Below, piece by piece: positions 1-64,000 of a stretch of DNA of 64,000 bases. The DNA comes from Propionibacteriaceae bacterium. Its GTDB lineage: Bacteria; Actinomycetota; Actinomycetes; Propionibacteriales; Propionibacteriaceae. The notes beneath the pieces are model-generated. The model made no database searches, was not told the origin of the DNA, and saw only the letters and a list, made by a program, of their open reading frames with translations. Each line of letters begins with the position of its first letter. Within the stretch, counting starts at the first letter, position 1. A program made the position numbers and the translations under genes. Location of the stretch: assembly GCA_027492675.1 (NCBI GenBank), contig JAPUEI010000075.1, positions 59,583-123,582 of the forward strand, read 5' to 3'.

Positions 1-70
1 GCCAACAACGTCAACGGGTACAGACCATGGGTGCGACGCGTCGACGGGTGAGCGTGCGGACCCGCGTCGG

Positions 71-90
71 CGCCGACTAGGCTGTCGGCG
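71..90 (+). promoter_or_regulatory. -10 box inside an inverted repeat
   Basis: A 7-bp perfect inverted repeat (CGCCGAC at 71-77, GTCGGCG at 84-90) encloses TAGGCT (78-83), which fits an actinobacterial -10 hexamer for the operon that begins at 118. No good -35 is visible at the expected distance. It could be an operator over the -10 or simply a hairpin. Bases 1-70 contain no recognisable gene. Confidence 0.4.
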
Positions 91-117
91 GTTCGTAGTG
101 TCGGCTGCTCAAGGACG

Positions 118-528
118 GTGACGGGAATGACGGGTGGTGAGGTCGCAGGCCTGATCGGCGCGATCGCCGGTCTCATCGCCGCGCTCGCCCTGCTCATCGG
201 GGCTGTGTGGGTCGCGATGCTGCTGGGACGGGTGTCCGGCTCGGTGAAGGAGTTGACGGCCACGCTGAGCCAGGTCAACGCCGGTGTCTCCGAGACGATG
301 CCCGAGGTCAAGCGCCTGGTCGTCTCGGTCAACGACGAGCTCGACAAGGTCGGGGTCGTGACGCAGGACGTCGCGAAGCTGTCCGGACACGCGAGCTCGG
401 TGGCGAGCGACGCGTCCCAGCTCTCCAGCCTGGTGACCTCGACGATCGCGGTTCCGCTGGTGAAGCTCTCCGCGTTCTCGTACGGCGTGCGTCGTGCGAT
501 CAACTCCGTCCGTACGAAGAAGGACTGA
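118..528 (+). CDS. DUF948 family membrane-anchored protein
   Basis: The 136-aa product has one N-terminal membrane segment (about residues 8-35, rich in A, L, I and V), followed by a mostly helical region with regularly spaced hydrophobic residues that resembles the coiled coil of DUF948 proteins (methyl-accepting-chemotaxis-like repeats without a signalling tip). The family is common in Gram-positive bacteria and its role is unknown. GTG at 118 follows AAGGA closely; ATG at 127 is an equally plausible start. It lies first in the cluster ahead of alaS, an arrangement common in Actinobacteria, which suggests a cell-envelope role, but this is only inference. Confidence 0.75.
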   Translation: MTGMTGGEVAGLIGAIAGLIAALALLIGAVWVAMLLGRVSGSVKELTATLSQVNAGVSETMPEVKRLVVSVNDELDKVGVVTQDVAKLSGHASSVASDASQLSSLVTSTIAVPLVKLSAFSYGVRRAINSVRTKKD

Positions 529-529
529 C

Positions 530-805
530 ATGCGTCGCGCGGTGTGGTTCGCGGTGGGCGCTGCGGTGGCTGTCGTGGTCGTCGTCCAGGGCGCCCGGCT
601 GCTGCGCAAGGTCACGCCTGCCGGAGTCCAGGAGCAGGTGGCCGATGTCTCGGCCGATCTCGGCGCGCGAGCGACGACGTTCGTCCGGACGCTCACGTCG
701 GCGATGGCCGAGCGCGAGACCGAGCTCCGCGAGGCGCTGGGCATCTCCGACGCCGACGCTACGGAGCGGCTCGCCGCCGCCCCTGCACGCCGCGCCGCGT
801 CCTAG
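530..805 (+). CDS. DUF6167-type small membrane protein
   Basis: The 91-aa product has an N-terminal membrane segment (about residues 4-22, VWFAVGAAVAVVVVV) and a charged helical tail rich in alanine and glutamate. ATG at 530 is preceded by AAGAAGGA (516-523) and starts one base after the stop of the DUF948 gene, so the two are probably translated together. A longer frame from 494 overlaps the upstream gene and is unlikely. Small proteins of this kind sit between DUF948 and alaS in many actinobacterial genomes. Function is unknown. Confidence 0.7.
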   Translation: MRRAVWFAVGAAVAVVVVVQGARLLRKVTPAGVQEQVADVSADLGARATTFVRTLTSAMAERETELREALGISDADATERLAAAPARRAAS

Positions 806-845
806 GCGCTCCTGAGAACCCGACACATGTGAGGAACCACCAGAT

Positions 846-3503
846 ATGAAGACCGCCGAGATCCGGCGTCGTTTCATCGACTTCTTCGCGCGGCACGACC
901 ACACGATCGTGCCCAGCGCGTCGCTGCTCTACAACGACCCGACACTGCTGTTCGTGAACGCGGGCATGGTCCCGTTCAAGCCGTACTTCACCGGCGCCGA
1001 GCCCGCCCCGTACAAGCGCGCCGTCAGCGTGCAGAAGTGCGTGCGTACGCTCGACATCGAGGAGGTCGGGAAGACCACCCGCCACGGCACCTTCTTCCAG
1101 ATGAACGGCAACTTCGCGTTCGCCGACTACTTCAAGAAGGAGGCCATCGAGTACGCCTGGGAGCTGGTCGCCGGTTCGCAGGACGATGGCAACTACGGCT
1201 TCGACCCCGACAAGATCTGGGTCACCGTCTACCTGGACGACGACGAGGCGATCTCGTACTGGCGCGCCGTCGGCATGCCCGAGGCTCACATCCAGCGCCG
1301 TGGTCTGAAGGACAACTACTGGCACATGGGTGTCCCCGGGCCGGGTGGCCCCTGCTCGGAGATCTACGTCGACCGCGGCCCCGAGTTCGGGCGTGATGGT
1401 GGACCGATCGCCGACGAGGACCGCTTCCTGGAGATCTGGAACCTCGTCTTCCAGACCGAGGAGCTCTCCGCGGTGCGCGCGAAGGACGACTTCGACGTGC
1501 TCCGGCCGCTGCCGAGCAAGAACATCGACACTGGCATGGGCCTGGAGCGCACGGCGTACCTGTTGCAGGGCAAGCCCAACATGTACGAGATCGACGAGAT
1601 CTTCCCCGTCATCGAGCGCGCCTCCGAGATCGCGGGCAAGAAGTACGGCGCCGACGGCGGCGACGACGTACGGCTCCGCGTGGTCGGCGACCACATCCGC
1701 AGCTCGCTGATGCTGATGACCGACGGTGTCTCTCCCGGCAACGAGGCTCGCGGGTACGTGCTGCGGCGGCTGCTGCGGCGCTCGCTGCGCTCGATGCGCC
1801 TGCTGGGCGTCGACGCTCCGGTCGTCAACGAGCTGCTGAGTGTGTCGCGGGATCAGATGAACACCTCGTACCCGGAGATCGACGAGCAGTGGACGCGCGT
1901 CACCCAGATCGCGGAGCGCGAGGAGGCGGCGTTCCGTCGCACCCTCAGCGACGGCACGAAGCTGTTCGACATGGCGGTCACGGACGCGCGCAGCAAGAAC
2001 GCGACCGTGCTCACCGGCGACAGCGCGTTCCGCCTGCACGACACGTACGGCTTCCCCATCGACCTCACCCTCGAGATGGCGGCCGAGCAGGGTCTCGAGG
2101 TCGACCAGGCGGGCTTCCGCAGCCTGATGGCCGAGCAGAAGGCCCGCGCGAAGGCGGATGCGAAGGCGAAGAAGGGCGGCGCCCAGTCGACCGAGCTGTA
2201 CACACAGCTGCGGAAGGCGGGGGAGACCCGGTTCCTCGGCTACACCGAGCTCGCCGCGGAGTCGCCGGTCCTCGGCATCCTGTCCGGTGGCCAGCTCGTA
2301 CAGTCCGCATCGCAGGGCGACACCGTCGAGGTCGTGCTGGCCCAGACGCCGTTCTACGCGGAGTCCGGTGGCCAGGACGCCGACGCCGGCCAGCTGTTCG
2401 GCACGGGTCTGGCGATGGACGTCGTGGATGTGCAGAAGCCGGTCCCCGGCCTGTACGTCCACACCGTCACGCTGACGGACGGCCAGCTCGTGGTCGGTGA
2501 CACGGTCCAGGCGCAGGTCGACGCCGCGGCCCGCCTCGGCGCGTGTCAGGCCCACTCCGCGACGCACGTCGTGCACGCCGTGCTGCGGGAGCTGCTCGGC
2601 CCGACGGCGACGCAGGCCGGCTCGTACAACAAGCCCGGCTACCTGCGCTTCGACTTCTCGAGTTCAGCGGCGATGTCCGCGGCGATGCGCGAGGAGCTTG
2701 AGGGGAAGGCGAACGACGCGATCCGCGCCGACCTCGCCGTCACCACGCGGGAGATCGCGCTCGACGAGGCGAAGTCGCTGGGTGCGATGGCGATGTTCGG
2801 CGAGAAGTACGGGTCGGTCGTCCGCATGGTCGAGATGGGCGGCCCCTGGTCGCGCGAGCTCTGCGGCGGAACGCACGTCGAACGCTCCACCCAGATCGGG
2901 CTGCTCAGCCTTCTCGGCGAGCAGTCCGTCGGCGCCGGTGTGCGGCGCGTCGAGGCGTTCGTGTCCCAGGACGCGTTCAGCCACCTCGCCCGTGAGCGCG
3001 CCCTGGTGTCGAACCTCACCGACCTGCTGAAGGTGCAGCCCGACCAGCTCGTGGAGCGCATCGAGCGCATGGTCGCGCAGCTCAAGCACGCGGAGAAGAC
3101 GATCAACGACCTCAACGCGGCGAAGGCTCTGTCGCAGGCGGCGGATCTCGTCGGCACGGCCGTCGATGTCGAGGGACTGCGGGTCCTGACGGCTCGCGTC
3201 CAGGTCTCGGGCAACGACGTCCGCACGCTCGCGCTCGACCTGCGCGCGCGGCTGGGGGCCGACGCGGTGGTCTGCCTCGTGGGCGGCACCGACGACAAGC
3301 CCTCGCTGGTCGTCGCCGCCGGTGACGGTGCGCGTGCTCGTGGCATCGGCGCGGGTGCGCTCGTCGCCGTGGCTGCACCGGAGATCGGTGGTCGCGGTGG
3401 CGGCAAGGACGACTTCGCCCAGGGTGGCGGTACGAACGGTGCCGCGGCCCAGTCCGCATTCGACGCCCTGGTCCGCTCGGTGCGCGAGAAGGCCCGCGGC
3501 TGA
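846..3503 (+). CDS. alaS: Alanine--tRNA ligase
   Basis: Class II aminoacyl-tRNA synthetase that charges tRNA-Ala in the cytosol and edits misactivated serine and glycine. The 885-aa length is normal for the full enzyme. The N-terminal catalytic domain contains the GNFAFADYFK and RHGTFFQMNG stretches. The editing domain carries the zinc-binding HSATHVVH motif and the later CGGTH motif, and the C-terminal C-Ala domain has the glycine-rich segment near the end. ATG at 846 is the first start after the upstream stop. Expression with ruvX, mltG and the shikimate genes is likely because the following genes are separated by a few bases or overlap. Confidence 0.98.
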   Translation: MKTAEIRRRFIDFFARHDHTIVPSASLLYNDPTLLFVNAGMVPFKPYFTGAEPAPYKRAVSVQKCVRTLDIEEVGKTTRHGTFFQMNGNFAFADYFKKEAIEYAWELVAGSQDDGNYGFDPDKIWVTVYLDDDEAISYWRAVGMPEAHIQRRGLKDNYWHMGVPGPGGPCSEIYVDRGPEFGRDGGPIADEDRFLEIWNLVFQTEELSAVRAKDDFDVLRPLPSKNIDTGMGLERTAYLLQGKPNMYEIDEIFPVIERASEIAGKKYGADGGDDVRLRVVGDHIRSSLMLMTDGVSPGNEARGYVLRRLLRRSLRSMRLLGVDAPVVNELLSVSRDQMNTSYPEIDEQWTRVTQIAEREEAAFRRTLSDGTKLFDMAVTDARSKNATVLTGDSAFRLHDTYGFPIDLTLEMAAEQGLEVDQAGFRSLMAEQKARAKADAKAKKGGAQSTELYTQLRKAGETRFLGYTELAAESPVLGILSGGQLVQSASQGDTVEVVLAQTPFYAESGGQDADAGQLFGTGLAMDVVDVQKPVPGLYVHTVTLTDGQLVVGDTVQAQVDAAARLGACQAHSATHVVHAVLRELLGPTATQAGSYNKPGYLRFDFSSSAAMSAAMREELEGKANDAIRADLAVTTREIALDEAKSLGAMAMFGEKYGSVVRMVEMGGPWSRELCGGTHVERSTQIGLLSLLGEQSVGAGVRRVEAFVSQDAFSHLARERALVSNLTDLLKVQPDQLVERIERMVAQLKHAEKTINDLNAAKALSQAADLVGTAVDVEGLRVLTARVQVSGNDVRTLALDLRARLGADAVVCLVGGTDDKPSLVVAAGDGARARGIGAGALVAVAAPEIGGRGGGKDDFAQGGGTNGAAAQSAFDALVRSVREKARG

Positions 3504-3514
3504 CCGGGGAGGAC

Positions 3515-3979
3515 GTGCCGACGGGAGTGCGACTCGCACTCGACCTCGGCAACGCGAGGATCGGGGTGGCTGCCTGCGATCGTGAGGGGCTGCTCGCGTA
3601 CCCCGTCACGACGCTCGCCGCCAAGCCCGAGCCGCTCGCGGCCATCCGGGCGTTGGTTGACGAGTACGAGCCGGTCGCGGTCATCGTCGGGCTCCCGCGC
3701 GACCTCGCGGGGCGTGACGGGATCGCCGCCCAGGCCGTACGCGTCCGGGCGGTCGGGATCGCGGGCGCCGTGGACGTGCCCGTCTTCCTCGCTGACGAGC
3801 GGTTGACCACCGCCGCTGCCGCCGGGAGGCTCCGCGCTGCGGGCCGCAACGCCCGAACTGGGCGCTCCGTGATCGACCAGGCGGCTGCAGTGGCTATCTT
3901 GGAGGGCGTTCTGGACGCTGAACGCGCCGGCCGGGCGACGTTCGAGAGGGTGCCTCGCGCCCATGAGGAGGACACGTGA
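3515..3979 (+). CDS. ruvX: Holliday junction resolvase-like RuvX (YqgF)
   Basis: The 154-aa protein has the RNase H-like fold of the YqgF/RuvX family, which acts in the cytosol on Holliday junctions or in 16S rRNA processing. Visible family features are the first strand LALDLGNARIGVA with its catalytic Asp, the IVGLPRDLAG segment and the DERLTT motif. GTG at 3515 follows GGGGAGGA, and the gene begins 11 nt after alaS. Its last codon overlaps the GTG of mltG by 4 nt. The alaS-ruvX-mltG order is widely conserved in Actinobacteria. Confidence 0.93.
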   Translation: MPTGVRLALDLGNARIGVAACDREGLLAYPVTTLAAKPEPLAAIRALVDEYEPVAVIVGLPRDLAGRDGIAAQAVRVRAVGIAGAVDVPVFLADERLTTAAAAGRLRAAGRNARTGRSVIDQAAAVAILEGVLDAERAGRATFERVPRAHEEDT

Positions 3980-5109
3980 GCGACCTGTTCGACGAGAACG
4001 GCAAGGTCGACCGCTCGGAGGTCGGGCGGCGCGTCAAGAGCGGGCTCGCAGTGGTCCTTGCCCTGGCCGTCCTGGTGGGTGGCGGGTGGTTCGCGGCCAG
4101 CAAGGGCTACGCGAAGTACCTCGACTGGCGCCAGACCGACGACTACATCGGAGCGGGCCAGAACGACATCCAGGTCACGATCCCCGCCGGCGCGAGCATC
4201 TCGGAGATGGGCAACGTGCTCGTCAAGGCCGACGTCGTGCGCTCCACGAAGGCGTTCAAGAACGCCGCCGCGAAGGAGCCCAAGTCGACGTCGATCCAGC
4301 CGGGCACGTACAAGCTGAAGACCCACCTGCCAGCTTCGACCGCGGTCTCGATGCTCATCGACCCGACGCACAACAAGGTCGTCAAGCGGGTCGTGGTTCG
4401 TGAAGGGCTGAGGATCACCGCGGCTGTCCCGATCCTCGCCAAGGGCACGGGACTGACGGAAGACCAGTTCAACGCCGTGCTCAAGGACCCCAGCAAGCTC
4501 GGGCTGCCGGCCTACGCGGCCAACAACCCCGAGGGCTTCCTGTTCCCTGACAGCTACGAGATCGCCGACGCACCGGACGCCGCCACCATGCTCAAGGCGA
4601 TGGTCGCGGAGTACTCCTCCGTGGCTGGCACGCTGAGCCTCGAGAGCCGCGCGGCGGCGCTGGGTCTGACCCCGCTGCAGGTGGTCACGGTCGCGAGCCT
4701 CATCGAGGCCGAGGTGAACCGCGCCGAGGACCGTCCCAAGGTCGCCCGGGCGATCTACAACCGCCTTCAGGGCAAGACCGAGAACGGCCAGGTCATGCGG
4801 CTGCAGTTGGACTCGACGGTGATCTACGCCAACAACCTCGACGGCAAGCTCACCACGACCGATGAGCAGCGGGCGCTGAAGTCGCCGTACAACACGTACG
4901 TCGTCGACGGGCTGCCACCGGGTCCGATCAACTCGCCCGGCAAGGCGTCACTCGAGGCGGCGCTGAACCCCGCCGACGGCGACATGATCTATTGGGTGGT
5001 CGTCAATCCCGAGACTGGCGAGACGAAGTTCGCCTCCACGCTCGCCGACCACCAGGCGAACGTCAAGGAGTTCCAGGCCTGGTGCGCGGCGAACAAGGGC
5101 AAGTGCTGA
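3976..5109 (+). CDS. mltG: Endolytic murein transglycosylase MltG
   Basis: Membrane-anchored lytic transglycosylase that cleaves nascent glycan strands and is thought to set glycan chain length. The 377-aa protein has a short cytosolic N-terminus, a membrane segment (about residues 24-45, LAVVLALAVLVGGGWF) and an extracytoplasmic YceG domain. The catalytic Glu is in the SLIEAEV motif, followed by LQLDSTVIYA and the GLPPGPINSPG loop, and the FASTLADHQ motif lies near the C-terminus. GTG at 3976 overlaps the ruvX stop, and its own stop lies inside the start region of aroE. Confidence 0.95.
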   Translation: MSDLFDENGKVDRSEVGRRVKSGLAVVLALAVLVGGGWFAASKGYAKYLDWRQTDDYIGAGQNDIQVTIPAGASISEMGNVLVKADVVRSTKAFKNAAAKEPKSTSIQPGTYKLKTHLPASTAVSMLIDPTHNKVVKRVVVREGLRITAAVPILAKGTGLTEDQFNAVLKDPSKLGLPAYAANNPEGFLFPDSYEIADAPDAATMLKAMVAEYSSVAGTLSLESRAAALGLTPLQVVTVASLIEAEVNRAEDRPKVARAIYNRLQGKTENGQVMRLQLDSTVIYANNLDGKLTTTDEQRALKSPYNTYVVDGLPPGPINSPGKASLEAALNPADGDMIYWVVVNPETGETKFASTLADHQANVKEFQAWCAANKGKC

Positions 5110-5930
5110 CGCGCCGCTGCGCGGTCCTGGGATCGCCGATCGAGCACTCGCTGTCTCCGGCGATCCACTCGGCGGCGTACGCGTACCTCGGTCTGGACTG
5201 GTCGTACGAGCGGCATCAGGTCGTGGCGGATGAACTGGCCGACTTCGTGGCTGGCCTCGACGAGTCCTGGCGTGGTCTGTCGTGCACGATGCCGCTCAAG
5301 GAGGCCGTCGTACGACTGGGACAGCCCGACGACATCGTGACCGCCTTGGGTGTGGGCAACACGCTGGTGTTCGACGGTCGGCCCGGAGATGTCTCCACCA
5401 CGCGGGTACGGAACACCGACGTGCTCGGGCTGGAGGGCGCCCTGCTGGCCGCTGATGCCCAGGGCGCGAGCAGCGCTGTCGTGATCGGCAACGGGGCCAC
5501 GGCGCGGTCCGGGATCGCGGCGCTCGCGCGGCTCGGTGTGACGTCGGTCGTCGTCATCGGCCGCGACCCTGCCAAGACGGCGGCGCTCGGCGTGCTGGGT
5601 GCCGGACTGGGCCTGACCGTACGTCACCAGCCCCTCGACGCAGCCGTACCGCGCGTGGACATCGCCTTGTCGACGATCCCGGCGGTGGCGCAGCAGGTGC
5701 TGGCGGAGCCCCTTGCCGCATCGGCGCGGATCGTGTTCGACGCGATCTACGACCCGTGGCCCACCCCGCTCGCCGCGGCCGCACTGGCTGACGGGCGGCC
5801 GACCGTGCTCAACGGGCTGGACCTGCTCGCGTGGCAAGCGGTGTTCCAGGTGGAGCTCTTCACCGGGCGCACGGTGCCCGTCGACGTCTTGCTCGACGCC
5901 GCGCGCACGGCACTCACCTCGCGGGCGTGA
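5103..5930 (+). CDS. aroE: Shikimate dehydrogenase
   Basis: Reduces 3-dehydroshikimate to shikimate with NADPH, step four of the shikimate pathway. Starting from GTG at 5103 gives 275 aa, the usual length. This start follows AAGGG in the end of mltG and overlaps the mltG stop. The frame open from 4992 would add unrelated residues. Seen motifs: SPIEHSLSPAIH (substrate binding), the catalytic Lys in TMPLKEAV, the nucleotide-binding loop GNGATAR, and NGLDLLAWQAV near the C-terminus. It is followed at once by aroC, aroK and aroB. Confidence 0.93.
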   Translation: MLTRRCAVLGSPIEHSLSPAIHSAAYAYLGLDWSYERHQVVADELADFVAGLDESWRGLSCTMPLKEAVVRLGQPDDIVTALGVGNTLVFDGRPGDVSTTRVRNTDVLGLEGALLAADAQGASSAVVIGNGATARSGIAALARLGVTSVVVIGRDPAKTAALGVLGAGLGLTVRHQPLDAAVPRVDIALSTIPAVAQQVLAEPLAASARIVFDAIYDPWPTPLAAAALADGRPTVLNGLDLLAWQAVFQVELFTGRTVPVDVLLDAARTALTSRA

Positions 5931-5942
5931 CAGACTTCCGCC

Positions 5943-7139
5943 ATGCTCCGATACCTGACTGCCGGGGAGTCGCACGGCCCGGCACTGGTCGCGACCATCG
6001 ACGGCCTGCCCTCCCACGTCCGCGTCACGACTGACGACATCCGTCGACAGCTCGCCCGTCGCCGACTGGGGGTGGGACGCGGCGCTCGCATGGCGTTCGA
6101 GGCCGACGAGGTGACCATCCTGGGCGGCGTGCGTCACGGCGAGACGCTCGGCTCGCCGATCGCGATCCAGGTGGGCAACACCGAGTGGCCCAAGTGGGAG
6201 CAGGTCATGGCGGCCGATCCCGTCGACCCGGACACGCTCGCCGGCCTCGCGCGCAACGCGCCCCTGACCCGCCCGCGGCCCGGTCACGCCGACCTCGCCG
6301 GCATGCAGAAGTACGACTGGGACGAGGCCCGGCCCATCCTCGAGCGCGCCTCGGCTCGGGAGACGGCGGCCCGGGTCGCGCTCGGTGCCGTCGCGATGAA
6401 GTTCCTCGAGCAGGCGTGCGGCATCACCGTGCTCAGTCACGTGGTGGCCCTCGGGGGAGTCTCGGCCCCGGCCGGCTCGTACCCCACCATCGCCGACCTG
6501 GACGCCATCGACGCCGACCCCACGCGCTGTCTCGACGCGGCGACCAGCCAGGCCATGCAGGCCGAGGTGGCCGCCGCCCAGAAGGAGGGCGACACCCTCG
6601 GCGGCGTCGTTGAGGTCCTGGCCTGGGGGCTGCCGCCGGGTCTCGGCTCGCACACGATGGGGGACCGGCGACTCGACGCGCGCCTGGCCGGCGCCCTGAT
6701 GGGCATCCAGGCCATCAAGGGGGTCGAGGTGGGCGACGGGTTCGCCCTTGCGGCCAGCCGTGGTTCGGCCGCCCACGACGAGATCCTGCCCGCGCCCGGG
6801 GGAGCCCGGCGCGCCACGCACCGTTCCGGCGGTACGGAGGGCGGCATGAGCACCGGAGAGGTGCTGCGTGTACGAGCGGCCATGAAGCCCATCGCCACGA
6901 TCCCGAGGGCCTTGCGGACCATCGACGTCGCCACCGGCGGCGAGGCGGCGGCCCACCATCAGCGCTCCGATGTCTGCGCCGTACCGGCAGCGGGTGTCGT
7001 CGCCGAGGCGATGGTCGCCCTGGTCCTCGCGGAAGCGGTGCTGGAGAAGTTCGGCGGCGATTCACTGGGTGAGGTCAAAGCGTCGTACGAGCGCTACCTG
7101 GCGCACCTCGACGAGCGCGGCCTGCGGACTCCCAAGTGA
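5943..7139 (+). CDS. aroC: Chorismate synthase
   Basis: Converts EPSP to chorismate using reduced FMN, the last shared step of aromatic amino acid synthesis. The 398-aa protein carries the family signatures GESHGPAL at the N-terminus, RPGHADLAG, and the [11 protein letters not shown] stretch. ATG at 5943 lies 12 nt after aroE. A CAGACT box ends six nt before it, so an additional leaderless start of transcription is possible. It overlaps aroK by 4 nt. Confidence 0.97.
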
Positions 7140-7645
7140 CGGCCCGGGTCGTCGTCGTCGGCATGCCGGCTTCGGGGAAGTCGACGGTCGGCCAGGAGGT
7201 CGCTGAGCTGCTCGGTGTGCCCTTCTGCGACGTCGACCAGCTCATCGAAGAGCGGACCGGCAAGCTCATCCGCGAGATCTTCTCCGATGACGGCGAGGAG
7301 GCGTTCCGCGCGATCGAGCGCGAGGCGTCGCTCGAGGCGATCAACGGCGATGGCGTCGTCTCACTGGGCGGGGGTGCCGTGACCAGCGACGCGATCCGTA
7401 CGGCGTTGGCGTCGGTTCCCGTGGCCTGGCTCGAGGTCAGCGTGGCCACCGCCACCCGCCGCGCTGGACTCAACCAGCTGCGGCCGTTGCTGCTCGGGGA
7501 CGTACGGGCGCGGATGGAGGCACTGCTCGCCGAGCGGCGCCATCTGTACGAGGAGGTGGCGACGATCCGCATCTCCACCGAGCGCACAACGCCGCCGGAA
7601 CTGGCCGCCGCGATCGTCGAGGCGCTCGAGAAGGGTGAGCTATGA
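7136..7645 (+). CDS. aroK: Shikimate kinase
   Basis: Phosphorylates shikimate at the 3-hydroxyl with ATP. The 169-aa P-loop protein has the Walker A motif GMPASGKST at residues 9-17, the CDVDQLIE segment that holds the substrate-binding Asp, the FRAIE segment with the shikimate-binding Arg, and the SLGGGAV loop. GTG at 7136 overlaps the aroC stop, and the final TGA overlaps the ATG of aroB, so the three genes are translationally coupled. Confidence 0.96.
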
Positions 7646-8730
7646 GCGACACCATCCACGTCAACGCGGAGACGCCGTACGACGTCACGGTCTCCCATGG
7701 CTGCCTTGCCGCACTGGCGGGCCTGACCTCGGGGCGCCGTGTCGCCCTCGTCCATGCCTCAGCTCTCGGCACGCTCGCCGCCCAGGTGGCAGCCACTCTC
7801 GGCCCGGCCACTCTGCTCCTGGACGTGCCGGACGGGGAGGCCGCGAAGACCCCCCACACCCTCGCCAGCTGCTGGGATCGGCTGGCCGCCGCAGGCTTCA
7901 CGCGCAGCGACGTCGTCGTCGGTCTCGGCGGTGGCGCGACCACCGACCTCGCGGGCTTCGTGGCGGCCTCATGGCTGCGTGGTGTGCGGTACGTCTCGGT
8001 GCCGACCACCGTGCTCGCCATGGTCGACGCGGCCGTGGGCGGCAAGACAGGCATCAACCTGTCCGCCGGCAAGAACCTCGTCGGGGCCTTCTACGAGCCC
8101 ACGGCGGTGCTCTGCGACCTCGATCTTCTCGGGTCCCTGCCGCCGCAAGAGATCTCGTCCGGCCTGGCGGAGATCGTCAAGGCCGGCTTCATCGCCGACC
8201 CCCGGATCACCGACATCGTGGCGGCTGACCCGACCGCCGTCCGCGACGTGACGAGCGAGTCGCTCGCCGAGATCGTCCGGCTCAGCATCCAGATGAAGGC
8301 CGACGTCGTCTCGGTGGACCTGCGCGAGCGTACGGGCGAGGGCGAGGACATCGGGCGCGAGTCGCTGAACTACGGGCACACGCTCGGCCACGCGATCGAG
8401 AAGTTCGAGCACTTCGGCATCCGGCACGGCGAGGCGGTGAGCATCGGCATGGTGTTCGCGGCGGAGGTGGCGCACCGGCTCGGGCTGCTCGACGCCGACG
8501 CCCTGGCCCTGCACCGCGATCAGCTGACGTCCGTGGGGCTGCCCACGACGTACAGCCGGGCGGCCTGGGACGGCCTGCGCGCGACGATGGCGCTCGACAA
8601 GAAGTCGCGGGGCGCCACGCTCCGCTTCGTGCTGCTGGAAGGGCTCCGTCACCCCGTCATCGTCGAGGGGCCGGACGAGGCCTTGCTCGCCGACGCCTAC
8701 GCGGCTCTCGCTGAACGGAAGGTCTCCTGA
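7642..8730 (+). CDS. aroB: 3-dehydroquinate synthase
   Basis: Cyclises DAHP to 3-dehydroquinate, step two of the shikimate pathway, using NAD and a divalent metal. The 362-aa protein has the NAD-binding GLGGGATTDLAGF region, the VPTTVLAMVDAAVGGKTG segment, and the metal-binding histidines in NYGHTLGHAIE and RHGEAVSIG. The start codon overlaps the aroK stop (ATGA), and the gene's own stop shares one base with the next ATG. There is no aroQ here, so the dehydratase step must be encoded elsewhere. Confidence 0.97.
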   Translation: MSDTIHVNAETPYDVTVSHGCLAALAGLTSGRRVALVHASALGTLAAQVAATLGPATLLLDVPDGEAAKTPHTLASCWDRLAAAGFTRSDVVVGLGGGATTDLAGFVAASWLRGVRYVSVPTTVLAMVDAAVGGKTGINLSAGKNLVGAFYEPTAVLCDLDLLGSLPPQEISSGLAEIVKAGFIADPRITDIVAADPTAVRDVTSESLAEIVRLSIQMKADVVSVDLRERTGEGEDIGRESLNYGHTLGHAIEKFEHFGIRHGEAVSIGMVFAAEVAHRLGLLDADALALHRDQLTSVGLPTTYSRAAWDGLRATMALDKKSRGATLRFVLLEGLRHPVIVEGPDEALLADAYAALAERKVS

Positions 8731-9398
8731 TGTACGTCCCACGCCACTTCCGCATGGAGCCGGCCGAGGCACGCGCGGCCCTCGCCCAGGTGCGGCTCGC
8801 CGACCTCATCACCGTCGACCCCGAGACTTCGGCGCCCGTCCTGACGCCGGTCCCGTTCGTCTACGACCCGAGCGTCGGCGAGTACGGGGCATTCCTGGGC
8901 CATCTCGCCCGTCCGAACACCCAGTGGTCGCACACCGCCCACCCCGCGCTGGTGGTCCTGCGAGGCGGCGACGCGTACGTCACGCCCGATTGGTACCCCT
9001 CCTACCGCGGCGGCAAGGACTCCGTGCCGACGTGGAACTACGAGGTCGTGCAGGCCACCGGGTCGCTCACCGCGCACACCGACCCTGCCTGGCTCGAGGC
9101 CCACCTGCGGGCCCTGACGGCTCACCACGACCCCGACTACGACCTCGACGCCCAGGACCGCGCAGGCATCGAGCGCATGCTGCGGGCGATCGTCGGAGTC
9201 CAGGTCGTCGTCACCTCGGTGGAGGGCAAGTCGAAGCTGTCGCAGAACCGCTCGGTGGACGACATCCACGGGGTCGCCGAGGGGCTCGACGGACTCGGAC
9301 GCATGGATCTCGCGGAGCGGATGCGGACCGTGTCCGTGCCGTACGCGTCCGACCGGGAGTCCGCTGTCCAGGCTGCCCGCGACGGGGTGCGCGCCTAG
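8730..9398 (+). CDS. PaiB-like FMN-binding protein
   Basis: The 222-aa product belongs to the PaiB family of flavin-reductase-like split-barrel proteins, first described as negative regulators of sporulation and protease genes in Bacillus. Family landmarks are the opening MYVPRHF, the LGHLARPN segment, the VTPDWYPSY segment and the C-terminal KLSQNR motif. The start shares one base with the aroB stop, so it is read with the aro operon. Whether it regulates transcription here or works as a flavin or haem-linked enzyme cannot be told from sequence. Confidence 0.85.
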   Translation: MYVPRHFRMEPAEARAALAQVRLADLITVDPETSAPVLTPVPFVYDPSVGEYGAFLGHLARPNTQWSHTAHPALVVLRGGDAYVTPDWYPSYRGGKDSVPTWNYEVVQATGSLTAHTDPAWLEAHLRALTAHHDPDYDLDAQDRAGIERMLRAIVGVQVVVTSVEGKSKLSQNRSVDDIHGVAEGLDGLGRMDLAERMRTVSVPYASDRESAVQAARDGVRA

Positions 9399-9446
9399 CC
9401 GTGACGGAAGGCTGGTCCTGTCCCCGGGACTGGCTATCGTGAAGCC

Positions 9447-11828
9447 ATGGCTCATTTGCCCCGACTCACCGATGACGAGATCGCACCGCTGGATGCCTGG
9501 TGGCGTGCGAACAACTACCTGACCGTCGGCCAGATCTACCTGATGGCGAACCCGCTGCTGCGGGAGCCGTTGCGGCCCGAGCACATCAAGCCGCGTCTGT
9601 TGGGTCACTGGGGCACCTCGCCCGGCCTGGCGTTCATCTACACGCACGTGTCGCGCCTCATTCGCCACACCGGTCAGCAGTGCCTGTTCATCACCGGTCC
9701 CGGGCACGGTGGACCGTCGCTGGTGGGCGCGTCGTACCAGGAGGGCACGTACACCGACGCCTTCCCCAAGATCACCGAGGACGAGGCCGGTCTGCTCGCG
9801 TTCTTCCGGCAGTTCTCGGCGCCGGGCGGCATCCCCTCGCACGTGTCGGTGACGACGCCCGGATCGATCCACGAGGGCGGCGAGCTGGGGTACGCGCTGA
9901 TCCACGCGTTCGGCGCAGCCTTCGACAACCCCGATCTGCTGACCATCGCCGTCGTCGGTGACGGCGAGGCGGAGACGGGCCCGCTGGAGGGTTCCTGGAA
10001 GGGGATCTCGTTCCTCAACCCGGCCCACGACGGTGCCGTACTGCCGGTGCTGCACCTCAACGGGGGCAAGATCGCGGCCCCCACGGTGCTGTCGCGCAAG
10101 CCCCACGATGAGGTCGAGAAGCTGTTCGAGGGCCACGGCTACCAGGTGCTGTGGGTCGAGGGTGACGACCTGCCCGGCATGCACTTCCGGTTCGCGGAGG
10201 CGCTCTCGAGCGCGTACGACACCATCCAGGCCATCCAGTCCGCAGCACGGGACGGCTCCGAGCCGACGGGCCGGCCCCGCTGGCCGATGATCATCCTGCG
10301 CTCCCCGAAGGGCTGGACAGGCCCGGAGGTGGTGGACGGGGTCAAGGTCGAGGGCACGTGGCGCGCGCACCAGGTGCCACTGTCCGGGGTCAAGGAGAAC
10401 CCGGACCACCTCGCCCTGCTCGAGAGCTGGATGCGGTCGTACAAGCCTGAGGAGCTCTTCGACGCCGACGGACATCTCGTCGATCTCGTCAAGCAGGCCA
10501 ACCCCTCCAAGCCGCTGTCGATGTCCGGCACGCCCCACGCGAACGGCGGGTTGCTCGCCACCGAGCTCGATCTGCCCGACTTCCGGGAGCTGGCCATCGA
10601 CCTGCCCGCGCGCGCGGCGACGAAGGCGGAGTCCACGCGCAAGCTCGGCGAGCTGATGAAGGCGGCGTACGAGCGGAACCCGCACACCTTCCGGCTGTTC
10701 TGCCCCGACGAGGCGAACTCGAACCGCGTGGGTGCGGTCTTCGACGTCTCCGACCGGGCGTGGATGGAGGGTGTCACCGCCGACGACGTGAAGCTTGGCC
10801 CGACGGGCCGCGTGATGGAGGTGCTCAGCGAGCACAACTGCCACGGCTGGCTCGAGGGCTACACGCTGACCGGTCGGCACGGGCTGTTCGCCACGTACGA
10901 GGCCTTCGCCATGGTGTCGGCGTCGCAGACGGTGCAGCACGCCAAGTGGCTCCAGGAGTCGCTGGAGCTGCCGTGGCGGGCCAAGGTGCCGAGCCTCAAC
11001 ATCCTGCTGAGCTCCACCGCGTGGCGTAACGACCACAACGGCTTCAGTCACCAGGGCCCGGGCCTCATCCAGGTGGCGCTCAACTCTGGCAGCGCGGTGA
11101 ACCGGATCTACCTGCCGCCGGACGCCAACTGCCTGCTGTCGGTGGCCGACCACTGCTTCCGCTCGAAGTCGTACGTCAACCTCATCGTCATCGACAAGCA
11201 GCCGCAGCCGCAGTGGCTGTCGATGGACGAGGCGATCGCGCATTGCACGAAGGGCGCGTCGATCTGGGAGTGGGCCGGCTCGCCGGAAGGTCCGGGGGAG
11301 CCGGACATCGTGCTCGCTTGCGCCGGCGACATCATGACGCAGGAGACGGTCGCGGCCGCCGAGCTGCTGACCACCCGGCTGCCGTCGTTGCGGGTGCGCG
11401 TGGTCAACGTCGTCGACCTGATGACGCTGCGGAGGCCGAAGGACCACCCGCACGGGATGACCGAGACGTACTTCCGTGAGCTGTTCACCGACACCAAGGA
11501 TGTGGTGTTCGCGTTCCACGGCTACCCGGGCGCGGTCCACCAGCTCGTCCACGGACGTCCCGACGCGGACCGGTTCCGGGTGCGGGGCTTCATCGAAGAG
11601 GGCACGACGACCACGCCGTTCGACATGGTCGTACGGAACAGGGCGTCGCGCTATCACCTCGTCCTCGACGTCCTGAACAACGCCCACGTGGCTCCGGCGG
11701 GAGCCGAGGACCTGCGCGCGTACTGCATGTCCCAGCTCGAGCGCCATGAGACGTACATCGTCGAGAACCTGGAGGATCTGCCGGAGATCCGCAACTGGAC
11801 GCTCGGCGCGGAGGTTCCCGCGCTGTGA
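9447..11828 (+). CDS. xfp: Xylulose-5-phosphate/fructose-6-phosphate phosphoketolase
   Basis: Thiamine-diphosphate enzyme that splits xylulose 5-phosphate or fructose 6-phosphate with phosphate to give acetyl phosphate and a shorter sugar phosphate. The 793-aa length is standard. Visible signatures are GHWGTSPGL and GPGHGGPSL near the N-terminus, EGGELGYAL, and the cofactor motif GDGEAETG. A TATCGT box (9435-9440) ends six nt before the ATG, consistent with a leaderless transcript separate from the aro operon. It feeds acetate and acetyl-CoA metabolism. No acetate kinase is nearby. Confidence 0.96.
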   Translation: MAHLPRLTDDEIAPLDAWWRANNYLTVGQIYLMANPLLREPLRPEHIKPRLLGHWGTSPGLAFIYTHVSRLIRHTGQQCLFITGPGHGGPSLVGASYQEGTYTDAFPKITEDEAGLLAFFRQFSAPGGIPSHVSVTTPGSIHEGGELGYALIHAFGAAFDNPDLLTIAVVGDGEAETGPLEGSWKGISFLNPAHDGAVLPVLHLNGGKIAAPTVLSRKPHDEVEKLFEGHGYQVLWVEGDDLPGMHFRFAEALSSAYDTIQAIQSAARDGSEPTGRPRWPMIILRSPKGWTGPEVVDGVKVEGTWRAHQVPLSGVKENPDHLALLESWMRSYKPEELFDADGHLVDLVKQANPSKPLSMSGTPHANGGLLATELDLPDFRELAIDLPARAATKAESTRKLGELMKAAYERNPHTFRLFCPDEANSNRVGAVFDVSDRAWMEGVTADDVKLGPTGRVMEVLSEHNCHGWLEGYTLTGRHGLFATYEAFAMVSASQTVQHAKWLQESLELPWRAKVPSLNILLSSTAWRNDHNGFSHQGPGLIQVALNSGSAVNRIYLPPDANCLLSVADHCFRSKSYVNLIVIDKQPQPQWLSMDEAIAHCTKGASIWEWAGSPEGPGEPDIVLACAGDIMTQETVAAAELLTTRLPSLRVRVVNVVDLMTLRRPKDHPHGMTETYFRELFTDTKDVVFAFHGYPGAVHQLVHGRPDADRFRVRGFIEEGTTTTPFDMVVRNRASRYHLVLDVLNNAHVAPAGAEDLRAYCMSQLERHETYIVENLEDLPEIRNWTLGAEVPAL

Positions 11829-12214
11829 GCATGGGGTACGTGGAGGCTCTGGAGCCCGATGAGTGCCGCCAGCTGATCGCCTCGCACCAGGTGGCGCGGG
11901 TGGCGTTCGTCGGAGAGCTGGGGGACGTGCTGGTCCTGCCCATCGCCTATGTCATCGACGGCGACGGTGTCCTCGCGTTCGCCACGTCGGCGGAGAGGGT
12001 CCTGGCGCGTCTGGCGAGGGGAGTGAGAGCGACGCTCCAACTCGACGACGTCGCCGAGGACCTGATGAATGGCTGGTCCGTGCTGGCACACGGTCTCGCT
12101 GAGCGCTACACCGGACCCGCCGTACCGCGTCCATGGGTGCCGGGCCCTGACGAGGTGCTGGTCGGCATCACGTTCGACGCGTTCAGCGGGCGCGCCGTCT
12201 CCGTGGGCGAGTAG
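11825..12214 (+). CDS. Pyridoxamine 5'-phosphate oxidase-like flavin-fold protein
   Basis: The 129-aa single-domain protein has the split-barrel fold of PNPOx-like flavin-binding proteins. Strands such as VARVAFVG and VLVLPIAYVIDGDGVLAF are followed by the GWSVLAHGLA motif typical of this group. GTG at 11825 overlaps the phosphoketolase stop by 4 nt, so it is co-translated with it; ATG at 11831 is an alternative start. Related actinobacterial proteins bind F420, FMN or haem, and the cofactor cannot be assigned here. It converges on the EamA gene with a 3-nt gap. Confidence 0.75.
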   Translation: MSMGYVEALEPDECRQLIASHQVARVAFVGELGDVLVLPIAYVIDGDGVLAFATSAERVLARLARGVRATLQLDDVAEDLMNGWSVLAHGLAERYTGPAVPRPWVPGPDEVLVGITFDAFSGRAVSVGE

Positions 12215-12217
12215 CGC

Positions 12218-13144
12218 TCAGTCGGCCGCAGGTTCCAGCGCGGCGTCGTCGAGGCGTGCAGGTTCGACGGCGACCGGCTGAGGTCGACGGAGGCTCGCCC
12301 AGAGCACGCCGCCGATGACGGCCAGGCCGCCGACGAGTTCGAGCGGCTGCGGGGTCTCTCCGAGGGCCAGCCAGGCCGCGGTGAGTCCCGTGACGGGCAC
12401 CAGCATGGAGAACGGCGCCACGCGCCCGGCCGGGTGGCGGCTCATGAGCCACACCCACACGCCTGAGCCGACGACCGTGCCGATCAGGACGGTGTACGCG
12501 AGACCCGCCCACGCCGGCATTGCGGCGGCCGTCAGCGACGAGGTCAGGGACGAGGCGATGCGGTGAGGTCCCTCCACGGCCAGCGACAACGCAAGCATCG
12601 GCAGCGGCGGCACGACGGACATCCACATGGTCAGGTGCAGCGGGTTCGGCGCGGCGGCCTTCCGGGTGGCGAGGTTCCCCAGCGCCCATCCGAATCCGCC
12701 GAAGACCACCAGCAGGAACGGCGCCCAGGAGCCGGCGCCGCCGCGAGCCACCCCGACGAGGATGAGCCCCAGCACGGCGACGCCGATGCCCACCGCGCTC
12801 CGGGCGGAGATGTGCTCCTTGAGGAGCAACGCGCCGAGGAGGACCGTGAACGGCGCGGACGACTGCAGCACCAGCGACGCCAGTCCGGAGGGGAAGCCGG
12901 CAGCCATGCCGAGGTACAGGCCGATGAACTGCAGCGTGCCGAAGCCCAGCCCGTACCCCAGGAGCCAGCGCGTGGGCACTTTCGGCCGGGGGACCAGCAG
13001 GAGCGTGGGCACCGCGAGCAGCGCGAACCGCAACGCGACCAGGAACAGCGGTGGGAACTGCTGCAGCGAGGCATGGATCGCGATGAAGTTGAGACCCCAG
13101 ACGACGGCGACACCCACGGCGAGGAGTACATGACGGATCGGCAC
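12218..13144 (-). CDS. EamA (DMT) family transporter
   Basis: A 308-aa inner membrane protein with about ten hydrophobic segments in two EamA halves of five, typical of drug/metabolite transporters of the RhaT/YdcZ type. The first half begins VLLAVGVAVVWGLNFIAI, and the second half starts near SWAPFLLVVFGGFGWALG. GTG at 13144 is the start. A CAGAGT box lies six nt before it with TTGTCC 18 nt further upstream, so a leaderless mRNA is likely. The divergent LysR gene is probably its regulator. Substrate is unknown; amino acid or metabolite export is common in the family. Confidence 0.85.
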   Translation of the reverse strand: MPIRHVLLAVGVAVVWGLNFIAIHASLQQFPPLFLVALRFALLAVPTLLLVPRPKVPTRWLLGYGLGFGTLQFIGLYLGMAAGFPSGLASLVLQSSAPFTVLLGALLLKEHISARSAVGIGVAVLGLILVGVARGGAGSWAPFLLVVFGGFGWALGNLATRKAAAPNPLHLTMWMSVVPPLPMLALSLAVEGPHRIASSLTSSLTAAAMPAWAGLAYTVLIGTVVGSGVWVWLMSRHPAGRVAPFSMLVPVTGLTAAWLALGETPQPLELVGGLAVIGGVLWASLRRPQPVAVEPARLDDAALEPAAD

Positions 13145-13203
13145 GGGATGACTCTGTCAGCGATCAACCCTGAAGGACAAGCGAAAGAATCTGACGTTTC
13201 ACT

Positions 13204-13216
13204 GTAGGTTGCCTAC
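13204..13216 (+). promoter_or_regulatory. Palindrome over the -10 box of the LysR gene
   Basis: GTAGG (13204-13208) and CCTAC (13212-13216) form a perfect inverted repeat around TTG, directly before the ATG at 13217. The -10 box TAGGTT (13205-13210) lies inside it and ends six nt before the start codon. A regulator bound here would block transcription and, on a leaderless mRNA, the start itself. Autoregulation by the LysR protein is a reasonable guess, although LysR sites are usually longer. Confidence 0.45.
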
Positions 13217-14155
13217 ATGGAGGTACGTCATCTGTTCCTGCTCAGGGAGATCGCGGTTCGGGGGACGCTGGCCGCTGTTGCTGCGGCGACGCACCGCACG
13301 CCCTCCGCGGTCTCGCAGCAGCTCCGCAGCGCCGAGCGTGAGTTCGGGGTGCCCTTGGTCGAGCCGGTGTCCCGTGGGCTTCGCCTCACCGCCGAAGGGC
13401 TACTGCTCGCCGAGAGCGCCGACGACGTGGGGCGCGTGATCGCCGAGGTGGAAGCCCGCTTGGAGGCGCGTCTCGGCCAGCCGGGCGGCACGGTGTCGAT
13501 CGGCACGCTGCCCAGCGCGGGGGAGGCGCTGCTCCCCGGGCTGGTGTCCAGGCTCCGCGGGACGGCCATCACCGTCGATGTACGGGACTTCGACCTCGCC
13601 GAGGACGAGTACGCCACCCGCACCCTCGACCACGACCTCGTCATCGCGCACAGCCTCACCGGTGACGTGCCCGCAGGGGCCCAGGGCCTCGTCTGCCGGG
13701 TCCTGGCCCACGAGCCCCTTGACGTGGCGCTGCCCGCCGGGCACCCGCTCGCCGGGCGCGATGTCCTGACGCCCGATGATCTGGTCGGCACGACCTGGAT
13801 CGCCGTGCCAAAGGGGTTCCCGTTCGACACCGTCCTGCTGGCCGTCGAAGCGGCTACGGGTCATCCGCTCGACCGGAGGATGCGGTTGGTCGACAACCGA
13901 CTCGTGGAGTCGCTGGTGGCGGCGGGGGAGGGACTGGCCCTGCTCCCGAGGTTCACGACTCGACCGCACGGGGGCACGGTGCTTCGGCCGCTGGCCGGCG
14001 TCGAGGCGCATCGTGCCGTGGTGGCTCTGGCCCGCCCGGACCACTACGCCAGGCGTGCTGTACGGACGGTGGCGGACCACCTGGCGGAGGTCGGAGGTGA
14101 ACTCATGGCGACCACAGGGTTGGGGTCCAGGGGCAGGGCTAGGGTGGGTTCATGA
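13217..14155 (+). CDS. LysR family transcriptional regulator
   Basis: The 312-aa product has an N-terminal winged helix-turn-helix (about residues 1-60: MEVRHLFLLREIAVRGTLAA followed by HRTPSAVSQQLRSAE) and a periplasmic-binding-like effector domain (about residues 90-295). It is divergent from the EamA transporter with a 72-bp gap, the usual layout for a LysR protein that controls its neighbour and itself. The -10 box and palindrome directly before the ATG suggest a leaderless, autoregulated transcript. Its stop overlaps the universal stress protein start by 4 nt. Confidence 0.88.
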   Translation: MEVRHLFLLREIAVRGTLAAVAAATHRTPSAVSQQLRSAEREFGVPLVEPVSRGLRLTAEGLLLAESADDVGRVIAEVEARLEARLGQPGGTVSIGTLPSAGEALLPGLVSRLRGTAITVDVRDFDLAEDEYATRTLDHDLVIAHSLTGDVPAGAQGLVCRVLAHEPLDVALPAGHPLAGRDVLTPDDLVGTTWIAVPKGFPFDTVLLAVEAATGHPLDRRMRLVDNRLVESLVAAGEGLALLPRFTTRPHGGTVLRPLAGVEAHRAVVALARPDHYARRAVRTVADHLAEVGGELMATTGLGSRGRARVGS

Positions 14156-15048
14156 GCACCCAGGACACCACCCAGCCGCAGGCGCCTGACAGCCATCGCA
14201 TCCTCGTCGGCGTCGACGGGTCGGATGACGCGATGCGGGCCGTGAAGTACGCACTCGGCACCGCGGAACGGACAGGCCAGGACATCTGGCTCGTGCACGC
14301 GGTGGACGACGGCGTCCTCACCAGCGGCTGGGGCGTGGTCTACGACCCGACGATCCTGTCCGCGGTCGGCGAGGAGGCGCTGAACGTCGCCAAGACGTTC
14401 CTGACCGACAACGGGTTCCCGGCGGCGCGGATTCACGCCGAGGTGCTCATGGGCCATCCCACGGCCGTTCTGGCCGACCTCAGCGAGAGCGCCGAGCTGT
14501 GCGTCGTGGGTCGCCGCGCGGCTGGTGGTCTGGACCGGATGTTCGTTGGCTCGACCAGCGTCACGCTCGCCGGTTCCGCGCGCTGCCCGGTGATCGTCAT
14601 CTCCGCGGCGTCGACGCCTGGTCCCACGGGTGGCCACAAGCGCATCGCCGTCGCTGTCACCGCTCCCGACAAGGCCAAGAGCCAGGTGTCTTGGGCGCTC
14701 GGAGAGGCCCGCGACCGCGGCTGCTCGCTGGTGGTTGCCCACGTGCTCTCCCCGGCCCCCACGGGGCTGTTCGCGGCCTTCAAGCAGCAGCCCACACCCG
14801 AGGGCAACGAGAAGGCCCGGCTCGCGCTGGAGGCGATGCTCACCGAGCTTCGGGCTGACTATCCCGAGGTCGTGATCGAGGGCGAGATCCTTCACGGCCT
14901 GCCCATCGAGCAGCTGGTCGCCGAGACCGGCACCGTGGACCTCCTCGTTCTCGGCGTGCACCCCCATCCCGTGACCGGCGTCTCCCTCGGCGGGCCGCTG
15001 CGCGGCATCCTCGCCCACGCCCTCTGCCCCGTCTGCCTCGTGCGCTGA
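14152..15048 (+). CDS. Tandem universal stress protein
   Basis: The 298-aa protein has two UspA domains. The first begins ILVGVDGSDDAMRAVKYAL and ends with a G-rich ATP-binding segment GRRAAGGLDRMFVGS. The second begins RIAVAVTAPDKAKSQVSWAL and ends LGVHPHPVTGVSLGGPL. Tandem Usp proteins in Actinobacteria bind ATP and respond to hypoxia or stationary phase. ATG at 14152 overlaps the LysR stop, but a TAGGGT box (14140-14145) six nt before the ATG suggests it also has its own leaderless promoter. It ends at a strong terminator. Confidence 0.9.
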   Translation: MSTQDTTQPQAPDSHRILVGVDGSDDAMRAVKYALGTAERTGQDIWLVHAVDDGVLTSGWGVVYDPTILSAVGEEALNVAKTFLTDNGFPAARIHAEVLMGHPTAVLADLSESAELCVVGRRAAGGLDRMFVGSTSVTLAGSARCPVIVISAASTPGPTGGHKRIAVAVTAPDKAKSQVSWALGEARDRGCSLVVAHVLSPAPTGLFAAFKQQPTPEGNEKARLALEAMLTELRADYPEVVIEGEILHGLPIEQLVAETGTVDLLVLGVHPHPVTGVSLGGPLRGILAHALCPVCLVR

Positions 15049-15093
15049 CCCCGAGTCACCGGGCAGCCGAAAGGCTGCGGCACGGTGACGGGG
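15049..15093 (+). terminator. Terminator after the universal stress protein gene
   Basis: Starting one base after the stop codon: CCCC (15049-15052) pairs with GGGG (15090-15093), GTCACC (15055-15060) with GGTGAC (15084-15089), and an inner GCAGCC-GAAA-GGCTGC hairpin (15063-15078) closes with a GNRA loop. No U-run follows, as is common in high-GC actinobacteria. Confidence 0.75.
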
Positions 15094-15116
15094 CGCGCCG
15101 GTAGTCTGGAGCGGCC

Positions 15117-18100
15117 ATGGACCCGTACCTCGTGGTCGATCCCGACCTTCCCATCGCCGCCGCGGTGCCTGACATCGCGGCGGCGCTGCTGTCCAGCCAG
15201 GTGGTCGTGGTGGCCGGCGAGACGGGGTCGGGCAAGACCACACAGCTGCCGAAGATCTGCCTCCTCGCCGGTCGGCGGAGCGTCGGCCACACCCAACCCC
15301 GCCGGATCGCCGCCCGTACGTTGGCAGAGCGCATCGCTGAGGAGACGCGCACCGAACTCGGCGACGTGGTCGGCTACCAGATGCGGTTCACCCGCAAGGC
15401 CAGCCGGGCGACCCGGGTCAAGGTGATGACCGACGGGATCCTGCTGGCGGAGATCACGCACGACCGCGACCTGCGCTCCTACGACACGATCATCATCGAC
15501 GAGGCCCACGAGCGCAGCCTCAACATCGACTTCCTCCTGGGGTACATCAAGCAGCTGTTGCCGCGCCGTCCAGACCTCAAGGTCATCGTCACCAGCGCCA
15601 CCATCGACACCTCGCGGTTCGCGTCGCACTTCGACGACGCGCCGATCATCGAGGTCTCGGGGCGGACGTACCCGGTCGAGCTCCGCTACCGCCCCGTACG
15701 TGACGACGGGGCTGTCAGCTCCGACGACGAGGAGGAGCGCAGCACCCGACCCTTTCCTCCGGCCGACGAGAAGGACCTCACCGACGCGATCTGCGACGCC
15801 GTCGTCGAACTCCAGGCCGCGGGCGACGGCGACGTACTGGTGTTCTGCTCCGGCGAGCGCGAGATCCGCGACGCGGCCGAAGCACTTGAGGCCAGGAAGC
15901 TGCGGTTCACCGAGATCCTCCCGCTGTACGCGCGGTTGTCGGTCGCCGAACAGCACCGCGTGTTCTCCTCGCACACCGGACGGCGCGTCGTCATCGCCAC
16001 CAACGTCGCCGAGACCTCGCTGACGGTGCCCGGCATCCGGTACGTCGTCGACTCCGGCACGGCACGGATCTCGCGCTACTCCAAGCGCACGAAGGTGCAG
16101 CGGCTGCCGATCGAGCCCATCTCGAAGGCCTCCGCGAACCAGCGGGCCGGCCGCTGCGGGCGCGTGGCGCCAGGCATCTGCATCCGCCTGTACAGCGAGG
16201 CCGACTACGAGGCCCGCCCGCAGTACACCGAGCCCGAGATCCTCCGTACGAATCTCGCCTCGGTCATCTTGCAGATGGCCGACGCCGACCTCGGCGACAT
16301 CGTCGACTTCCCCTTCGTCGAGCCGCCGGATGCCGCGCAGATCACCGACGGCCTTCGTACGCTCACCGAGCTGGGCGCCCTCGCCGATCGGAGCACGCGA
16401 CCCAAGCTCACGCCCGTGGGGCATCAGCTCGCGCGGCTCCCGGTCGACCCGCGCCTGGGTCGGATGCTCGTCGAGGCCTCGGTCAGGGGATGTCTGCGCG
16501 AAGCACAGGTCATCGTCGCTGGCCTCGCCATCCCCGACGTCCGCGAGCGACCGCTCGAGAAGCGGGAACAGGCGGACACGGCGCACCGCCGCTTCTGGGC
16601 TCCGGGGCCGACCGCCGACGGCGAGCCCGGCCAGCCGGACGGCTCTGACTTCGTCGCGCTCGTGCGGCTCTGGGACTATCTGCGCACGCAGCGCCACGAG
16701 CTCTCCGGCAACGCGTTCCGGCGCATGTGCCGAGATGAGTACCTCAACTTCCTGCGCGTACGGGAGTGGCAGGACCTGCACACGCAGATCCGCCAGATCT
16801 GCGACGAACTCGAACTCGACCGCAACGCGGAGCCGGCTCCGACCGACCTCGTGCACACCGCGGTGCTGTCCGGTCTGCTGAGCCACGTCGGCCTTCTCGA
16901 CACGCGCGGCGAGCGCACGGACCTGCCGCCTCGTAAGCGAGCCCGTCTCGGGCCTCGCGAGTACCGCGGCGCCCGCGGCACGGCGTGGGCCATCGCCCCG
17001 GGGTCGTCCTTGGCGAAGACGCCGCCGCCGCTAGCCGTGGCGTACGAGCTGGTGGAGACCAGCCGGCTGTGGGCCCGTACGGTGGCCGGCGTCGACGCGG
17101 AGTGGATCGAGGCGGTCGCCGAGCACGTGCTGAGCCGCACGTACGCCGAGCCGCACTGGTCGGAGTCGCAAGGCTCGGTGGTGGCGCTGGAGACGGTGAG
17201 CCTCTACGGCGTGCCGATCATCTCCGGCCGCACCGTCCAGTACGCGCGCATCGATCCTGTGGAGGCCCGGCGCCTGTTCATCCAGGCCGCACTCGTCGAG
17301 GGGCATTGGCGCACGAGGCATCACTTCGCGACCCGCAACGCCACGGTGCGCGAGCAGGCCGCCGAGCTGGAGGAGCGTACGAGACGGCGCGACCTCGTCG
17401 TCGACGACGCCACGATCTTCGCCTTCTACGACGAGCGCATCCCGGCCGATGTGGTGTCGCAGCGCCACTTCGACACCTGGTGGCGTACGAAGCGGCACGA
17501 GGACGACGCGTACCTCGACCTCTCGCTGTCCGACCTGGTCGCGAGCGAGGACACGGACGTCTCTGCCGGTGGGTTCCCCGACTGGTGGCGGGCGGGCGGC
17601 CACGAGCTGGAGGTCACGTACGTCTTCGACCCGGGGTCCCAGCACGACGGGGTGACGATCGAGATCCCTGTCACGGTGCTCAACCAGCTTCCGCCTGCGG
17701 CGTTCACCTGGCACGTGCCCGGCTACCGCGAGGACCTCGCAACTGAGTTGATCCGGTCGCTGCCCAAGAGCCTGCGGACGTCGTTCGTACCGGCCCCGAA
17801 CCACGCCGCCGCCGCGCTGGCCTGGCTCGCCCAGCGTCCCGACGTCGCGTCAGCGCCACAGGGCGACACGGCGCCGGACACAGTCACGTTCCCCGACGCT
17901 CTCGCCGTCGCCCTGCGTGCCCTCACCGGCACGGACCCGGCGGGGCAGTGGGGCGACCGCGAGCTGCCCGCTCACCTGCGCCCGACGCTGGTCGTGCTCG
18001 ACGGCCGCAAGGAGCTCGCCCGAGGCGAGGACCTGGCTGCACTGCAGCGGCAGCTCACGACGACCGTGAGCCGCACGCTGACCAAGGTCAACCGCCGCGC

Positions 18101-18983
18101 CACGGTGACGGGTGCGGTCACCTGGTCGTTCCCCCCGCTCGAGCCTCGGTTGGTCACGACGGTGGACGGCACGGAGGTCGTGGGCTTCCCGGCGCTACGC
18201 GACGAGGGGACGTCTGTCGGCGTCGTCGTTCTGGACACCGAGGAGCGTGCCCGTACGAGCCATGCCCGGGGTCTCCGGCGCCTGATCCAGCTCACCTCGC
18301 CGGACCCCACCACCTGGGTGGTGTCGCGGATGTCGAACGCGACGAAGCTCCAGCTCGGCTCCAGCCCGTACCCCACGGTCCCGGCGCTGTTGGCCGACGC
18401 CCGGCTCAGGGCGATCGACGACGCGCTGGGTGCGCTGCAGGTCGACCCGGCGTCCGTACGGGACGCGGAGCGGTTCGCCGCCGTACAGGTGTCCGTACGT
18501 GAGCGGCAGGCCGAGACGATGCGAGCGCTGGTCGCGTACATCGGTGAGGTGCTCGCGCGCCATCAGGAGGTCCTCAGGCAGCTCCCGGGGATGACCTCCT
18601 CGTACGTCACCGACGATGTCCGCGAGCAGGTGGCCAACCTTGTCTACCCGGGGTTCGTCCTGGCCACGCCGAGCCCCTGGTTCGAACGGCTGTCGCGCTA
18701 CCTGCACGCGGCGGAGTTGCGTCTCGTGGCGTACCGCACCAACCCCGCCCGCGAGCGCCAGTCGGCGGACCTCATCGCGGACCTGGAGGACGAGTACGCG
18801 CGACTGGTGGCGCGCTTCGCCGAGCCACCGCTCCCGACACCGGTGGCCCGTGTGGGGTGGCTGCTCGAGGAGTTGCGGGTCAGCCTGTTCGCGCAGCAGC
18901 TACGCACCGCGGAGCCCGTCTCGGCGAAGCGCGTGCGCACCGCGATGGCCGAGTGTGCCGCCTCGCCTATCCTGGGCCGATGA
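15117..18983 (+). CDS. hrpA: ATP-dependent RNA helicase HrpA
   Basis: DEAH-box helicase of 1288 aa, the full length of the family, acting on mRNA or stalled ribosome complexes. Seen motifs: Walker A GETGSGKTTQ (about residues 33-42), DEAHERS, SATID, the ATNVAETSLTVPG segment and QRAGRCGR. These are followed by the helicase-associated and OB-fold regions and the long C-terminal DUF3418 domain found in HrpA. A TAGTCT box (15102-15107) lies nine nt before the ATG, so the leader is very short or absent. The upstream terminator separates it from the stress protein gene. Confidence 0.95.
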   Translation: MDPYLVVDPDLPIAAAVPDIAAALLSSQVVVVAGETGSGKTTQLPKICLLAGRRSVGHTQPRRIAARTLAERIAEETRTELGDVVGYQMRFTRKASRATRVKVMTDGILLAEITHDRDLRSYDTIIIDEAHERSLNIDFLLGYIKQLLPRRPDLKVIVTSATIDTSRFASHFDDAPIIEVSGRTYPVELRYRPVRDDGAVSSDDEEERSTRPFPPADEKDLTDAICDAVVELQAAGDGDVLVFCSGEREIRDAAEALEARKLRFTEILPLYARLSVAEQHRVFSSHTGRRVVIATNVAETSLTVPGIRYVVDSGTARISRYSKRTKVQRLPIEPISKASANQRAGRCGRVAPGICIRLYSEADYEARPQYTEPEILRTNLASVILQMADADLGDIVDFPFVEPPDAAQITDGLRTLTELGALADRSTRPKLTPVGHQLARLPVDPRLGRMLVEASVRGCLREAQVIVAGLAIPDVRERPLEKREQADTAHRRFWAPGPTADGEPGQPDGSDFVALVRLWDYLRTQRHELSGNAFRRMCRDEYLNFLRVREWQDLHTQIRQICDELELDRNAEPAPTDLVHTAVLSGLLSHVGLLDTRGERTDLPPRKRARLGPREYRGARGTAWAIAPGSSLAKTPPPLAVAYELVETSRLWARTVAGVDAEWIEAVAEHVLSRTYAEPHWSESQGSVVALETVSLYGVPIISGRTVQYARIDPVEARRLFIQAALVEGHWRTRHHFATRNATVREQAAELEERTRRRDLVVDDATIFAFYDERIPADVVSQRHFDTWWRTKRHEDDAYLDLSLSDLVASEDTDVSAGGFPDWWRAGGHELEVTYVFDPGSQHDGVTIEIPVTVLNQLPPAAFTWHVPGYREDLATELIRSLPKSLRTSFVPAPNHAAAALAWLAQRPDVASAPQGDTAPDTVTFPDALAVALRALTGTDPAGQWGDRELPAHLRPTLVVLDGRKELARGEDLAALQRQLTTTVSRTLTKVNRRATVTGAVTWSFPPLEPRLVTTVDGTEVVGFPALRDEGTSVGVVVLDTEERARTSHARGLRRLIQLTSPDPTTWVVSRMSNATKLQLGSSPYPTVPALLADARLRAIDDALGALQVDPASVRDAERFAAVQVSVRERQAETMRALVAYIGEVLARHQEVLRQLPGMTSSYVTDDVREQVANLVYPGFVLATPSPWFERLSRYLHAAELRLVAYRTNPARERQSADLIADLEDEYARLVARFAEPPLPTPVARVGWLLEELRVSLFAQQLRTAEPVSAKRVRTAMAECAASPILGR

Positions 18984-19012
18984 CCCGCCGTCCGGACGCC
19001 GCCGATGCGTGA
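18980..19012 (+). CDS. Possible leaderless leader peptide
   Basis: A TATCCT box (18968-18973) sits six nt before ATG at 18980, the spacing seen at other leaderless starts here. This ATG opens a 10-codon frame (MTRRPDAADA) whose TGA lies just past the ATG at 19005 of the next gene. It overlaps the hrpA stop. The arrangement would couple translation of the downstream gene to that of the peptide. It could also be chance; no peptide-specific signal is visible. Confidence 0.3.
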   Translation: MTRRPDAADA

Positions 19013-19601
19013 CCACCATCGCCCGGCGAACCCTGGGTCCGCCTGGTTCGAGGGGATCCCGGACGGGCTCGCCCCGGACCAACGCCGTGACGTCGCCGAC
19101 AGGACGGCGACCATCCTCGTGCGTGGCGCGCGTCTGACCGGTGACAGCGAGCTGGCCGAGCGCGTCGTGCACCTGGCTGAGTCCGAGGGGCTGGAGACGA
19201 TGGCCGAGATGTGGGCCGCCGCGCCGGCCGACTCCTTGGCCGGGTCGCTGTGGCGTCTGTACGTGCTGCGGGCCTGGATCTACGCCGACGGGAAGCGCGC
19301 AGCCGGGGCGTACGAAGCGGGACAGCGCACCGCGCACGCCGCCCAGGTGATCGCCGGCGTGCCCGACCCGTCCGGTCCGGAGCAGCTCTGTGCGGTGATC
19401 GACGACGTGCTGCGGGGGATCGTCCACGGCGAGTACGCCGACGTGCTGTGGCGAGCGGCTGCGGTGCTGCATGTGCTCGCGGCAGGACGCGCGCTGGAAC
19501 AGCCCAAGGCCTCGTCCGTACGCGAGGCCGCGCGCATGATCACCCTGGCGGAACAGCTGGAGCAGGCGGGCCACCTGGAGCTGGCGGGCCGACTCGCCTG
19601 A
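19005..19601 (+). CDS. Conserved hypothetical protein (198 aa)
   Basis: I do not recognise the family with certainty. The 198-aa product is soluble and nearly all helical, with alanine-rich helices (for example GSLWRLYVLRAWIYADGKRA and VLWRAAAVLHVLAAGRAL) and no cysteine-rich or catalytic-looking motif. It has the actinobacterial GC bias expected of a real gene and follows hrpA by 21 nt. ATG at 19005 overlaps the stop of a 10-codon frame that has its own -10 box. The next plus-strand gene is separated by a candidate RNA gene. Confidence 0.65.
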   Translation: MRDHHRPANPGSAWFEGIPDGLAPDQRRDVADRTATILVRGARLTGDSELAERVVHLAESEGLETMAEMWAAAPADSLAGSLWRLYVLRAWIYADGKRAAGAYEAGQRTAHAAQVIAGVPDPSGPEQLCAVIDDVLRGIVHGEYADVLWRAAAVLHVLAAGRALEQPKASSVREAARMITLAEQLEQAGHLELAGRLA

Positions 19602-19638
19602 CCAACGCGGTTGGTTCCTCGCCCGTCGCCCCTAGACT
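19601..19638 (+). promoter_or_regulatory. Promoter of the 19646 RNA with palindromic operator
   Basis: TTGGTT (19611-19616) and TAGACT (19633-19638) form -35 and -10 boxes with a 16-nt spacer, placing the start of transcription at about 19645-19646. A perfect inverted repeat, ACCAAC-GCG-GTTGGT (19601-19615), covers the -35 box and looks like a repressor site. No start codon lies near the predicted +1, so this promoter does not serve a leaderless protein gene. Confidence 0.6.
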
Positions 19639-19645
19639 TGCCCGC

Positions 19646-19732
19646 GGTACGCCGGGTCGTGGATGCCCCGGGCTCCAACTTCAGCCGCTACGAGCGGCCC
19701 CGCGCCGTGAGGCGCTCCCGGCCCGGCGTACC
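19646..19732 (+). ncRNA. Putative structured small RNA, cloverleaf-like
   Basis: An 87-nt segment begins where the upstream promoter predicts +1. Its ends pair perfectly over 11 bp (19646-19656 with 19722-19732), with three further inner pairs, one of them wobble. Inside are three hairpins: GGA/TCC plus GCC/GGC (19661-19676, one bulged base), GCCGC-TACGA-GCGGC (19684-19698) and GCGCC-GTGA-GGCGC (19702-19715, GNRA loop). The result is a four-way junction. It is not a tRNA (no T-loop, closing stem too long) and lacks the marks of SRP RNA, 6C RNA or the riboswitch classes I know. It may act in trans or as a leader of the PAC2 gene 62 nt downstream. Confidence 0.55.
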
Positions 19733-19794
19733 TCTTCCATCAGGATTCTGAGTACGGGCGCCAGCCCTTGTGTGCAGGCCATACCCTCGCTCCT

Positions 19795-20682
19795 GTGAAG
19801 GATCCACGAGAGCTCTACGAAGTGGTCCCGGAGACGTGGCAGCAGGTGCAGGGCGCCGCAGCGCCCATGCTGCACCTCCTCGACGGCTTCCTCGACGCCG
19901 GTCGCGTCACCCGGGGAGTCGCAGACCACCTGTTGCGCACCTGCCATCCCGAGCGGTTGGCCACCTTCGACGTGGACGCCGTCCACGACTACCGCAGCCG
20001 TCGTCCGGTGATGACCTTCGACACCTACCGCTGGGTCGCGATCCAGCCGCCCGTGATCGCGATCGACCGCCTCACGGATGCGACGGGCCGGGCCTTCCTC
20101 CTCATGCACGGCCAGGAGCCGGACTCCCAGTGGGAGCGGATGATCCAGGCCACGTTGACGATCTGCTCCGAGGTGGGCGCAGGCCGCCTGTACACCGTCA
20201 CCGGCATCCCGCTCGCCGTTCCGCACACGCGCCCGACGGGCATCACCCGGCATGCGACCGACGAAGCGCTGGTGCACGACAACCCGCCACTGATCGAACG
20301 GATGGACGTGCCGGGCCAGTGGTCGGCGCTCCTCCAGCTGCGCGCCGGTGAGGCTGGCCGGGTGGCTATGGGCTACGTCGCCCACGTGCCGCACTACCTC
20401 TCGCAGGTCTTCTTCCCGCAGTCGGTGAAGGCGGTGCTCCAGGCCTTCATGGACGACACCGGTCTGGTGATCCCGCTCACCGGTCTGGACGACGAGATCG
20501 CCGAGAGCCTGTCGCTGATCAACTCCGAGGTCGCGGGGTCTCCCGAGACCGGCGAGCTGGTGTCCGCCTTGGAGGATGCCTTCGACACGGCACACGAGCG
20601 GCTGGCGCCCGTACCGACCGCAGACGAGATCGCCGCCGAGTTCGAGAAGTTCCTGCAGGAGCGGGAACAGGACCAGCCCTGA
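19795..20682 (+). CDS. PAC2 family protein
   Basis: The 295-aa protein belongs to the PAC2 family, whose actinobacterial members (one lies near sigB in Mycobacterium) have no settled role but share the fold of proteasome-assembly chaperone 2. Visible features are the LLDGFLDAG segment, the VATFD/DYRSRRP region and the GIPLAVPHTRP segment. GTG at 19795 is preceded by TACCCT (19782-19787) with a 7-nt gap, so the mRNA is probably leaderless. Earlier in-frame starts at 19768 add residues without support. tesB follows after one base. Confidence 0.83.
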   Translation: MKDPRELYEVVPETWQQVQGAAAPMLHLLDGFLDAGRVTRGVADHLLRTCHPERLATFDVDAVHDYRSRRPVMTFDTYRWVAIQPPVIAIDRLTDATGRAFLLMHGQEPDSQWERMIQATLTICSEVGAGRLYTVTGIPLAVPHTRPTGITRHATDEALVHDNPPLIERMDVPGQWSALLQLRAGEAGRVAMGYVAHVPHYLSQVFFPQSVKAVLQAFMDDTGLVIPLTGLDDEIAESLSLINSEVAGSPETGELVSALEDAFDTAHERLAPVPTADEIAAEFEKFLQEREQDQP

Positions 20683-20683
20683 C

Positions 20684-21529
20684 ATGAGTCGAAGTATCGA
20701 CGACCTGGTCGCGGTGCTCGATCTTGAGCAGATCGAGCCGGATCTCTTCCGCGGCCCCGCGGCCGACACCCGGCTGCAGAGGACGTACGGCGGACAGGTG
20801 CTCGCCCAGGCCGTCGTCGCGGCGTACGGCACGCTCGGCTCCGGCCGCGTGCTGCACTCGCTGCACGCCCAGTTCCTCGAGGCGGGACGCGCCGACTCGC
20901 CGATCCTGTACGACGTACTGCCCACGCGCGACGGGGCGCACTTCTCGACGCGGCTGGTCACGGCCCGTCAGGGTGGCCGCCGAATCTTCACGATGGGCTG
21001 TTCCGCGCAGGCCCCGGAACCGGGCCTCGATCACCAGGACGTCGCTCCGGACGTGCCGAGTCCCGACGACTGCCCGAGCATGGCCGACGTGCTGGTGCGT
21101 CGCGGGGCACCAGCGGCCCGCATGTTCGAGGAGTGGGACGGGCTCGAGGTGCGGTACGCGTCGGGGCTGGCTGACGCCGCGCCCCACCACAAGGGGGCCT
21201 TGTCGGTGTGGGTGCGGGCCAACGGCCACCTGCCGGACGACCCCGTGCTGCACCAGGCGGTGTTGGCCTACCTGTCCGACCTCACCCTGCTGAGCGTCAG
21301 CCTCATCCCGCACGGCATGACCTTCGGCCCCGGTGTGGTCGGGGCATCGTTGGACCACGGCATGTGGTTCCACCGGCCGGTACGCGCCGACGACTGGCTG
21401 CTGTACGAGCAGATCTCTCCGTCGGCCTCGGGCGCCCGTGGCTTCTCGCTCGGCCGGATCTTCGGCGGGGGACACCTCGCGGCGTCGGCGGCTCAGGAAG
21501 GCCTGATCCGGGTCGTCGACCAGACGTGA
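20684..21529 (+). CDS. tesB: Acyl-CoA thioesterase II
   Basis: Hydrolyses medium- to long-chain acyl-CoA to free fatty acid and CoA in the cytosol. The 281-aa double hotdog protein shows the TesB signatures RTYGGQVLAQAVVAA and SLHAQFLEAG in the first half and SLDHGMWFHRPVRADDWLLY in the second. ATG at 20684 starts one base after the PAC2 stop. A frame open from 20576 runs through the end of the PAC2 gene and is not credible. It ends at a strong bidirectional terminator shared with the sigma factor gene. Confidence 0.92.
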   Translation: MSRSIDDLVAVLDLEQIEPDLFRGPAADTRLQRTYGGQVLAQAVVAAYGTLGSGRVLHSLHAQFLEAGRADSPILYDVLPTRDGAHFSTRLVTARQGGRRIFTMGCSAQAPEPGLDHQDVAPDVPSPDDCPSMADVLVRRGAPAARMFEEWDGLEVRYASGLADAAPHHKGALSVWVRANGHLPDDPVLHQAVLAYLSDLTLLSVSLIPHGMTFGPGVVGASLDHGMWFHRPVRADDWLLYEQISPSASGARGFSLGRIFGGGHLAASAAQEGLIRVVDQT

Positions 21530-21530
21530 C

Positions 21531-21561
21531 GACGCCGCCCCCTGGTGCCGGGGGCGGCGTC
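21531..21561. terminator. Bidirectional terminator between tesB and sigB-like gene
   Basis: A perfect 12-bp stem, GACGCCGCCCCC (21531-21542) with GGGGGCGGCGTC (21550-21561), with a 7-nt loop. It lies between two convergent stop codons and can serve both genes. Confidence 0.85.
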
Positions 21562-21572
21562 GAGACTGTGTG

Positions 21573-22526
21573 TCAGGCGGCGAGCTCGCCGCTGCGTAGC
21601 TTGGCGATCGCGTGACGCTCGATCTGTCGGACACGCTCTGCCGTGATGCCCCACACCTCGCCGATGTCGGCGAGCTTGGCCTGACGTCCGTCGAGGAGCC
21701 CGTACCGGCGCCGTACGACGTCGGCCGACCGCTCGTCGAGCCGGGAGAGCATCTGTTCCAGGCGGGCGCGCTCCTCGGCGTCGAGCACGACCTCGTCGGG
21801 ACCGGGAGCCGCCTCGCGGGCGATCAGGTCACCGAGCGCGGTGTCCCCGTCCTCCTCGATCGGCGCATCGAGCGAGACGTGGTCGCGGGAGAACTGGATC
21901 AGCTCGACGACCTTCTCCTCGAGGATGCCCAGTTCCTCGGCGATCTCGCGGAGCTCCGGGTCGCGGCCGAACCTTCGCTCGAGGGTGCGGCGGACGGCTG
22001 AGACCTGGTTGATCTGCTCGGCGACGTGGACGGGGAGCCTCACGATGCGACCCTGCTGGGCGATGCCGCGGCTGATGGACTGCCGGACCCACCACGTCGC
22101 GTACGTCGAGAACTTGAAGCCCTTGGTGTAGTCGAACTTCTCGACGGCGCGGATGAGTCCGGTGTTGCCTTCTTGGACGAGGTCCAGCAACGGCATCGCG
22201 GAACGTCCGTACTTGCGGGCGACGGAGACGACCAGGCGGAGGTTGGCGGTGACGAACCTCGTCATGGCCTCCTCGCCGATCCGGGCGAGCTCCTCGAGCT
22301 CGGCCGTCGTCGCCTTCACGGCACCTACGCCGCGGTCGTCATCGGTGATCTCGCCGTCCAGGAGAGCCTGTGCGTACAGTCCGGCTTCGATCTGCCGAGC
22401 AAGTTCGACCTCCTCCTCGGCGTTCAGCAGCGCGGTCTTCGCGATGCCGTCGAGGTACAGGCCGACTGCGTCCTTGCCGTCGATGCCGTCCGTGGTCCGG
22501 GTCCTGCGGGCGGTAGTCACTGCCAT
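21573..22526 (-). CDS. sigB: RNA polymerase sigma factor, SigB/HrdD type
   Basis: Group 2 sigma-70 factor of 317 aa that lacks the long acidic N-terminus of the principal factor. Regions seen in order: 1.2 (DAVGLYLDGIAKTALL), 2 ([51 protein letters not shown]), 3, and 4.2 (GITAERVRQIERHAIAKLR). ATG at 22526 is chosen because GAAAGGA lies just upstream; the earlier start at 22553 has none. The upstream sequence resembles an ECF-type promoter, which would fit stress induction as for mycobacterial sigB. It shares a terminator with tesB. Confidence 0.88.
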   Translation of the reverse strand: MAVTTARRTRTTDGIDGKDAVGLYLDGIAKTALLNAEEEVELARQIEAGLYAQALLDGEITDDDRGVGAVKATTAELEELARIGEEAMTRFVTANLRLVVSVARKYGRSAMPLLDLVQEGNTGLIRAVEKFDYTKGFKFSTYATWWVRQSISRGIAQQGRIVRLPVHVAEQINQVSAVRRTLERRFGRDPELREIAEELGILEEKVVELIQFSRDHVSLDAPIEEDGDTALGDLIAREAAPGPDEVVLDAEERARLEQMLSRLDERSADVVRRRYGLLDGRQAKLADIGEVWGITAERVRQIERHAIAKLRSGELAA

Positions 22527-22552
22527 GAGGAATCCTTTCGTCGTCACCATCA

Positions 22553-22580
22553 CAACGCGTGATTACCCCGAAAGGTTTCC
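22553..22580 (-). promoter_or_regulatory. Possible ECF-type promoter of the sigB-like gene
   Basis: On the minus strand GGAAAC (22580-22575) is followed after 18 nt by GTTG (22556-22553), close to the GGAAT/C-N18-GTT pattern used by SigR/SigH-type factors. It lies about 27 nt upstream of the start codon at 22526, leaving room for the visible ribosome-binding site. Confidence 0.4.
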
Positions 22581-22607
22581 TGCGACCGCCGGAAAGCGAC
22601 CCTGAAC

Positions 22608-24728
22608 CTACCCTGATGCGGTCTTGAGGGTCGTCGAGACGGCTCCGAGGCGGTCCAGCAACCACGCCAGCTCGTACGCCTCATCGCGCCAGGCCTGATA
22701 GCGGCCCGTCGCCCCTTGGTGCCCGCCCATCTCCACGCGGAGCAGCGCCTCGCCCGTCGCTTCGGGCCGCGCGCGCAGGGCCGCGACCCACTTCGCCGGC
22801 TCCGAAGCCGAGACGCGCTGGTCGTGGAGAGCCGCGGTGGCGAGCACGTCGGGGTACGGGCCGGGAGCGACATTGCCGTACGGGCTGTAGCCGGCGATGG
22901 TCGCGAACGCCTGCGGATCGGCCAGCGGGTCGCCCCACTCGTCGCGCTCCGTGATGGTCAACGGGAGGTCCTCGGCCAGCATCGCCGTGAGCGGGTCGAG
23001 GAAGCCAACGCCGACCTGCGCGGCGCAGAACAGGTCGGGGGCCAGGTTGAGCGCGGCGCCCACGGTGAGCCCGCCGGCGGAGGCGCCGCGGGCGGCAAGG
23101 CGACTCGCAGCCGCGACGCCGTGGTCGACGAGGAACCGGCCGACGGAGACGAAGTCGGAGAAGGTCGTGGGCTTCGCCTCGAGGCGGCCCTGTGCGTACC
23201 AGGAACGACCGAGCTCGCCGCCGCCGCGCACGTGGGCGTAGGCGACGACCACGCCCCGATCGAGAAGGCTGAGCCGCGAGATCGAGAACGCGGGGTCGAG
23301 GCTCGTCTCGTACGCGCCGTACCCATAGAGCAGGCAGGGCGCGGGCCAGGCCGTGTCGCGGCGGGAGACGATCGAGACCGGGATGAGCACCCCGTCGGCG
23401 GCAGGCGCCCAGAGGCGGTGCTGTACGTAGTCGGCCGGGTCGTACGGGCGGCCGTCGGGATCAGGCAGTACGGGATGGCGGCGGAGCAGGCGGGGGGAGC
23501 CGCCCGACCAGTCGGTTTCGACGATCGTGGCGGGCTCGACGTACGACTCGCGATGGAGGCGGAGTCGGTCGGCGCCGTACAGCAGGTCGGCGGCCGCGAG
23601 CGTCTCGAGGTCGGCGTCGCCTGCGAGCACGGATCCGGCACCGGCCGTACCGTCGGGATCACGGTCGAGCACGAGGACGCGGGGGAGACCGTCGCGGCGG
23701 ACGGCGACGACGAGATGGTCGGCGTACGCGGTGACGTCGAGCACGCGTACGTCGTCGCGTCCCTCGATGACTGTCAGCCACTCGTGCCAGTGTCCGTCGT
23801 CGATCGGGGCGCAGGCGAGCTCGAAGTCGGGGTGGTTGGCGTTGTGGACGACGAACAGCTGGTCGCCGGCGGGCTCGACGCTGTACTCCAGTCCCTCGGC
23901 GCGCGGGGCCACGAGAACGGGCTCGGCGGTCGGCGTACGCACGTCGACCATCCGGACCTCGCTCGACGCCTTGCTCGCGCTGTCGATCACGAGCCAGCGG
24001 TCGTCGCCGGAGCGGCCGGCCGCGAGCCAGAAGCGCTCATCGTCCTCGCGGAACATGTCCACGTCGGCGGACGTGGGGGTGCCGAGCGCGTGACGGCGCA
24101 AGAGGTAGGGCCGCCAGGCGTCGTCGGTGACGGTGTACGCGATGTGCGCGTCGTCGATCCAGCAGGCGCTGGAGACGTCCTCGATGACGTCGGGGAGCTC
24201 GTCGCCGGTGGCCAGGTTGCGGAACCTGACGGTGTACAGCTCCTCCCCCGTGGCATCGACGGTGAAGAGCAGCAGGTCGCCATGGGGGGAGACGTCGAGG
24301 TCGCCGAGGGAGAACACCTCGTGCCCCACCGCCTCCGCGTTGACGTCGAGGAAGATCTGCTCGCCGGGGATGGGCGCGTCGATGTCCGGCACGGCATCGC
24401 GAGAGGGGGCCGGCGCCCGCCCGTACACCGGATAGTCGGAGCCCTCGGAGGTGCGCGCGACGTACCACCATGCGCGGCCCGTGCTGTCGACGTCGTAGTC
24501 GGGGACGCTGAGGTCGGTCTGCTGTGTACGGGCGGAGATCTCGGCGTAGATGCGCGTCCGCAGGGGCTCGAGGTGAGCGGTCCGCGTGTCGGCGTAGGTG
24601 GTCTCCGCGTCGAGGTGCGCGACCACCTCGGGATCGTTGAGGTCGTCGAGCCAGGCGTACGGGTCGGCGACGGTCACCCCGTGAAGGGTTCGTTCGGAGA
24701 TCCTTCGGGCAGGAGACGGCGCTGACAC
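22608..24728 (-). CDS. S9 family peptidase (oligopeptidase B-like)
   Basis: A 706-aa prolyl oligopeptidase family serine peptidase that would cut short peptides after basic residues or proline in the cytosol. The N-terminal propeller domain (about residues 60-400) is followed by the hydrolase domain with [20 protein letters not shown] and the nucleophile motif RGASAGGL; the region near the C-terminus containing [11 protein letters not shown] precedes the catalytic His. GTG at 24728 is preferred over the upstream TTG at 24737 because TAGATT ends seven nt before it, suggesting a leaderless mRNA. It lies between two sigma factor genes. Confidence 0.88.
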
Positions 24729-24879
24729 TCGGAACAATCTAGTGGCGGAGTTGGCTGCAGGCGGTCAGCATGGCAGACTTGACCCCCGGGCCATTGACAC
24801 TCGCGGGGCGTTGCATGCTCTTCGCCCGCTGACGATGTCCAGAGACCCTTGTCAGACCCCCTCCCATGAGAGGCACACC

Positions 24880-26352
24880 GTGGTTCGATCCGCAGCAGCC
24901 CGTTCCGACGATTCCGCAGCTTCCCCCACGCCTGCGCGACGATCCCGGGCGGTCAAAGTCGTCGAGGCGGTCGAGGAAGACCTCGAGGTGACGGTGGAGA
25001 CGCCGGCACCGCGTCGTGGACGCCCGAAGGCCGCGACGAGCGATGCGGCTCCTGCACGTCCCGGACGGAAGCCCAAGGCCGCCGAGGTGACTGCGGACAG
25101 CGCTGACGAGCCTGATGAGGACGAGGCCGGCGACGAGGACCTCGAGGACATCGACGTCACCGAGCTCGAGGAGATCGAGGTCGTCGACGAGGAGGAAGAG
25201 GTCCCGTCGATCGTCGAGGCGCTCTCCGGCGCCACCGAGAAGGCTGTCGCGTTCACCCGCGAGGGCAACGATGTCGTCCTGACCGTCGGTGGCAAGAAGC
25301 GCGGGCTCGAGGACGTCGACGACGCCGAGTTCGAGCCCGAGAAGGAGGCGGTGGTCGAGAAGGAGATCACCGAGGACGAGGGCTTCAGCCTCTCCGACGC
25401 CGACGATGCCGACGAGCCCGAGCAGCAGGTCATGGCCGCCGGCGCCACGGCCGACCCGGTCAAGGACTACCTCAAGCAGATCGGCAAGGTCGCGCTGCTG
25501 AACGCCGAGATGGAGGTCGAGCTCGCCAAGCGGATCGAGGCCGGCCTGTTCGCCGACGAGCGGCTCAACGACACCGCGGCGGTCACCACCAGCGACACCG
25601 AGGACTACGAGTGGATCGCGGCCGACGGCCGTCGGGCGAAGAACCACCTGCTCGAGGCGAACCTCCGCCTTGTCGTGTCGCTGGCCAAGCGCTACACCGG
25701 CCGCGGCATGTTGTTCCTGGACCTCATCCAGGAGGGCAACCTCGGACTGATCCGTGCGGTCGAGAAGTTCGACTACACGAAGGGCTACAAGTTCTCGACG
25801 TACGCGACGTGGTGGATCAAGCAGGCGATCACCCGCGCGATGGCCGACCAGGCTCGTACGATCCGTATCCCCGTGCACATGGTCGAGGTCATCAACAAGC
25901 TCGCGCGCGTGCAGCGGCAGATGCTTCAGGACCTCGGTCGGGAGCCAACGCCGGAGGAGCTCGCCAAGGAGCTCGACATGACCCCCGAGAAGGTCGTCGA
26001 GGTCCAGAAGTACGGTCGCGAGCCGATCTCCCTGCACACCCCGCTCGGCGAGGACGGCGACTCCGAGTTCGGCGACCTGATCGAGGACTCCGAGGCGGTC
26101 GTCCCGGCGGACGCGGTGAACTTCACCCTCCTCCAGGAGCAGTTGCACGACGTACTCGACACGCTGTCCGAGCGTGAGGCGGGCGTGGTGAGCATGCGCT
26201 TCGGCCTGACCGACGGCCAGCCCAAGACGCTGGACGAGATCGGCAAGGTGTACGGCGTGACGCGCGAGCGCATCCGCCAGATCGAGAGCAAGACGATGTC
26301 CAAGCTCCGCCACCCCTCCCGCTCCCAGGTGCTGCGCGACTACCTCGACTGA
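24880..26352 (+). CDS. sigA: Principal RNA polymerase sigma factor (SigA/HrdB)
   Basis: Vegetative sigma-70 factor. From GTG at 24880 it has 490 aa: a variable Ala/Lys/Arg stretch, a strongly acidic segment (about residues 65-175), then [20 protein letters not shown] (region 1.2), [20 protein letters not shown] and [19 protein letters not shown] (region 2), region 3, and [20 protein letters not shown] (region 4.2), ending RDYLD. GTG 24880 follows GAGAGG; ATG at 24835 is an alternative. A TTGACA (24794-24799) lies in the divergent promoter region shared with the peptidase gene. Confidence 0.95.
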
Positions 26353-26846
26353 TGTCCTGGAGGATCCGCCAAGCCGCGTACGAGGACCTCGAGGCGGCCG
26401 CGTGGACCAAGGCGCGGGCGTGGAACGAGTCGCTGGTTGGTGTCGTCCCGGATGAGGCGCTGCGGCGGCAACTCGACCCGGAACGCGTCGCTCGTACGGT
26501 GGCGTACTGGCAGGCCGCCATGGAACGTGGCGGTTATGTCTGGATCGTCGTGGACGATGATGGAGAGCTTGCAGGTGTGGCCCACGCGTGCGTCGGCGAC
26601 GACGTGGACGCGCCCACACCACTCGAGCTCCAGGTGATCTACCTCGTGGCGGCCGCGCAGGGAAGCGGGATCGCCGACGCGCTGCTGCAGGTGGCGATCG
26701 GTGACGCCCCGGCGTTCTTGTGGGTCCTGACCGGCAACGACCGCGCGCAGGCCTTCTATACGCGACATGGATTCGCCCCGGACGGCACCACGTGCTGGAT
26801 CGAAGGTCTCAACACGACGAAAGAACGCTGGGTACGCGGAGCGTAG
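26352..26846 (+). CDS. GNAT family N-acetyltransferase
   Basis: The 164-aa single-domain protein has the acetyl-CoA binding loop in a QGSGIA segment (motif A, about residues 98-103) and the late strand with FYTRHGFAPDG typical of GNAT enzymes. The substrate is unknown. The ATG shares its first base with the last base of the sigA stop, so it may be translated with sigA. Such a GNAT gene after the sigma factor is not part of the Mycobacterium arrangement. Confidence 0.85.
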   Translation: MSWRIRQAAYEDLEAAAWTKARAWNESLVGVVPDEALRRQLDPERVARTVAYWQAAMERGGYVWIVVDDDGELAGVAHACVGDDVDAPTPLELQVIYLVAAAQGSGIADALLQVAIGDAPAFLWVLTGNDRAQAFYTRHGFAPDGTTCWIEGLNTTKERWVRGA

Positions 26847-26935
26847 GCCCACGTCAACTCGTCCGAACGGCTCCCGGATCCCGCTCGGCCTTGTGAAACT
26901 GACCGCGGGGCATCGGGCGCCGAGCGCTCCTCGTA

Positions 26936-27790
26936 TCAGACGAAGATCGAAGCGTAGTCGTGGATGGCGGCGAGCCGGGCTGTGGCCTCATCGAGATCCA
27001 TGCGGTTGGCCTCGGCCTCGATCGCCTTGCCCAGGAGCGTGGTCTCGCCCGCGGTCGCCAGGCCGGCGATGTACGGGAAGGTGCTGAGCACCCACGAGAT
27101 CGCGGCGCGGATGTCCTCGGCATCGGTGAACGGCTCGTACCAGGTGGCGTACTGATGGTCGCCGATCCAGGGCTTGCGGGCGATGGCCTTGATCGTACGG
27201 AGGGCGACGTCGCGGTCCTGGACCAGCCCGTACAGCACATCGAAGTTGTCGTGGAACTCCGCGTCGGCGGTGTACAGGTGGTAGTTCATCGGCGTCAGCA
27301 CCGAGTCGAAGTCGTGGCGGCGCAGGGCCTCGGCGTGCACGACCGGCGCGGCCTCCGTGTGGCCGGTGATGCCGACCCAGCTCACGATGCCCTCGTCCTT
27401 GGCCCGTACGAACGCCTCGATCGCGCCGCCCGGGGCGAACACCTTGTCCAGCTCCTCGAGGTCGCAGACAGCGTGCACCTGCCACAGGTCGATGTGGTCG
27501 GTGTTCAGCAGCTCGAGCGACCGGTTCAGCTGGCGCCACGCGTCCTCGGCCCGGCGCTCGGTCGACTTCGTCGCAAGGAAGACCCGGTCGCGGATCGCGG
27601 GGACCGACGGGCCCATGCGGAGCTCCGCGTCGCCGTACGAGGCCGCGGTGTCGAGGTGGTTGATGCCGGCGGCCAGCGCCTGCGCGATCGACGCGTCGGC
27701 CACGTCCTGGGTGACATCACCCAAGGCCGCCGCCCCGTACACCAGCACGCTCGTCTCGTGACCGATCCGCCCCAGCCTGCGCTTCTCCAT
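26936..27790 (-). CDS. Aldo/keto reductase family protein
   Basis: The 284-aa TIM-barrel oxidoreductase starts MEKRRLGRIGHETSVLVYGA. It carries INHLDTAASYGDAE, with the catalytic Asp and Tyr, LATKS, with the catalytic Lys, and DLWQVHAV, with the expected His. It belongs to the AKR branch annotated as uncharacterised oxidoreductases, and the substrate is unknown. ATG at 27790 follows GGGAGG at a good distance. The C-terminus is compact compared with 320-330 aa aldo/keto reductases. Confidence 0.85.
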   Translation of the reverse strand: MEKRRLGRIGHETSVLVYGAAALGDVTQDVADASIAQALAAGINHLDTAASYGDAELRMGPSVPAIRDRVFLATKSTERRAEDAWRQLNRSLELLNTDHIDLWQVHAVCDLEELDKVFAPGGAIEAFVRAKDEGIVSWVGITGHTEAAPVVHAEALRRHDFDSVLTPMNYHLYTADAEFHDNFDVLYGLVQDRDVALRTIKAIARKPWIGDHQYATWYEPFTDAEDIRAAISWVLSTFPYIAGLATAGETTLLGKAIEAEANRMDLDEATARLAAIHDYASIFV

Positions 27791-27812
27791 CTCGTCCTCC
27801 CTTGTCAGCCCA

Positions 27813-28124
27813 TCAATGGTGCACGTCGAACGCTACGACCGACACCTGCGCGGAGTCCTCGAGACCGGGGTAGTGGTACCGCAATGCGGCCCTCAACTCG
27901 TCGGCGTCGGCGAAGTTCTCCGAGGCCGCGTCCGCGTCATCAAGGTCTACCACTGAAACGGTACGAATCGCAGTGACCTCCGCGTCCAGCCACACGGGCG
28001 GGTTCGACTCGAAGCGGAACCTGGCCGGCCCCAGGGCCACGGCCTCCCCGTACCTCGTCGTGTGCGTCTTGCTCCCGGACCGTACCCAGTCGAGGTACCG
28101 CGGATCGAACGAGATCTCCTGCAC
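27813..28124 (-). CDS. ASCH domain protein
   Basis: The 103-aa protein has the ASCH fold: it starts VQEISFDPRYLDWVRSGSKT, followed by HTTRYGEAVALGPARFRF. ASCH domains bind RNA or modified nucleosides, and small ones can be amidohydrolases of N4-acetylcytidine (YqfB type). GTG at 28124 is chosen because TACCCT ends six nt before it, a leaderless arrangement; an earlier in-frame start adds 16 residues of low-complexity sequence. It stands between the aldo/keto reductase and the repeat array, which lies about 60 bp upstream of its -10 box. Confidence 0.75.
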   Translation of the reverse strand: MQEISFDPRYLDWVRSGSKTHTTRYGEAVALGPARFRFESNPPVWLDAEVTAIRTVSVVDLDDADAASENFADADELRAALRYHYPGLEDSAQVSVVAFDVHH

Positions 28125-28193
28125 GTGCCGAGGGTAGCGCGGGCTTGATCGCGCCCAACCAGCACCCGCCACGCTAGCCCGGAACGATGCGGG

Positions 28194-28360
28194 ACCTCTC
28201 CCGGAGGGGTACGAGACCTCTCCTCGAGGGGTACCAGACCTCTCCCCGAGGGGTACGAGGCCTCTCCTGGAGGGGTACGAGATCTCTCCTGGAGGGGTAC
28301 GAGATCTCTCCTCGAGGAGTACCAGACCTCCCCCGGAGGGGTACGAGACCTCTCCCCGAG
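28194..28360. repeat. 22-bp tandem repeat array (7.6 copies)
   Basis: Seven full units of exactly 22 bp (starts at 28194, 28216, 28238, 28260, 28282, 28304 and 28326) and a 13-bp partial copy. The unit consensus is A-CCTC-TCCYS-GAGG-GGTACSAG. The CCTC-N5-GAGG dyad is perfect in five units and has one change (TCTC) in two. The spacing of 22 bp is about two turns of B-DNA. It lies between the promoter region of the ASCH gene and the terminator of the DUF7455 gene. No spacers are present, so it is not a CRISPR array. Units differ by one to four bases, mostly in the dyad centre and in GTACGAG versus GTACCAG. Confidence 0.95.
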
Positions 28361-28371
28361 CCCTGGAACGC

Positions 28372-28403
28372 CGCGACCCCCGGCTGGTCAGCCGGGGGTC
28401 GCG
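28372..28403. terminator. Terminator downstream of the DUF7455 gene
   Basis: A perfect 14-bp stem, CGCGACCCCCGGCT (28372-28385) with AGCCGGGGGTCGCG (28390-28403), closes a GGTC tetraloop. It lies 19 bp beyond the stop of the minus-strand DUF7455 gene and could act in both directions, isolating that gene from the repeat array. Confidence 0.85.
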
Positions 28404-28422
28404 ATCGAAGCCAGTTCGTACC

Positions 28423-28617
28423 TCAGACGATCTTGTCCGTCTCGTCGTGGATCTTGAGCGCCACCTGGCTGAGCTTGTCGGAGTGGGCCCTGGCGTGGTG
28501 AGCGCAGAAGAGAAGCTCCCCGCCGTTCTCGAAGTTCACTCGCAGGTACGCCTGGGCGCCGCAACGGTCGCAGCGATCGGCGGCGGTCAGGGACTCGTCG
28601 TAAACGGTGGTGCTCAC
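28423..28617 (-). CDS. DUF7455-type small zinc-ribbon protein
   Basis: The 64-aa product starts at GTG 28617, preceded by GAGAGG. It contains CDRCGA and CAHHARAH, which together look like a small zinc-binding site (C-x2-C and C-x2-H), around a short beta region YLRVNFENGGELLF. Proteins of this kind are found next to the parE/sigA region of many actinobacteria; role unknown. A longer frame reaching 28827 runs into the divergent promoter region and is not supported. Confidence 0.78.
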   Translation of the reverse strand: MSTTVYDESLTAADRCDRCGAQAYLRVNFENGGELLFCAHHARAHSDKLSQVALKIHDETDKIV

Positions 28618-28861
28618 AATGCCTCTCTTCCCCCGGCCAGTGGCCGTGTCTTGAGGTGATGCCTCTATCGTCGCACCGACCGCGTTACGAGCGATGCATC
28701 TGGAGAACGTACTCACGTTGCGCGTTTGTTCCAGTCTGATCACACGGTGGGATGCAAACCTGAGTCTACCGCGCTCAACCTGTGAGAGCAGAACTGCCCA
28801 CCTCGGCGCCGGCGGGCGTGCCGTCACGGGAAACGTCGGTCCCGCCGGATAGCCTCGACAA

Positions 28862-30961
28862 GTGACCTCGGATACGTCGACCCGCGCGCGCGCCCGCGCT
28901 CCTCAGGCGCTCGGCCACGACTACGAGGCTCGCCACCTGCTGGTCCTGGAAGGCCTTGAGGCTGTACGGAAGCGGCCCGCGATGTACATCGGGTCCACCG
29001 ACACCAAGGGCCTCATGCACTGCCTGTGGGAGATCATCGACAACTCGGTCGACGAGGCGCTGGCCGGGTTCGGCGAGCAGATCGAGGTCGAGCTGCGCCA
29101 CGACGGGTCCGTGTTCGTCGCCGACCACGCGCGTGGCGTCCCGGTCGACAAGCACCCTGCCACGGGGCTCTCGGGCGTCGAGGTCGTCTACACCAAGCTC
29201 CACGGCGGCGGAAAGTTCGGCGGCGGCGCCTACAGTGCGACCGGCGGGCTGCACGGCGTCGGCGCCTCGGTGGTGAACGCGCTCTCGAGCCGCCTCGATG
29301 TCGAGGTGGACCGGGGCGGCGTGACGTACGCGATGAGCTTCCGCCGTGGCACTCCCGGCGTGTTCGACGGGGACGGGCCGACGTCCACGTTCACCCCCCA
29401 TTCCGAGCTGCGCAAGGTCGGCAAGGTGGGCAGGAACGTCACCGGCACCAGGGTGAGGTACTGGCCGGACCGTCAGATCTTCCTTCCCGACGCCGAGCTG
29501 GCGTGGGAGCCGCTGCTCAACAGGGCGCGGCAGACGAGCTTCTTGATCCCGGGCCTGTGCCTGACGGTGACGGATGCTCGTGGACATGAGGTCGTCACGG
29601 AGCAGTTCAAGCACGACGGCGGCATCGCCGAGTTCTGCGACTTCCTCGCCCACGACACCGCGGTGACCGAGATCGTACGGCTGAAGGGCAGCGACCGGTT
29701 CACGGAGACGGTGCCGATGCTCGACGACTCCGGGTCCATGACGCCGACCGATGTGGAGCGTGACCTGGAGGTCGACATCGCCCTGCGGTGGGGGGCGGGC
29801 TACGACACGGTCAACCAGTCGTTCGTCAACATCATTGCGACGCCCAAGGGCGGCACCCACCAGCAGGGCTTCGAGCGGGGTCTGGTGAAGGCCTTCCAGC
29901 GGGGTCTCGACGGCACGCGCATCATGAAAGCCGGTGAGGAGCTCCTCAAGGACGACATCCTCGAAGGTCTCACGGCCGTCGTCACGGTCCGGTTGGCCGA
30001 GCCGCAGTTCGAAGGTCAGACCAAGGAAGTGCTGGGCACGCCGGCCGTCTCGCGGATCACGGCGAAGATCGTCGAGAACGAGCTCGCGGCCTACTTGACG
30101 AGCACCAAAGCGGCCACGAAGGCGCAGGCGCGAGCGCTGATGGAGAAGGTCGTCGCCGCGGCCCGTACCCGCGTCGCCGCGCGTTCTCACAAGGAGGCGC
30201 AGCGCGCGAAGAACGCGCTCGAGTCGTCGACCCTGCCCCCGAAGCTGGCCGACTGCCGTTCGAACGACTCCGACCGTACGGAACTGTTCATCGTGGAGGG
30301 CGACTCCGCGATGGGCACGGCGAAGCTGGCCCGCAACTCCGAGTTCCAGGCACTGCTGCCGATCCGCGGCAAGATCCTCAACGTTCAGCGCGCATCGGTC
30401 ACCGACATGCTGAAGAACACCGAGTGCGCCTCGATCATCCAGGTCGTCGGTGCCGGCTCGGGCCGCAGCTTCGACATCGAGCAGGCCCGCTACGGGAAGA
30501 TCATCTTCATGGCCGACGCCGACTCCGACGGCGCCCACATCCGTACGCTGCTGGCCACGCTGTTCTTCAAGTACATGCGGCCGATGGTCGAGGCGGGCCG
30601 CGTGTTCACCGCCGTGCCGCCGCTGCACCGTTTCGAGATCTCGAACCCCCGCAAGGGCCAGGAGAAGTACATCTACACGTACTCCGACCCGGAGTACCAG
30701 CGGAAGGCCGCCGAACTCACCAAGCGCGGCATCTCGTTCAAGGAGCCCCAGCGCTACAAGGGTCTCGGCGAGATGGATGCCGACCAGCTGGCCGACACGA
30801 CCATGTCACCGCGTCACCGGACGTTGCGCAGGCTGACCGTCGACGACGTGGAGGCCGCCGTGAGGACGTTCGAGAAGCTCATGGGCAACGACGTCGCCCC
30901 CCGCAAGGAGTTCATCATCGAGGGTGCGTACGCCCTCGACGCGGAGCGTATCGACGCCTAA
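28862..30961 (+). CDS. parE: DNA topoisomerase IV subunit B (GyrB-like)
   Basis: ATPase subunit of a type II topoisomerase that unlinks daughter chromosomes. The 699-aa protein has the GHKL ATPase domain (EIIDNSVDEALAG, then GGLHGVGASVVNALS), the transducer domain and the TOPRIM domain (FIVEGDSAMGTAKLARNSEF, with the metal-binding DADSDGAHI). The pairing with a ParC-type subunit nearby and the conserved position near sigA, as in Streptomyces, suggests topoisomerase IV rather than gyrase. GTG at 28862 follows TAGCCT (28850-28855) by six nt, so it is probably leaderless. Confidence 0.88.
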   Translation: MTSDTSTRARARAPQALGHDYEARHLLVLEGLEAVRKRPAMYIGSTDTKGLMHCLWEIIDNSVDEALAGFGEQIEVELRHDGSVFVADHARGVPVDKHPATGLSGVEVVYTKLHGGGKFGGGAYSATGGLHGVGASVVNALSSRLDVEVDRGGVTYAMSFRRGTPGVFDGDGPTSTFTPHSELRKVGKVGRNVTGTRVRYWPDRQIFLPDAELAWEPLLNRARQTSFLIPGLCLTVTDARGHEVVTEQFKHDGGIAEFCDFLAHDTAVTEIVRLKGSDRFTETVPMLDDSGSMTPTDVERDLEVDIALRWGAGYDTVNQSFVNIIATPKGGTHQQGFERGLVKAFQRGLDGTRIMKAGEELLKDDILEGLTAVVTVRLAEPQFEGQTKEVLGTPAVSRITAKIVENELAAYLTSTKAATKAQARALMEKVVAAARTRVAARSHKEAQRAKNALESSTLPPKLADCRSNDSDRTELFIVEGDSAMGTAKLARNSEFQALLPIRGKILNVQRASVTDMLKNTECASIIQVVGAGSGRSFDIEQARYGKIIFMADADSDGAHIRTLLATLFFKYMRPMVEAGRVFTAVPPLHRFEISNPRKGQEKYIYTYSDPEYQRKAAELTKRGISFKEPQRYKGLGEMDADQLADTTMSPRHRTLRRLTVDDVEAAVRTFEKLMGNDVAPRKEFIIEGAYALDAERIDA

Positions 30962-31003
30962 GAGGCTTGCCACGAACGGCCTCCGGCAGGTAGGAACGAG
31001 ATC

Positions 31004-31498
31004 GTGACCGGTGACTTCGACGATCTTCTTGCTGCCAACGTCCGCTACTCGACCCAGGCGCCGCGCAACTTCGACGGGATCGCGCACGCCGGCATCGCCG
31101 TCGTGACCTGCATGGACTCCCGCCTCCAGCCACTGGAGATGCTCGGGCTGTACCTGGGCGAGGCGAAGATCCTCCGCACTCCGGGGGGACGCGTCACGCC
31201 GGACGCCCTCGTCGGGTGCGTGCTGGGCGCTCACCTGCTGCACGTGAAGCGCATCCTCGTGATCGCCCACACGCGCTGCGCCATGGCGAGCGGGTCGGAC
31301 GAGCAGATTCGCGCCCGCATCCTCGGTGCCACGGGCACGGACCTGGGCGATCTCACGATCGGGGCAACGACCCAGCAGGAAGAGGCTCTCGCCGCCGACG
31401 TGGCGCTGCTGCGCTCGCACCCCGCGCTGACCGGGCGGGTAACCGTCGGAGGCTTCGTGTACGACGTCGACTCCGGGCTGCTGAGCGAACTCTGCTGA
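31004..31498 (+). CDS. Beta-class carbonic anhydrase
   Basis: The 164-aa enzyme interconverts CO2 and bicarbonate. Zinc ligands appear as Cys in VTCMDSR and His and Cys in IAHTRC, with the Asp-Arg pair of CMDSR that gates the site, and LRTPGGRVTPD, which matches the family's RNAGG region. It is of the short form common in actinobacteria (163-170 aa). GTG at 31004 follows AGGAACGAG. It lies 42 nt downstream of parE and 67 nt before the antiporter gene, so a shared role in pH or bicarbonate balance with the antiporter is possible. Confidence 0.87.
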   Translation: MTGDFDDLLAANVRYSTQAPRNFDGIAHAGIAVVTCMDSRLQPLEMLGLYLGEAKILRTPGGRVTPDALVGCVLGAHLLHVKRILVIAHTRCAMASGSDEQIRARILGATGTDLGDLTIGATTQQEEALAADVALLRSHPALTGRVTVGGFVYDVDSGLLSELC

Positions 31499-31565
31499 TG
31501 GCGGACGTCTTCAGGAGCCGAGCGACCCGCGGATAGGGTGGGCCGCTCCGGAACGAGGAGGCGAT

Positions 31566-33410
31566 GTGGAACAGGCGACCATGCTGGTCGGATTCATCGC
31601 TGTCGTCGTCGCGCTGTCGGCCCTCGCACGTCGTCTGGGCACGTCCGCACCCCTCCTCCTGCTCGTCGCAGGCGCCGCCCTCAGCTTCGTCCCGGGCCTG
31701 CCTGAGCTTCGGATCAGCCAGGAGCTGGTCCTCGTCGGATTGCTGCCGCCACTTCTGTACGCCGCCGCCATCCGTACCTCGATCCTCGACCTTCGCGCCA
31801 ACAAGCTGAGCATCGCCCTGCTCTCGGTGGTGCTGGTGGCGGCCACAGCCCTTGGTGTGGGGGTGGTGGTGTGGTGGGTGCTGGGCGTGCCGTTCGCCCT
31901 CGCTGTCGTGCTCGGCGGCGTGGTCGCACCGCCCGATGCGGTCGCTGCCTCGGCCGTCGCCCGCCGCGTGGGTCTGCCTCGGCGTCTCGTGACGATACTC
32001 GAGGGCGAGTCGCTGTTCAACGACGCGACGGCCCTTGTCATCGTGGGTACGGGGCTCACCGCGATGGCCGTGAACGTCACCCCGGGCGCGATCGCCCTCG
32101 ACTTCCTGTGGGCGAGCGGGGCGGGAATCGGCCTCGGGTTCGTGGTCGCCGCTGCCGTCCGCGCGATCCGAAGCCGGGTGAGCAAGCCCGTCACCGACAC
32201 GGCGCTCTCGTTGCTCTGTCCGTGGCTCGCCTACCTGCCTGCCGAGGCCGTCCACGCGTCGGGGATCCTGTCGGTCGTCGTGTGCGGTGTCATCCTCGGC
32301 CACAAGGCGCCGCTGTTCCAGTCGGCACTGTCCCGGACAGCGGAGCGGATCAACTGGGGGACGGTCCAGTTCGTCCTCGAGAACGCGGTCTTCCTGCTCA
32401 TCGGCCTGCAGGTGAGCGGCATCGTCAAAGACGTCTCGGGCGAGCCGCCCCAGCTTCTCCTTGGCGCGTCGGCTGCCGTGCTGGGCACGGTCATCGGCAT
32501 CCGCCTTGTCGCCGTGACGGTGTTCGTCCCGCTGTGGCGCTCTTCGAAGGGCTCGACGGTGGAGGCGCTGCGGGCCGCGCTGGTGACCGGCTGGGCGGGC
32601 ATGCGCGGGGTGGTGACGCTCGCGGCAGCGCTCATCATCCCTGAGGACGCTCCGCTACGGCCCGTGCTCGTGCTGCTGGCCCTGGTGGTCACGGTGGGCA
32701 CCCTGGTGCTGCAGGGGTACACGCTGCCCTGGGTCATCCGCCGATCCGGGCTCAGGCCGACCGACCCCCGCGAGTCGGCCCTACAGACGGCCGAGCTCGT
32801 CGACCGGGTCGTCGCCGCGGGCATCACACGGTTGGAGGCCCAGGACGAGCCGCTCATGGAGCCCGTGGAACGAGCCCTTCGCGCCAGCGCCGAGCGCCGC
32901 GCTCATGGGGCGTGGGAGCGGCTCGAGACGTCCGCGGTGGAGAGCACGGCGGCCGCGTACCGGCGCCTGCGCGAGCAGATGCTGTACGCGGAGCGTGAGG
33001 CGTGGCTCGAGGCGCGCGACGAGGGCCGGTTCTCCAGCGACGTGCTCGACGGGGTGCTGGCGTCGATCGACCTCGAGGAGTCGATGATCGTCGTGCTCGG
33101 AGCAGCCCAGTCGACCCCCTTAGCCCGGGCCGAGGACCTGACCGTCCGCGCGCCGGGGGAGTGCGAGCACCTCGTTGCAGTACGGACGGAGCCCGCGCCC
33201 GACGGCGATGTCTGCCAGCAGTGCGTCGTCGACGGCACTCCCTGGGTCGCCCTGCGCATGTGCCTGGAGTGCGGCCACGTCGGCTGCTGCGACTCGTCGA
33301 TCGGTCGCCACGCGACGGCCCACTACACGACCACGGGTCACCCCGTGATGCGGAGCATCATGCCGGGCGAGGCCTGGCGCTGGTGCTACGTGGACCAGCA
33401 GCTCGGCTAG
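31566..33410 (+). CDS. CPA1-type Na+/H+ antiporter fused to a UBP-type zinc finger
   Basis: The 614-aa protein has an N-terminal antiporter domain (about residues 1-400, twelve or so membrane segments; GVVAPPDAVAASAVARRVGL is the ion-binding region of NhaP-type exchangers). A charged helical cytosolic linker follows (about 410-525), then a C-terminal domain with CEHLVAV, CQQC, CLECGHVGCCD and HATAHYTTTGHPVM, the C/H pattern of the UBP zinc finger known from ubiquitin-specific proteases. GTG at 31566 follows GAGGAGG. Its stop shares a CTAG with the convergent parC stop. What the finger binds in a bacterium is unknown. Confidence 0.88.
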   Translation: MEQATMLVGFIAVVVALSALARRLGTSAPLLLLVAGAALSFVPGLPELRISQELVLVGLLPPLLYAAAIRTSILDLRANKLSIALLSVVLVAATALGVGVVVWWVLGVPFALAVVLGGVVAPPDAVAASAVARRVGLPRRLVTILEGESLFNDATALVIVGTGLTAMAVNVTPGAIALDFLWASGAGIGLGFVVAAAVRAIRSRVSKPVTDTALSLLCPWLAYLPAEAVHASGILSVVVCGVILGHKAPLFQSALSRTAERINWGTVQFVLENAVFLLIGLQVSGIVKDVSGEPPQLLLGASAAVLGTVIGIRLVAVTVFVPLWRSSKGSTVEALRAALVTGWAGMRGVVTLAAALIIPEDAPLRPVLVLLALVVTVGTLVLQGYTLPWVIRRSGLRPTDPRESALQTAELVDRVVAAGITRLEAQDEPLMEPVERALRASAERRAHGAWERLETSAVESTAAAYRRLREQMLYAEREAWLEARDEGRFSSDVLDGVLASIDLEESMIVVLGAAQSTPLARAEDLTVRAPGECEHLVAVRTEPAPDGDVCQQCVVDGTPWVALRMCLECGHVGCCDSSIGRHATAHYTTTGHPVMRSIMPGEAWRWCYVDQQLG

Positions 33411-35860
33411 AGCGAGGCCACTGACCGGGTGCCGATGCCGTCGATCGGCTGGGCAGCCGGCGTACCGGAGCCGTCGCGACGGGAGTCGGGCGTCGGCAAC
33501 GTGATCGGGCTGCCCGAGGCTGCCGCAGCCACCGCGGGGGCCGGACCGGCCCAGGCGCGCTGCAGGGTGTCTTCGCCCTTGAGGAAGCGATGACACCGGA
33601 CGCCGCCGGTGGCGCGTCCCTTGGCGGGGTACTCCGACAGGGCCGTGACTTTGACGGTGCCGGCGTCCGTGCCGGGCAGCGCGCTGGACGAACCAGCGAC
33701 AGTGACCACCTCGGAGTCGTCGAGTGACACGGCGCCGAACCACACGACCTTTGCTCCCTTGGCCAGGTTGACGCCCGCCATGCCGCCACCCGAGCGCCCT
33801 TGAGGACGTACGGACGCGGCCGGGAAGTGGAGCAGTGATGCGTCGGACGTGATGAACACGAGCTCGACGGACTCGTCGATCAGCTCGACCGCGCCCACGA
33901 CCCTGTCGCCCTCGTCGAGACGGATCAGGTCCCACGAGTCCTTGCCGATGATCTCCGGGTTCGTCCGTTTGACCACGCCACGCTCGGTCCCGAACGCCCA
34001 GATGCCTGTGGCGTCACCGAGGCGCGTCAACGCCAGCACGCGCTCGCCGGGTTCCAGAGCCACGAGCTCGGCGACCGGCGACCCGCCCTGGAGGTTGGGG
34101 GCCGTGGCGAGCAGCGGGACAGACGGTAGGTCGATCGCGGCGAGCCGGATCACCCGCCCGATGCTCGTGAGCAGCCCGAGGTCGCCGTGGGTCGTCGTAC
34201 GGATGGTGGAGACGATCACGTCGTGACCCGCACGCGGTCCACCGGCGCCGGGCGGCTCCTCGCCGTCGAGGCGGGCCAGCAGCCCGGTCGACGAGAGCAG
34301 CACGTGGCACGGGCCGTCGGGGACCTCCAGCGGCTGGGCCGTGGCGGCCGCAGCGGTCGCCGCGCCCGAGCCCGAGAGCAGCACGGTGCGGCGCGGAGTG
34401 CCGAACGTCTGGGCCACCTGGTCGAGTTCGTCGGAGACCACCTGGGCCAGCCGCTTCGGATCGGCGGCGATCGCCGCGAGGTCGGCGATGCGGGCGTTGA
34501 GCTCGTCCCGCTCGGCCTCGAGCTCGATGGTCGAGAACTTGGTGAGGCGGCGCAGCTGCATATCGAGGATGTAGTTGGCCTGAATCTCGGACAGGTCGAA
34601 CGCGTCGATGAGGCGGACTCTGGCCGTCGCGACGTCGTCCGACGACCGGATGATCGCGATCACGTCGTCGATGTCGACGATGGCCAGGAGGAGTCCCTCG
34701 ACGAGGTGCAGCCGGTCGCGAGCCTTGCCCAGCTGGAAATTCGTACGTCGCAACGTGACGTCGAGGCGATGCTGCAGGTAGACACTCAGCAGGTCGCGCA
34801 GCGAGAGCGTCCGTGGCTGGCCCTCGACGAGGGCCACGTTGTTGATGCCGAAGCTGTCCTCGAGCTTGGTCAGCTTGTACAGCTGCTCGAGCAACGCGTC
34901 GGCGTTGATCCCGTTCTTGACCTCGATGACCAGCCGCAGACCGTTCGCGAGGTCGGTGAGGTCCTTGATATCCGCGATCCCCGTGAGCTTCTTGGCCTGG
35001 TGGAGCGCCTTCACCTGCTCGATGATCTTCTCGGGGCCGACGAGGTACGGGAGCTCGGTGACGACGATGCCCTTGCGACGGGGTGTGACCTGCTCGACGC
35101 GAGCCGTCGCGCGGATCCGGAACGTGCCCCGCCCCGTCTCGTACGCATCCCGGATCCCGTCCAGGCCCACGATCTTGCCGCCGGCGGGGAGGTCCGGCCC
35201 GGGGATGAAGCGCATCAGGTCGTCGGTGCCGGCGTGCGGGTTGCGTAGCAGGTGCTTGAGCGCCTGGACGACCTCGATGAGGTTGTGCGGAGCCATGTTC
35301 GTGGCCATGCCGACCGCGATGCCCGTGGCGCCGTTCACGAGGAGGTTCGGGAAGGCACTCGGCAGCACAACCGGCTCAGAGCCCTTGCCGTCGTAGTTGG
35401 GGCGGAAGTCGACGGTGTCCTCGTCGATGCCGGCCGTCATCGCGTGCGCTGCCGGAGCCATCCGGCACTCGGTGTAGCGCATCGCTGCAGGGCCCGAGTC
35501 GAGCGAGCCGAAGTTGCCGTGACCGTCGACCAGCATCAGGCGCTGGGCCCAGGGCTGTCCGAGGCGGACGAGCGCGTCGTAGATCGCGACGTCGCCGTGC
35601 GGGTGGAGCACACCCATGACCTGACCGACCACGCGCGCGCACTTCACGTGGGGCCGGTCGGAGCGGATCCCCATGTCGTCCATCGTGTACAGGATCCGGC
35701 GCTGTACAGGCTTCAGCCCGTCGCGCGCATCGGGAAGGGCCCGGGAGTAGATGACGGAGTACGCGTACTCCAGAAAGCTCGACTCCATCTCCGAGCTGAC
35801 GTCGATGTCGACGATCCGTTCGGTGGTGTCGTCGTCCACGTCCGGCGTACGCGTGGCCAT
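33407..35860 (-). CDS. parC: DNA topoisomerase IV subunit A (GyrA-like)
   Basis: DNA breakage-reunion subunit of 817 aa. The winged-helix and tower domains start VDIDVSSEMESSFLEYAYSV, with HPHGDVAIYDALVRLGQPWA and the catalytic tyrosine in AAMRYTECRMA (about residue 129). The C-terminal domain carries blade-like repeats, but no GyrA box is evident, which favours topoisomerase IV over gyrase. ATG at 35860 follows GGAGG. It lies opposite parE, about 2.4 kb away from its end, with the carbonic anhydrase and antiporter genes between them. Confidence 0.88.
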   Translation of the reverse strand: MATRTPDVDDDTTERIVDIDVSSEMESSFLEYAYSVIYSRALPDARDGLKPVQRRILYTMDDMGIRSDRPHVKCARVVGQVMGVLHPHGDVAIYDALVRLGQPWAQRLMLVDGHGNFGSLDSGPAAMRYTECRMAPAAHAMTAGIDEDTVDFRPNYDGKGSEPVVLPSAFPNLLVNGATGIAVGMATNMAPHNLIEVVQALKHLLRNPHAGTDDLMRFIPGPDLPAGGKIVGLDGIRDAYETGRGTFRIRATARVEQVTPRRKGIVVTELPYLVGPEKIIEQVKALHQAKKLTGIADIKDLTDLANGLRLVIEVKNGINADALLEQLYKLTKLEDSFGINNVALVEGQPRTLSLRDLLSVYLQHRLDVTLRRTNFQLGKARDRLHLVEGLLLAIVDIDDVIAIIRSSDDVATARVRLIDAFDLSEIQANYILDMQLRRLTKFSTIELEAERDELNARIADLAAIAADPKRLAQVVSDELDQVAQTFGTPRRTVLLSGSGAATAAAATAQPLEVPDGPCHVLLSSTGLLARLDGEEPPGAGGPRAGHDVIVSTIRTTTHGDLGLLTSIGRVIRLAAIDLPSVPLLATAPNLQGGSPVAELVALEPGERVLALTRLGDATGIWAFGTERGVVKRTNPEIIGKDSWDLIRLDEGDRVVGAVELIDESVELVFITSDASLLHFPAASVRPQGRSGGGMAGVNLAKGAKVVWFGAVSLDDSEVVTVAGSSSALPGTDAGTVKVTALSEYPAKGRATGGVRCHRFLKGEDTLQRAWAGPAPAVAAAASGSPITLPTPDSRRDGSGTPAAQPIDGIGTRSVASL

Positions 35861-35933
35861 GGGCCTCCTTCATTGTCGCCAGCATTCTGCCGTGTTCGCG
35901 ACGCACAGTGGCCGAGGCTTGGCCGGGTCGGGC

Positions 35934-36977
35934 CTAGTCGGATGCGAGGATGCGGTCGATCTTGTCGGCCAGGACGTAGCCGTCGGCCCCATGGATCATC
36001 GGCGCGACCTGGGGGAGGTCGTCGGACCGGGCCGTGTCGAGACGCTCCGTCGGCAGACCGTGGGCCAGCACCTGCTCCATGGGGTTGAGCTGGCGAATGG
36101 CGATGCCACGGACCCGCTTCGGCGCGTACGCCGCGAACTCTCCGTAGATCATCGGGTCGTGCTGACCGTCGTCACCCACGAGCAGCCACGAGATGTGCGG
36201 GAAGTCCCGCGCGAGTTGGCGCAGGGCGTTGCGCTTGTGGTCGACGCCGCTTCGGAACCAGCCGGTGTTGGTCGGGCCGAAGTCGGTGAGGAGCAGAGGC
36301 CCTGACGGGAACCGCTGCCGGTGCAGGAAGCGTCGCAGGAACGGCAGGGTGTTCCAGACACCCGTCGAGACGTACACGATCGGTGCACCGGGATGCTCGT
36401 CGAGGATCCGCCGGTACAGCTCGGACATGCCCGAGACCGGCTGGCGCGCGCTCTCAGTGAGGACGAACGAGTTCCAGGCCGCGATGAACGGCCGCGGCAG
36501 GTACGTCGTGATGACGGTGTCGTCGATGTCGCTCACGATGCCGAACGTCACGTCCTTGGCGACCACGAGCACATCGGCCAGCGTCGGGTCGGCCTCCGGC
36601 GTGGAGATCTTGACCGTGTGCCAGCCGGGCGGCAGGTCGTGGTCGGCGATCTGGACGTCGATGTAGCCCTGGTTGTCGGTCTCGACCTCGTAGATGCGGT
36701 CGCCGAGCGTGATCTGTACCGGCCGCGACACGCAGGCGAGCGTGATGAAGTTGCGCCATCCGCGCCGCGCCAAGAACCGCTCGACCTCCTGGCCGACGAT
36801 GCCTTCGACGAGACGGGGCTGGAGTCCGAGGCGGCCGAGGACGCGCAGACGTTTGTGGTTGCCGTAGCCGACGTAGCCGGTGACATGCTCCTGCCAGCCC
36901 GCCCTCCGGGCGACGCGTTCGATCGCGCGATTGACCTTCTCCTCGACGCGCGCCGCGATGAATGTTCGGTTGGCCAC
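35934..36977 (-). CDS. App1-like phosphatase domain protein (DUF2183)
   Basis: The 347-aa protein carries the APP1 catalytic domain. The motif FGIVSDIDDTVITT (about residue 150) holds the DxDxT nucleophile of HAD-like phosphatidate phosphatases, and LLVGDDGQHDP is the later acidic motif. The yeast founder dephosphorylates phosphatidate; actinobacterial members are annotated as phosphatases without a proven substrate. No membrane segment is obvious. GTG at 36977 follows TACGCT with a seven-nt gap, suggesting a leaderless mRNA. The DUF5998 gene starts divergently about 90 bp away. Confidence 0.82.
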   Translation of the reverse strand: MANRTFIAARVEEKVNRAIERVARRAGWQEHVTGYVGYGNHKRLRVLGRLGLQPRLVEGIVGQEVERFLARRGWRNFITLACVSRPVQITLGDRIYEVETDNQGYIDVQIADHDLPPGWHTVKISTPEADPTLADVLVVAKDVTFGIVSDIDDTVITTYLPRPFIAAWNSFVLTESARQPVSGMSELYRRILDEHPGAPIVYVSTGVWNTLPFLRRFLHRQRFPSGPLLLTDFGPTNTGWFRSGVDHKRNALRQLARDFPHISWLLVGDDGQHDPMIYGEFAAYAPKRVRGIAIRQLNPMEQVLAHGLPTERLDTARSDDLPQVAPMIHGADGYVLADKIDRILASD

Positions 36978-37068
36978 GATGTAGAGCGTACGAGACGCCG
37001 AAGTCCTGTGCGGGAACGGCTCATGGCCGAAGAGAGTCAGAACGCGGTGTCGTGCGAGGATGGGCCGC

Positions 37069-37662
37069 GTGACTGACTCGCTTCGCGCGATGCGCGACGA
37101 CGTGGCCGCCTGTGGCTACTTCCCGGACCTGATCACCGACGGGATGGTCCTGGCCATCGGGGATGAGCCGCTCGTCCGGCACTTGGTGCACCACGAGGCC
37201 ACGTTCGTGGAGGACTCCCTGCACCGCCACCTCACCGTACTGGCCCTCACGGACACTCGTCTGGTGGTGAGCCACACCGATGAGCACACGATCGAGCTGG
37301 GCCCGATGCAGGCCGCCAGCACCACTGAGGTCGTGTCGCTGGACGCGTTCACCTCGGTGTCGCTGACCCGCATCGTGAGCCACCCGGAGAAGTTCGGTAC
37401 GAACCAGTCGCGGGTCGAGGAGGCCTGGCTCGCTGTGGGCTGGGGCACCATGCGGCGCGCCGACCTCGAGCCGGCGGGATGCGGCGACCCGTCCTGCGAT
37501 GCGGACCACGGCTACATGGGCACGTTCACCGCCGATGACCTCACCGTACGGATGAGCGCCGCAGCCGACGGTCTGGAGAACGTGGGCAAGCTGGTCTCAT
37601 TCGGTGTGGAGCTGCAACGCCGTTCGCATCGCGGTGCACTGGTGACGCGAGTCGGCCGATGA
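37069..37662 (+). CDS. DUF5998 family protein
   Basis: The 197-aa product matches the conserved actinobacterial family DUF5998 in layout: a helical N-terminus (RAMRDDVAACGYFPDLITDG), a PH-like beta-rich middle with GYMGTFTADDLTVRMSAAADG, and a cysteine pair in CGDPSCDADHG. The role is unknown. GTG at 37069 is used; ATG at 37060 is possible. The stop overlaps the next ATG by 4 nt, so it is translated with the phosphodiesterase gene. Confidence 0.72.
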   Translation: MTDSLRAMRDDVAACGYFPDLITDGMVLAIGDEPLVRHLVHHEATFVEDSLHRHLTVLALTDTRLVVSHTDEHTIELGPMQAASTTEVVSLDAFTSVSLTRIVSHPEKFGTNQSRVEEAWLAVGWGTMRRADLEPAGCGDPSCDADHGYMGTFTADDLTVRMSAAADGLENVGKLVSFGVELQRRSHRGALVTRVGR

Positions 37663-38777
37663 GCGAACCCGTCCTGCCGACGTACGGGACCGGCACGATC
37701 CGTGACGTCCTGGCCGCCGTCGGAGCCCATCTCGGAGTGCCGGGCTGCCGCGAGGATGCCCTGGGCCTGCCGACCGCCCAGCGCTGGGTCGTGCTGCTGG
37801 TCGACGGACTCGGGTGGCAGCAGTCGCGGGCCGCGCTCGCGAGGACGCCGTTCCTGGCCGGCGCCATCGGACACGCACAGCTCATCACCACCGGCGTCCC
37901 GTCGACGACCGCAACGTCGATCACCAGCCTCGGCACCGGTCTCACCCCCGGGCAGCACGGCATCGCCGGCTACATGTACCGCAACCCGTACACGAAGCGG
38001 ATCTTCAGCCCACTCACCTGGGACGGGGTCAGCGACCCCCTGGCCATGCAGCCCATGCCGACGATCTTCGAGCGCGCGAAGGCCGATGGCGTCGCCGTGA
38101 CCTCGGTGCTGCCGGCTCGCTTCGAGGACAGCGGGCTCACGCGGGCCGCGCTGCGCGGTGGCACGTTCGAGGCCGTGAACGACGAGCGCAACGACGAGGA
38201 CCGGGTGGCCAAGACGGTCCGCGCGGCGTCGCGGGGCGAGAAGTCCATGGTGTACGTGTACGAGCGTATGCTCGACCACGCGGGCCACGGCAAGGGGACG
38301 GCGTCGAAGGAGTGGCTCGACGAGCTCATCCGGATCGACGCCTTCGCCGACGCGCTGCGCGAGGAGCTTCCGGACGACACCCGCCTCATCGTCACCGGTG
38401 ACCACGGCATGGTCGACGTGCCGGAGGACCATCGGGTGGTCATCGAGGACGAGCCCGAGCTCCTGGCCGGCGTCGATCTCATCGGCGGCGAGCCGCGGCT
38501 GCGCCAGCTGTACACGACGAGCCCGGATGCGGTGGCAGCGCGCTGGGCGGACCGCCTCGGCTCGATGGCCTGGGTGCGGACCCGCGAGGAGGCGCACGCG
38601 GAGGGCTGGTTCGGCCGGCTGGCGCCCCGGGTCGCCGATCGCTTCGGCGACGTCGTCGTGGCGTTGCGCGACGACTGGGCCGTGTTCACCCGCGAGGTGC
38701 CCGGCGAGTTCGGGCTCATCGGCATGCACGGGTCGCTGACGAAGGCCGAGATGGAGATTCCTCTGATCTGTGAGTAG
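37659..38777 (+). CDS. Alkaline phosphatase superfamily nucleotide pyrophosphatase/phosphodiesterase
   Basis: The 372-aa protein is of the alkaline phosphatase superfamily, type I phosphodiesterase branch. VVLLVDGLGWQQ holds the first metal-binding Asp, GVPSTTATSITSLGTGLTPG the nucleophile Thr, and VTGDHGMVDVP the DH metal pair. It lacks an obvious signal peptide, so it may act in the cytosol. Actinobacterial homologues lie beside DUF5998 and sulfurtransferase genes. The substrate is unknown. The start overlaps the DUF5998 stop (ATGA). Confidence 0.85.
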   Translation: MSEPVLPTYGTGTIRDVLAAVGAHLGVPGCREDALGLPTAQRWVVLLVDGLGWQQSRAALARTPFLAGAIGHAQLITTGVPSTTATSITSLGTGLTPGQHGIAGYMYRNPYTKRIFSPLTWDGVSDPLAMQPMPTIFERAKADGVAVTSVLPARFEDSGLTRAALRGGTFEAVNDERNDEDRVAKTVRAASRGEKSMVYVYERMLDHAGHGKGTASKEWLDELIRIDAFADALREELPDDTRLIVTGDHGMVDVPEDHRVVIEDEPELLAGVDLIGGEPRLRQLYTTSPDAVAARWADRLGSMAWVRTREEAHAEGWFGRLAPRVADRFGDVVVALRDDWAVFTREVPGEFGLIGMHGSLTKAEMEIPLICE

Positions 38778-38803
38778 TCCGGGCGCGGCACTAAGGTGCG
38801 GGC

Positions 38804-39649
38804 ATGGATCCACTCATCGACGTCGTCGAACTCACCCAGCTGCTGGACGGGACTGCCGTCACGCTCCTCGACGTCCGCTGGACGCTCGGTGAGCGGACCG
38901 GGCACGACGCGTACCTGAAGGGCCACCTGCCCGGGGCGGTGTACGTCGACCTCGACGACGAGCTCGCCTCTGCGCCGGGAGCTGGAGGTCGTCACCCGCT
39001 GCCCAGCCCAGAGGTCTTCACCGAGGCCATGCAGAGGGCGGGCGTGGATGCCGACCGGCCCGTGGTGGCGTACGACGCGGCACCGGGGTTCTCGGCCGCC
39101 AGGCTCTGGTGGCTGCTGACCGATGCCGGACACGCGGACGTGCGCGTCCTCAACGGAGGCTTCCGCGCCTGGCGTGATGCTGGGCAGCCCGTCGAGAGTG
39201 GCGAGGTGCTGCCGGACCGCGGCAGCTTCGTGCCCGAGCCGGGGCACCGCCCGACGGTGGACGCTGAGGGAGTGGCGGCTCACGTGAGGTCGGGCGGCGC
39301 GCTGCACGACGTCCGTGGGGCAGAGCGCTACCGCGGCGAGGACGAGACGGTCGACCCCGTTGCGGGTCACATTCCCGGAGCCCGCAACGTCCCCGTGATG
39401 GCGCTCACCGGTGGTGGAGGCTTCCTGCCTGCCGAGGCCCTGCGCGAGAAGCTCGCCTCGGTCTCACCCGGCGATGTGCTCTCGTGCGGGTCGGGCATCA
39501 CCGCCTCGGCGGCGATGCTGGCGGCCGAGCATGCGGGCATCGAGGGACTGGTGCTGTATCCAGGCTCGTGGTCGGGATGGATCACCGACCCGTCGCGGCC
39601 GGTGGCCACGGGCGCCGAGCCGGGGGAGTACCCCGCGGCCCAGGGGTAG
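38804..39649 (+). CDS. sseA: Thiosulfate/3-mercaptopyruvate sulfurtransferase
   Basis: The 281-aa protein has two rhodanese domains: an inactive N-terminal half (LLDVRWTLGERTGHDAYLKG) and a C-terminal half with the active-site loop LSCGSGITAS, whose CGSGxT form is typical of 3-mercaptopyruvate sulfurtransferases. It transfers sulfur to thiols or cyanide. TAAGGT (38792-38797) ends six nt before the ATG, so the mRNA is probably leaderless. Confidence 0.88.
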   Translation: MDPLIDVVELTQLLDGTAVTLLDVRWTLGERTGHDAYLKGHLPGAVYVDLDDELASAPGAGGRHPLPSPEVFTEAMQRAGVDADRPVVAYDAAPGFSAARLWWLLTDAGHADVRVLNGGFRAWRDAGQPVESGEVLPDRGSFVPEPGHRPTVDAEGVAAHVRSGGALHDVRGAERYRGEDETVDPVAGHIPGARNVPVMALTGGGGFLPAEALREKLASVSPGDVLSCGSGITASAAMLAAEHAGIEGLVLYPGSWSGWITDPSRPVATGAEPGEYPAAQG

Positions 39650-39716
39650 CTGATCCACGCCTCAGCGCACGGCGTACAGCCCCAGTCGTACGGCTGTATC
39701 CCAGTCCTGCGGAATC

Positions 39717-40850
39717 TCAGTCCTTCGGACCGAACATGATCTCGTCCCACGTCGGCACAGAGGCCCTCTTGCTGCGGCTCCGCTTCGACGGGGCCGCAGG
39801 AGCTTCGTCTGAGGCCGGCTCGGCGACCGACGGGGGTACAGGTGGGGTCTCCGCCACGGCGGGAGCCTCGATGGGCTCAGGATCTTCCGAAGCCTGGTCC
39901 TCGGGATCGATGCGCACGATCCGGGTCGGGTCTGACGAGTCGGTGAACAGCGACAGTTGCTCCGGCTCCTCACGCGGCGCCACCGGGTCCTGGAGGCCCT
40001 TGTAGATCCGCACCGAGTCCTCGTCGATGCCCGAGATCATGTCGTACAGCACATCCATCTCGGATCGCGGCGGCACGAGGTCGTAGACGCCGTTGACCTC
40101 CTGCAGCTCCGCCGGCGTGTAGTCGTGCACCTCGTGCAGCGTCGTCAGCCCGTACGAGCCGGGGCCGCTCGCCGTCAGCGTCGCACGCACCAGGGCGAGC
40201 TCGTCATCGAGGTCGATCGTCGGCTCGTCGTCGGGGTTGGGGTTGCGCCTGCGACCGGGCTGTGGGCCGTGGGCAGGGCTGGTCTCGTCGATCAGCCACC
40301 GTGCCTCGTCGTTGTCGGCGACGGAGAACCTGCCGGCGAGGTCGAAGAGGAATGCCGCCACGTGGTGTGAGCTGCCGGACTCGTACGTCGCCTGTACGAC
40401 CCAGCGTCCATCCGGGCGCTTCCAGGCATCCCAGTCGACGGCGTCGATGTCGATCCCGCGTTGCAGCAGTCGGGTCGCCACGGTGGCGCGCAGACCTCGG
40501 ACGGAGGCTGCTTCGCCGCGTCGGCGCACCGTGCCGGCGATCGCCATGCCCACGAGGTGGGCACGCTCGGCGAGCACGGGGGCAGCGAACGGCTCGATCC
40601 TCTCGACGGGCACGCCAGCGGCCTGTGCGACCGACTCGACCGCCTCACCCGCCCGTACCCGCGCCTGGATCTCGCGAGGCCGCAGCTGACTCTCCATGTC
40701 GATCTCCAGTTGACCCAGTCGAGGCCGGTCCCCGCGAAGGGCGGCCGTGAGGCGTTCATCGACCGGGACGACGATCTGTTCCTCGTCGTCCATCGCGACG
40801 AGGAGTGATGCGCCGTCTCCGGTGAGCCCGAGGGGCCGTCCCATCCGCAT
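39717..40850 (-). CDS. sepH: Septation protein SepH (DUF3071)
   Basis: The 377-aa protein has the DUF3071 N-terminal domain, including LEIDMESQLRPREIQARVRA, a helix-turn-helix-like stretch (QARVRAGEAVESVAQAAGV), then a charged and proline-rich linker and a basic C-terminus (KRSRSKRASVPTWDEIMFG). In Streptomyces and Mycobacterium SepH binds FtsZ and promotes filament assembly at division sites. ATG at 40850 and ATG at 40844 are both possible. It converges on sseA; TACAGCC (39675-39681) with GGCTGTA (39692-39698) may form a weak shared terminator. Confidence 0.87.
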   Translation of the reverse strand: MRMGRPLGLTGDGASLLVAMDDEEQIVVPVDERLTAALRGDRPRLGQLEIDMESQLRPREIQARVRAGEAVESVAQAAGVPVERIEPFAAPVLAERAHLVGMAIAGTVRRRGEAASVRGLRATVATRLLQRGIDIDAVDWDAWKRPDGRWVVQATYESGSSHHVAAFLFDLAGRFSVADNDEARWLIDETSPAHGPQPGRRRNPNPDDEPTIDLDDELALVRATLTASGPGSYGLTTLHEVHDYTPAELQEVNGVYDLVPPRSEMDVLYDMISGIDEDSVRIYKGLQDPVAPREEPEQLSLFTDSSDPTRIVRIDPEDQASEDPEPIEAPAVAETPPVPPSVAEPASDEAPAAPSKRSRSKRASVPTWDEIMFGPKD

Positions 40851-41052
40851 GCGTGGCCATTCTCGTTCCGCTATGTCGGCCCAACCTACAACGCGAGCGC
40901 GTCCCGTGCGTGGAGGCAGACCGAACGGGCCGTTCGACGGCGCTCAAGGGGGGAGCCGGATCAGGAGGTTCTTGCGCAGTGTGGTACACATTCCCACGAA
41001 CGACGCCGCACGACGCGGTCACGATGCATGACGGCAGGACACGGAAGGGACC

Positions 41053-41349
41053 ATGGCGACCGACTACGACGCGCCCAGGAAGACCGACGAGGACACCAAC
41101 GAGGACAGCCTCGAGGAACTCAAGAGCCGCAGGAACGACAAGAACTCCGGCAAGGTCGACGAGGACGAGGCCGAGGCCGCCGAGGCGTTCGAACTCCCCG
41201 GCGCCGACCTCTCCCACGAGGAGTTAACCGTACGGGTGCTGCCGCGGCAGGCCGACGAGTTCACGTGTGCGTCATGCTTCCTCGTGAAGCACCGCAGCCA
41301 GATCGCCGAGACGCGCAACGGCCAGTCGTACTGCGTCGACTGCGTCTAG
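41053..41349 (+). CDS. DUF4193 family small zinc-ribbon protein
   Basis: The 98-aa product has an acidic N-terminal half (RKTDEDTNEDSLEELKSRRN) and a C-terminal zinc ribbon with CASCF and CVDCV. DUF4193 is a conserved actinobacterial family without proven function. RBS-like GGAAGGGA lies before ATG 41053. Codon 58 is TTA (41224-41226), a rare leucine codon in this GC-rich DNA. The gene sits between sepH (divergent) and DUF4235 (convergent) in the dut region, as in other actinobacteria. Confidence 0.85.
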   Translation: MATDYDAPRKTDEDTNEDSLEELKSRRNDKNSGKVDEDEAEAAEAFELPGADLSHEELTVRVLPRQADEFTCASCFLVKHRSQIAETRNGQSYCVDCV

Positions 41350-41368
41350 CTTCGGACGCACGGCACTA

Positions 41369-41384
41369 GCCCGCACCGACGGGC
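41369..41384. terminator. Weak hairpin between convergent DUF4193 and DUF4235 genes
   Basis: GCCCG (41369-41373) and CGGGC (41380-41384) form a 5-bp stem with a 6-nt loop in the 38-bp space between two convergent stop codons. It may be a shared terminator but is short. Confidence 0.4.
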
Positions 41385-41387
41385 AGG

Positions 41388-41648
41388 TCAGCCCTTGAGG
41401 CTGCCCTGCCACTGGCGGATTTTGCGGTTCGCGAACCGCCCCATGAGCAGTTGGGCGACGCCTACGCCGATCGAGGACGCCACGAACCAGGTGACCGCCT
41501 CGCGGGCGGGGACCTCGGGGTCGTGCGGATCGGGAGGCGTGTCGCCTGTGGCTGCCTGCCACAGCTTCCGGACGACGAACTGGGCGAGGAATGTGGTGAG
41601 GGCACCGATGATCGCCGGGTACGCCTTCTCAAGGATCTTGTCGTTCAT
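41388..41648 (-). CDS. DUF4235 family membrane protein
   Basis: The 86-aa protein has two likely membrane helices (AIIGALTTFLAQFVV and VTWFVASSIGVGVAQLLMG) separated by a short Pro/Asp-rich loop, and a basic C-terminus. DUF4235 is found in actinobacteria and its function is unknown. ATG at 41648 is preceded by AGGAGG. It is divergent from the DUF3093 gene. Confidence 0.8.
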   Translation of the reverse strand: MNDKILEKAYPAIIGALTTFLAQFVVRKLWQAATGDTPPDPHDPEVPAREAVTWFVASSIGVGVAQLLMGRFANRKIRQWQGSLKG

Positions 41649-41786
41649 GCAGCCTCCTGTTGCGTGGGCTCAATCCTAGGCTGCCCGACCGACGCACGTC
41701 CGTAGCCGCCGACACGGTGTCGCGGACCCCGAAACCCACCCGTCGCCCCTGCGGATCCGGCCGACGCGTCCGAGTAGTCTGACGGC

Positions 41787-42233
41787 GTGACCTACTCCGA
41801 GCGTCTACGGCCACCGGTGTTGTGGTGGATCGTCTTCCTGCTCGTGGGCGTGACCTTCGTCATCGCGGTCGCCGTCTTCCTCGACAGATGGTTCGTGCTC
41901 GCGACGCTCGTCGTCGTGCTCGCGGTCGAGGTGGTGACGATGCTCGGGTTCACCGCAGCCGTGACGGTCACATCCAAGGGCGTCTCGGCGGGTCGCGCGC
42001 AGCTCGAATGGCCGTACGTGGGCGCGGTCACGCCGTTGTCCGGCGAGGAGGTACGGCTGCGCCTCGGGCGAGACGCCGACCCGCGGGCATATCTGATGTA
42101 CCGCTCGTACGCCCCGGAGGCCGTTGAGATCGCCGTGTCGGATCCGGCCGACCCACATCCGTACTGGCTGGTGTCCACGAGGGACGCGGCGGCTCTCGCG
42201 GACGCGATCGAGAAGGCGAGGGTCGTCGCATGA
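41787..42233 (+). CDS. DUF3093 family membrane protein
   Basis: The 148-aa product has two membrane helices at the N-terminus (VLWWIVFLLVGVTFVIAVAV and VLATLVVVLAVEVVTML) and a cytosolic beta-rich C-terminal domain. DUF3093 genes are found next to dut in actinobacteria; function is unknown. GTG at 41787 follows TAGTCT (41775-41780) by six nt, so it is probably leaderless. The stop overlaps the ATG of dut. Confidence 0.82.
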   Translation: MTYSERLRPPVLWWIVFLLVGVTFVIAVAVFLDRWFVLATLVVVLAVEVVTMLGFTAAVTVTSKGVSAGRAQLEWPYVGAVTPLSGEEVRLRLGRDADPRAYLMYRSYAPEAVEIAVSDPADPHPYWLVSTRDAAALADAIEKARVVA

Positions 42234-42730
42234 CAGCAGAACAGGTCACCGTCCGCGTCCGTCTCCTGGACAAGGGGATGGACGTCCCGACGTACGCGCA
42301 TCCCGGCGATGCAGGGGCCGACCTGCGCATCGCCCACGACGTCGCCATCATCCCCGGCGAGCGGATGCTCGTCGGAACAGGTGTCGCCCTCGAGATCCCC
42401 GAAGGCTGGGTGGGGCTCGTTCACCCCAGATCGGGGCTGGCGGCCCGACAGGGGCTGACCATCGTCAACGCACCGGGGACGATCGACTCGGGCTACCGCG
42501 GCGAGGTGCAGGTCAACCTGCTGAACACCGACAGGCGCGCAACCATCCGTCTCAAGCGCGGAGATGCCATCGCCCAGCTGCTTCTGCAGCGGGTCGGACA
42601 CGCGACGTTCGAGGTGGCGGACGACCTGACCGACACCGTCCGCGGCCAGGGCGGGCACGGGTCGAGCGGCGGGGTCGCCGCGTGGACTAGCGTTGACCAG
42701 CAACCATCTGCCACCTCTCAGGAGCTATGA
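42230..42730 (+). CDS. dut: dUTP diphosphatase
   Basis: Hydrolyses dUTP to dUMP, keeping uracil out of DNA and supplying dTMP synthesis. The 166-aa trimeric enzyme shows its five motifs: HPGDAGADLRI, the PRSGLAARQGL segment, GTIDSGYRGE with the catalytic Asp, RGDAIAQLLLQRV, and RGQGGHGSSG at the C-terminus. It overlaps the DUF3093 stop by 4 nt. The next gene starts one base after its stop. Confidence 0.96.
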   Translation: MTAEQVTVRVRLLDKGMDVPTYAHPGDAGADLRIAHDVAIIPGERMLVGTGVALEIPEGWVGLVHPRSGLAARQGLTIVNAPGTIDSGYRGEVQVNLLNTDRRATIRLKRGDAIAQLLLQRVGHATFEVADDLTDTVRGQGGHGSSGGVAAWTSVDQQPSATSQEL

Positions 42731-42731
42731 C

Positions 42732-43517
42732 GTGATCTTCGGCCGCAAGAAGCAGCAGGCGACTCCCGCCGAACCCGAGCCGGTGGACACCGATGAGGAG
42801 GTCGACCTCGACGAGGACGACGAACTCGACGACGACCAGCTCGACGAGGACGACGAACTCGACGACGAGGAGACCGACGAGCTCGAGTCTCCGGACGAGG
42901 ACGTCTACGACGACGACCACGAGGACGCTCAGGACGAGTGGGTCGCCTTCGACGAGTCGCAGGACTGGCGTGAAGACGGCCCCTTCGACATCAGTGAGGT
43001 GGACCTCGACTCCGACTCGGTGGCGCGGCTCGACCTGGGCTCGCTCATCGTGACCCCTGAAGAGGGGATGCAGATCCAGATCATCGCCGACTCCGAGTCG
43101 GGCAACGGGCTGGCCCTGGTGCTGGGCCTCGACGGGTCGGCCATCCAGGTCGAGGTGAAGGCCGCTCCCCAAAGCGGTGGATTCTCCGCCGAGATCCGCA
43201 GCGACATCATCGAGGAGACCCGGGCCACCGGGGGGCGCACCGAGCTCGCCAAGGGCCCGTACGGCACCGAGCTGCGCCGCGTGGTCCAGGTCCAGGGGGC
43301 TGACGGCGAGGACGCGTTCGCTCCCATGCGTGACTGGCTCGTGGAGGGGCCGCGCTGGATCCTGGTCGCCCGCCTCATGGGCGAGGCCGCTGTCGACGTC
43401 GAGGGCGACGGCGCTGCGGCGATCTTCGACGAGGCGTTCAGGAACCTCATCGTGCGCCGCGGGGATGACCCGATGGCGCCGGGGCAGACCATCCCGATCC
43501 GTATCCCGGAGGGCTGA
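42732..43517 (+). CDS. DUF3710 family protein
   Basis: The 261-aa conserved actinobacterial protein has a long Asp/Glu-rich N-terminus (about residues 12-65) followed by a globular domain containing LGSLIVTPEEGMQIQIIAD and AFRNLIVRRGDDPM near the end. The family is found between dut and an OB-fold gene. Function is unknown. GTG at 42732 follows CAGGAG. Earlier in-frame starts lie within the end of dut. Confidence 0.85.
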   Translation: MIFGRKKQQATPAEPEPVDTDEEVDLDEDDELDDDQLDEDDELDDEETDELESPDEDVYDDDHEDAQDEWVAFDESQDWREDGPFDISEVDLDSDSVARLDLGSLIVTPEEGMQIQIIADSESGNGLALVLGLDGSAIQVEVKAAPQSGGFSAEIRSDIIEETRATGGRTELAKGPYGTELRRVVQVQGADGEDAFAPMRDWLVEGPRWILVARLMGEAAVDVEGDGAAAIFDEAFRNLIVRRGDDPMAPGQTIPIRIPEG

Positions 43518-43518
43518 G

Positions 43519-43890
43519 ATGGACTCGCAGACGGAGGGGTTCTGGCGTCGGCTGGCCCGCAGGCTCGTGTCGTCGAACGACGAGCTCGTCTCCGAGCAGC
43601 TCGCCAACGAGGCCGCGTCCGCGGGCTGCGAGCAGATCAAGGACGCACGCATTCGCCAGCACATTCACCTGCGGGGGACCATCCAGGCCATCACGCTCAC
43701 TCCCGAGCAGGACGACCGGCGGCTCGACGTAGAGCTCGACGACGGCACCGGCAACGTCACCCTCGTGTGGATGGGCCGACGCCTGATCCCCGGCATCGAG
43801 GTCGGCCGCACGCTTGACGTGTGGGGCACGCTCACCATCTCCGACGGACGCCGGGTCATCTTCAACCCGGCGTATGAGCTCGCCGCCTGA
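43519..43890 (+). CDS. OB-fold nucleic acid-binding protein
   Basis: The 123-aa protein has an N-terminal helical region and an OB-fold in the C-terminal half (HLRGTIQAITLTPEQDDRRL through VTLVWMGRRLIPGIEVGRTL). It matches the OB-fold protein that follows DUF3710 in actinobacteria (Rv2694c region). It probably binds single-stranded nucleic acid; the partner is unknown. ATG at 43519 follows the DUF3710 stop by one base. It ends 4 bp before the convergent TrkA gene. Confidence 0.82.
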   Translation: MDSQTEGFWRRLARRLVSSNDELVSEQLANEAASAGCEQIKDARIRQHIHLRGTIQAITLTPEQDDRRLDVELDDGTGNVTLVWMGRRLIPGIEVGRTLDVWGTLTISDGRRVIFNPAYELAA

Positions 43891-43894
43891 GCGG

Positions 43895-44755
43895 CTACTC
43901 CTCGAAGGGCAGGTCCGGCTCGTCGTCCCTTGCCGGAGCGTGCGTCGGGGGTGCCTGCGGGCCTGACGGGGATTGCGCGTCCAGCACCTTCACCGCGGCA
44001 GGAGCCGGGGACGCCAGCGGGTTGACCTCCACCTTCGGCGTCGGGGTGATCTTCGCCGCCCGGTGGTCCAGCTCGTGAGGCTGGGTCGCGGCCGTGGCGC
44101 GCGGGGACAGGAACGCTGAGAGCTCGGCCTCGTGGTCCGGGTCGATGAGGAAGAGCAACTCGTCACCGGCCTCCAGCGCGCCGTCGCGATCCGGCGCCAT
44201 GCCGCGTCCGTCGCGGATGATCGCCGTGAGCACGGTCTCGCCCGGCCAGGTGATGTCGCCGATCCGCCGTCCCACAGTGGGGGAGCTCTCGGGCAGGGTC
44301 ATCTCGACGAGGTTCGTACGGCCCTTCTGGAACGTCAGAAGTCGGACGAGGTCGCCGACGGTCACGGCCTCCTCCACGAGGGCGCACATGAGGCGCGGTG
44401 TCGAGACGGCGACGTCGACGCCCCACATGTCGTCGAACAGCCACTCGTTGCCGGGGTGGTTCACCCGTCCGACCGTGCGGGGCACGCCGAACTCGGTCTT
44501 CGCGAGCAGCGCGTGGACGAGGTTGGCCTTGTCGTCGCCCGTGGCGGCGATCGAGACGTCGCAGGTGTCGAGGTGGGCCTCGGCCATCGAGTCCAGCTCG
44601 CAGGCGTCGGCGAGCAGCCACTCGGCCTCGGGCACGGAGGCCGGCTTGATGGCCCCGGGCTCCTTGTCGATCAGGAGCACCCGGTGGCCGTTGGCGATGA
44701 GCTCGCGGGCGATGGAACGGCCGACGTTGCCGGCTCCGGCGATAGTGACGCGCAT
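43895..44755 (-). CDS. TrkA/RCK family potassium uptake protein (CeoC/CeoB type)
   Basis: The 286-aa cytosolic RCK protein starts with the NAD-binding TrkA-N domain (MRVTIAGAGNVGRSIARELI, GxGxxG) and continues with a TrkA-C domain (about residues 135-215), then a proline-rich disordered tail of about 65 residues that is not part of the family core. Such proteins gate potassium channels or carriers in response to nucleotides. ATG at 44755 follows GAGGAG. It is 11 nt downstream of a second TrkA gene on the same strand, and a KimA-like permease is divergent; no TrkH is visible. Confidence 0.85.
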   Translation of the reverse strand: MRVTIAGAGNVGRSIARELIANGHRVLLIDKEPGAIKPASVPEAEWLLADACELDSMAEAHLDTCDVSIAATGDDKANLVHALLAKTEFGVPRTVGRVNHPGNEWLFDDMWGVDVAVSTPRLMCALVEEAVTVGDLVRLLTFQKGRTNLVEMTLPESSPTVGRRIGDITWPGETVLTAIIRDGRGMAPDRDGALEAGDELLFLIDPDHEAELSAFLSPRATAATQPHELDHRAAKITPTPKVEVNPLASPAPAAVKVLDAQSPSGPQAPPTHAPARDDEPDLPFEE

Positions 44756-44766
44756 GGTGGTTCTCC

Positions 44767-45429
44767 TCAGTGCTCGATCGGGGGGACCGACAGGCTGTCC
44801 TGCACGTCGTCGATGCGGGCCGACTCGACCATCGCGTAGACGATGTCGCCCGACTGCAGGACCGTGCTCTCGCTGACGACCATGGCGTTCCCGTACCGGG
44901 TGAGGGCAGGGATCTGGGCGCGGGCGTGGGCGGCGACGGCGCTCACCTTGTGACCGATCCAGCCCTGGTGCACGGGCACCTCGCACAGCTGGACAGCGCC
45001 CGAGGGGTCGCGCCACAGCCCGGCGATGCCGCCCGGGACCATGCGCCGCAGCACCTGGTCGGCGGTCCAGCGCACGGTGGCGACGGTCGGGATACCAAGC
45101 CGCTCGTACACCGCCGCGCGGCCCTGGTCGTAGATGCGGGCGACGACGTTCTCGACTCCGAAGCTCTCTCGGACGACACGCGCCGCGAGGATGTTCGAGT
45201 TGTCGCCGCTGGACACCGCCGCGAAGCCGTCGGCGTGCTCGATGTCGGCTGCGAGCAGCACATCTCGGTCGAAGCCGACGCCCTTGACCGTGGTGCCGCG
45301 GAAGTCGGTTCCCAGCCTCCGGAACGCGTCGACGTCGACGTCGATCACCGCCACGGTGTGCTGTCGCGACTCGATGCTGTGCGCCAGGCTCGACCCCACT
45401 CGGCCGCACCCCATGATCACGTAGTGCAC
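44767..45429 (-). CDS. TrkA/RCK family potassium uptake protein (second copy)
   Basis: The 220-aa protein has TrkA-N (VHYVIMGCGRVGSSLAHSIE) and TrkA-C domains (about residues 130-210), with no disordered tail. GTG at 45429 follows GGAGG. The pair corresponds in order to ceoB and ceoC of Mycobacterium, which form the cytosolic part of a Trk-type potassium system. The two genes are 11 nt apart and probably form one operon. The divergent gene across an 87-bp gap is a KimA-like permease. Confidence 0.86.
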   Translation of the reverse strand: MHYVIMGCGRVGSSLAHSIESRQHTVAVIDVDVDAFRRLGTDFRGTTVKGVGFDRDVLLAADIEHADGFAAVSSGDNSNILAARVVRESFGVENVVARIYDQGRAAVYERLGIPTVATVRWTADQVLRRMVPGGIAGLWRDPSGAVQLCEVPVHQGWIGHKVSAVAAHARAQIPALTRYGNAMVVSESTVLQSGDIVYAMVESARIDDVQDSLSVPPIEH

Positions 45430-45516
45430 TGGACCTCCACTGACGAACCGCTGTGAACGGGTCCACGCTACCGGCGCAGAGCGCCGTCCAACGACATGGG
45501 TCGTATTGTCGTCACC

Positions 45517-47559
45517 GTGAATCTCTCGGAAGGCTTCAAGAGGATCCTCATCGGGAGGAAGCTGGCGAGCCACCAGCTAGGCGAGACGCTGCTGCCCAAG
45601 CGGATCGCGCTGCCGGTGTTCGCCTCGGACGCGCTGTCCAGCGTGGCGTACGCACCGGACGAGATCCTGCTCACCCTGTCACTGGCAGGCATGGCCGCGT
45701 TCTCGTTCTCGTGGAAGATCGGCCTGCTCGTCGCGCTCGTGATGCTCGTCGTCGTGGCGTCGTACCGCCAGACGGTCCACGCGTACCCCTCGGGTGGCGG
45801 CGACTACGAGGTTGCCACCGTCAACCTCGGGCCCAACGCGGGGCTGACCGTCGCCAGCGCGCTCCTGGTCGACTACGTATTGACCGTCGCCGTGTCCGTG
45901 TCGTCCGGCATCCAGAACGCCAAGGCGTTCGTGCCGTGGATCACGACCGGCTACGAAGGGCTGTGGGCCGCCGGAGCGATCCTCCTGCTCATGGCCATGA
46001 ACCTGCGCGGCGTTCGCGAGTCGGGCGCCGTGTTCGCCGTCCCGACATACGCGTTCATGATCGGCGTCATCCTGATGAGCCTGTACGGGCTGTTCCAGAT
46101 CTTCGTGCTCGGACGGCACCTGGTGACCGAGACCACGGACCTCCAGGTCGTCCCCGACCCGTCGTACGCCAGCTTCGGTGGGCTGGTCGCGATCGCCCTG
46201 CTGGCACGTACGTTCTCCTCGGGATGCGCGGCTCTCACCGGCGTCGAGGCGATCTCCAACGGCGTGCCGGCGTTCCAGAAGCCCAAGTCGAAGAACGCGG
46301 CCACCACGCTGCTGCTGCTCGGCGGGATCGCCGTCTCGATGCTCACCGGCATCCTGGTGCTGGCCAACCTCACGCACACGAAGCTCATCGACACCCACGG
46401 CGGCTCGTACTTCACCAAGGACGGGGTACGGGTCGAGGGTGACGCGCCGACCGTCATGGCGCAGCTCGCGAAGGCGGTCTTCCGGGACTTCCCGCCCGGC
46501 TTCTACATCCTGATGTTCTTCACGCTCTTCATCCTCGTGCTCGCGGCGAACACGGCGTTCAACGGCTTCCCGGTGCTGGGCTCGATCCTGGCCAAGGACG
46601 GCTACCTGCCGCGGGCGCTGTACACGCGCGGCGACCGTCTCGCGTACTCCAACGGCATCGTCGCCCTGGCTCTGGTGGCCGTCGGTCTGGTGCTCGCGTT
46701 CAACGCCTCGGTCACGGCGCTGATCCAGCTGTACGTCGTCGGTGTCTTCGTGTCCTTCACGGTGAGCCAGACCGGCATGATGATCCACTGGACCCGGCAC
46801 CTGAAGACCGAGACGGACCCCGCCGTACGCAGCCAGATGATGCGCAGCCGGGTGATCAACGCGATCGGCCTCACGTTCACCGGCATCGTGCTCGTCATCG
46901 TGCTGATCTCGAAGTTCATCCACGGCGCGTACCTGGCGATCATCGCGATGATCTTCGTCTTCTTCGTCATGAAGGCGATCAAGCGCCACTACGCAAAGGT
47001 CGCCCAGGAGGTCGAGCTGCAGGGGAGCGCGGACTCCGCGCTGCCGAGTCGGGTGCGGGCGATCATCCTCGTGAGCAACGTCAACAAGCCGACCGCCCGC
47101 GCGGTCGCGTTCGCCCGGGCGATGCGGCCCACGACCCTCGAGGCCGTCATCGTCTCCGTCGACACGGCCGAGGTGGCGCAGGTGATCACCGAATGGGAGG
47201 CGCAGGACTACCCGGTGCCGTTGAAGGTGATCGCGTCGCCGTTCCGCGAGGTGACCAACCCCTTCGTGAACTACGTGAAGTCGATCCGGTCCGCCAATCC
47301 GCGCGACGTGGTGTGCGTCTTCGTTCCCGAGTTCGTCGTCGGCCACTGGTGGGAGCAGCTGCTTCACAACCAGACGGCCCTCGTCGTACGGACCAGGCTG
47401 CACTTCATCCCGGGGATCATGGTCATCACGGTGCCGTACCAGCTGCGGTCGTCCGAGGCGGCCATCGACCGCCTGCAGCGCGAGGACCCGCTGGCGTGGC
47501 GCCGCATCGGCACCGGCCTCAGCGAGACCGAGATGGAACGCGCCGAGAGCGGTCACTGA
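45517..47559 (+). CDS. KimA-like potassium/amino acid-polyamine-organocation permease
   Basis: The 680-aa integral membrane protein has about 12 transmembrane segments (residues 30-480) and a C-terminal cytosolic domain of about 180 aa. Segments ALSSVAYAPDEIL, SYRQTVHAYPSGGGDYEV, SGCAALTGVEAISNGVPAF and ANTAFNGFPVLGSILAKDGY align by eye with Bacillus subtilis KimA, a proton-coupled potassium importer. GTG at 45517 is preceded by TATTGT (45504-45509) with seven nt between, a leaderless arrangement; ATG at 45496 is an alternative that overlaps the -10 box. It lies divergent from two TrkA genes, which supports a potassium role. Confidence 0.88.
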   Translation: MNLSEGFKRILIGRKLASHQLGETLLPKRIALPVFASDALSSVAYAPDEILLTLSLAGMAAFSFSWKIGLLVALVMLVVVASYRQTVHAYPSGGGDYEVATVNLGPNAGLTVASALLVDYVLTVAVSVSSGIQNAKAFVPWITTGYEGLWAAGAILLLMAMNLRGVRESGAVFAVPTYAFMIGVILMSLYGLFQIFVLGRHLVTETTDLQVVPDPSYASFGGLVAIALLARTFSSGCAALTGVEAISNGVPAFQKPKSKNAATTLLLLGGIAVSMLTGILVLANLTHTKLIDTHGGSYFTKDGVRVEGDAPTVMAQLAKAVFRDFPPGFYILMFFTLFILVLAANTAFNGFPVLGSILAKDGYLPRALYTRGDRLAYSNGIVALALVAVGLVLAFNASVTALIQLYVVGVFVSFTVSQTGMMIHWTRHLKTETDPAVRSQMMRSRVINAIGLTFTGIVLVIVLISKFIHGAYLAIIAMIFVFFVMKAIKRHYAKVAQEVELQGSADSALPSRVRAIILVSNVNKPTARAVAFARAMRPTTLEAVIVSVDTAEVAQVITEWEAQDYPVPLKVIASPFREVTNPFVNYVKSIRSANPRDVVCVFVPEFVVGHWWEQLLHNQTALVVRTRLHFIPGIMVITVPYQLRSSEAAIDRLQREDPLAWRRIGTGLSETEMERAESGH

Positions 47560-47560
47560 C

Positions 47561-48715
47561 GTGGCGTGGGCTCCGGGCGAGACCATCGGCCCGGTGACCG
47601 TGGGCCCCGTCGCGCATGGCGGACACTGCGTCGCGCGTGTCGACGGCCGGGTCGTCTTCGTACGTCACGCGCTCCCCGGTGAGGTCGTCGAGGTGCGGAT
47701 CACCGAGGACGCGCATGCCTCGTACGCGAGGGGCGACGCGGTGGCCGTTCTCGAACCGGCCGAGGGCCGCGTCGTGCCGCCGTGTCCCGTGGCGGGTCCG
47801 GGTGGCTGCGGCGGCTGCGACTTCCAGCACGTCGACCTGGCCATGCAGCGCGAGCTGAAGCGCCGGATCGTGGCGGAGCAGCTGATGCGGCTGGCGACGT
47901 ACGAGTGGGACGGCGAGGTAGAGGTAGTCGGGAACGCGTCCGGGCTCGGATGGCGTACGAGGATGCGGTACCAGGTGGCCTCGGACGGCACGCTGGGCCT
48001 GCGCGCTCACAGGTCCCACGAGATCGTCCGCCTGCCCGAACAGGGCTGCCTGATCGCCCATCCCGACCAGCCCGCACTCGAGGGGCTGTACGAGCCGGGC
48101 CTCGAGGTGGTGGTCGCCGGCCACGGGGCGCAGTCGGCCGTGGTCGTCGACGGTGAGGTGGCCTCGGGCCAGCGGACGCTCGTCGAGCAGGCCGCGGGGC
48201 GGTCGTGGCGGGTCGCCGCGGACGGCTTCTGGCAGGTGCACGAGGATGCGCCCGAGACGCTGGTACGCGCGGTGCTGGAGGGGCTCGACCCACACCCCGG
48301 CGAGACCGCGTGGGATCTGTACTGCGGGGTCGGCCTGTTCGCCGGGGCCCTGGTGGACGCCGGCGCGTCCGTACGTGGCGTCGAGTCGTCGGGACGCGCT
48401 GTACGAGACGCCATGCGCAACGTTCCCGAGGCCGACTTCACGGCCGGCCGTGTCGAGCTGGTCACCCGTCGCTGGCCTTCCCGCGTCGACCTCGTGGTGT
48501 GCGACCCGCCCCGCACCGGTCTCGGCAAGGCGGCCGTCGCGCAGGTCGTACGTCGTCAGCCCCGGCGTGTCGCGTACGTCGCCTGCGACCCTGCCGCGCT
48601 CGCCCGGGACATCGCCACCTTCGCAGCCGCCGGATACTCCGTGAAATCCTTGCGGGCGTTCGACATTTTCCCGATGACGCAGCACGTGGAGTGCGTGGCC
48701 GTCCTGGCTCGTTGA
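47561..48715 (+). CDS. Class I SAM-dependent 23S rRNA/tRNA uracil-5 methyltransferase (TrmA/RumA family)
   Basis: The 384-aa protein has an N-terminal TRAM domain, four cysteines for a 4Fe-4S cluster (CPVAGPGGCGGC, with the fourth in EQGCLIAHP), the SAM-binding DLYCGVGLFAGALVDAG, VVCDPPRTGLG and the catalytic nucleophile region AYVACDPAALARD. The position (RNA m5U methyltransferase) follows from the family; the target base is not certain. GTG at 47561 lies one base after the permease stop. The pairing is the same as in Mycobacterium (Rv2689c). Confidence 0.88.
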   Translation: MAWAPGETIGPVTVGPVAHGGHCVARVDGRVVFVRHALPGEVVEVRITEDAHASYARGDAVAVLEPAEGRVVPPCPVAGPGGCGGCDFQHVDLAMQRELKRRIVAEQLMRLATYEWDGEVEVVGNASGLGWRTRMRYQVASDGTLGLRAHRSHEIVRLPEQGCLIAHPDQPALEGLYEPGLEVVVAGHGAQSAVVVDGEVASGQRTLVEQAAGRSWRVAADGFWQVHEDAPETLVRAVLEGLDPHPGETAWDLYCGVGLFAGALVDAGASVRGVESSGRAVRDAMRNVPEADFTAGRVELVTRRWPSRVDLVVCDPPRTGLGKAAVAQVVRRQPRRVAYVACDPAALARDIATFAAAGYSVKSLRAFDIFPMTQHVECVAVLAR

Positions 48716-48787
48716 AACCCGGGCGCGTCTTTGTCCCCGTTGAGGGAATTGTCTTGGCAGGATGGGTGTCCTGAACGCGTGTCGCGT

Positions 48788-48809
48788 GGTATCTTGACAT
48801 CAAGATACC
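48788..48809. promoter_or_regulatory. Perfect palindrome upstream of aconitase
   Basis: GGTATCTTGA (48788-48797) and TCAAGATACC (48800-48809) are exact reverse complements around CA. A -35-like TTGACA (48794-48799) lies inside, 50 bp before the acnA start at 48850, with GGAGGAG as ribosome-binding site. Repressor control of aconitase is likely. A MarR-family regulator, TamR, acts on the aconitase gene in Streptomyces; whether this is its site cannot be shown here. Confidence 0.75.
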
Positions 48810-48849
48810 TGGGACTCTGTCCCGCCCTCATCGTCGGAGGAGCATTTCA

Positions 48850-51522
<2,673 letters not shown>

Positions 51523-51535
51523 CAGGTTCACCGTC

Positions 51536-51567
51536 GACGGGGCGTCGCCTTCGGGTGGCGCCCCGTC
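51536..51567 (+). terminator. Terminator after aconitase
   Basis: GACGGGGCGTCGCC (51536-51549) pairs with GGTGGCGCCCCGTC (51554-51567), including two G-T wobbles, around a stable TTCG tetraloop. It lies 14 nt after the acnA stop and before the convergent HIT gene. Confidence 0.85.
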
Positions 51568-51594
51568 GCCATGCCCGGTCTCGATGCACTCGCC

Positions 51595-52023
51595 TCAGGC
51601 GTCCAGCGCGTCGCGGAGCAGCGTGGCGTAGGCGGCCATCTGGCCCGCGGCGTACGAGCGCCTTGGCCAGAAGAACCCCTTGAGACCGTCGCCCTTCGTG
51701 CGGGGGACCACGTGGACGTGCAGGTGGGGTACGGACTGGCTCACGGTGTTGTTGACCGCCACGAAGCTGCCTTGAGCGCCCAGGCCGGTAACCATCGCGG
51801 ATGCCAGCCGCTGAACCAGGCCCATGAGCGGCGCGAGCTGGTCGGCCGGCAGCTCGGGGAGCGTCGCGACGTGCTGGAGCGGACAGACCAGCGTGTGGCC
51901 GTGGAACACCGGACGGTGGTCCAGGAACGCGATCGCGTGGTCGGTCCGGGCGATGATCTCGGCGTCCAGGTCGCCGGCGGCGATCCGGCAGATGATGTCG
52001 CGGGGGTCTGCGGGCGTGGTCAC
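51595..52023 (-). CDS. HIT family nucleotide hydrolase/transferase
   Basis: The 142-aa protein has the histidine triad motif HLHVHVV near residues 104-110, where the central His is the nucleotidylated residue. It starts RDIICRIAAGDLDAEII, with FLDHRPVFHGHTLVCP as the first strand set, and ends with a short variable C-terminus. Such proteins hydrolyse dinucleoside polyphosphates or AMP-linked amines. GTG at 52023 is six nt after CAGAAT, a leaderless pattern shared with the divergent membrane gene. Confidence 0.88.
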   Translation of the reverse strand: MTTPADPRDIICRIAAGDLDAEIIARTDHAIAFLDHRPVFHGHTLVCPLQHVATLPELPADQLAPLMGLVQRLASAMVTGLGAQGSFVAVNNTVSQSVPHLHVHVVPRTKGDGLKGFFWPRRSYAAGQMAAYATLLRDALDA

Positions 52024-52029
52024 AGGCCC

Positions 52030-52041
52030 ATTCTGTAACCT
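52030..52041. promoter_or_regulatory. Back-to-back -10 boxes of divergent genes
   Basis: ATTCTG (52030-52035, read as CAGAAT on the minus strand) and TAACCT (52036-52041, plus strand) abut. They end six nt before the HIT start and eight nt before the ATG at 52050. Polymerase binding to one may exclude the other. Confidence 0.4.
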
Positions 52042-52049
52042 CCCGTGTC

Positions 52050-52538
52050 ATGGCTATGCGCGTCCGTGAGACACCGTCGGGCGGGCTCCGCGTCTCGTAC
52101 GCCTTCCTGGTCACCGTTCTGAGCGGGCTCGGCGGTCTGCTGGTGCTCGCGATGGTGAGCCCGATCATCTCCAGGTCCGGCGTCTGCGCCGCCGACGAGA
52201 CGTTGTTCTGCGGCCTCGCCGTCGGCCTCATCGCCTGGGCGGTGGGGACCTGGCTGGTCATGGCGTGGCTGTCGTCGGTGATGCGGCTGAGCTGGCGCTT
52301 CCTGGTGGTGAACATCGGTCTCCAGCTGCTGCTCATCCAGGCCGTGCTGCAGTCCGACTCGCTGTGGTGGTTGGTGGGACTGCTCGTCGTGCCGGTTGCG
52401 GCCGCACTGCTCAGCGACCCTGGACGGGTCCGCGACGAGGTGCCGCGCTGGCAGTCGATCACCATTCTCGCCGGGGGAGCGGTCGTGCTGGTCGAGTTCC
52501 CGCTCTGGGTGTGGTTCGGGGTTCTCGCCGGGGCTTGA
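52050..52538 (+). CDS. Conserved hypothetical membrane protein
   Basis: The 162-aa protein has about five membrane segments (residues 15-38, 50-72, 80-98, 105-120 and 136-155; for example FLVTVLSGLGGLLVLAMVS and LVGLLVVPVAAALL). I do not recognise the family. ATG at 52050 lies eight nt after TAACCT. A second in-frame Met follows at 52056. It ends at the TGA (52536-52538) that overlaps the -35 box of the SOS-type promoter of the next gene. Confidence 0.7.
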   Translation: MAMRVRETPSGGLRVSYAFLVTVLSGLGGLLVLAMVSPIISRSGVCAADETLFCGLAVGLIAWAVGTWLVMAWLSSVMRLSWRFLVVNIGLQLLLIQAVLQSDSLWWLVGLLVVPVAAALLSDPGRVRDEVPRWQSITILAGGAVVLVEFPLWVWFGVLAGA

Positions 52539-52579
52539 CGGCGCCGCACCCCTCGAATCATAATCGAACATACGTTCGA
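52535..52579 (+). promoter_or_regulatory. SOS (LexA) box and promoter of the 52595 gene
   Basis: TTGACG (52535-52540) and CATAAT (52559-52564) are -35 and -10 boxes 18 nt apart. A perfect inverted repeat, TCGAAC-ATAC-GTTCGA (52564-52579), begins at the last base of the -10 box. It matches the actinobacterial and Gram-positive LexA box (CGAAC-N4-GTTCG). The site would block transcription until LexA is cleaved after DNA damage. Confidence 0.85.
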
Positions 52580-52594
52580 TGAAGGGGGACGGTC

Positions 52595-53014
52595 ATGGCG
52601 CAGCCGGCGGTGACGTGGACGCAGGAGCGATCGTGGCGCGAGGAGTGCCGGATCTACGTGCCACCGGGGTGGCCCGACGCCGTACGACCGCCTGGGGCTC
52701 CCGACTGGGAGGTGACGGCGACGGCCTTCCTGCTGGACTGCTGCCCACCTGACTACCGGTCTCACCTCGTGCTGCGCCGACACCCGGTCGTGCTGGCGAG
52801 GTTCGCCGCCGAGCACGTCGAGGCCCAGCTGCGGGCGGCGAAGGACGGGCTCGCAGGAGTGCGTTCGGCGCTAGCCGACTACGTGCCCGTGGAGGTCATC
52901 CAGTCCGCCGCCGATGCGTGGCAGGAGGAGGCTGCGCGGTTGGTACGGGTGCGGCGTGCCGTCGCGCTCGTCGAGGAGGCGCTGCGGGGACGCATCTTCA
53001 TCCGTCGCCTGTAG
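52595..53014 (+). CDS. SOS-box controlled hypothetical protein
   Basis: The 139-aa soluble protein has an N-terminal aromatic region (TWTQERSWREECRIYVPPGW), a short cysteine pair in FLLDCCPPDYRSHLVLRRHP, and a long helical C-terminal half (about residues 60-135, RFAAEHVEAQLRAAKDGLAG and onward). I recognise no catalytic domain. GAAGGGGGA precedes ATG 52595. The promoter contains a perfect LexA box overlapping its -10, so DNA damage should induce it. It stands alone, between a membrane protein gene and dxs, and no other SOS gene is nearby. Confidence 0.75.
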   Translation: MAQPAVTWTQERSWREECRIYVPPGWPDAVRPPGAPDWEVTATAFLLDCCPPDYRSHLVLRRHPVVLARFAAEHVEAQLRAAKDGLAGVRSALADYVPVEVIQSAADAWQEEAARLVRVRRAVALVEEALRGRIFIRRL

Positions 53015-53143
53015 TGATCGTCACCCGCGTCTCACGCCGCCTGCGTCAGCGGTCTGACCCCGGGTCGGATCGTGGTCGCGAATCCCCGGGCGGCCCCGCT
53101 CGCCAAATCGTGATCCGGGGTCGCGCGCCCTAGACTCGTTCGC

Positions 53144-55078
53144 ATGTCATTGCTGGAACGGGTCTCGGAGCCTGCCGCGCTGCGCAGGCTGACGAGGGAG
53201 CAGCTCGACGAGCTGGCCGCCGAGATCAGAGCGTTCCTCGTGTCCAGCGTCAGTCGTACGGGCGGGCACCTCGGCCCCAACCTCGGCGTCGTGGAGTTGA
53301 CCATCGCGCTCCACCGCGTCTTCGACTCCCCGCGCGATCCGCTCGTCTTCGACACCGGCCACCAGACGTACGTGCACAAGATCCTCACCGGACGCCGGGA
53401 CCGCTTCCCCACGTTGCGGCAGCAGGACGGCCTGTCCGGCTACCCCTGCCGTGAGGAGTCCGAGCACGACTGGGTCGAGAGCTCGCACGCCTCGGCTGCG
53501 CTGTCGTGGGCCGACGGTCTGGCCAAGGCGTTCCGGCTGCGCGGCGAGACCGATCGCACCGTCGTCGCCGTCGTGGGCGACGGCTCGCTCACCGGCGGCA
53601 TGGCCTGGGAGGCGTTGAACAACATCGCCGCCGACCCCGATCTCCCGCTCGTTGTGGTCGTGAACGACAACGGCCGCTCCTACACCTCCACGGTCGGCGG
53701 CATCGCCAACCAGCTGTCGGCGATGCGCACCGACAAGCGGTACGAGCCGATGCTGAAGATGATCAAGACCACCGTCTCCAACACGCCGATCGTCGGAAAG
53801 CCTGCGTACGACCTGTTGCACGGCCTCAAGAGCGGCATCAAGGACGTCCTCGCGCCGCAGGGGCTGTTCTCCGACCTCGGCATGAAGTACGTCGGCCCGA
53901 TCGACGGCCACGACATCGGTGCCCTCGAGACGGCGCTGGCGCAGGCCAAGCGCTTCGGCGGGCCGGTCATCGTGCACGCCATCACCGTGAAGGGCCGCGG
54001 GTTCAAGGCAGCAGAGGATCACGACGAGGACCGGTTCCACAGCGTCGGCAAGATCGACGAGCACACCGGCGAACCGCTGCACACATCGACCGCCGAGTCC
54101 TGGACGGATGTGTTCGGCGACGAGCTCGTACGGATCGCGGCCGACGACAAGCGCCTCGTCGCGATCACGGCCGCGATGCTCAATCCGGTGGGCCTCGGCG
54201 CCTTCCAGGCCGCCTACCCATCGCGCACCTTCGACGTGGGGATCGCCGAGCAGCACGCCGTGACCTCGGCGGCCGGACTCGCGATGGCAGGCATGCACCC
54301 TGTCGTGGCGCTGTACTCGACGTTCCTCAACCGCGCGTTCGACCAGCTCATCATGGACGTCGCTCTGCACCGGCTCGGCGTGACCTTCGTCCTCGACCGC
54401 GGTGGCGTCACCGGTCCGGACGGCGCCAGCCACCACGGCGTCTGGGACCACACGATCGCTGCCGTCGTGCCGGGCTTGCGTATGTGCGAGCCGCGCGATG
54501 CCACCCGGCTGCGCGAGGCTCTGCGCACCGCGGCCGCCGTCGACGACGCACCGACCGTGATCCGCTACTCCAAGGAACCGGTTCCGGACGACATCGTGGC
54601 CGTACGGACGGTGCAGGGGGTCGATGTTCTCGCCGAGGAGCCCGACGCGCGTGTGCTCGTCGTGGGCCATGGGCAACTCGTGGACATGGCGCTCGACGTG
54701 GGCCGACGGCTCAGCCAGCAGGGCATCCCCGCGACCGTCGTCGATCCGGTGTGGTCGCTCCCGGTCAACCCCGCCCTCATACAGCTCGCCGGTGACCATG
54801 ACCTGGTGGTCACCATCGAGGACGCCGTCGTCGGCGGAGGCCTGGGAGCGCAGCTCTCCGCAGCCGTCGCCGCGTCCGCGCGGCCCGTCGTGGTGCGGCA
54901 GTTCGGCATCGGGCACCAGTTCCTGCCGCAAGGCACGCGCGACCAAGTGCTCGAAAGGGTGGGTCTGACCGCCCAGGCTGTGGCTCTGGCCACCATCGAG
55001 TCCCTCGTCTCGAACGATGACGACCGGGCCCCGGCCACGCCTACGGCGATCGGTCTACCGCCGGCTCCCGAGGCCTGA
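53144..55078 (+). CDS. dxs: 1-deoxy-D-xylulose-5-phosphate synthase
   Basis: First enzyme of the MEP isoprenoid pathway, joining pyruvate and glyceraldehyde 3-phosphate with thiamine diphosphate. The 644-aa protein shows SRTGGHLGPNLGVVELTIAL, the TPP motif VGDGSLTGGMAWEALNN, MKYVGPIDGHD, GIAEQHAVT and DRGGVTGPDGASHHG. TAGACT (53131-53136) ends seven nt before ATG 53144, which points to a leaderless mRNA. The stop is 3 bp from the convergent RNase D stop. The block dxs, RNase D, DUF3000 has the same order as in Mycobacterium. Confidence 0.97.
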   Translation: MSLLERVSEPAALRRLTREQLDELAAEIRAFLVSSVSRTGGHLGPNLGVVELTIALHRVFDSPRDPLVFDTGHQTYVHKILTGRRDRFPTLRQQDGLSGYPCREESEHDWVESSHASAALSWADGLAKAFRLRGETDRTVVAVVGDGSLTGGMAWEALNNIAADPDLPLVVVVNDNGRSYTSTVGGIANQLSAMRTDKRYEPMLKMIKTTVSNTPIVGKPAYDLLHGLKSGIKDVLAPQGLFSDLGMKYVGPIDGHDIGALETALAQAKRFGGPVIVHAITVKGRGFKAAEDHDEDRFHSVGKIDEHTGEPLHTSTAESWTDVFGDELVRIAADDKRLVAITAAMLNPVGLGAFQAAYPSRTFDVGIAEQHAVTSAAGLAMAGMHPVVALYSTFLNRAFDQLIMDVALHRLGVTFVLDRGGVTGPDGASHHGVWDHTIAAVVPGLRMCEPRDATRLREALRTAAAVDDAPTVIRYSKEPVPDDIVAVRTVQGVDVLAEEPDARVLVVGHGQLVDMALDVGRRLSQQGIPATVVDPVWSLPVNPALIQLAGDHDLVVTIEDAVVGGGLGAQLSAAVAASARPVVVRQFGIGHQFLPQGTRDQVLERVGLTAQAVALATIESLVSNDDDRAPATPTAIGLPPAPEA

Positions 55079-55081
55079 GGC

Positions 55082-56326
55082 TCAGAGCGCGGCGAGGGCC
55101 ACGGCGATCGGCGGGGCGACCAGGTCGACCTGCCACGCTCGTGCCCCGAGGTGAGCAAGCTGCTCCCGTACGGCGCTCTCGTCGATCGCGGTCGGCGCCC
55201 ACAGCAGCCTGCGCAACGGGTCCGGCGCGATGAGGTTCTCGATGGGCAGCTGCAGCGTCTCGGCGAGGTCCACGAGCACCGGTCGTACAGCCTCCCAGCG
55301 CGCCGCGGCCTCCGGATCGCGCGACGCCCAGGAGCGCGGCGGCGGGGGTCCGTCGGCCGGCAGGTACAAGGGCGGCAGCTCTGTGGGGGGAAGGTCGAGC
55401 GCCCGCTGGATCGCGTCCAACCAGGTCTGCCTGTACCGCTTGGCCTCCCGCCGGTTGAACCGGGGGATCGCCTGCAGGGTGCGGTGGTCAACGGAGGGCG
55501 AGGAGCCCTTCACGCCGGCCGCCACCATGGCGATGCCCTCGTCGCCGAGGATCCGGCCGGGCGCCTTGTCGAGCTCCCGAGCGATCCCGTCGCGCACCGT
55601 CCACAGCTCGCGGACGACGGCGAGCCCACGGGCACTGCGGACGCTGTGCATGCCGGACGTACGTCGCCAGGGATCGGTGCGGGGGACGACCGGAAGGGCC
55701 GCCTGCTCCAGCAGGTACGCGAACTCCTGCTCGGCCCACTCCCTCTTGCCCGCGGCCACGAGCTGGCCGTCGAGGATGTCGCGCAGGTCGATGAGCAGGT
55801 CGACGTCCAGAGCCGCGTACGCGAGCCAGTCGGCCGGGAGCGGTCGTACGGACCAGTCGGCGGCGCTGTGCTCCTTGAGCAGGCGTACGCCGAGCAGCTG
55901 CTCCACGAGTGTCCCCAGGGCGACCCTGGGATAGCCCAGCAGTCGCGCGGCCAGCTCGGTATCGAACAGGCTGCCCGGCATCAGGCCGGCGTCGACGAGG
56001 CACGGAAGGTCCTGGGTGGCCGCGTGGATGATCCACTCGGCGTCCTTGAGCGCGTCCTGGAGGACGGAGAGCCCGGGATCGGGCATGAGCGGGATCGGGT
56101 CGAGCAGGGCGTTGCCGACGCCGGCGCGGCGGAACTGCACGAGGTACGCGCGACCGGTGTAGCGAAAGCCCTGGGCCCGCTCGGTGTCGACAGCCACCGG
56201 GCCGGTGCCCGTCGCCAACTGGGCCGCGAGGTGATCGAGCGCCGCAGGATCGTCGACGACCGCGGGCACACCCTCGCGTGGTGAGGTCAGGACGGGGACG
56301 TCGGCGACCGGCTCTTCGTCGGTCAT
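55082..56326 (-). CDS. Ribonuclease D-like 3'-5' exonuclease with HRDC domain
   Basis: The 414-aa protein has a DEDDy exonuclease domain (about residues 35-200): PVAVDTERAQGFRYTGRAYL holds the first D and E, EWIIHAATQDLPCL the next D, and YAALDVDLLIDL the Tyr and last D. It is followed by an HRDC domain (about residues 215-300). RNase D trims tRNA 3' ends. ATG at 56326 overlaps the DUF3000 stop by 4 nt and excludes the 23 unrelated residues of a longer frame. It converges on dxs. Confidence 0.9.
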   Translation of the reverse strand: MTDEEPVADVPVLTSPREGVPAVVDDPAALDHLAAQLATGTGPVAVDTERAQGFRYTGRAYLVQFRRAGVGNALLDPIPLMPDPGLSVLQDALKDAEWIIHAATQDLPCLVDAGLMPGSLFDTELAARLLGYPRVALGTLVEQLLGVRLLKEHSAADWSVRPLPADWLAYAALDVDLLIDLRDILDGQLVAAGKREWAEQEFAYLLEQAALPVVPRTDPWRRTSGMHSVRSARGLAVVRELWTVRDGIARELDKAPGRILGDEGIAMVAAGVKGSSPSVDHRTLQAIPRFNRREAKRYRQTWLDAIQRALDLPPTELPPLYLPADGPPPPRSWASRDPEAAARWEAVRPVLVDLAETLQLPIENLIAPDPLRRLLWAPTAIDESAVREQLAHLGARAWQVDLVAPPIAVALAAL

Positions 56327-56910
56327 CGGCGCGGGCGCCGGGCGGTGAGAGGAACCACGCCGGGGGGGACCGGCGGGAGCCCGCTGAGCGTGCACAGGAC
56401 GTCCTGCCAGGCGGCGATGTGCCCCGACAGCGACAGCCCCGGTCCGAGGTCGGGGGTCCAGGAGGCGCGGATCTCGACCTCGGCGCTGCCCGGGTCCGCG
56501 GCGAGCTCGCCGAACGGGGTGCTGATCACCGCCGAGACCGTACCGCTGGGTTCGCGATAGGTGGCGCCGCGGGTCTCCAGAGCCTCGACGAGCCAGCTCC
56601 AGACGACGTCGGCAAGCATCGGGTCACGGACCATCTCCGGCTCGACGTCAGCCTTGCTGTACGTCACGCAGCGGAAGGTGCCGTCCCAGGCCTCGTTGCC
56701 GGCGGGATCGTGGAGGAGCACGAGGCGACCCGAGCCGCGCTCGTCATCGCCAACCACGACATCCGCGCTGACCGCGACCGAGTACGGGGCGATGCGCTGG
56801 GGTGACGGGATCTCCTCGATCGAGACCTCGGGACGCCAGGCCGTCCCCTTCAGGTCGCGCAGGGCGCGCGCGAACGTCGGCGGGACTGACGGGTGGCTTC
56901 GCGCGGTCAC
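56323..56910 (-). CDS. DUF3000 family protein
   Basis: The 195-aa actinobacterial protein of unknown function lies directly before the RNase D-like gene, as in Mycobacterium (Rv2680-Rv2681). Recognisable stretches are SVPPTFARALRDLKG and RPEVSIEEIPSPQRIAPYSV, followed by an extended beta-rich domain. No membrane segment. GTG at 56910 is preceded by TAGATT with six nt between, suggesting a leaderless mRNA. Confidence 0.82.
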   Translation of the reverse strand: MTARSHPSVPPTFARALRDLKGTAWRPEVSIEEIPSPQRIAPYSVAVSADVVVGDDERGSGRLVLLHDPAGNEAWDGTFRCVTYSKADVEPEMVRDPMLADVVWSWLVEALETRGATYREPSGTVSAVISTPFGELAADPGSAEVEIRASWTPDLGPGLSLSGHIAAWQDVLCTLSGLPPVPPGVVPLTARRPRR

Positions 56911-56928
56911 AGGGTCAATCTAGGTGGC

Positions 56929-56966
56929 CGATGCTCTCGGCGCGGATGGACGCGCCGAGAGCATCG
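56929..56966 (-). terminator. Terminator of msrB
   Basis: A perfect 16-bp stem, CGATGCTCTCGGCGCG (56929-56944) with CGCGCCGAGAGCATCG (56951-56966), encloses GATGGA. It starts three bp beyond the minus-strand msrB stop and upstream of the DUF3000 promoter. Confidence 0.88.
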
Positions 56967-56969
56967 CGC

Positions 56970-57383
56970 TCACTGCTCGGACGGACGCAGCTGCAGGCTC
57001 ACCGAGTTGATGCAGTAGCGGTCGTCGGTCGGGGTGTCGTACCCCTCGCCGTGGAACACGTGCCCGAGGTGGGACCCGCACGACGCGCACCGCACCTCCA
57101 CGCGGCTGCTGGCCAGGGAGTTGTCCTCCACGTAGAGCACGCTGTCTCCGGCGAGCGGCGCGAAGAACGAGGGCCAGCCACAATGCGAGTCGAACTTCTC
57201 GGTCGAGCGGAAGAGCTCGGCACCGCAGGCGCGGCACTCGTACACGCCCTCGGTGTGGGTGTCGGTGTACTCGCCGATGAACGGCCGCTCGGTGCCGGCC
57301 TGGCGCAGCACGTGGTACTCGGCGGCGCTGAGCTGGCTGCGCCATTCGTCCTCGGTCTTGACGATCTTGAGCTGTGCGGTCAC
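56970..57383 (-). CDS. msrB: Peptide-methionine (R)-S-oxide reductase
   Basis: Repairs R-methionine sulfoxide in oxidised proteins. The 137-aa enzyme carries the two CxxC zinc sites (CRACGAELF and CASCGSHLG), the family's SHCGWPSF and the catalytic cysteine in DRYCINSVSL. GTG at 57383 follows GAAGGGAG. A much longer frame extends upstream through the divergent polymerase gene and is not real. It ends at a strong terminator. Confidence 0.95.
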   Translation of the reverse strand: MTAQLKIVKTEDEWRSQLSAAEYHVLRQAGTERPFIGEYTDTHTEGVYECRACGAELFRSTEKFDSHCGWPSFFAPLAGDSVLYVEDNSLASSRVEVRCASCGSHLGHVFHGEGYDTPTDDRYCINSVSLQLRPSEQ

Positions 57384-57422
57384 TTTAGAACTCCCTTCGA
57401 CTTCCAAACCTAGGTGGCATCC

Positions 57423-58487
57423 ATGGCCAAGGACGAGACCACCGTCGACGCGGACGGCCGCGAGGTGCGGATCTCGAGCCCGTCCAAGCCGTACTTCCCC
57501 GAGCTCGGTCTCACCAAGCTCGATGTCGTGCAGTACGTGCTCGCCGTGGGTCCCGGCATCCTCGCTGCCCTCAAGGACCGGCCCACGACCATGGAACGGT
57601 GGCTCGAGGGGGTCACTCCCGGCGCGTCGTTGCGTGGTCCCGACAACCGTGATGGCAACGCCTTCTACCAGAAGCACGCGCCGACCCGCGGTATTCCGGA
57701 CTGGGTGCAGACGACGACGGTGACCTTCCCCTCGGGGCGTCCTGCGGTCGAGGTCGCACCCGCCGACCTCGCCACGATCGTCTGGATGGTGAACCTCGCG
57801 ACGATCCGGTTCCACCCCTGGCCCGTACGCCACCCGCGTACCGATGAGGTGGACCAGCTGCGGATCGACCTCGACCCACAGCCGGGCACGACCTTCGCGC
57901 AGGCGAGGGAGGCCGCCCTCGGGTTGCGTGGCGTCCTCGCGGACGCCGGCCTTGAGGGGTTCGTGAAGACCTCAGGCGGCCGCGGACTTCACGTGTTCGC
58001 GCGGGTCGAGCCCGCGGACTTCATCGACGCCCGGCATGCGGCGATCGCCGTCGGGCGCGAGCTGGAGCGTCGCCTGCCGGAGACCGTGTCGACGGCCTGG
58101 TGGAAGGAGGAGCGGGGGGCGAAGATCTTCGTCGACTTCAACCAGATGTCCCGTGATCGGCTGATGGCGTCGGCGTACTCGATCCGCCCGACGCCCGAGG
58201 CGCGGGTCTCGGCGCCGCTGGACTGGGACGAGGTGCCGCACGTCACGCCCGACGACTTCACGGTCGTGTCCATGCCCGCGTGGTTCGCCGAGCGGGGCGA
58301 CGTGTGGCGCGCGCTGGAGGAGTCCACGCCGGCCCCGATCCGTACGGCCCTCGACTGGTACGACCGGGACGAGGCGAACGGGCAGGGCGAGATGCCGTAC
58401 CCACCGGAGTACCCGAAGATGCCCGGCGAGCCGCCGCGCGTCCAGCCGAGCCGCATGAACGAAGCCAACTGGGCGGAAGGCAACTAG
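57423..58487 (+). CDS. LigD-type DNA polymerase (PrimPol) domain protein
   Basis: The 354-aa protein consists of only the polymerase domain of bacterial NHEJ LigD. LRIDLDPQPGTTF holds the catalytic acidic pair, TSGGRGLHVFARV the nucleotide-binding loop, and KIFVDFNQMSRDR the third acidic residue. These proteins fill gaps and add ribonucleotides at breaks. No Ku or ligase gene is adjacent. ATG at 57423 is six nt after TAGGTG; GTG at 57414 is an alternative. The stop TAG is part of the -10 box of the glycosyltransferase gene. Confidence 0.9.
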   Translation: MAKDETTVDADGREVRISSPSKPYFPELGLTKLDVVQYVLAVGPGILAALKDRPTTMERWLEGVTPGASLRGPDNRDGNAFYQKHAPTRGIPDWVQTTTVTFPSGRPAVEVAPADLATIVWMVNLATIRFHPWPVRHPRTDEVDQLRIDLDPQPGTTFAQAREAALGLRGVLADAGLEGFVKTSGGRGLHVFARVEPADFIDARHAAIAVGRELERRLPETVSTAWWKEERGAKIFVDFNQMSRDRLMASAYSIRPTPEARVSAPLDWDEVPHVTPDDFTVVSMPAWFAERGDVWRALEESTPAPIRTALDWYDRDEANGQGEMPYPPEYPKMPGEPPRVQPSRMNEANWAEGN

Positions 58488-58497
58488 TGTCGGCGCC

Positions 58498-59433
58498 GTG
58501 CTGATCTCGGTGGTCATCTGCTCGTACAACCGGCGTGACCACCTTGTGGCCGCCGTGGGCAGCGTGCTCGAGCAGAAGGGCGAGTACGAGCTCGTCGTGG
58601 TCGACAACCGGTCGAGCGACGGCACCGCGGAGGCCATGGCCGAGATCGTGCGGGACCACCCGCAGGTGCGCTACGTGTACGAGGAGCGGCCGGGGCTGGC
58701 CGTCGCGCGGAACACGGGATGGGGCGCGGCCACCGGCTCGTTCGTCGCGTTCCTCGACGACGACGCCCGCGTCGGACCTGAGTGGCTGGAGACGGCCCGG
58801 GCACTCATCGAGCTCCACCAGGACGACCTCGCCTGCGTCGGCGGCCCGATCCACCCCTTTTACACGAGCGAGAAGCCCGACTGGTGGCAAGACGCGTACG
58901 AGATCCGCACGCGCGGAGACATCGAGCGCCCCCTCACGCCCGGTGAGTCCTTCTCGGGGTCGAACATGGTCTGGCGACGCGACCTGCTGGCGACGTACGG
59001 GGGTTTCGACACCTCAGCGGGCATGAAGGGCGAGCAGCTGGGGATGGGGGAGGAGACTGCACTCTTCCGCCGGGTGTGGGAAGGCGAGGGCTCCCCGGTG
59101 TTCTGGTACTCGCCGGAGCTGAAGGTCTACCACTGGGTGCCGCCGGAGAAGATGACGATGACGTACATCCTCAAGAGGGCCACCGCCAACGGGCAGTTCG
59201 AGGCACGGTTCGCGCTCTCGCAGGCCGACGGCCTCGGCGGGCGGTTGCGGTTGGTCGGTCGTGCGGCGCGGACGGTGGCGGTGGAGATACCGAGGACCCT
59301 TCTCAAGCGTCGGCACTATCGGCGTACTCAGAACTGGTACTTCGAGCACTGCTTCATCCCCATCCAGCACGTGAGCACGCTGCTCCGGCTGCTGGGGGTG
59401 CGCATCAGCGTGACGCAACGGGAGGCATCGTGA
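58498..59433 (+). CDS. Glycosyltransferase family 2
   Basis: The 311-aa protein has a GT-A fold: SVVICSYNRRDHLVAAV at the start, VVDNRSSDGTAEA, GLAVARNTGWGAA and the metal-binding LDDDARV, then SGSNMVWRRDLLATYGGFD and the GEETALFRR segment. The C-terminal part is a short basic helical region that may touch the membrane. GTG at 58498 follows TAGTGT (58485-58490) by seven nt. It overlaps a GT-B gene, so the pair may build one glycoconjugate; the sugar and acceptor are unknown. Confidence 0.9.
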   Translation: MLISVVICSYNRRDHLVAAVGSVLEQKGEYELVVVDNRSSDGTAEAMAEIVRDHPQVRYVYEERPGLAVARNTGWGAATGSFVAFLDDDARVGPEWLETARALIELHQDDLACVGGPIHPFYTSEKPDWWQDAYEIRTRGDIERPLTPGESFSGSNMVWRRDLLATYGGFDTSAGMKGEQLGMGEETALFRRVWEGEGSPVFWYSPELKVYHWVPPEKMTMTYILKRATANGQFEARFALSQADGLGGRLRLVGRAARTVAVEIPRTLLKRRHYRRTQNWYFEHCFIPIQHVSTLLRLLGVRISVTQREAS

Positions 59434-60524
59434 AGGTCGTGCTCGGCGTCTGCGGCTTCGGGTATGGCCACAGCACGCGCCAGCGTCCGATCCTGGAGGG
59501 TCTGCTCGCGCGTGGACACGACGTGGTGTTGGTGACCAACGACCAGAGCTTCGAGGTCTTCTCCGAACAGTTCCCCGAGGTCACCAACATGCGCGTCCGG
59601 GTGCCGGTCATCCACGCGACGCCGGACGGGATCGATTTCGACGCGACCGCGGACGACGAGCGCAACTCCTCACCCGAGGCGAACGCCGCGTTCTGGCGAG
59701 CGTGCGGCATGGTCCAGGCACGGTTCGGGCGGCCCGACGTGGTGATCAGCGACTACGACCAGGTGTCCGGGCAGATCGCGTACCTGTTCGACGTGCCGCT
59801 GGTCACGCTGGACCAGCAGAGCAAGTTCCTCGGCTTCCAATGCCCGCCCATCGGCGACTACACCCCGTACGAGCATCGGATGCGCCTGGGCTACTTCTTC
59901 CCCAAGGCCCGCGTCCGGATCGCGACGTCGTTCTTCACGGTGGGGTACGAGCCGGTGCCCGAGTACCCGGTCACGGTCATCCCGCCGATCCTCGGCCACG
60001 ACGTCCGGGGTCTGGTTGCGGAGCCCGAGGAACGGCACGTGACGGTGTACGTGTCGGCCGCGAGCCACGTCGAGCAGTCCGTGGAGGAGCTCGTCGAGGT
60101 GTTCGCCGGGTTCCCCGAGCATCGGTTCGACGTCTTCGTGGACACCACGGTCGCTGAGGTGCCGCCGAACGTGACCGTACGGCACACCGACAGGGCGGCC
60201 TTCGTGGACAGCCTGCGCCGGTCATCGGCTGTCGTCTCGACAGCGGGCCACAATCTCGTGACCGAGGCGCTGTACCTGCGGGTGCCGATGTTCCTGCTCC
60301 CGTTCGCGCACTACGAGCAGCAGTTGAACGCGCGGATCGTCACAGAGGAGGGCGTCGGTACGAGCGCGGCGTTGCTGACGCCGGAGAACCTCGGCCACTT
60401 CCTCGCCAACCTCGACGGCTACCGCGAGTGCCAGGAGCGCAGCTCCCGCGTCTACGGGCGGTTCGATGGCGATACGGTCTTCCTCGACCTCCTGGAGTCG
60501 CTGCTGGACGGCGACCGGGGCTGA
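59430..60524 (+). CDS. GT-B fold glycosyltransferase (MurG/UGT-like)
   Basis: The 364-aa protein starts VKVVLGVCGFGYGHSTRQRP, the glycine-rich acceptor loop of MurG-like GT-B enzymes, and its C-terminal half has TAGHNLVTEALYLRVPMFLL and PFAHYEQQLNA, the nucleotide-sugar site of this family. GTG at 59430 follows GGAGG and overlaps the GT2 stop by 4 nt. A frame open from 59076 runs inside the GT2 gene and is not real. The substrate is unknown. Confidence 0.87.
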   Translation: MKVVLGVCGFGYGHSTRQRPILEGLLARGHDVVLVTNDQSFEVFSEQFPEVTNMRVRVPVIHATPDGIDFDATADDERNSSPEANAAFWRACGMVQARFGRPDVVISDYDQVSGQIAYLFDVPLVTLDQQSKFLGFQCPPIGDYTPYEHRMRLGYFFPKARVRIATSFFTVGYEPVPEYPVTVIPPILGHDVRGLVAEPEERHVTVYVSAASHVEQSVEELVEVFAGFPEHRFDVFVDTTVAEVPPNVTVRHTDRAAFVDSLRRSSAVVSTAGHNLVTEALYLRVPMFLLPFAHYEQQLNARIVTEEGVGTSAALLTPENLGHFLANLDGYRECQERSSRVYGRFDGDTVFLDLLESLLDGDRG

Positions 60525-60541
60525 CGCCGAAAGGGGACCTC

Positions 60542-61483
60542 GTGACGACAGTCACCGTCATCGGGCTCGGAGCCGTGGGCGCCTCGTACGCCGCCCGCAT
60601 GGTCGAGACCAGCCCCGAGGTGCGGCTGCGGGTCCTGGCGTCGGGAGACCGTGCGGAGCGACTGCGGCGCGACGGTGTCACAGTCAACGGCGTGCACCAC
60701 CGCTTCGCCGTGGTGGAGCCTGGCCATCACGTCGAGCCCGCCGATGTCGTGGTGGTGGCGACGAAGTGCCACGACCTGCCCGAGGTCGTCGACCAGCTCG
60801 CCGAACATGTGGGCCCCGGGACGACCATTCTCAGCCTGCTCAACGGCATCACCAGCGAGGCCCGGCTCGCGGAGGCGTTCCCGATGGCGTACGTGCCGTT
60901 GGCGGTGTGCGTCGGCATCGACGCGGTGCGACTCGGCGGTGACGTGCGCTACACGACGCTGGGCTGGGTCGAACTCGGCGATCGGGTCGCGGGGGAGCCC
61001 TCGCCCCGTCTCGTACAGCTCGAGCATCTCCTCACCGATCTCGGCGTCGTGTGCAAGGTCCGTGCCGACATGGTGCGCGGACTGTGGTGGAAGTTCCTCG
61101 TCAACGTCGGGGTCAACCAGGTCACGGCCCTGCTGGAGGCGCCGTACGCGATCGTCCAGCGGCCAGGACCGGGACGCGAGCTGGTCGTCGCCGCTCAGCG
61201 CGAGGTGGTCGCGGTGGCCGAGGCGGAGGGCGTGGACCTCACGGAGGCCGACATCGCGACCTTCCTCGACGTGATGATGACCCTCGGCCCGGACAACTAC
61301 ACCTCAATGGCACAGGACGCCATGGCGCACCGCCGCACGGAGGTCGACGAGTTCGCCGGCGCGGTGGTGCGGCTGGGGGAGTCCCACGGGATCCCCACGC
61401 CCGTGAACCGGGTGTTGCTGCAGGCGTTCCTCGCCAAGCACGAGCTGTGGGGCGTCGGTGGACACGCTTCCGAGAAGATCTGA
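60542..61483 (+). CDS. Ketopantoate reductase family protein (PanE/ApbA-like)
   Basis: The 313-aa protein has an N-terminal NADPH-binding domain (VTVIGLGAVGASYAARM) and an all-helical C-terminal domain with VRGLWWKFLVNVGVNQVTAL, TSMAQDAMAHRRTEVDEFAG and GIPTPVNRVLL, the last two being the PanE substrate and catalytic regions. It may make pantoate for CoA, but several homologues act on other 2-keto acids and a second panE may exist elsewhere. GTG at 60542 follows AAAGGGGA. It lies 17 nt after the GT-B gene. Confidence 0.85.
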   Translation: MTTVTVIGLGAVGASYAARMVETSPEVRLRVLASGDRAERLRRDGVTVNGVHHRFAVVEPGHHVEPADVVVVATKCHDLPEVVDQLAEHVGPGTTILSLLNGITSEARLAEAFPMAYVPLAVCVGIDAVRLGGDVRYTTLGWVELGDRVAGEPSPRLVQLEHLLTDLGVVCKVRADMVRGLWWKFLVNVGVNQVTALLEAPYAIVQRPGPGRELVVAAQREVVAVAEAEGVDLTEADIATFLDVMMTLGPDNYTSMAQDAMAHRRTEVDEFAGAVVRLGESHGIPTPVNRVLLQAFLAKHELWGVGGHASEKI

Positions 61484-62200
61484 CGACGGCCGCGAGTGAC
61501 AGGCGGGGTCCATCTCGTAGCAACGTCCGCTCATGCCGATGTGAGCGTGTCCGCCGAGAGTGGTGCGTCCGCCGGCGCCGAAGAGCTGACGCACTGGACG
61601 GCCAGACCAGGTGATGCGCAGGCAGGGAGATTTCGTTCGGAGGATTCTCGTCCCCCGGTGGGTCTCATGCCGGGATCTCGCAGGAACACCGGCCGGCGCG
61701 CCTCCGTTGAGCGTCTGCGCGGGCGCATCGACAACCCTAGATGCAGTGGTGCTGACCGATGTGACATGTCGCCTGGTCTTTCTCGTGTCCCGGAGCGGCC
61801 TCGAAGCCGAGCGAAAGGCTTTTCGAGGGCACAACGAATCAAGTTCGATCGACGAGCGACCGTTCTGCCTTCTCCACGCATGGGAGGATGTGCCAAGCGG
61901 AGTGGGCAGACCGCAGGCCTTAATCAACCCGCGCTTGAATGACTATGATTACGTTGTAATGCTATCCATGATCGTTGGGGTTTGCCTCGGACGAATCTCA
62001 GCGATCAGTACGGGTACGCATGGGGCCATTTTGAAGGGCCTAGGTCGGGGACGATGAACACGCTTCCGCCACCCTCGATTAGAGACGCCAGTGAGCCTGA
62101 TACAGGATTCGCCGCGTGGCCCTAGCGGTGATGCCTGCGAGGAAGTGTCGGGTGGATCGTCCGAAGCCATAGGTTTCGGGAGAGCAACGAAGGAGACTCA
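61484..62200. other. 717-bp stretch without a recognisable gene
   Basis: Several open frames cross this stretch (for example 61611-62057 on plus) but none has good codon bias, a ribosome-binding site or a recognisable family, so I call none. GC falls toward its right end, with an AT-rich patch near 61920-61970 that holds a possible promoter. It marks the change from conserved core to the lower-GC tail. No inverted or direct repeat typical of an insertion end is visible. Confidence 0.6.
61920..61949 (+). promoter_or_regulatory. Possible promoter in the AT-rich patch
   Basis: TTAATC (61920-61925) and TATGAT (61944-61949) are spaced by 18 nt, which fits a sigma-A promoter. The next gene on this strand starts at 62201, so it would have a leader of roughly 245 nt. 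The intervening sequence contains no clear hairpin terminator. Confidence 0.35.
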
Positions 62201-63034
62201 ATGACCGACTTTGAACACCTGCTCACTGCGACCCGAACCAGGACCCCGCTTCTGTACCACTACACGTCACGCCAGGGGCTCCGAGCCATCCTGGAGACGG
62301 GCCAACTCCGGCTCAACACCCTGGATCGGATGAACGATCCGCGCGAGCGCAGGGAGTGGCTGGCCGACGGAATCTTCCCTCCACCCGGGCTAACCCCTGC
62401 GAGCCTCCGGAACCACGCAAAAGTGGTCGGCCAGATTCACGCACTGTTACGTCTAGCCGCTCGCGTCGCCTGCCTAACCGCTGACCGGCCCCGTGATCGG
62501 GCGGGTGACCCATTGGCCTTCTTTCACAAGGGTTGGGGAAGGGCCAGGATGTGGGAGCAGTACGCCCAGCAGCACGAGGGGGCTGTGCTGGTCTTTGAGC
62601 GGGATGCCCTCATCATGGCATTGGATGCAGGTTGCAAACTCGGCGAGGGTGACGTCTTTTCGCCTAGCAGCATGCAATATGAGGACCGCCGCCTGTCCAT
62701 CCCGATCAGCGGCGCCTACAATACGATCGAGGCGATCAACGATGTGACGTCCAAAGGATCCTCGGTGCGAGACCTCTTCTTCGTCAAAAACAGAGATTGG
62801 GAAGGAGAAACAGAATTCCGAATTCTGTTCGTCTACGGGGAAGAGGCAGCGTTTGCGCACTCCGGACTTCCACTCGGGGTCTCTTACCAGGACAGCCTTC
62901 GCGGCGTCGTCCTGGGAGAACGCTGGCACGGGGCACGCTGGCTGGCCCCTCTAGCCAAGCATCGAGGCATCGAGACATCGATCGTTAAGTGTGACTGGGA
63001 GAATGGCGCACCGGTCATACGAAGATACCCGTAG
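62201..63034 (+). CDS. DUF2971 family protein
   Basis: The 277-aa protein opens with LYHYTSRQGLRAILETGQLR and MNDPRERREW, followed by MWEQYAQQHEGAVLVF, the typical pattern of DUF2971. This family is frequent in bacterial accessory and defence regions and has no proven activity. The HYTS start resembles that of ADP-ribosyltransferase-fold proteins such as DarT, but this is a weak visual similarity. A good RBS (GAAGGAG) precedes ATG 62201. GC is visibly lower than in the core genes, and codon 83 is TTA. It is probably acquired. Confidence 0.78.
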   Translation: MTDFEHLLTATRTRTPLLYHYTSRQGLRAILETGQLRLNTLDRMNDPRERREWLADGIFPPPGLTPASLRNHAKVVGQIHALLRLAARVACLTADRPRDRAGDPLAFFHKGWGRARMWEQYAQQHEGAVLVFERDALIMALDAGCKLGEGDVFSPSSMQYEDRRLSIPISGAYNTIEAINDVTSKGSSVRDLFFVKNRDWEGETEFRILFVYGEEAAFAHSGLPLGVSYQDSLRGVVLGERWHGARWLAPLAKHRGIETSIVKCDWENGAPVIRRYP

Positions 63035-63541
63035 CGCCCTCTCGGCGGCAGTCGCAGAACGGGCCTGAAGAGATCCATGTCTAATAATGAGATCAACTGG
63101 CGCCCGCCTCTTTCCCGCGTAGCAGCTCAACGTGCGCTCTTGTCGCCCACCGTCAGTCTGCCGCCGGTGGACCGGTGACGCGCGGCGGCCCTTCACGTTC
63201 TCCCTTACTCACTCCCGAGGATCGCCCGAATGCGAGTTCACGGGGCTCGTATCGGTTCGAGCTCACCGCTTGGGGATGAGAGGGAGCCTGATCCTGAACG
63301 ACCGGGGTAGGCGGCGGTCCGTTTATCAGTGGCTGCTCTAGCCTCGCCACCGTCAAAAGTCTCGGGCACGTCGGGCCGGCCGCGAGCTTGGCGGTTCAGA
63401 AAATAGGCGTTCGAGAACACCACGGACGGCGGGCAGGCTACGCGCGCCAGCTCGGGCTGTGATCCTGGTCGGACCCGTGGGCGATCGCGCACCCGGGGAC
63501 AATTCCTGCATCACCGGTATGGCATTTGTGCCGAACCAGCC
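63035..63541. other. 507-bp stretch without a recognisable gene
   Basis: Between the DUF2971 gene and the small membrane protein gene I see no frame with convincing codon use or ribosome-binding site. Short frames cross it on both strands. A GGTTCGAGC sequence near 63254 resembles a tRNA T-loop but no acceptor stem surrounds it. It may be decayed accessory DNA. Confidence 0.55.
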
Positions 63542-63955
63542 CTATGCGACCCTTCTCTGGATCTCCGCCTGCACTGCGTTGGCAAGGAACTTGGGGATAG
63601 GAGATTGGGTATTGTCGGTGTTCAGCCAGAACCTGCCGGTGAGGTGTCCAAAGTCGTTAAAATCGATGCTTGCTGTCCAGGTTGTTAGGCCGCTGTTCGA
63701 TCGTACTTCGAGGAAGACGACCAGCCCGGTGATGCTGACATCCAGGAGTCTCGGCGTCTTCTTCGCGATCTCGCCAATGAGATCCTGGAAGTCCTGGTAG
63801 CTGAGGCGGTCGTCGAAAACGAGTGGGGAGTTCCTGCGTCGTTCTTCTTCTTCGGCTCGGCGCTTGGTCTCCCTGCCATGGACATACAACGCGCGGGACA
63901 CCACGCCAGCTAGGGCAACGGCGCCTGCAACGACAGCTTTGTCGACGAGCCCCAT
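63542..63955 (-). CDS. Small membrane-anchored hypothetical protein
   Basis: The 137-aa protein starts MGLVDKAVVAGAVALAGVVS, one N-terminal membrane segment (residues 6-24), followed by a charged coiled stretch (RETKRRAEEEERRRN) and a globular C-terminal domain of about 85 residues (DRLSYQDFQDLIGEIAKKTP and onward). I do not recognise it. The ATG at 63955 is preceded by a strong GAAGGGAGG. Codon use is less GC-rich than in the core. It lies at the edge of the window, so its operon partners may be outside. Confidence 0.65.
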   Translation of the reverse strand: MGLVDKAVVAGAVALAGVVSRALYVHGRETKRRAEEEERRRNSPLVFDDRLSYQDFQDLIGEIAKKTPRLLDVSITGLVVFLEVRSNSGLTTWTASIDFNDFGHLTGRFWLNTDNTQSPIPKFLANAVQAEIQRRVA

Positions 63956-64000
63956 TCTTCCTCCCTTCGAGTGGTAGTCTCTGGACAGGCTAGCCGACTC

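Follow-up and report, generated by a model that had tools for sequence, protein, structure and literature searches.

The 64,000-nucleotide stretch of DNA analyzed here (the window) very likely contains a stand-alone gene for a structured small RNA, the local member of an RNA family that extends across its class of actinobacteria, although its transcription is inferred. The gene is 87 bases long and intergenic. Its support at the level of sequence consists of conserved stems (P1, P2, P3), a segment resembling CCCCGGGYYYCA that does not vary, a conserved start site with a conserved promoter, and a genomic placement separate from other genes. That this is a real conserved noncoding RNA we regard as very likely. 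The features discussed below are as follows.

19646..19732, + strand: structured noncoding RNA gene, form A (fold z score, homologues, covariance-model matches and covariation)
19646..19659, + strand: 5′ arm of the terminal stem P1 (fold; changes on both sides at 13 of 14 pairs in 81 sequences)
19719..19732, + strand: 3′ arm of P1 (fold and covariation)
19660..19677, + strand: first inner hairpin, predicted from the minimum free energy only; pairing unproven, without double-sided compensation
19684..19698, + strand: hairpin P2, GCCGC-UACGA-GCGGC (98.6% of cells paired; C-G to U-A swap)
19702..19715, + strand: hairpin P3, GCGCC-GUGA-GGCGC, with a GNRA loop (92.3% of cells paired; outermost pair covaries)
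19611..19616, + strand: −35-like element TTGGTT (similar T-rich −35 in congeners L002, L003, L005 and L006)
19633..19638, + strand: −10-like element TAGACT (TANNNT recurs at this offset in many of the 145 loci)
19005..19601, + strand: gene for a co-inherited, all-helical protein of 198 amino acids (no family match; near the RNA in 80 of 144 loci; co-occurrence in 47 of 47 protein-bearing genomes of the family)

Direct reading of the sequence gives a P1 core of 11 perfect base pairs (19646-19656 with 19722-19732), and over its full extent the stem reaches 14 bp (19646-19659 with 19719-19732), one G-U pair among them. The minimum free energy (MFE) structure is a four-way junction with inner hairpins at 19660-19677, 19684-19698 and 19702-19715. 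At −56.8 kcal/mol, the window copy folds with a z score of −4.55, and only 1 of 200 dinucleotide shuffles was as stable; the opposite strand likewise folds well (z = −3.5). An earlier, sequence-only reading had described an 87-nt segment with ends pairing perfectly for 11 bp and three hairpins, one with a GNRA loop, and this description held, with the stem extended as above. The near-invariant segment CCCCGGG(C/U)(U/C)CCA occupies 19666-19677, inside the predicted first inner hairpin. A scan of the window detected no intrinsic terminator 3′ of position 19732.

The sequence is conserved among relatives. BLASTN found matches in 26 of the 38 genomes of a sample of relatives, own genome counted, with 80 to 93% identity across the RNA, and in these matches the flanks did not align outside the genus. 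Within 20 close sequences, 7 of 11 P1 pairs had changed on both sides. Across 81 diverse sequences, 84.9% of cells were paired, compared with 76.6% after shuffling, and 190 double-sided changes were counted against 78.5 in shuffled data, a number that none of 500 shuffles reached. This shuffle control ignores relatedness, and more weight thus falls on slid pairing registers, which gave at most 92 double-sided changes. Most of the covariation falls in P1. P2 contributes one strongly covarying pair (C-G to U-A in 20 of the 81 sequences), its remaining pairs being near-invariant, and P3 shows double changes at one pair. The first inner hairpin yielded no double-sided compensating change among the 81 sequences, so the four-way junction, claimed at the outset, is only predicted for that arm and held only in part. 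Twenty-one positions are invariant across the 81 sequences, more in our judgment than would be expected of an antisense seed. The CCCCGGG segment and a GNRA-capped P3 are present in the window copy and in nearly all 81 representatives, whose P3 loop is almost always GNRA (GUGA, GAGA, GCGA, GACA). The window copy thus meets the criterion for the family, a P1-P2-P3 fold with compensating changes.

The sequence upstream of the RNA resembles a sigma-70-type promoter. TTGGTT and TAGACT are separated by 16 nt, and position 19646, 8 nt beyond the −10 element, is the predicted transcription start and the first base of the outer stem; the start is inferred, as no transcript was measured. Taken alone, this promoter is weak, matching 7 of 12 consensus bases and being missed by a strict promoter scan. 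Its −10 element is in register among congeners (CCTACACT, CCTAGACT and CATACACT), and across 145 loci the occurrence of TANNNT is maximal at the position of the window −10; this conservation of position makes the promoter credible. The promoter and start proposed in the sequence-only reading therefore held as sequence, weak by consensus and backed by conservation.

Many relatives carry a different type of promoter. The Streptomyces SigR consensus is GGAAT-N18-GTT (PMC2375139; PMC9205884) and that of Mycobacterium tuberculosis SigH is GGAAYR-N17-18-GTT (PMC4803200). The motif GGAAY-N17-19-GTT was present at 59 of 145 unique loci, compared with a mean of 0.4 and a maximum of 3 in base-shuffled upstream regions, and it mostly ends 1 to 7 nt before the first base of the model. 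A two-box sigma-70-like match was found at 24 of the 145 loci (3.0 in shuffles, at most 9), and many of the remaining loci have TANNNT alone, clustered at the same position. Reading of the sequence before the window copy showed no GGAAY-N17-19-GTT motif, which places this copy in the sigma-70-type group. These counts were not split by form, and an automatic split between forms A and B was crude. From these sequences we infer that many relatives place the RNA behind a thiol-stress SigR/SigH promoter, with form A usually behind a sigma-70-type promoter; that the SigR/SigH-type sites are actually used is likewise an inference.

The RNA family is widespread within the class. A covariance model built from 20 sequences (R1), applied at full model length and E ≤ 0.001, matched 161 of 297 sampled genomes of the class, the weakest matches, near 1e-3, being uncertain. 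In a sample of the phylum, covariance-model searches gave no credible match outside the same class; one out-of-class match (G537) was discarded. A broader model (R2) matched 59 of 118 genomes of the host's family, two of them falsely: the matches in G373 and G397, near E = 1e-4, lay inside an apparent isocitrate dehydrogenase gene and were discarded. At loci L227 and L228, spurious R2 matches with E near 1e-4 lie within such a gene, and about 1e-6 is a safer threshold for this model. Carriers identified by a DNA pattern scan include Nocardioides, Kribbella, Micropruina, Propioniciclava, Cellulomonas, Microbacterium, Nocardia, Rhodococcus, Gordonia and Mycolicibacterium. Conservation of the RNA extends from Propionibacteriaceae to Mycolicibacterium; membership of Streptomyces is only probable.

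Three forms, labeled by eye, could be distinguished, all sharing CCCCGGG and P3. Form A, to which the window copy belongs, is marked by GGNAGCCCCGGGYYCCA or a sequence close to it. Form B is characterized by CAUGNCCCCCGGGCYYCA or something similar, mostly with a SigR/SigH promoter. Form C is about 118 nt long, replaces P2 with a much longer hairpin and has a SigR/SigH-like promoter in most copies; several copies are followed by a terminator-like hairpin. Copies of form C come from probable Streptomyces (L219, L220) and from the family of the host (L221-L226), and the form would merit a covariance model of its own. Forms A and B reside together in three genomes (G217, G235 and G319) of the family that contains Nocardioides. 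Tandem copies were observed at L071 (2885-2979 and 3067-3161), each with its own SigR/SigH-type promoter, and around 3917-4033 at L143. The RNA is present in a single copy in its own genome, where further weak matches (L214-L216) lack the fold and were rejected as a second copy; a mobile repeat was thereby ruled out. Only two plasmid matches were found, both partial and from Rhodococcus, and a plasmid-borne origin was rejected. Two records named "Bacteriophage sp.," from human feces, carry the RNA beside a gene for the 198-amino-acid protein (L236, MT835541.1, 6001-6081; L237, MT838127.1, 5001-5077). L236 additionally encodes transporter-like and other housekeeping-type proteins. With their homologue of this protein, both records look like mislabeled actinobacterial chromosome, and a phage origin was rejected.

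The RNA lies between the frame for the 198-amino-acid protein (19005-19601), whose stop codon it follows by 44 nt, and a PAC2-family gene with a GTG start at 19795, before which it ends by about 60 nt; an HrpA helicase gene lies upstream of both the RNA and the 198-amino-acid frame. The upstream protein has no match in Pfam or NCBIfam and no sequence match in the PDB. Its AlphaFold model is all-helical (pLDDT 85.2, pTM 0.80), without a fold match (best E = 1.3) or a visible RNA-binding motif. A tblastn-confirmed scan of contigs returned no matches to the protein, and a profile search found it to be widespread. A homologue occurs near the RNA at 80 of 144 loci, mostly as its immediate upstream neighbor in the same orientation; at several loci (L065, L106, L113, L161, L061) the gene is divergent, convergent or kilobases away. 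Within the class sample, the RNA accompanies the protein in 89 of the 90 genomes that encode it (the exception is G042), compared with 72 of 207 genomes without the protein. In the family sample, the RNA is present in each of the 47 genomes that encode the protein; a further 12 genomes are RNA-positive, with form B or C only, or false matches (G395 was judged by scores, without reading the sequence). RNA and protein are jointly present or jointly absent in genera g6, g8, g15, g138 and g142. Genome incompleteness and shared ancestry weaken these statistics; we argue that the rearranged loci retaining both genes speak for a functional tie. SigR-type lineages (probable Streptomyces, Mycobacterium and Nocardia) lack the protein, which therefore cannot be a universal partner.

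Several neighboring genes, named by eye, are recorded here as observations. At L067, L082, L083, L084 and L236, a Pit-like phosphate-transporter gene lies just 3′ of the RNA, preceded at several of these loci by a PhoU-like (DUF47-type) gene. At the Mycobacterium-like loci L051, L052 and L053, a conserved acyl-CoA-carboxylase-like gene runs convergently toward the RNA, which at L051 and L052 is downstream of a WhiB-like gene. In the window, a gene for a primary-like (group 2) sigma factor (21573-22553, − strand) lies about 1.8 kb from the RNA; no such gene was found near other copies within the stretches compared.

The RNA matches no known class that we compared. Rfam 15 gave no match at the gathering threshold in the 64-kb window, no match in 19550-19850 even at E ≤ 10, and no match to the RNA at loci of forms A, B and C from other lineages; ARAGORN found no tRNA or tmRNA in the window. 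A literature text search with the conserved core sequences found no paper. The sequence-only reading, which saw a small RNA that has a promoter of its own and cannot be matched to signal recognition particle (SRP) RNA, tmRNA, 6C RNA, tRNA or a known riboswitch, is thus supported (transcription again being inferred), and it withstood those of its proposed refutations that could be run: the stems are conserved with compensating changes, and a repeat or MITE is ruled out by the single copy. Its assignment of the host to Nocardioidaceae failed, the host probably being one of the Propionibacteriaceae, and it overlooked the partner gene upstream, the spread across the class and the presence of SigR/SigH-type promoters in relatives.

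The closest candidate for a described relative is scr2952, whose expression was confirmed in Streptomyces coelicolor (Vockenhuber et al. 2011, cited in PMC8388888). In probable Streptomyces, members of the family (L057, L058, L060) lie between genes for a HelD-like helicase and malic enzyme, with an HU-type protein also in the neighborhood (all named by eye). We take these neighbors to be the SCO2952-SCO2951-SCO2950 region, which is the place implied by the name scr2952, and SCO2952 is a HelD homologue (PMC10719064). However, scr2952 is stated to be in Rfam (PMC8388888), yet Rfam 15 is silent at the probable Streptomyces loci. Whether the Streptomyces relative is scr2952 could go either way, as the identification rests on neighboring genes without a sequence comparison. 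The literature accessible to us, which excluded the original paper, describes no function or class-wide family for scr2952. Should scr2952 prove to be this RNA, expression of one family member is already established, and the family, its fold, class-wide spread, two promoter types and partner gene would still be new.

Other systems are more distant. 6C RNA is also a small, stand-alone actinobacterial RNA with C-rich unpaired stretches, but it consists of two stem-loops with runs of C (PMC8388888), and its Rfam model does not match the present family; 6C RNA is not known to have a closing stem. Ms1 RNA (MTS2823, scr3559) is likewise an Actinobacteria-wide small RNA, found through structure rather than sequence (PMC9130861), but its length is about 230 nt or more and its fold 6S-like, whereas our family is 87 to 118 nt long with a closed multihairpin junction and lies at other loci; this contrast rests on length and predicted fold against the description in PMC9130861. 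Bacterial Y RNA (YrlA, RF02553) resembles the family in its length of about 100 nt, its stem-paired ends and its role as a protein-bound scaffold, protein binding being only a proposal for our RNA, but the family has neither a YrlA match nor a tRNA-like module. Many copies share with the SigR/SigH regulon the GGAAY-N17-19-GTT motif at the start site, although that regulon is known mainly for protein genes and the window copy has a sigma-70-type promoter.

Our best overall explanation, which we consider likely although the function is unknown and this remains a guess, is that the RNA serves stress and housekeeping roles in trans, working in a complex with protein. Action in trans, itself inferred, is likely; that the RNA works through a bound protein falls a little short of being the better bet. 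The RNA would be transcribed from a start at about 19646, and the junction closed by P1 would act as a scaffold on which the invariant segment and the GNRA hairpin P3 are displayed to a protein partner. The promoter would set the dose, constitutively by sigma-70 in the window copy and by thiol-stress SigR/SigH in many relatives. In form-A genomes the co-inherited helical protein of 198 amino acids would be the leading candidate, and it is possible, in the absence of interaction data, that it is the bound partner. A universal partner would have to exist in lineages without it, and we infer that the dedicated protein of form-A lineages would be additional to that partner. This need for another partner favors a trans-acting ribonucleoprotein RNA with an extra form-A protein.

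The most serious rival, and a possible one, is a trans-acting antisense RNA in which the CCCCGGGYYYCA segment, C-rich and in part single-stranded, base-pairs with ribosome-binding sites rich in G, the stems being merely protective. The invariant C-rich segment is indeed like the C-rich loops of actinobacterial small RNAs such as 6C RNA (PMC8388888), and the gene stands alone with its own promoter. However, a search of seven congeners for exact 14-nt complements of the CCCCGGG segment returned nothing but the RNA gene, and sites with one mismatch are scattered and no commoner than the control (shorter or imperfect pairing fell outside this test). Class-wide conservation of the entire core also goes beyond what a seed requires. 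We favor a protein-recognized scaffold over an antisense seed because the core is near-invariant across the class, differences in P2 length are tolerated, the GNRA loop is retained and spacing elsewhere is loose.

A cis-acting element, either the 3′ untranslated region of the upstream gene or a leader of the PAC2 gene, would agree with the close spacing on both sides and with the broad upstream synteny. It is unlikely, since PAC2 follows the RNA only within the genus and in two others, the upstream gene is reoriented or displaced at the five rearranged loci, the RNA has its own start site, and SigR-type copies lack the upstream gene altogether. A small protein-coding gene is very unlikely. The window has a frame, GTG-DAPGSNFSRYERPRAVRRS..., that is partly open in relatives, and some open frame exists in 142 of 145 copies, as expected at about 75% G+C; against this stand the compensating stem changes, indels of a length not divisible by three in the linker between CCCCGGG and P2 (43 of 144 copies), interruption of every frame by stops (22 to 93 of 145 copies) and a start codon that is not conserved. 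A chance GC-rich fold or a dispersed repeat can be all but excluded: GC-rich DNA folds readily, as the opposite strand illustrates, but neither accounts for the single genomic copy, the conservation, the covariation and the position of the promoter.

A bolder version of the protein-bound reading, possible only as a joint claim, is that some actinobacterial lineages have the RNA and the 198-amino-acid protein as an obligate ribonucleoprotein and that other lineages have rewired the RNA core to the SigR/SigH thiol-stress response with a different partner. Class-wide structured RNAs are rare, and 6S, SRP, RNase P, tmRNA and Ms1 each perform a basic function. The present RNA is absent from Rfam, conserved class-wide, and tied in many lineages to what is apparently the main thiol-stress sigma factor. 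Together with its co-inherited gene of unknown fold, this spread makes its function testable in ordinary laboratory actinobacteria. If the bolder reading is true, the family would be an actinobacteria-wide class of stress RNA without a known counterpart.
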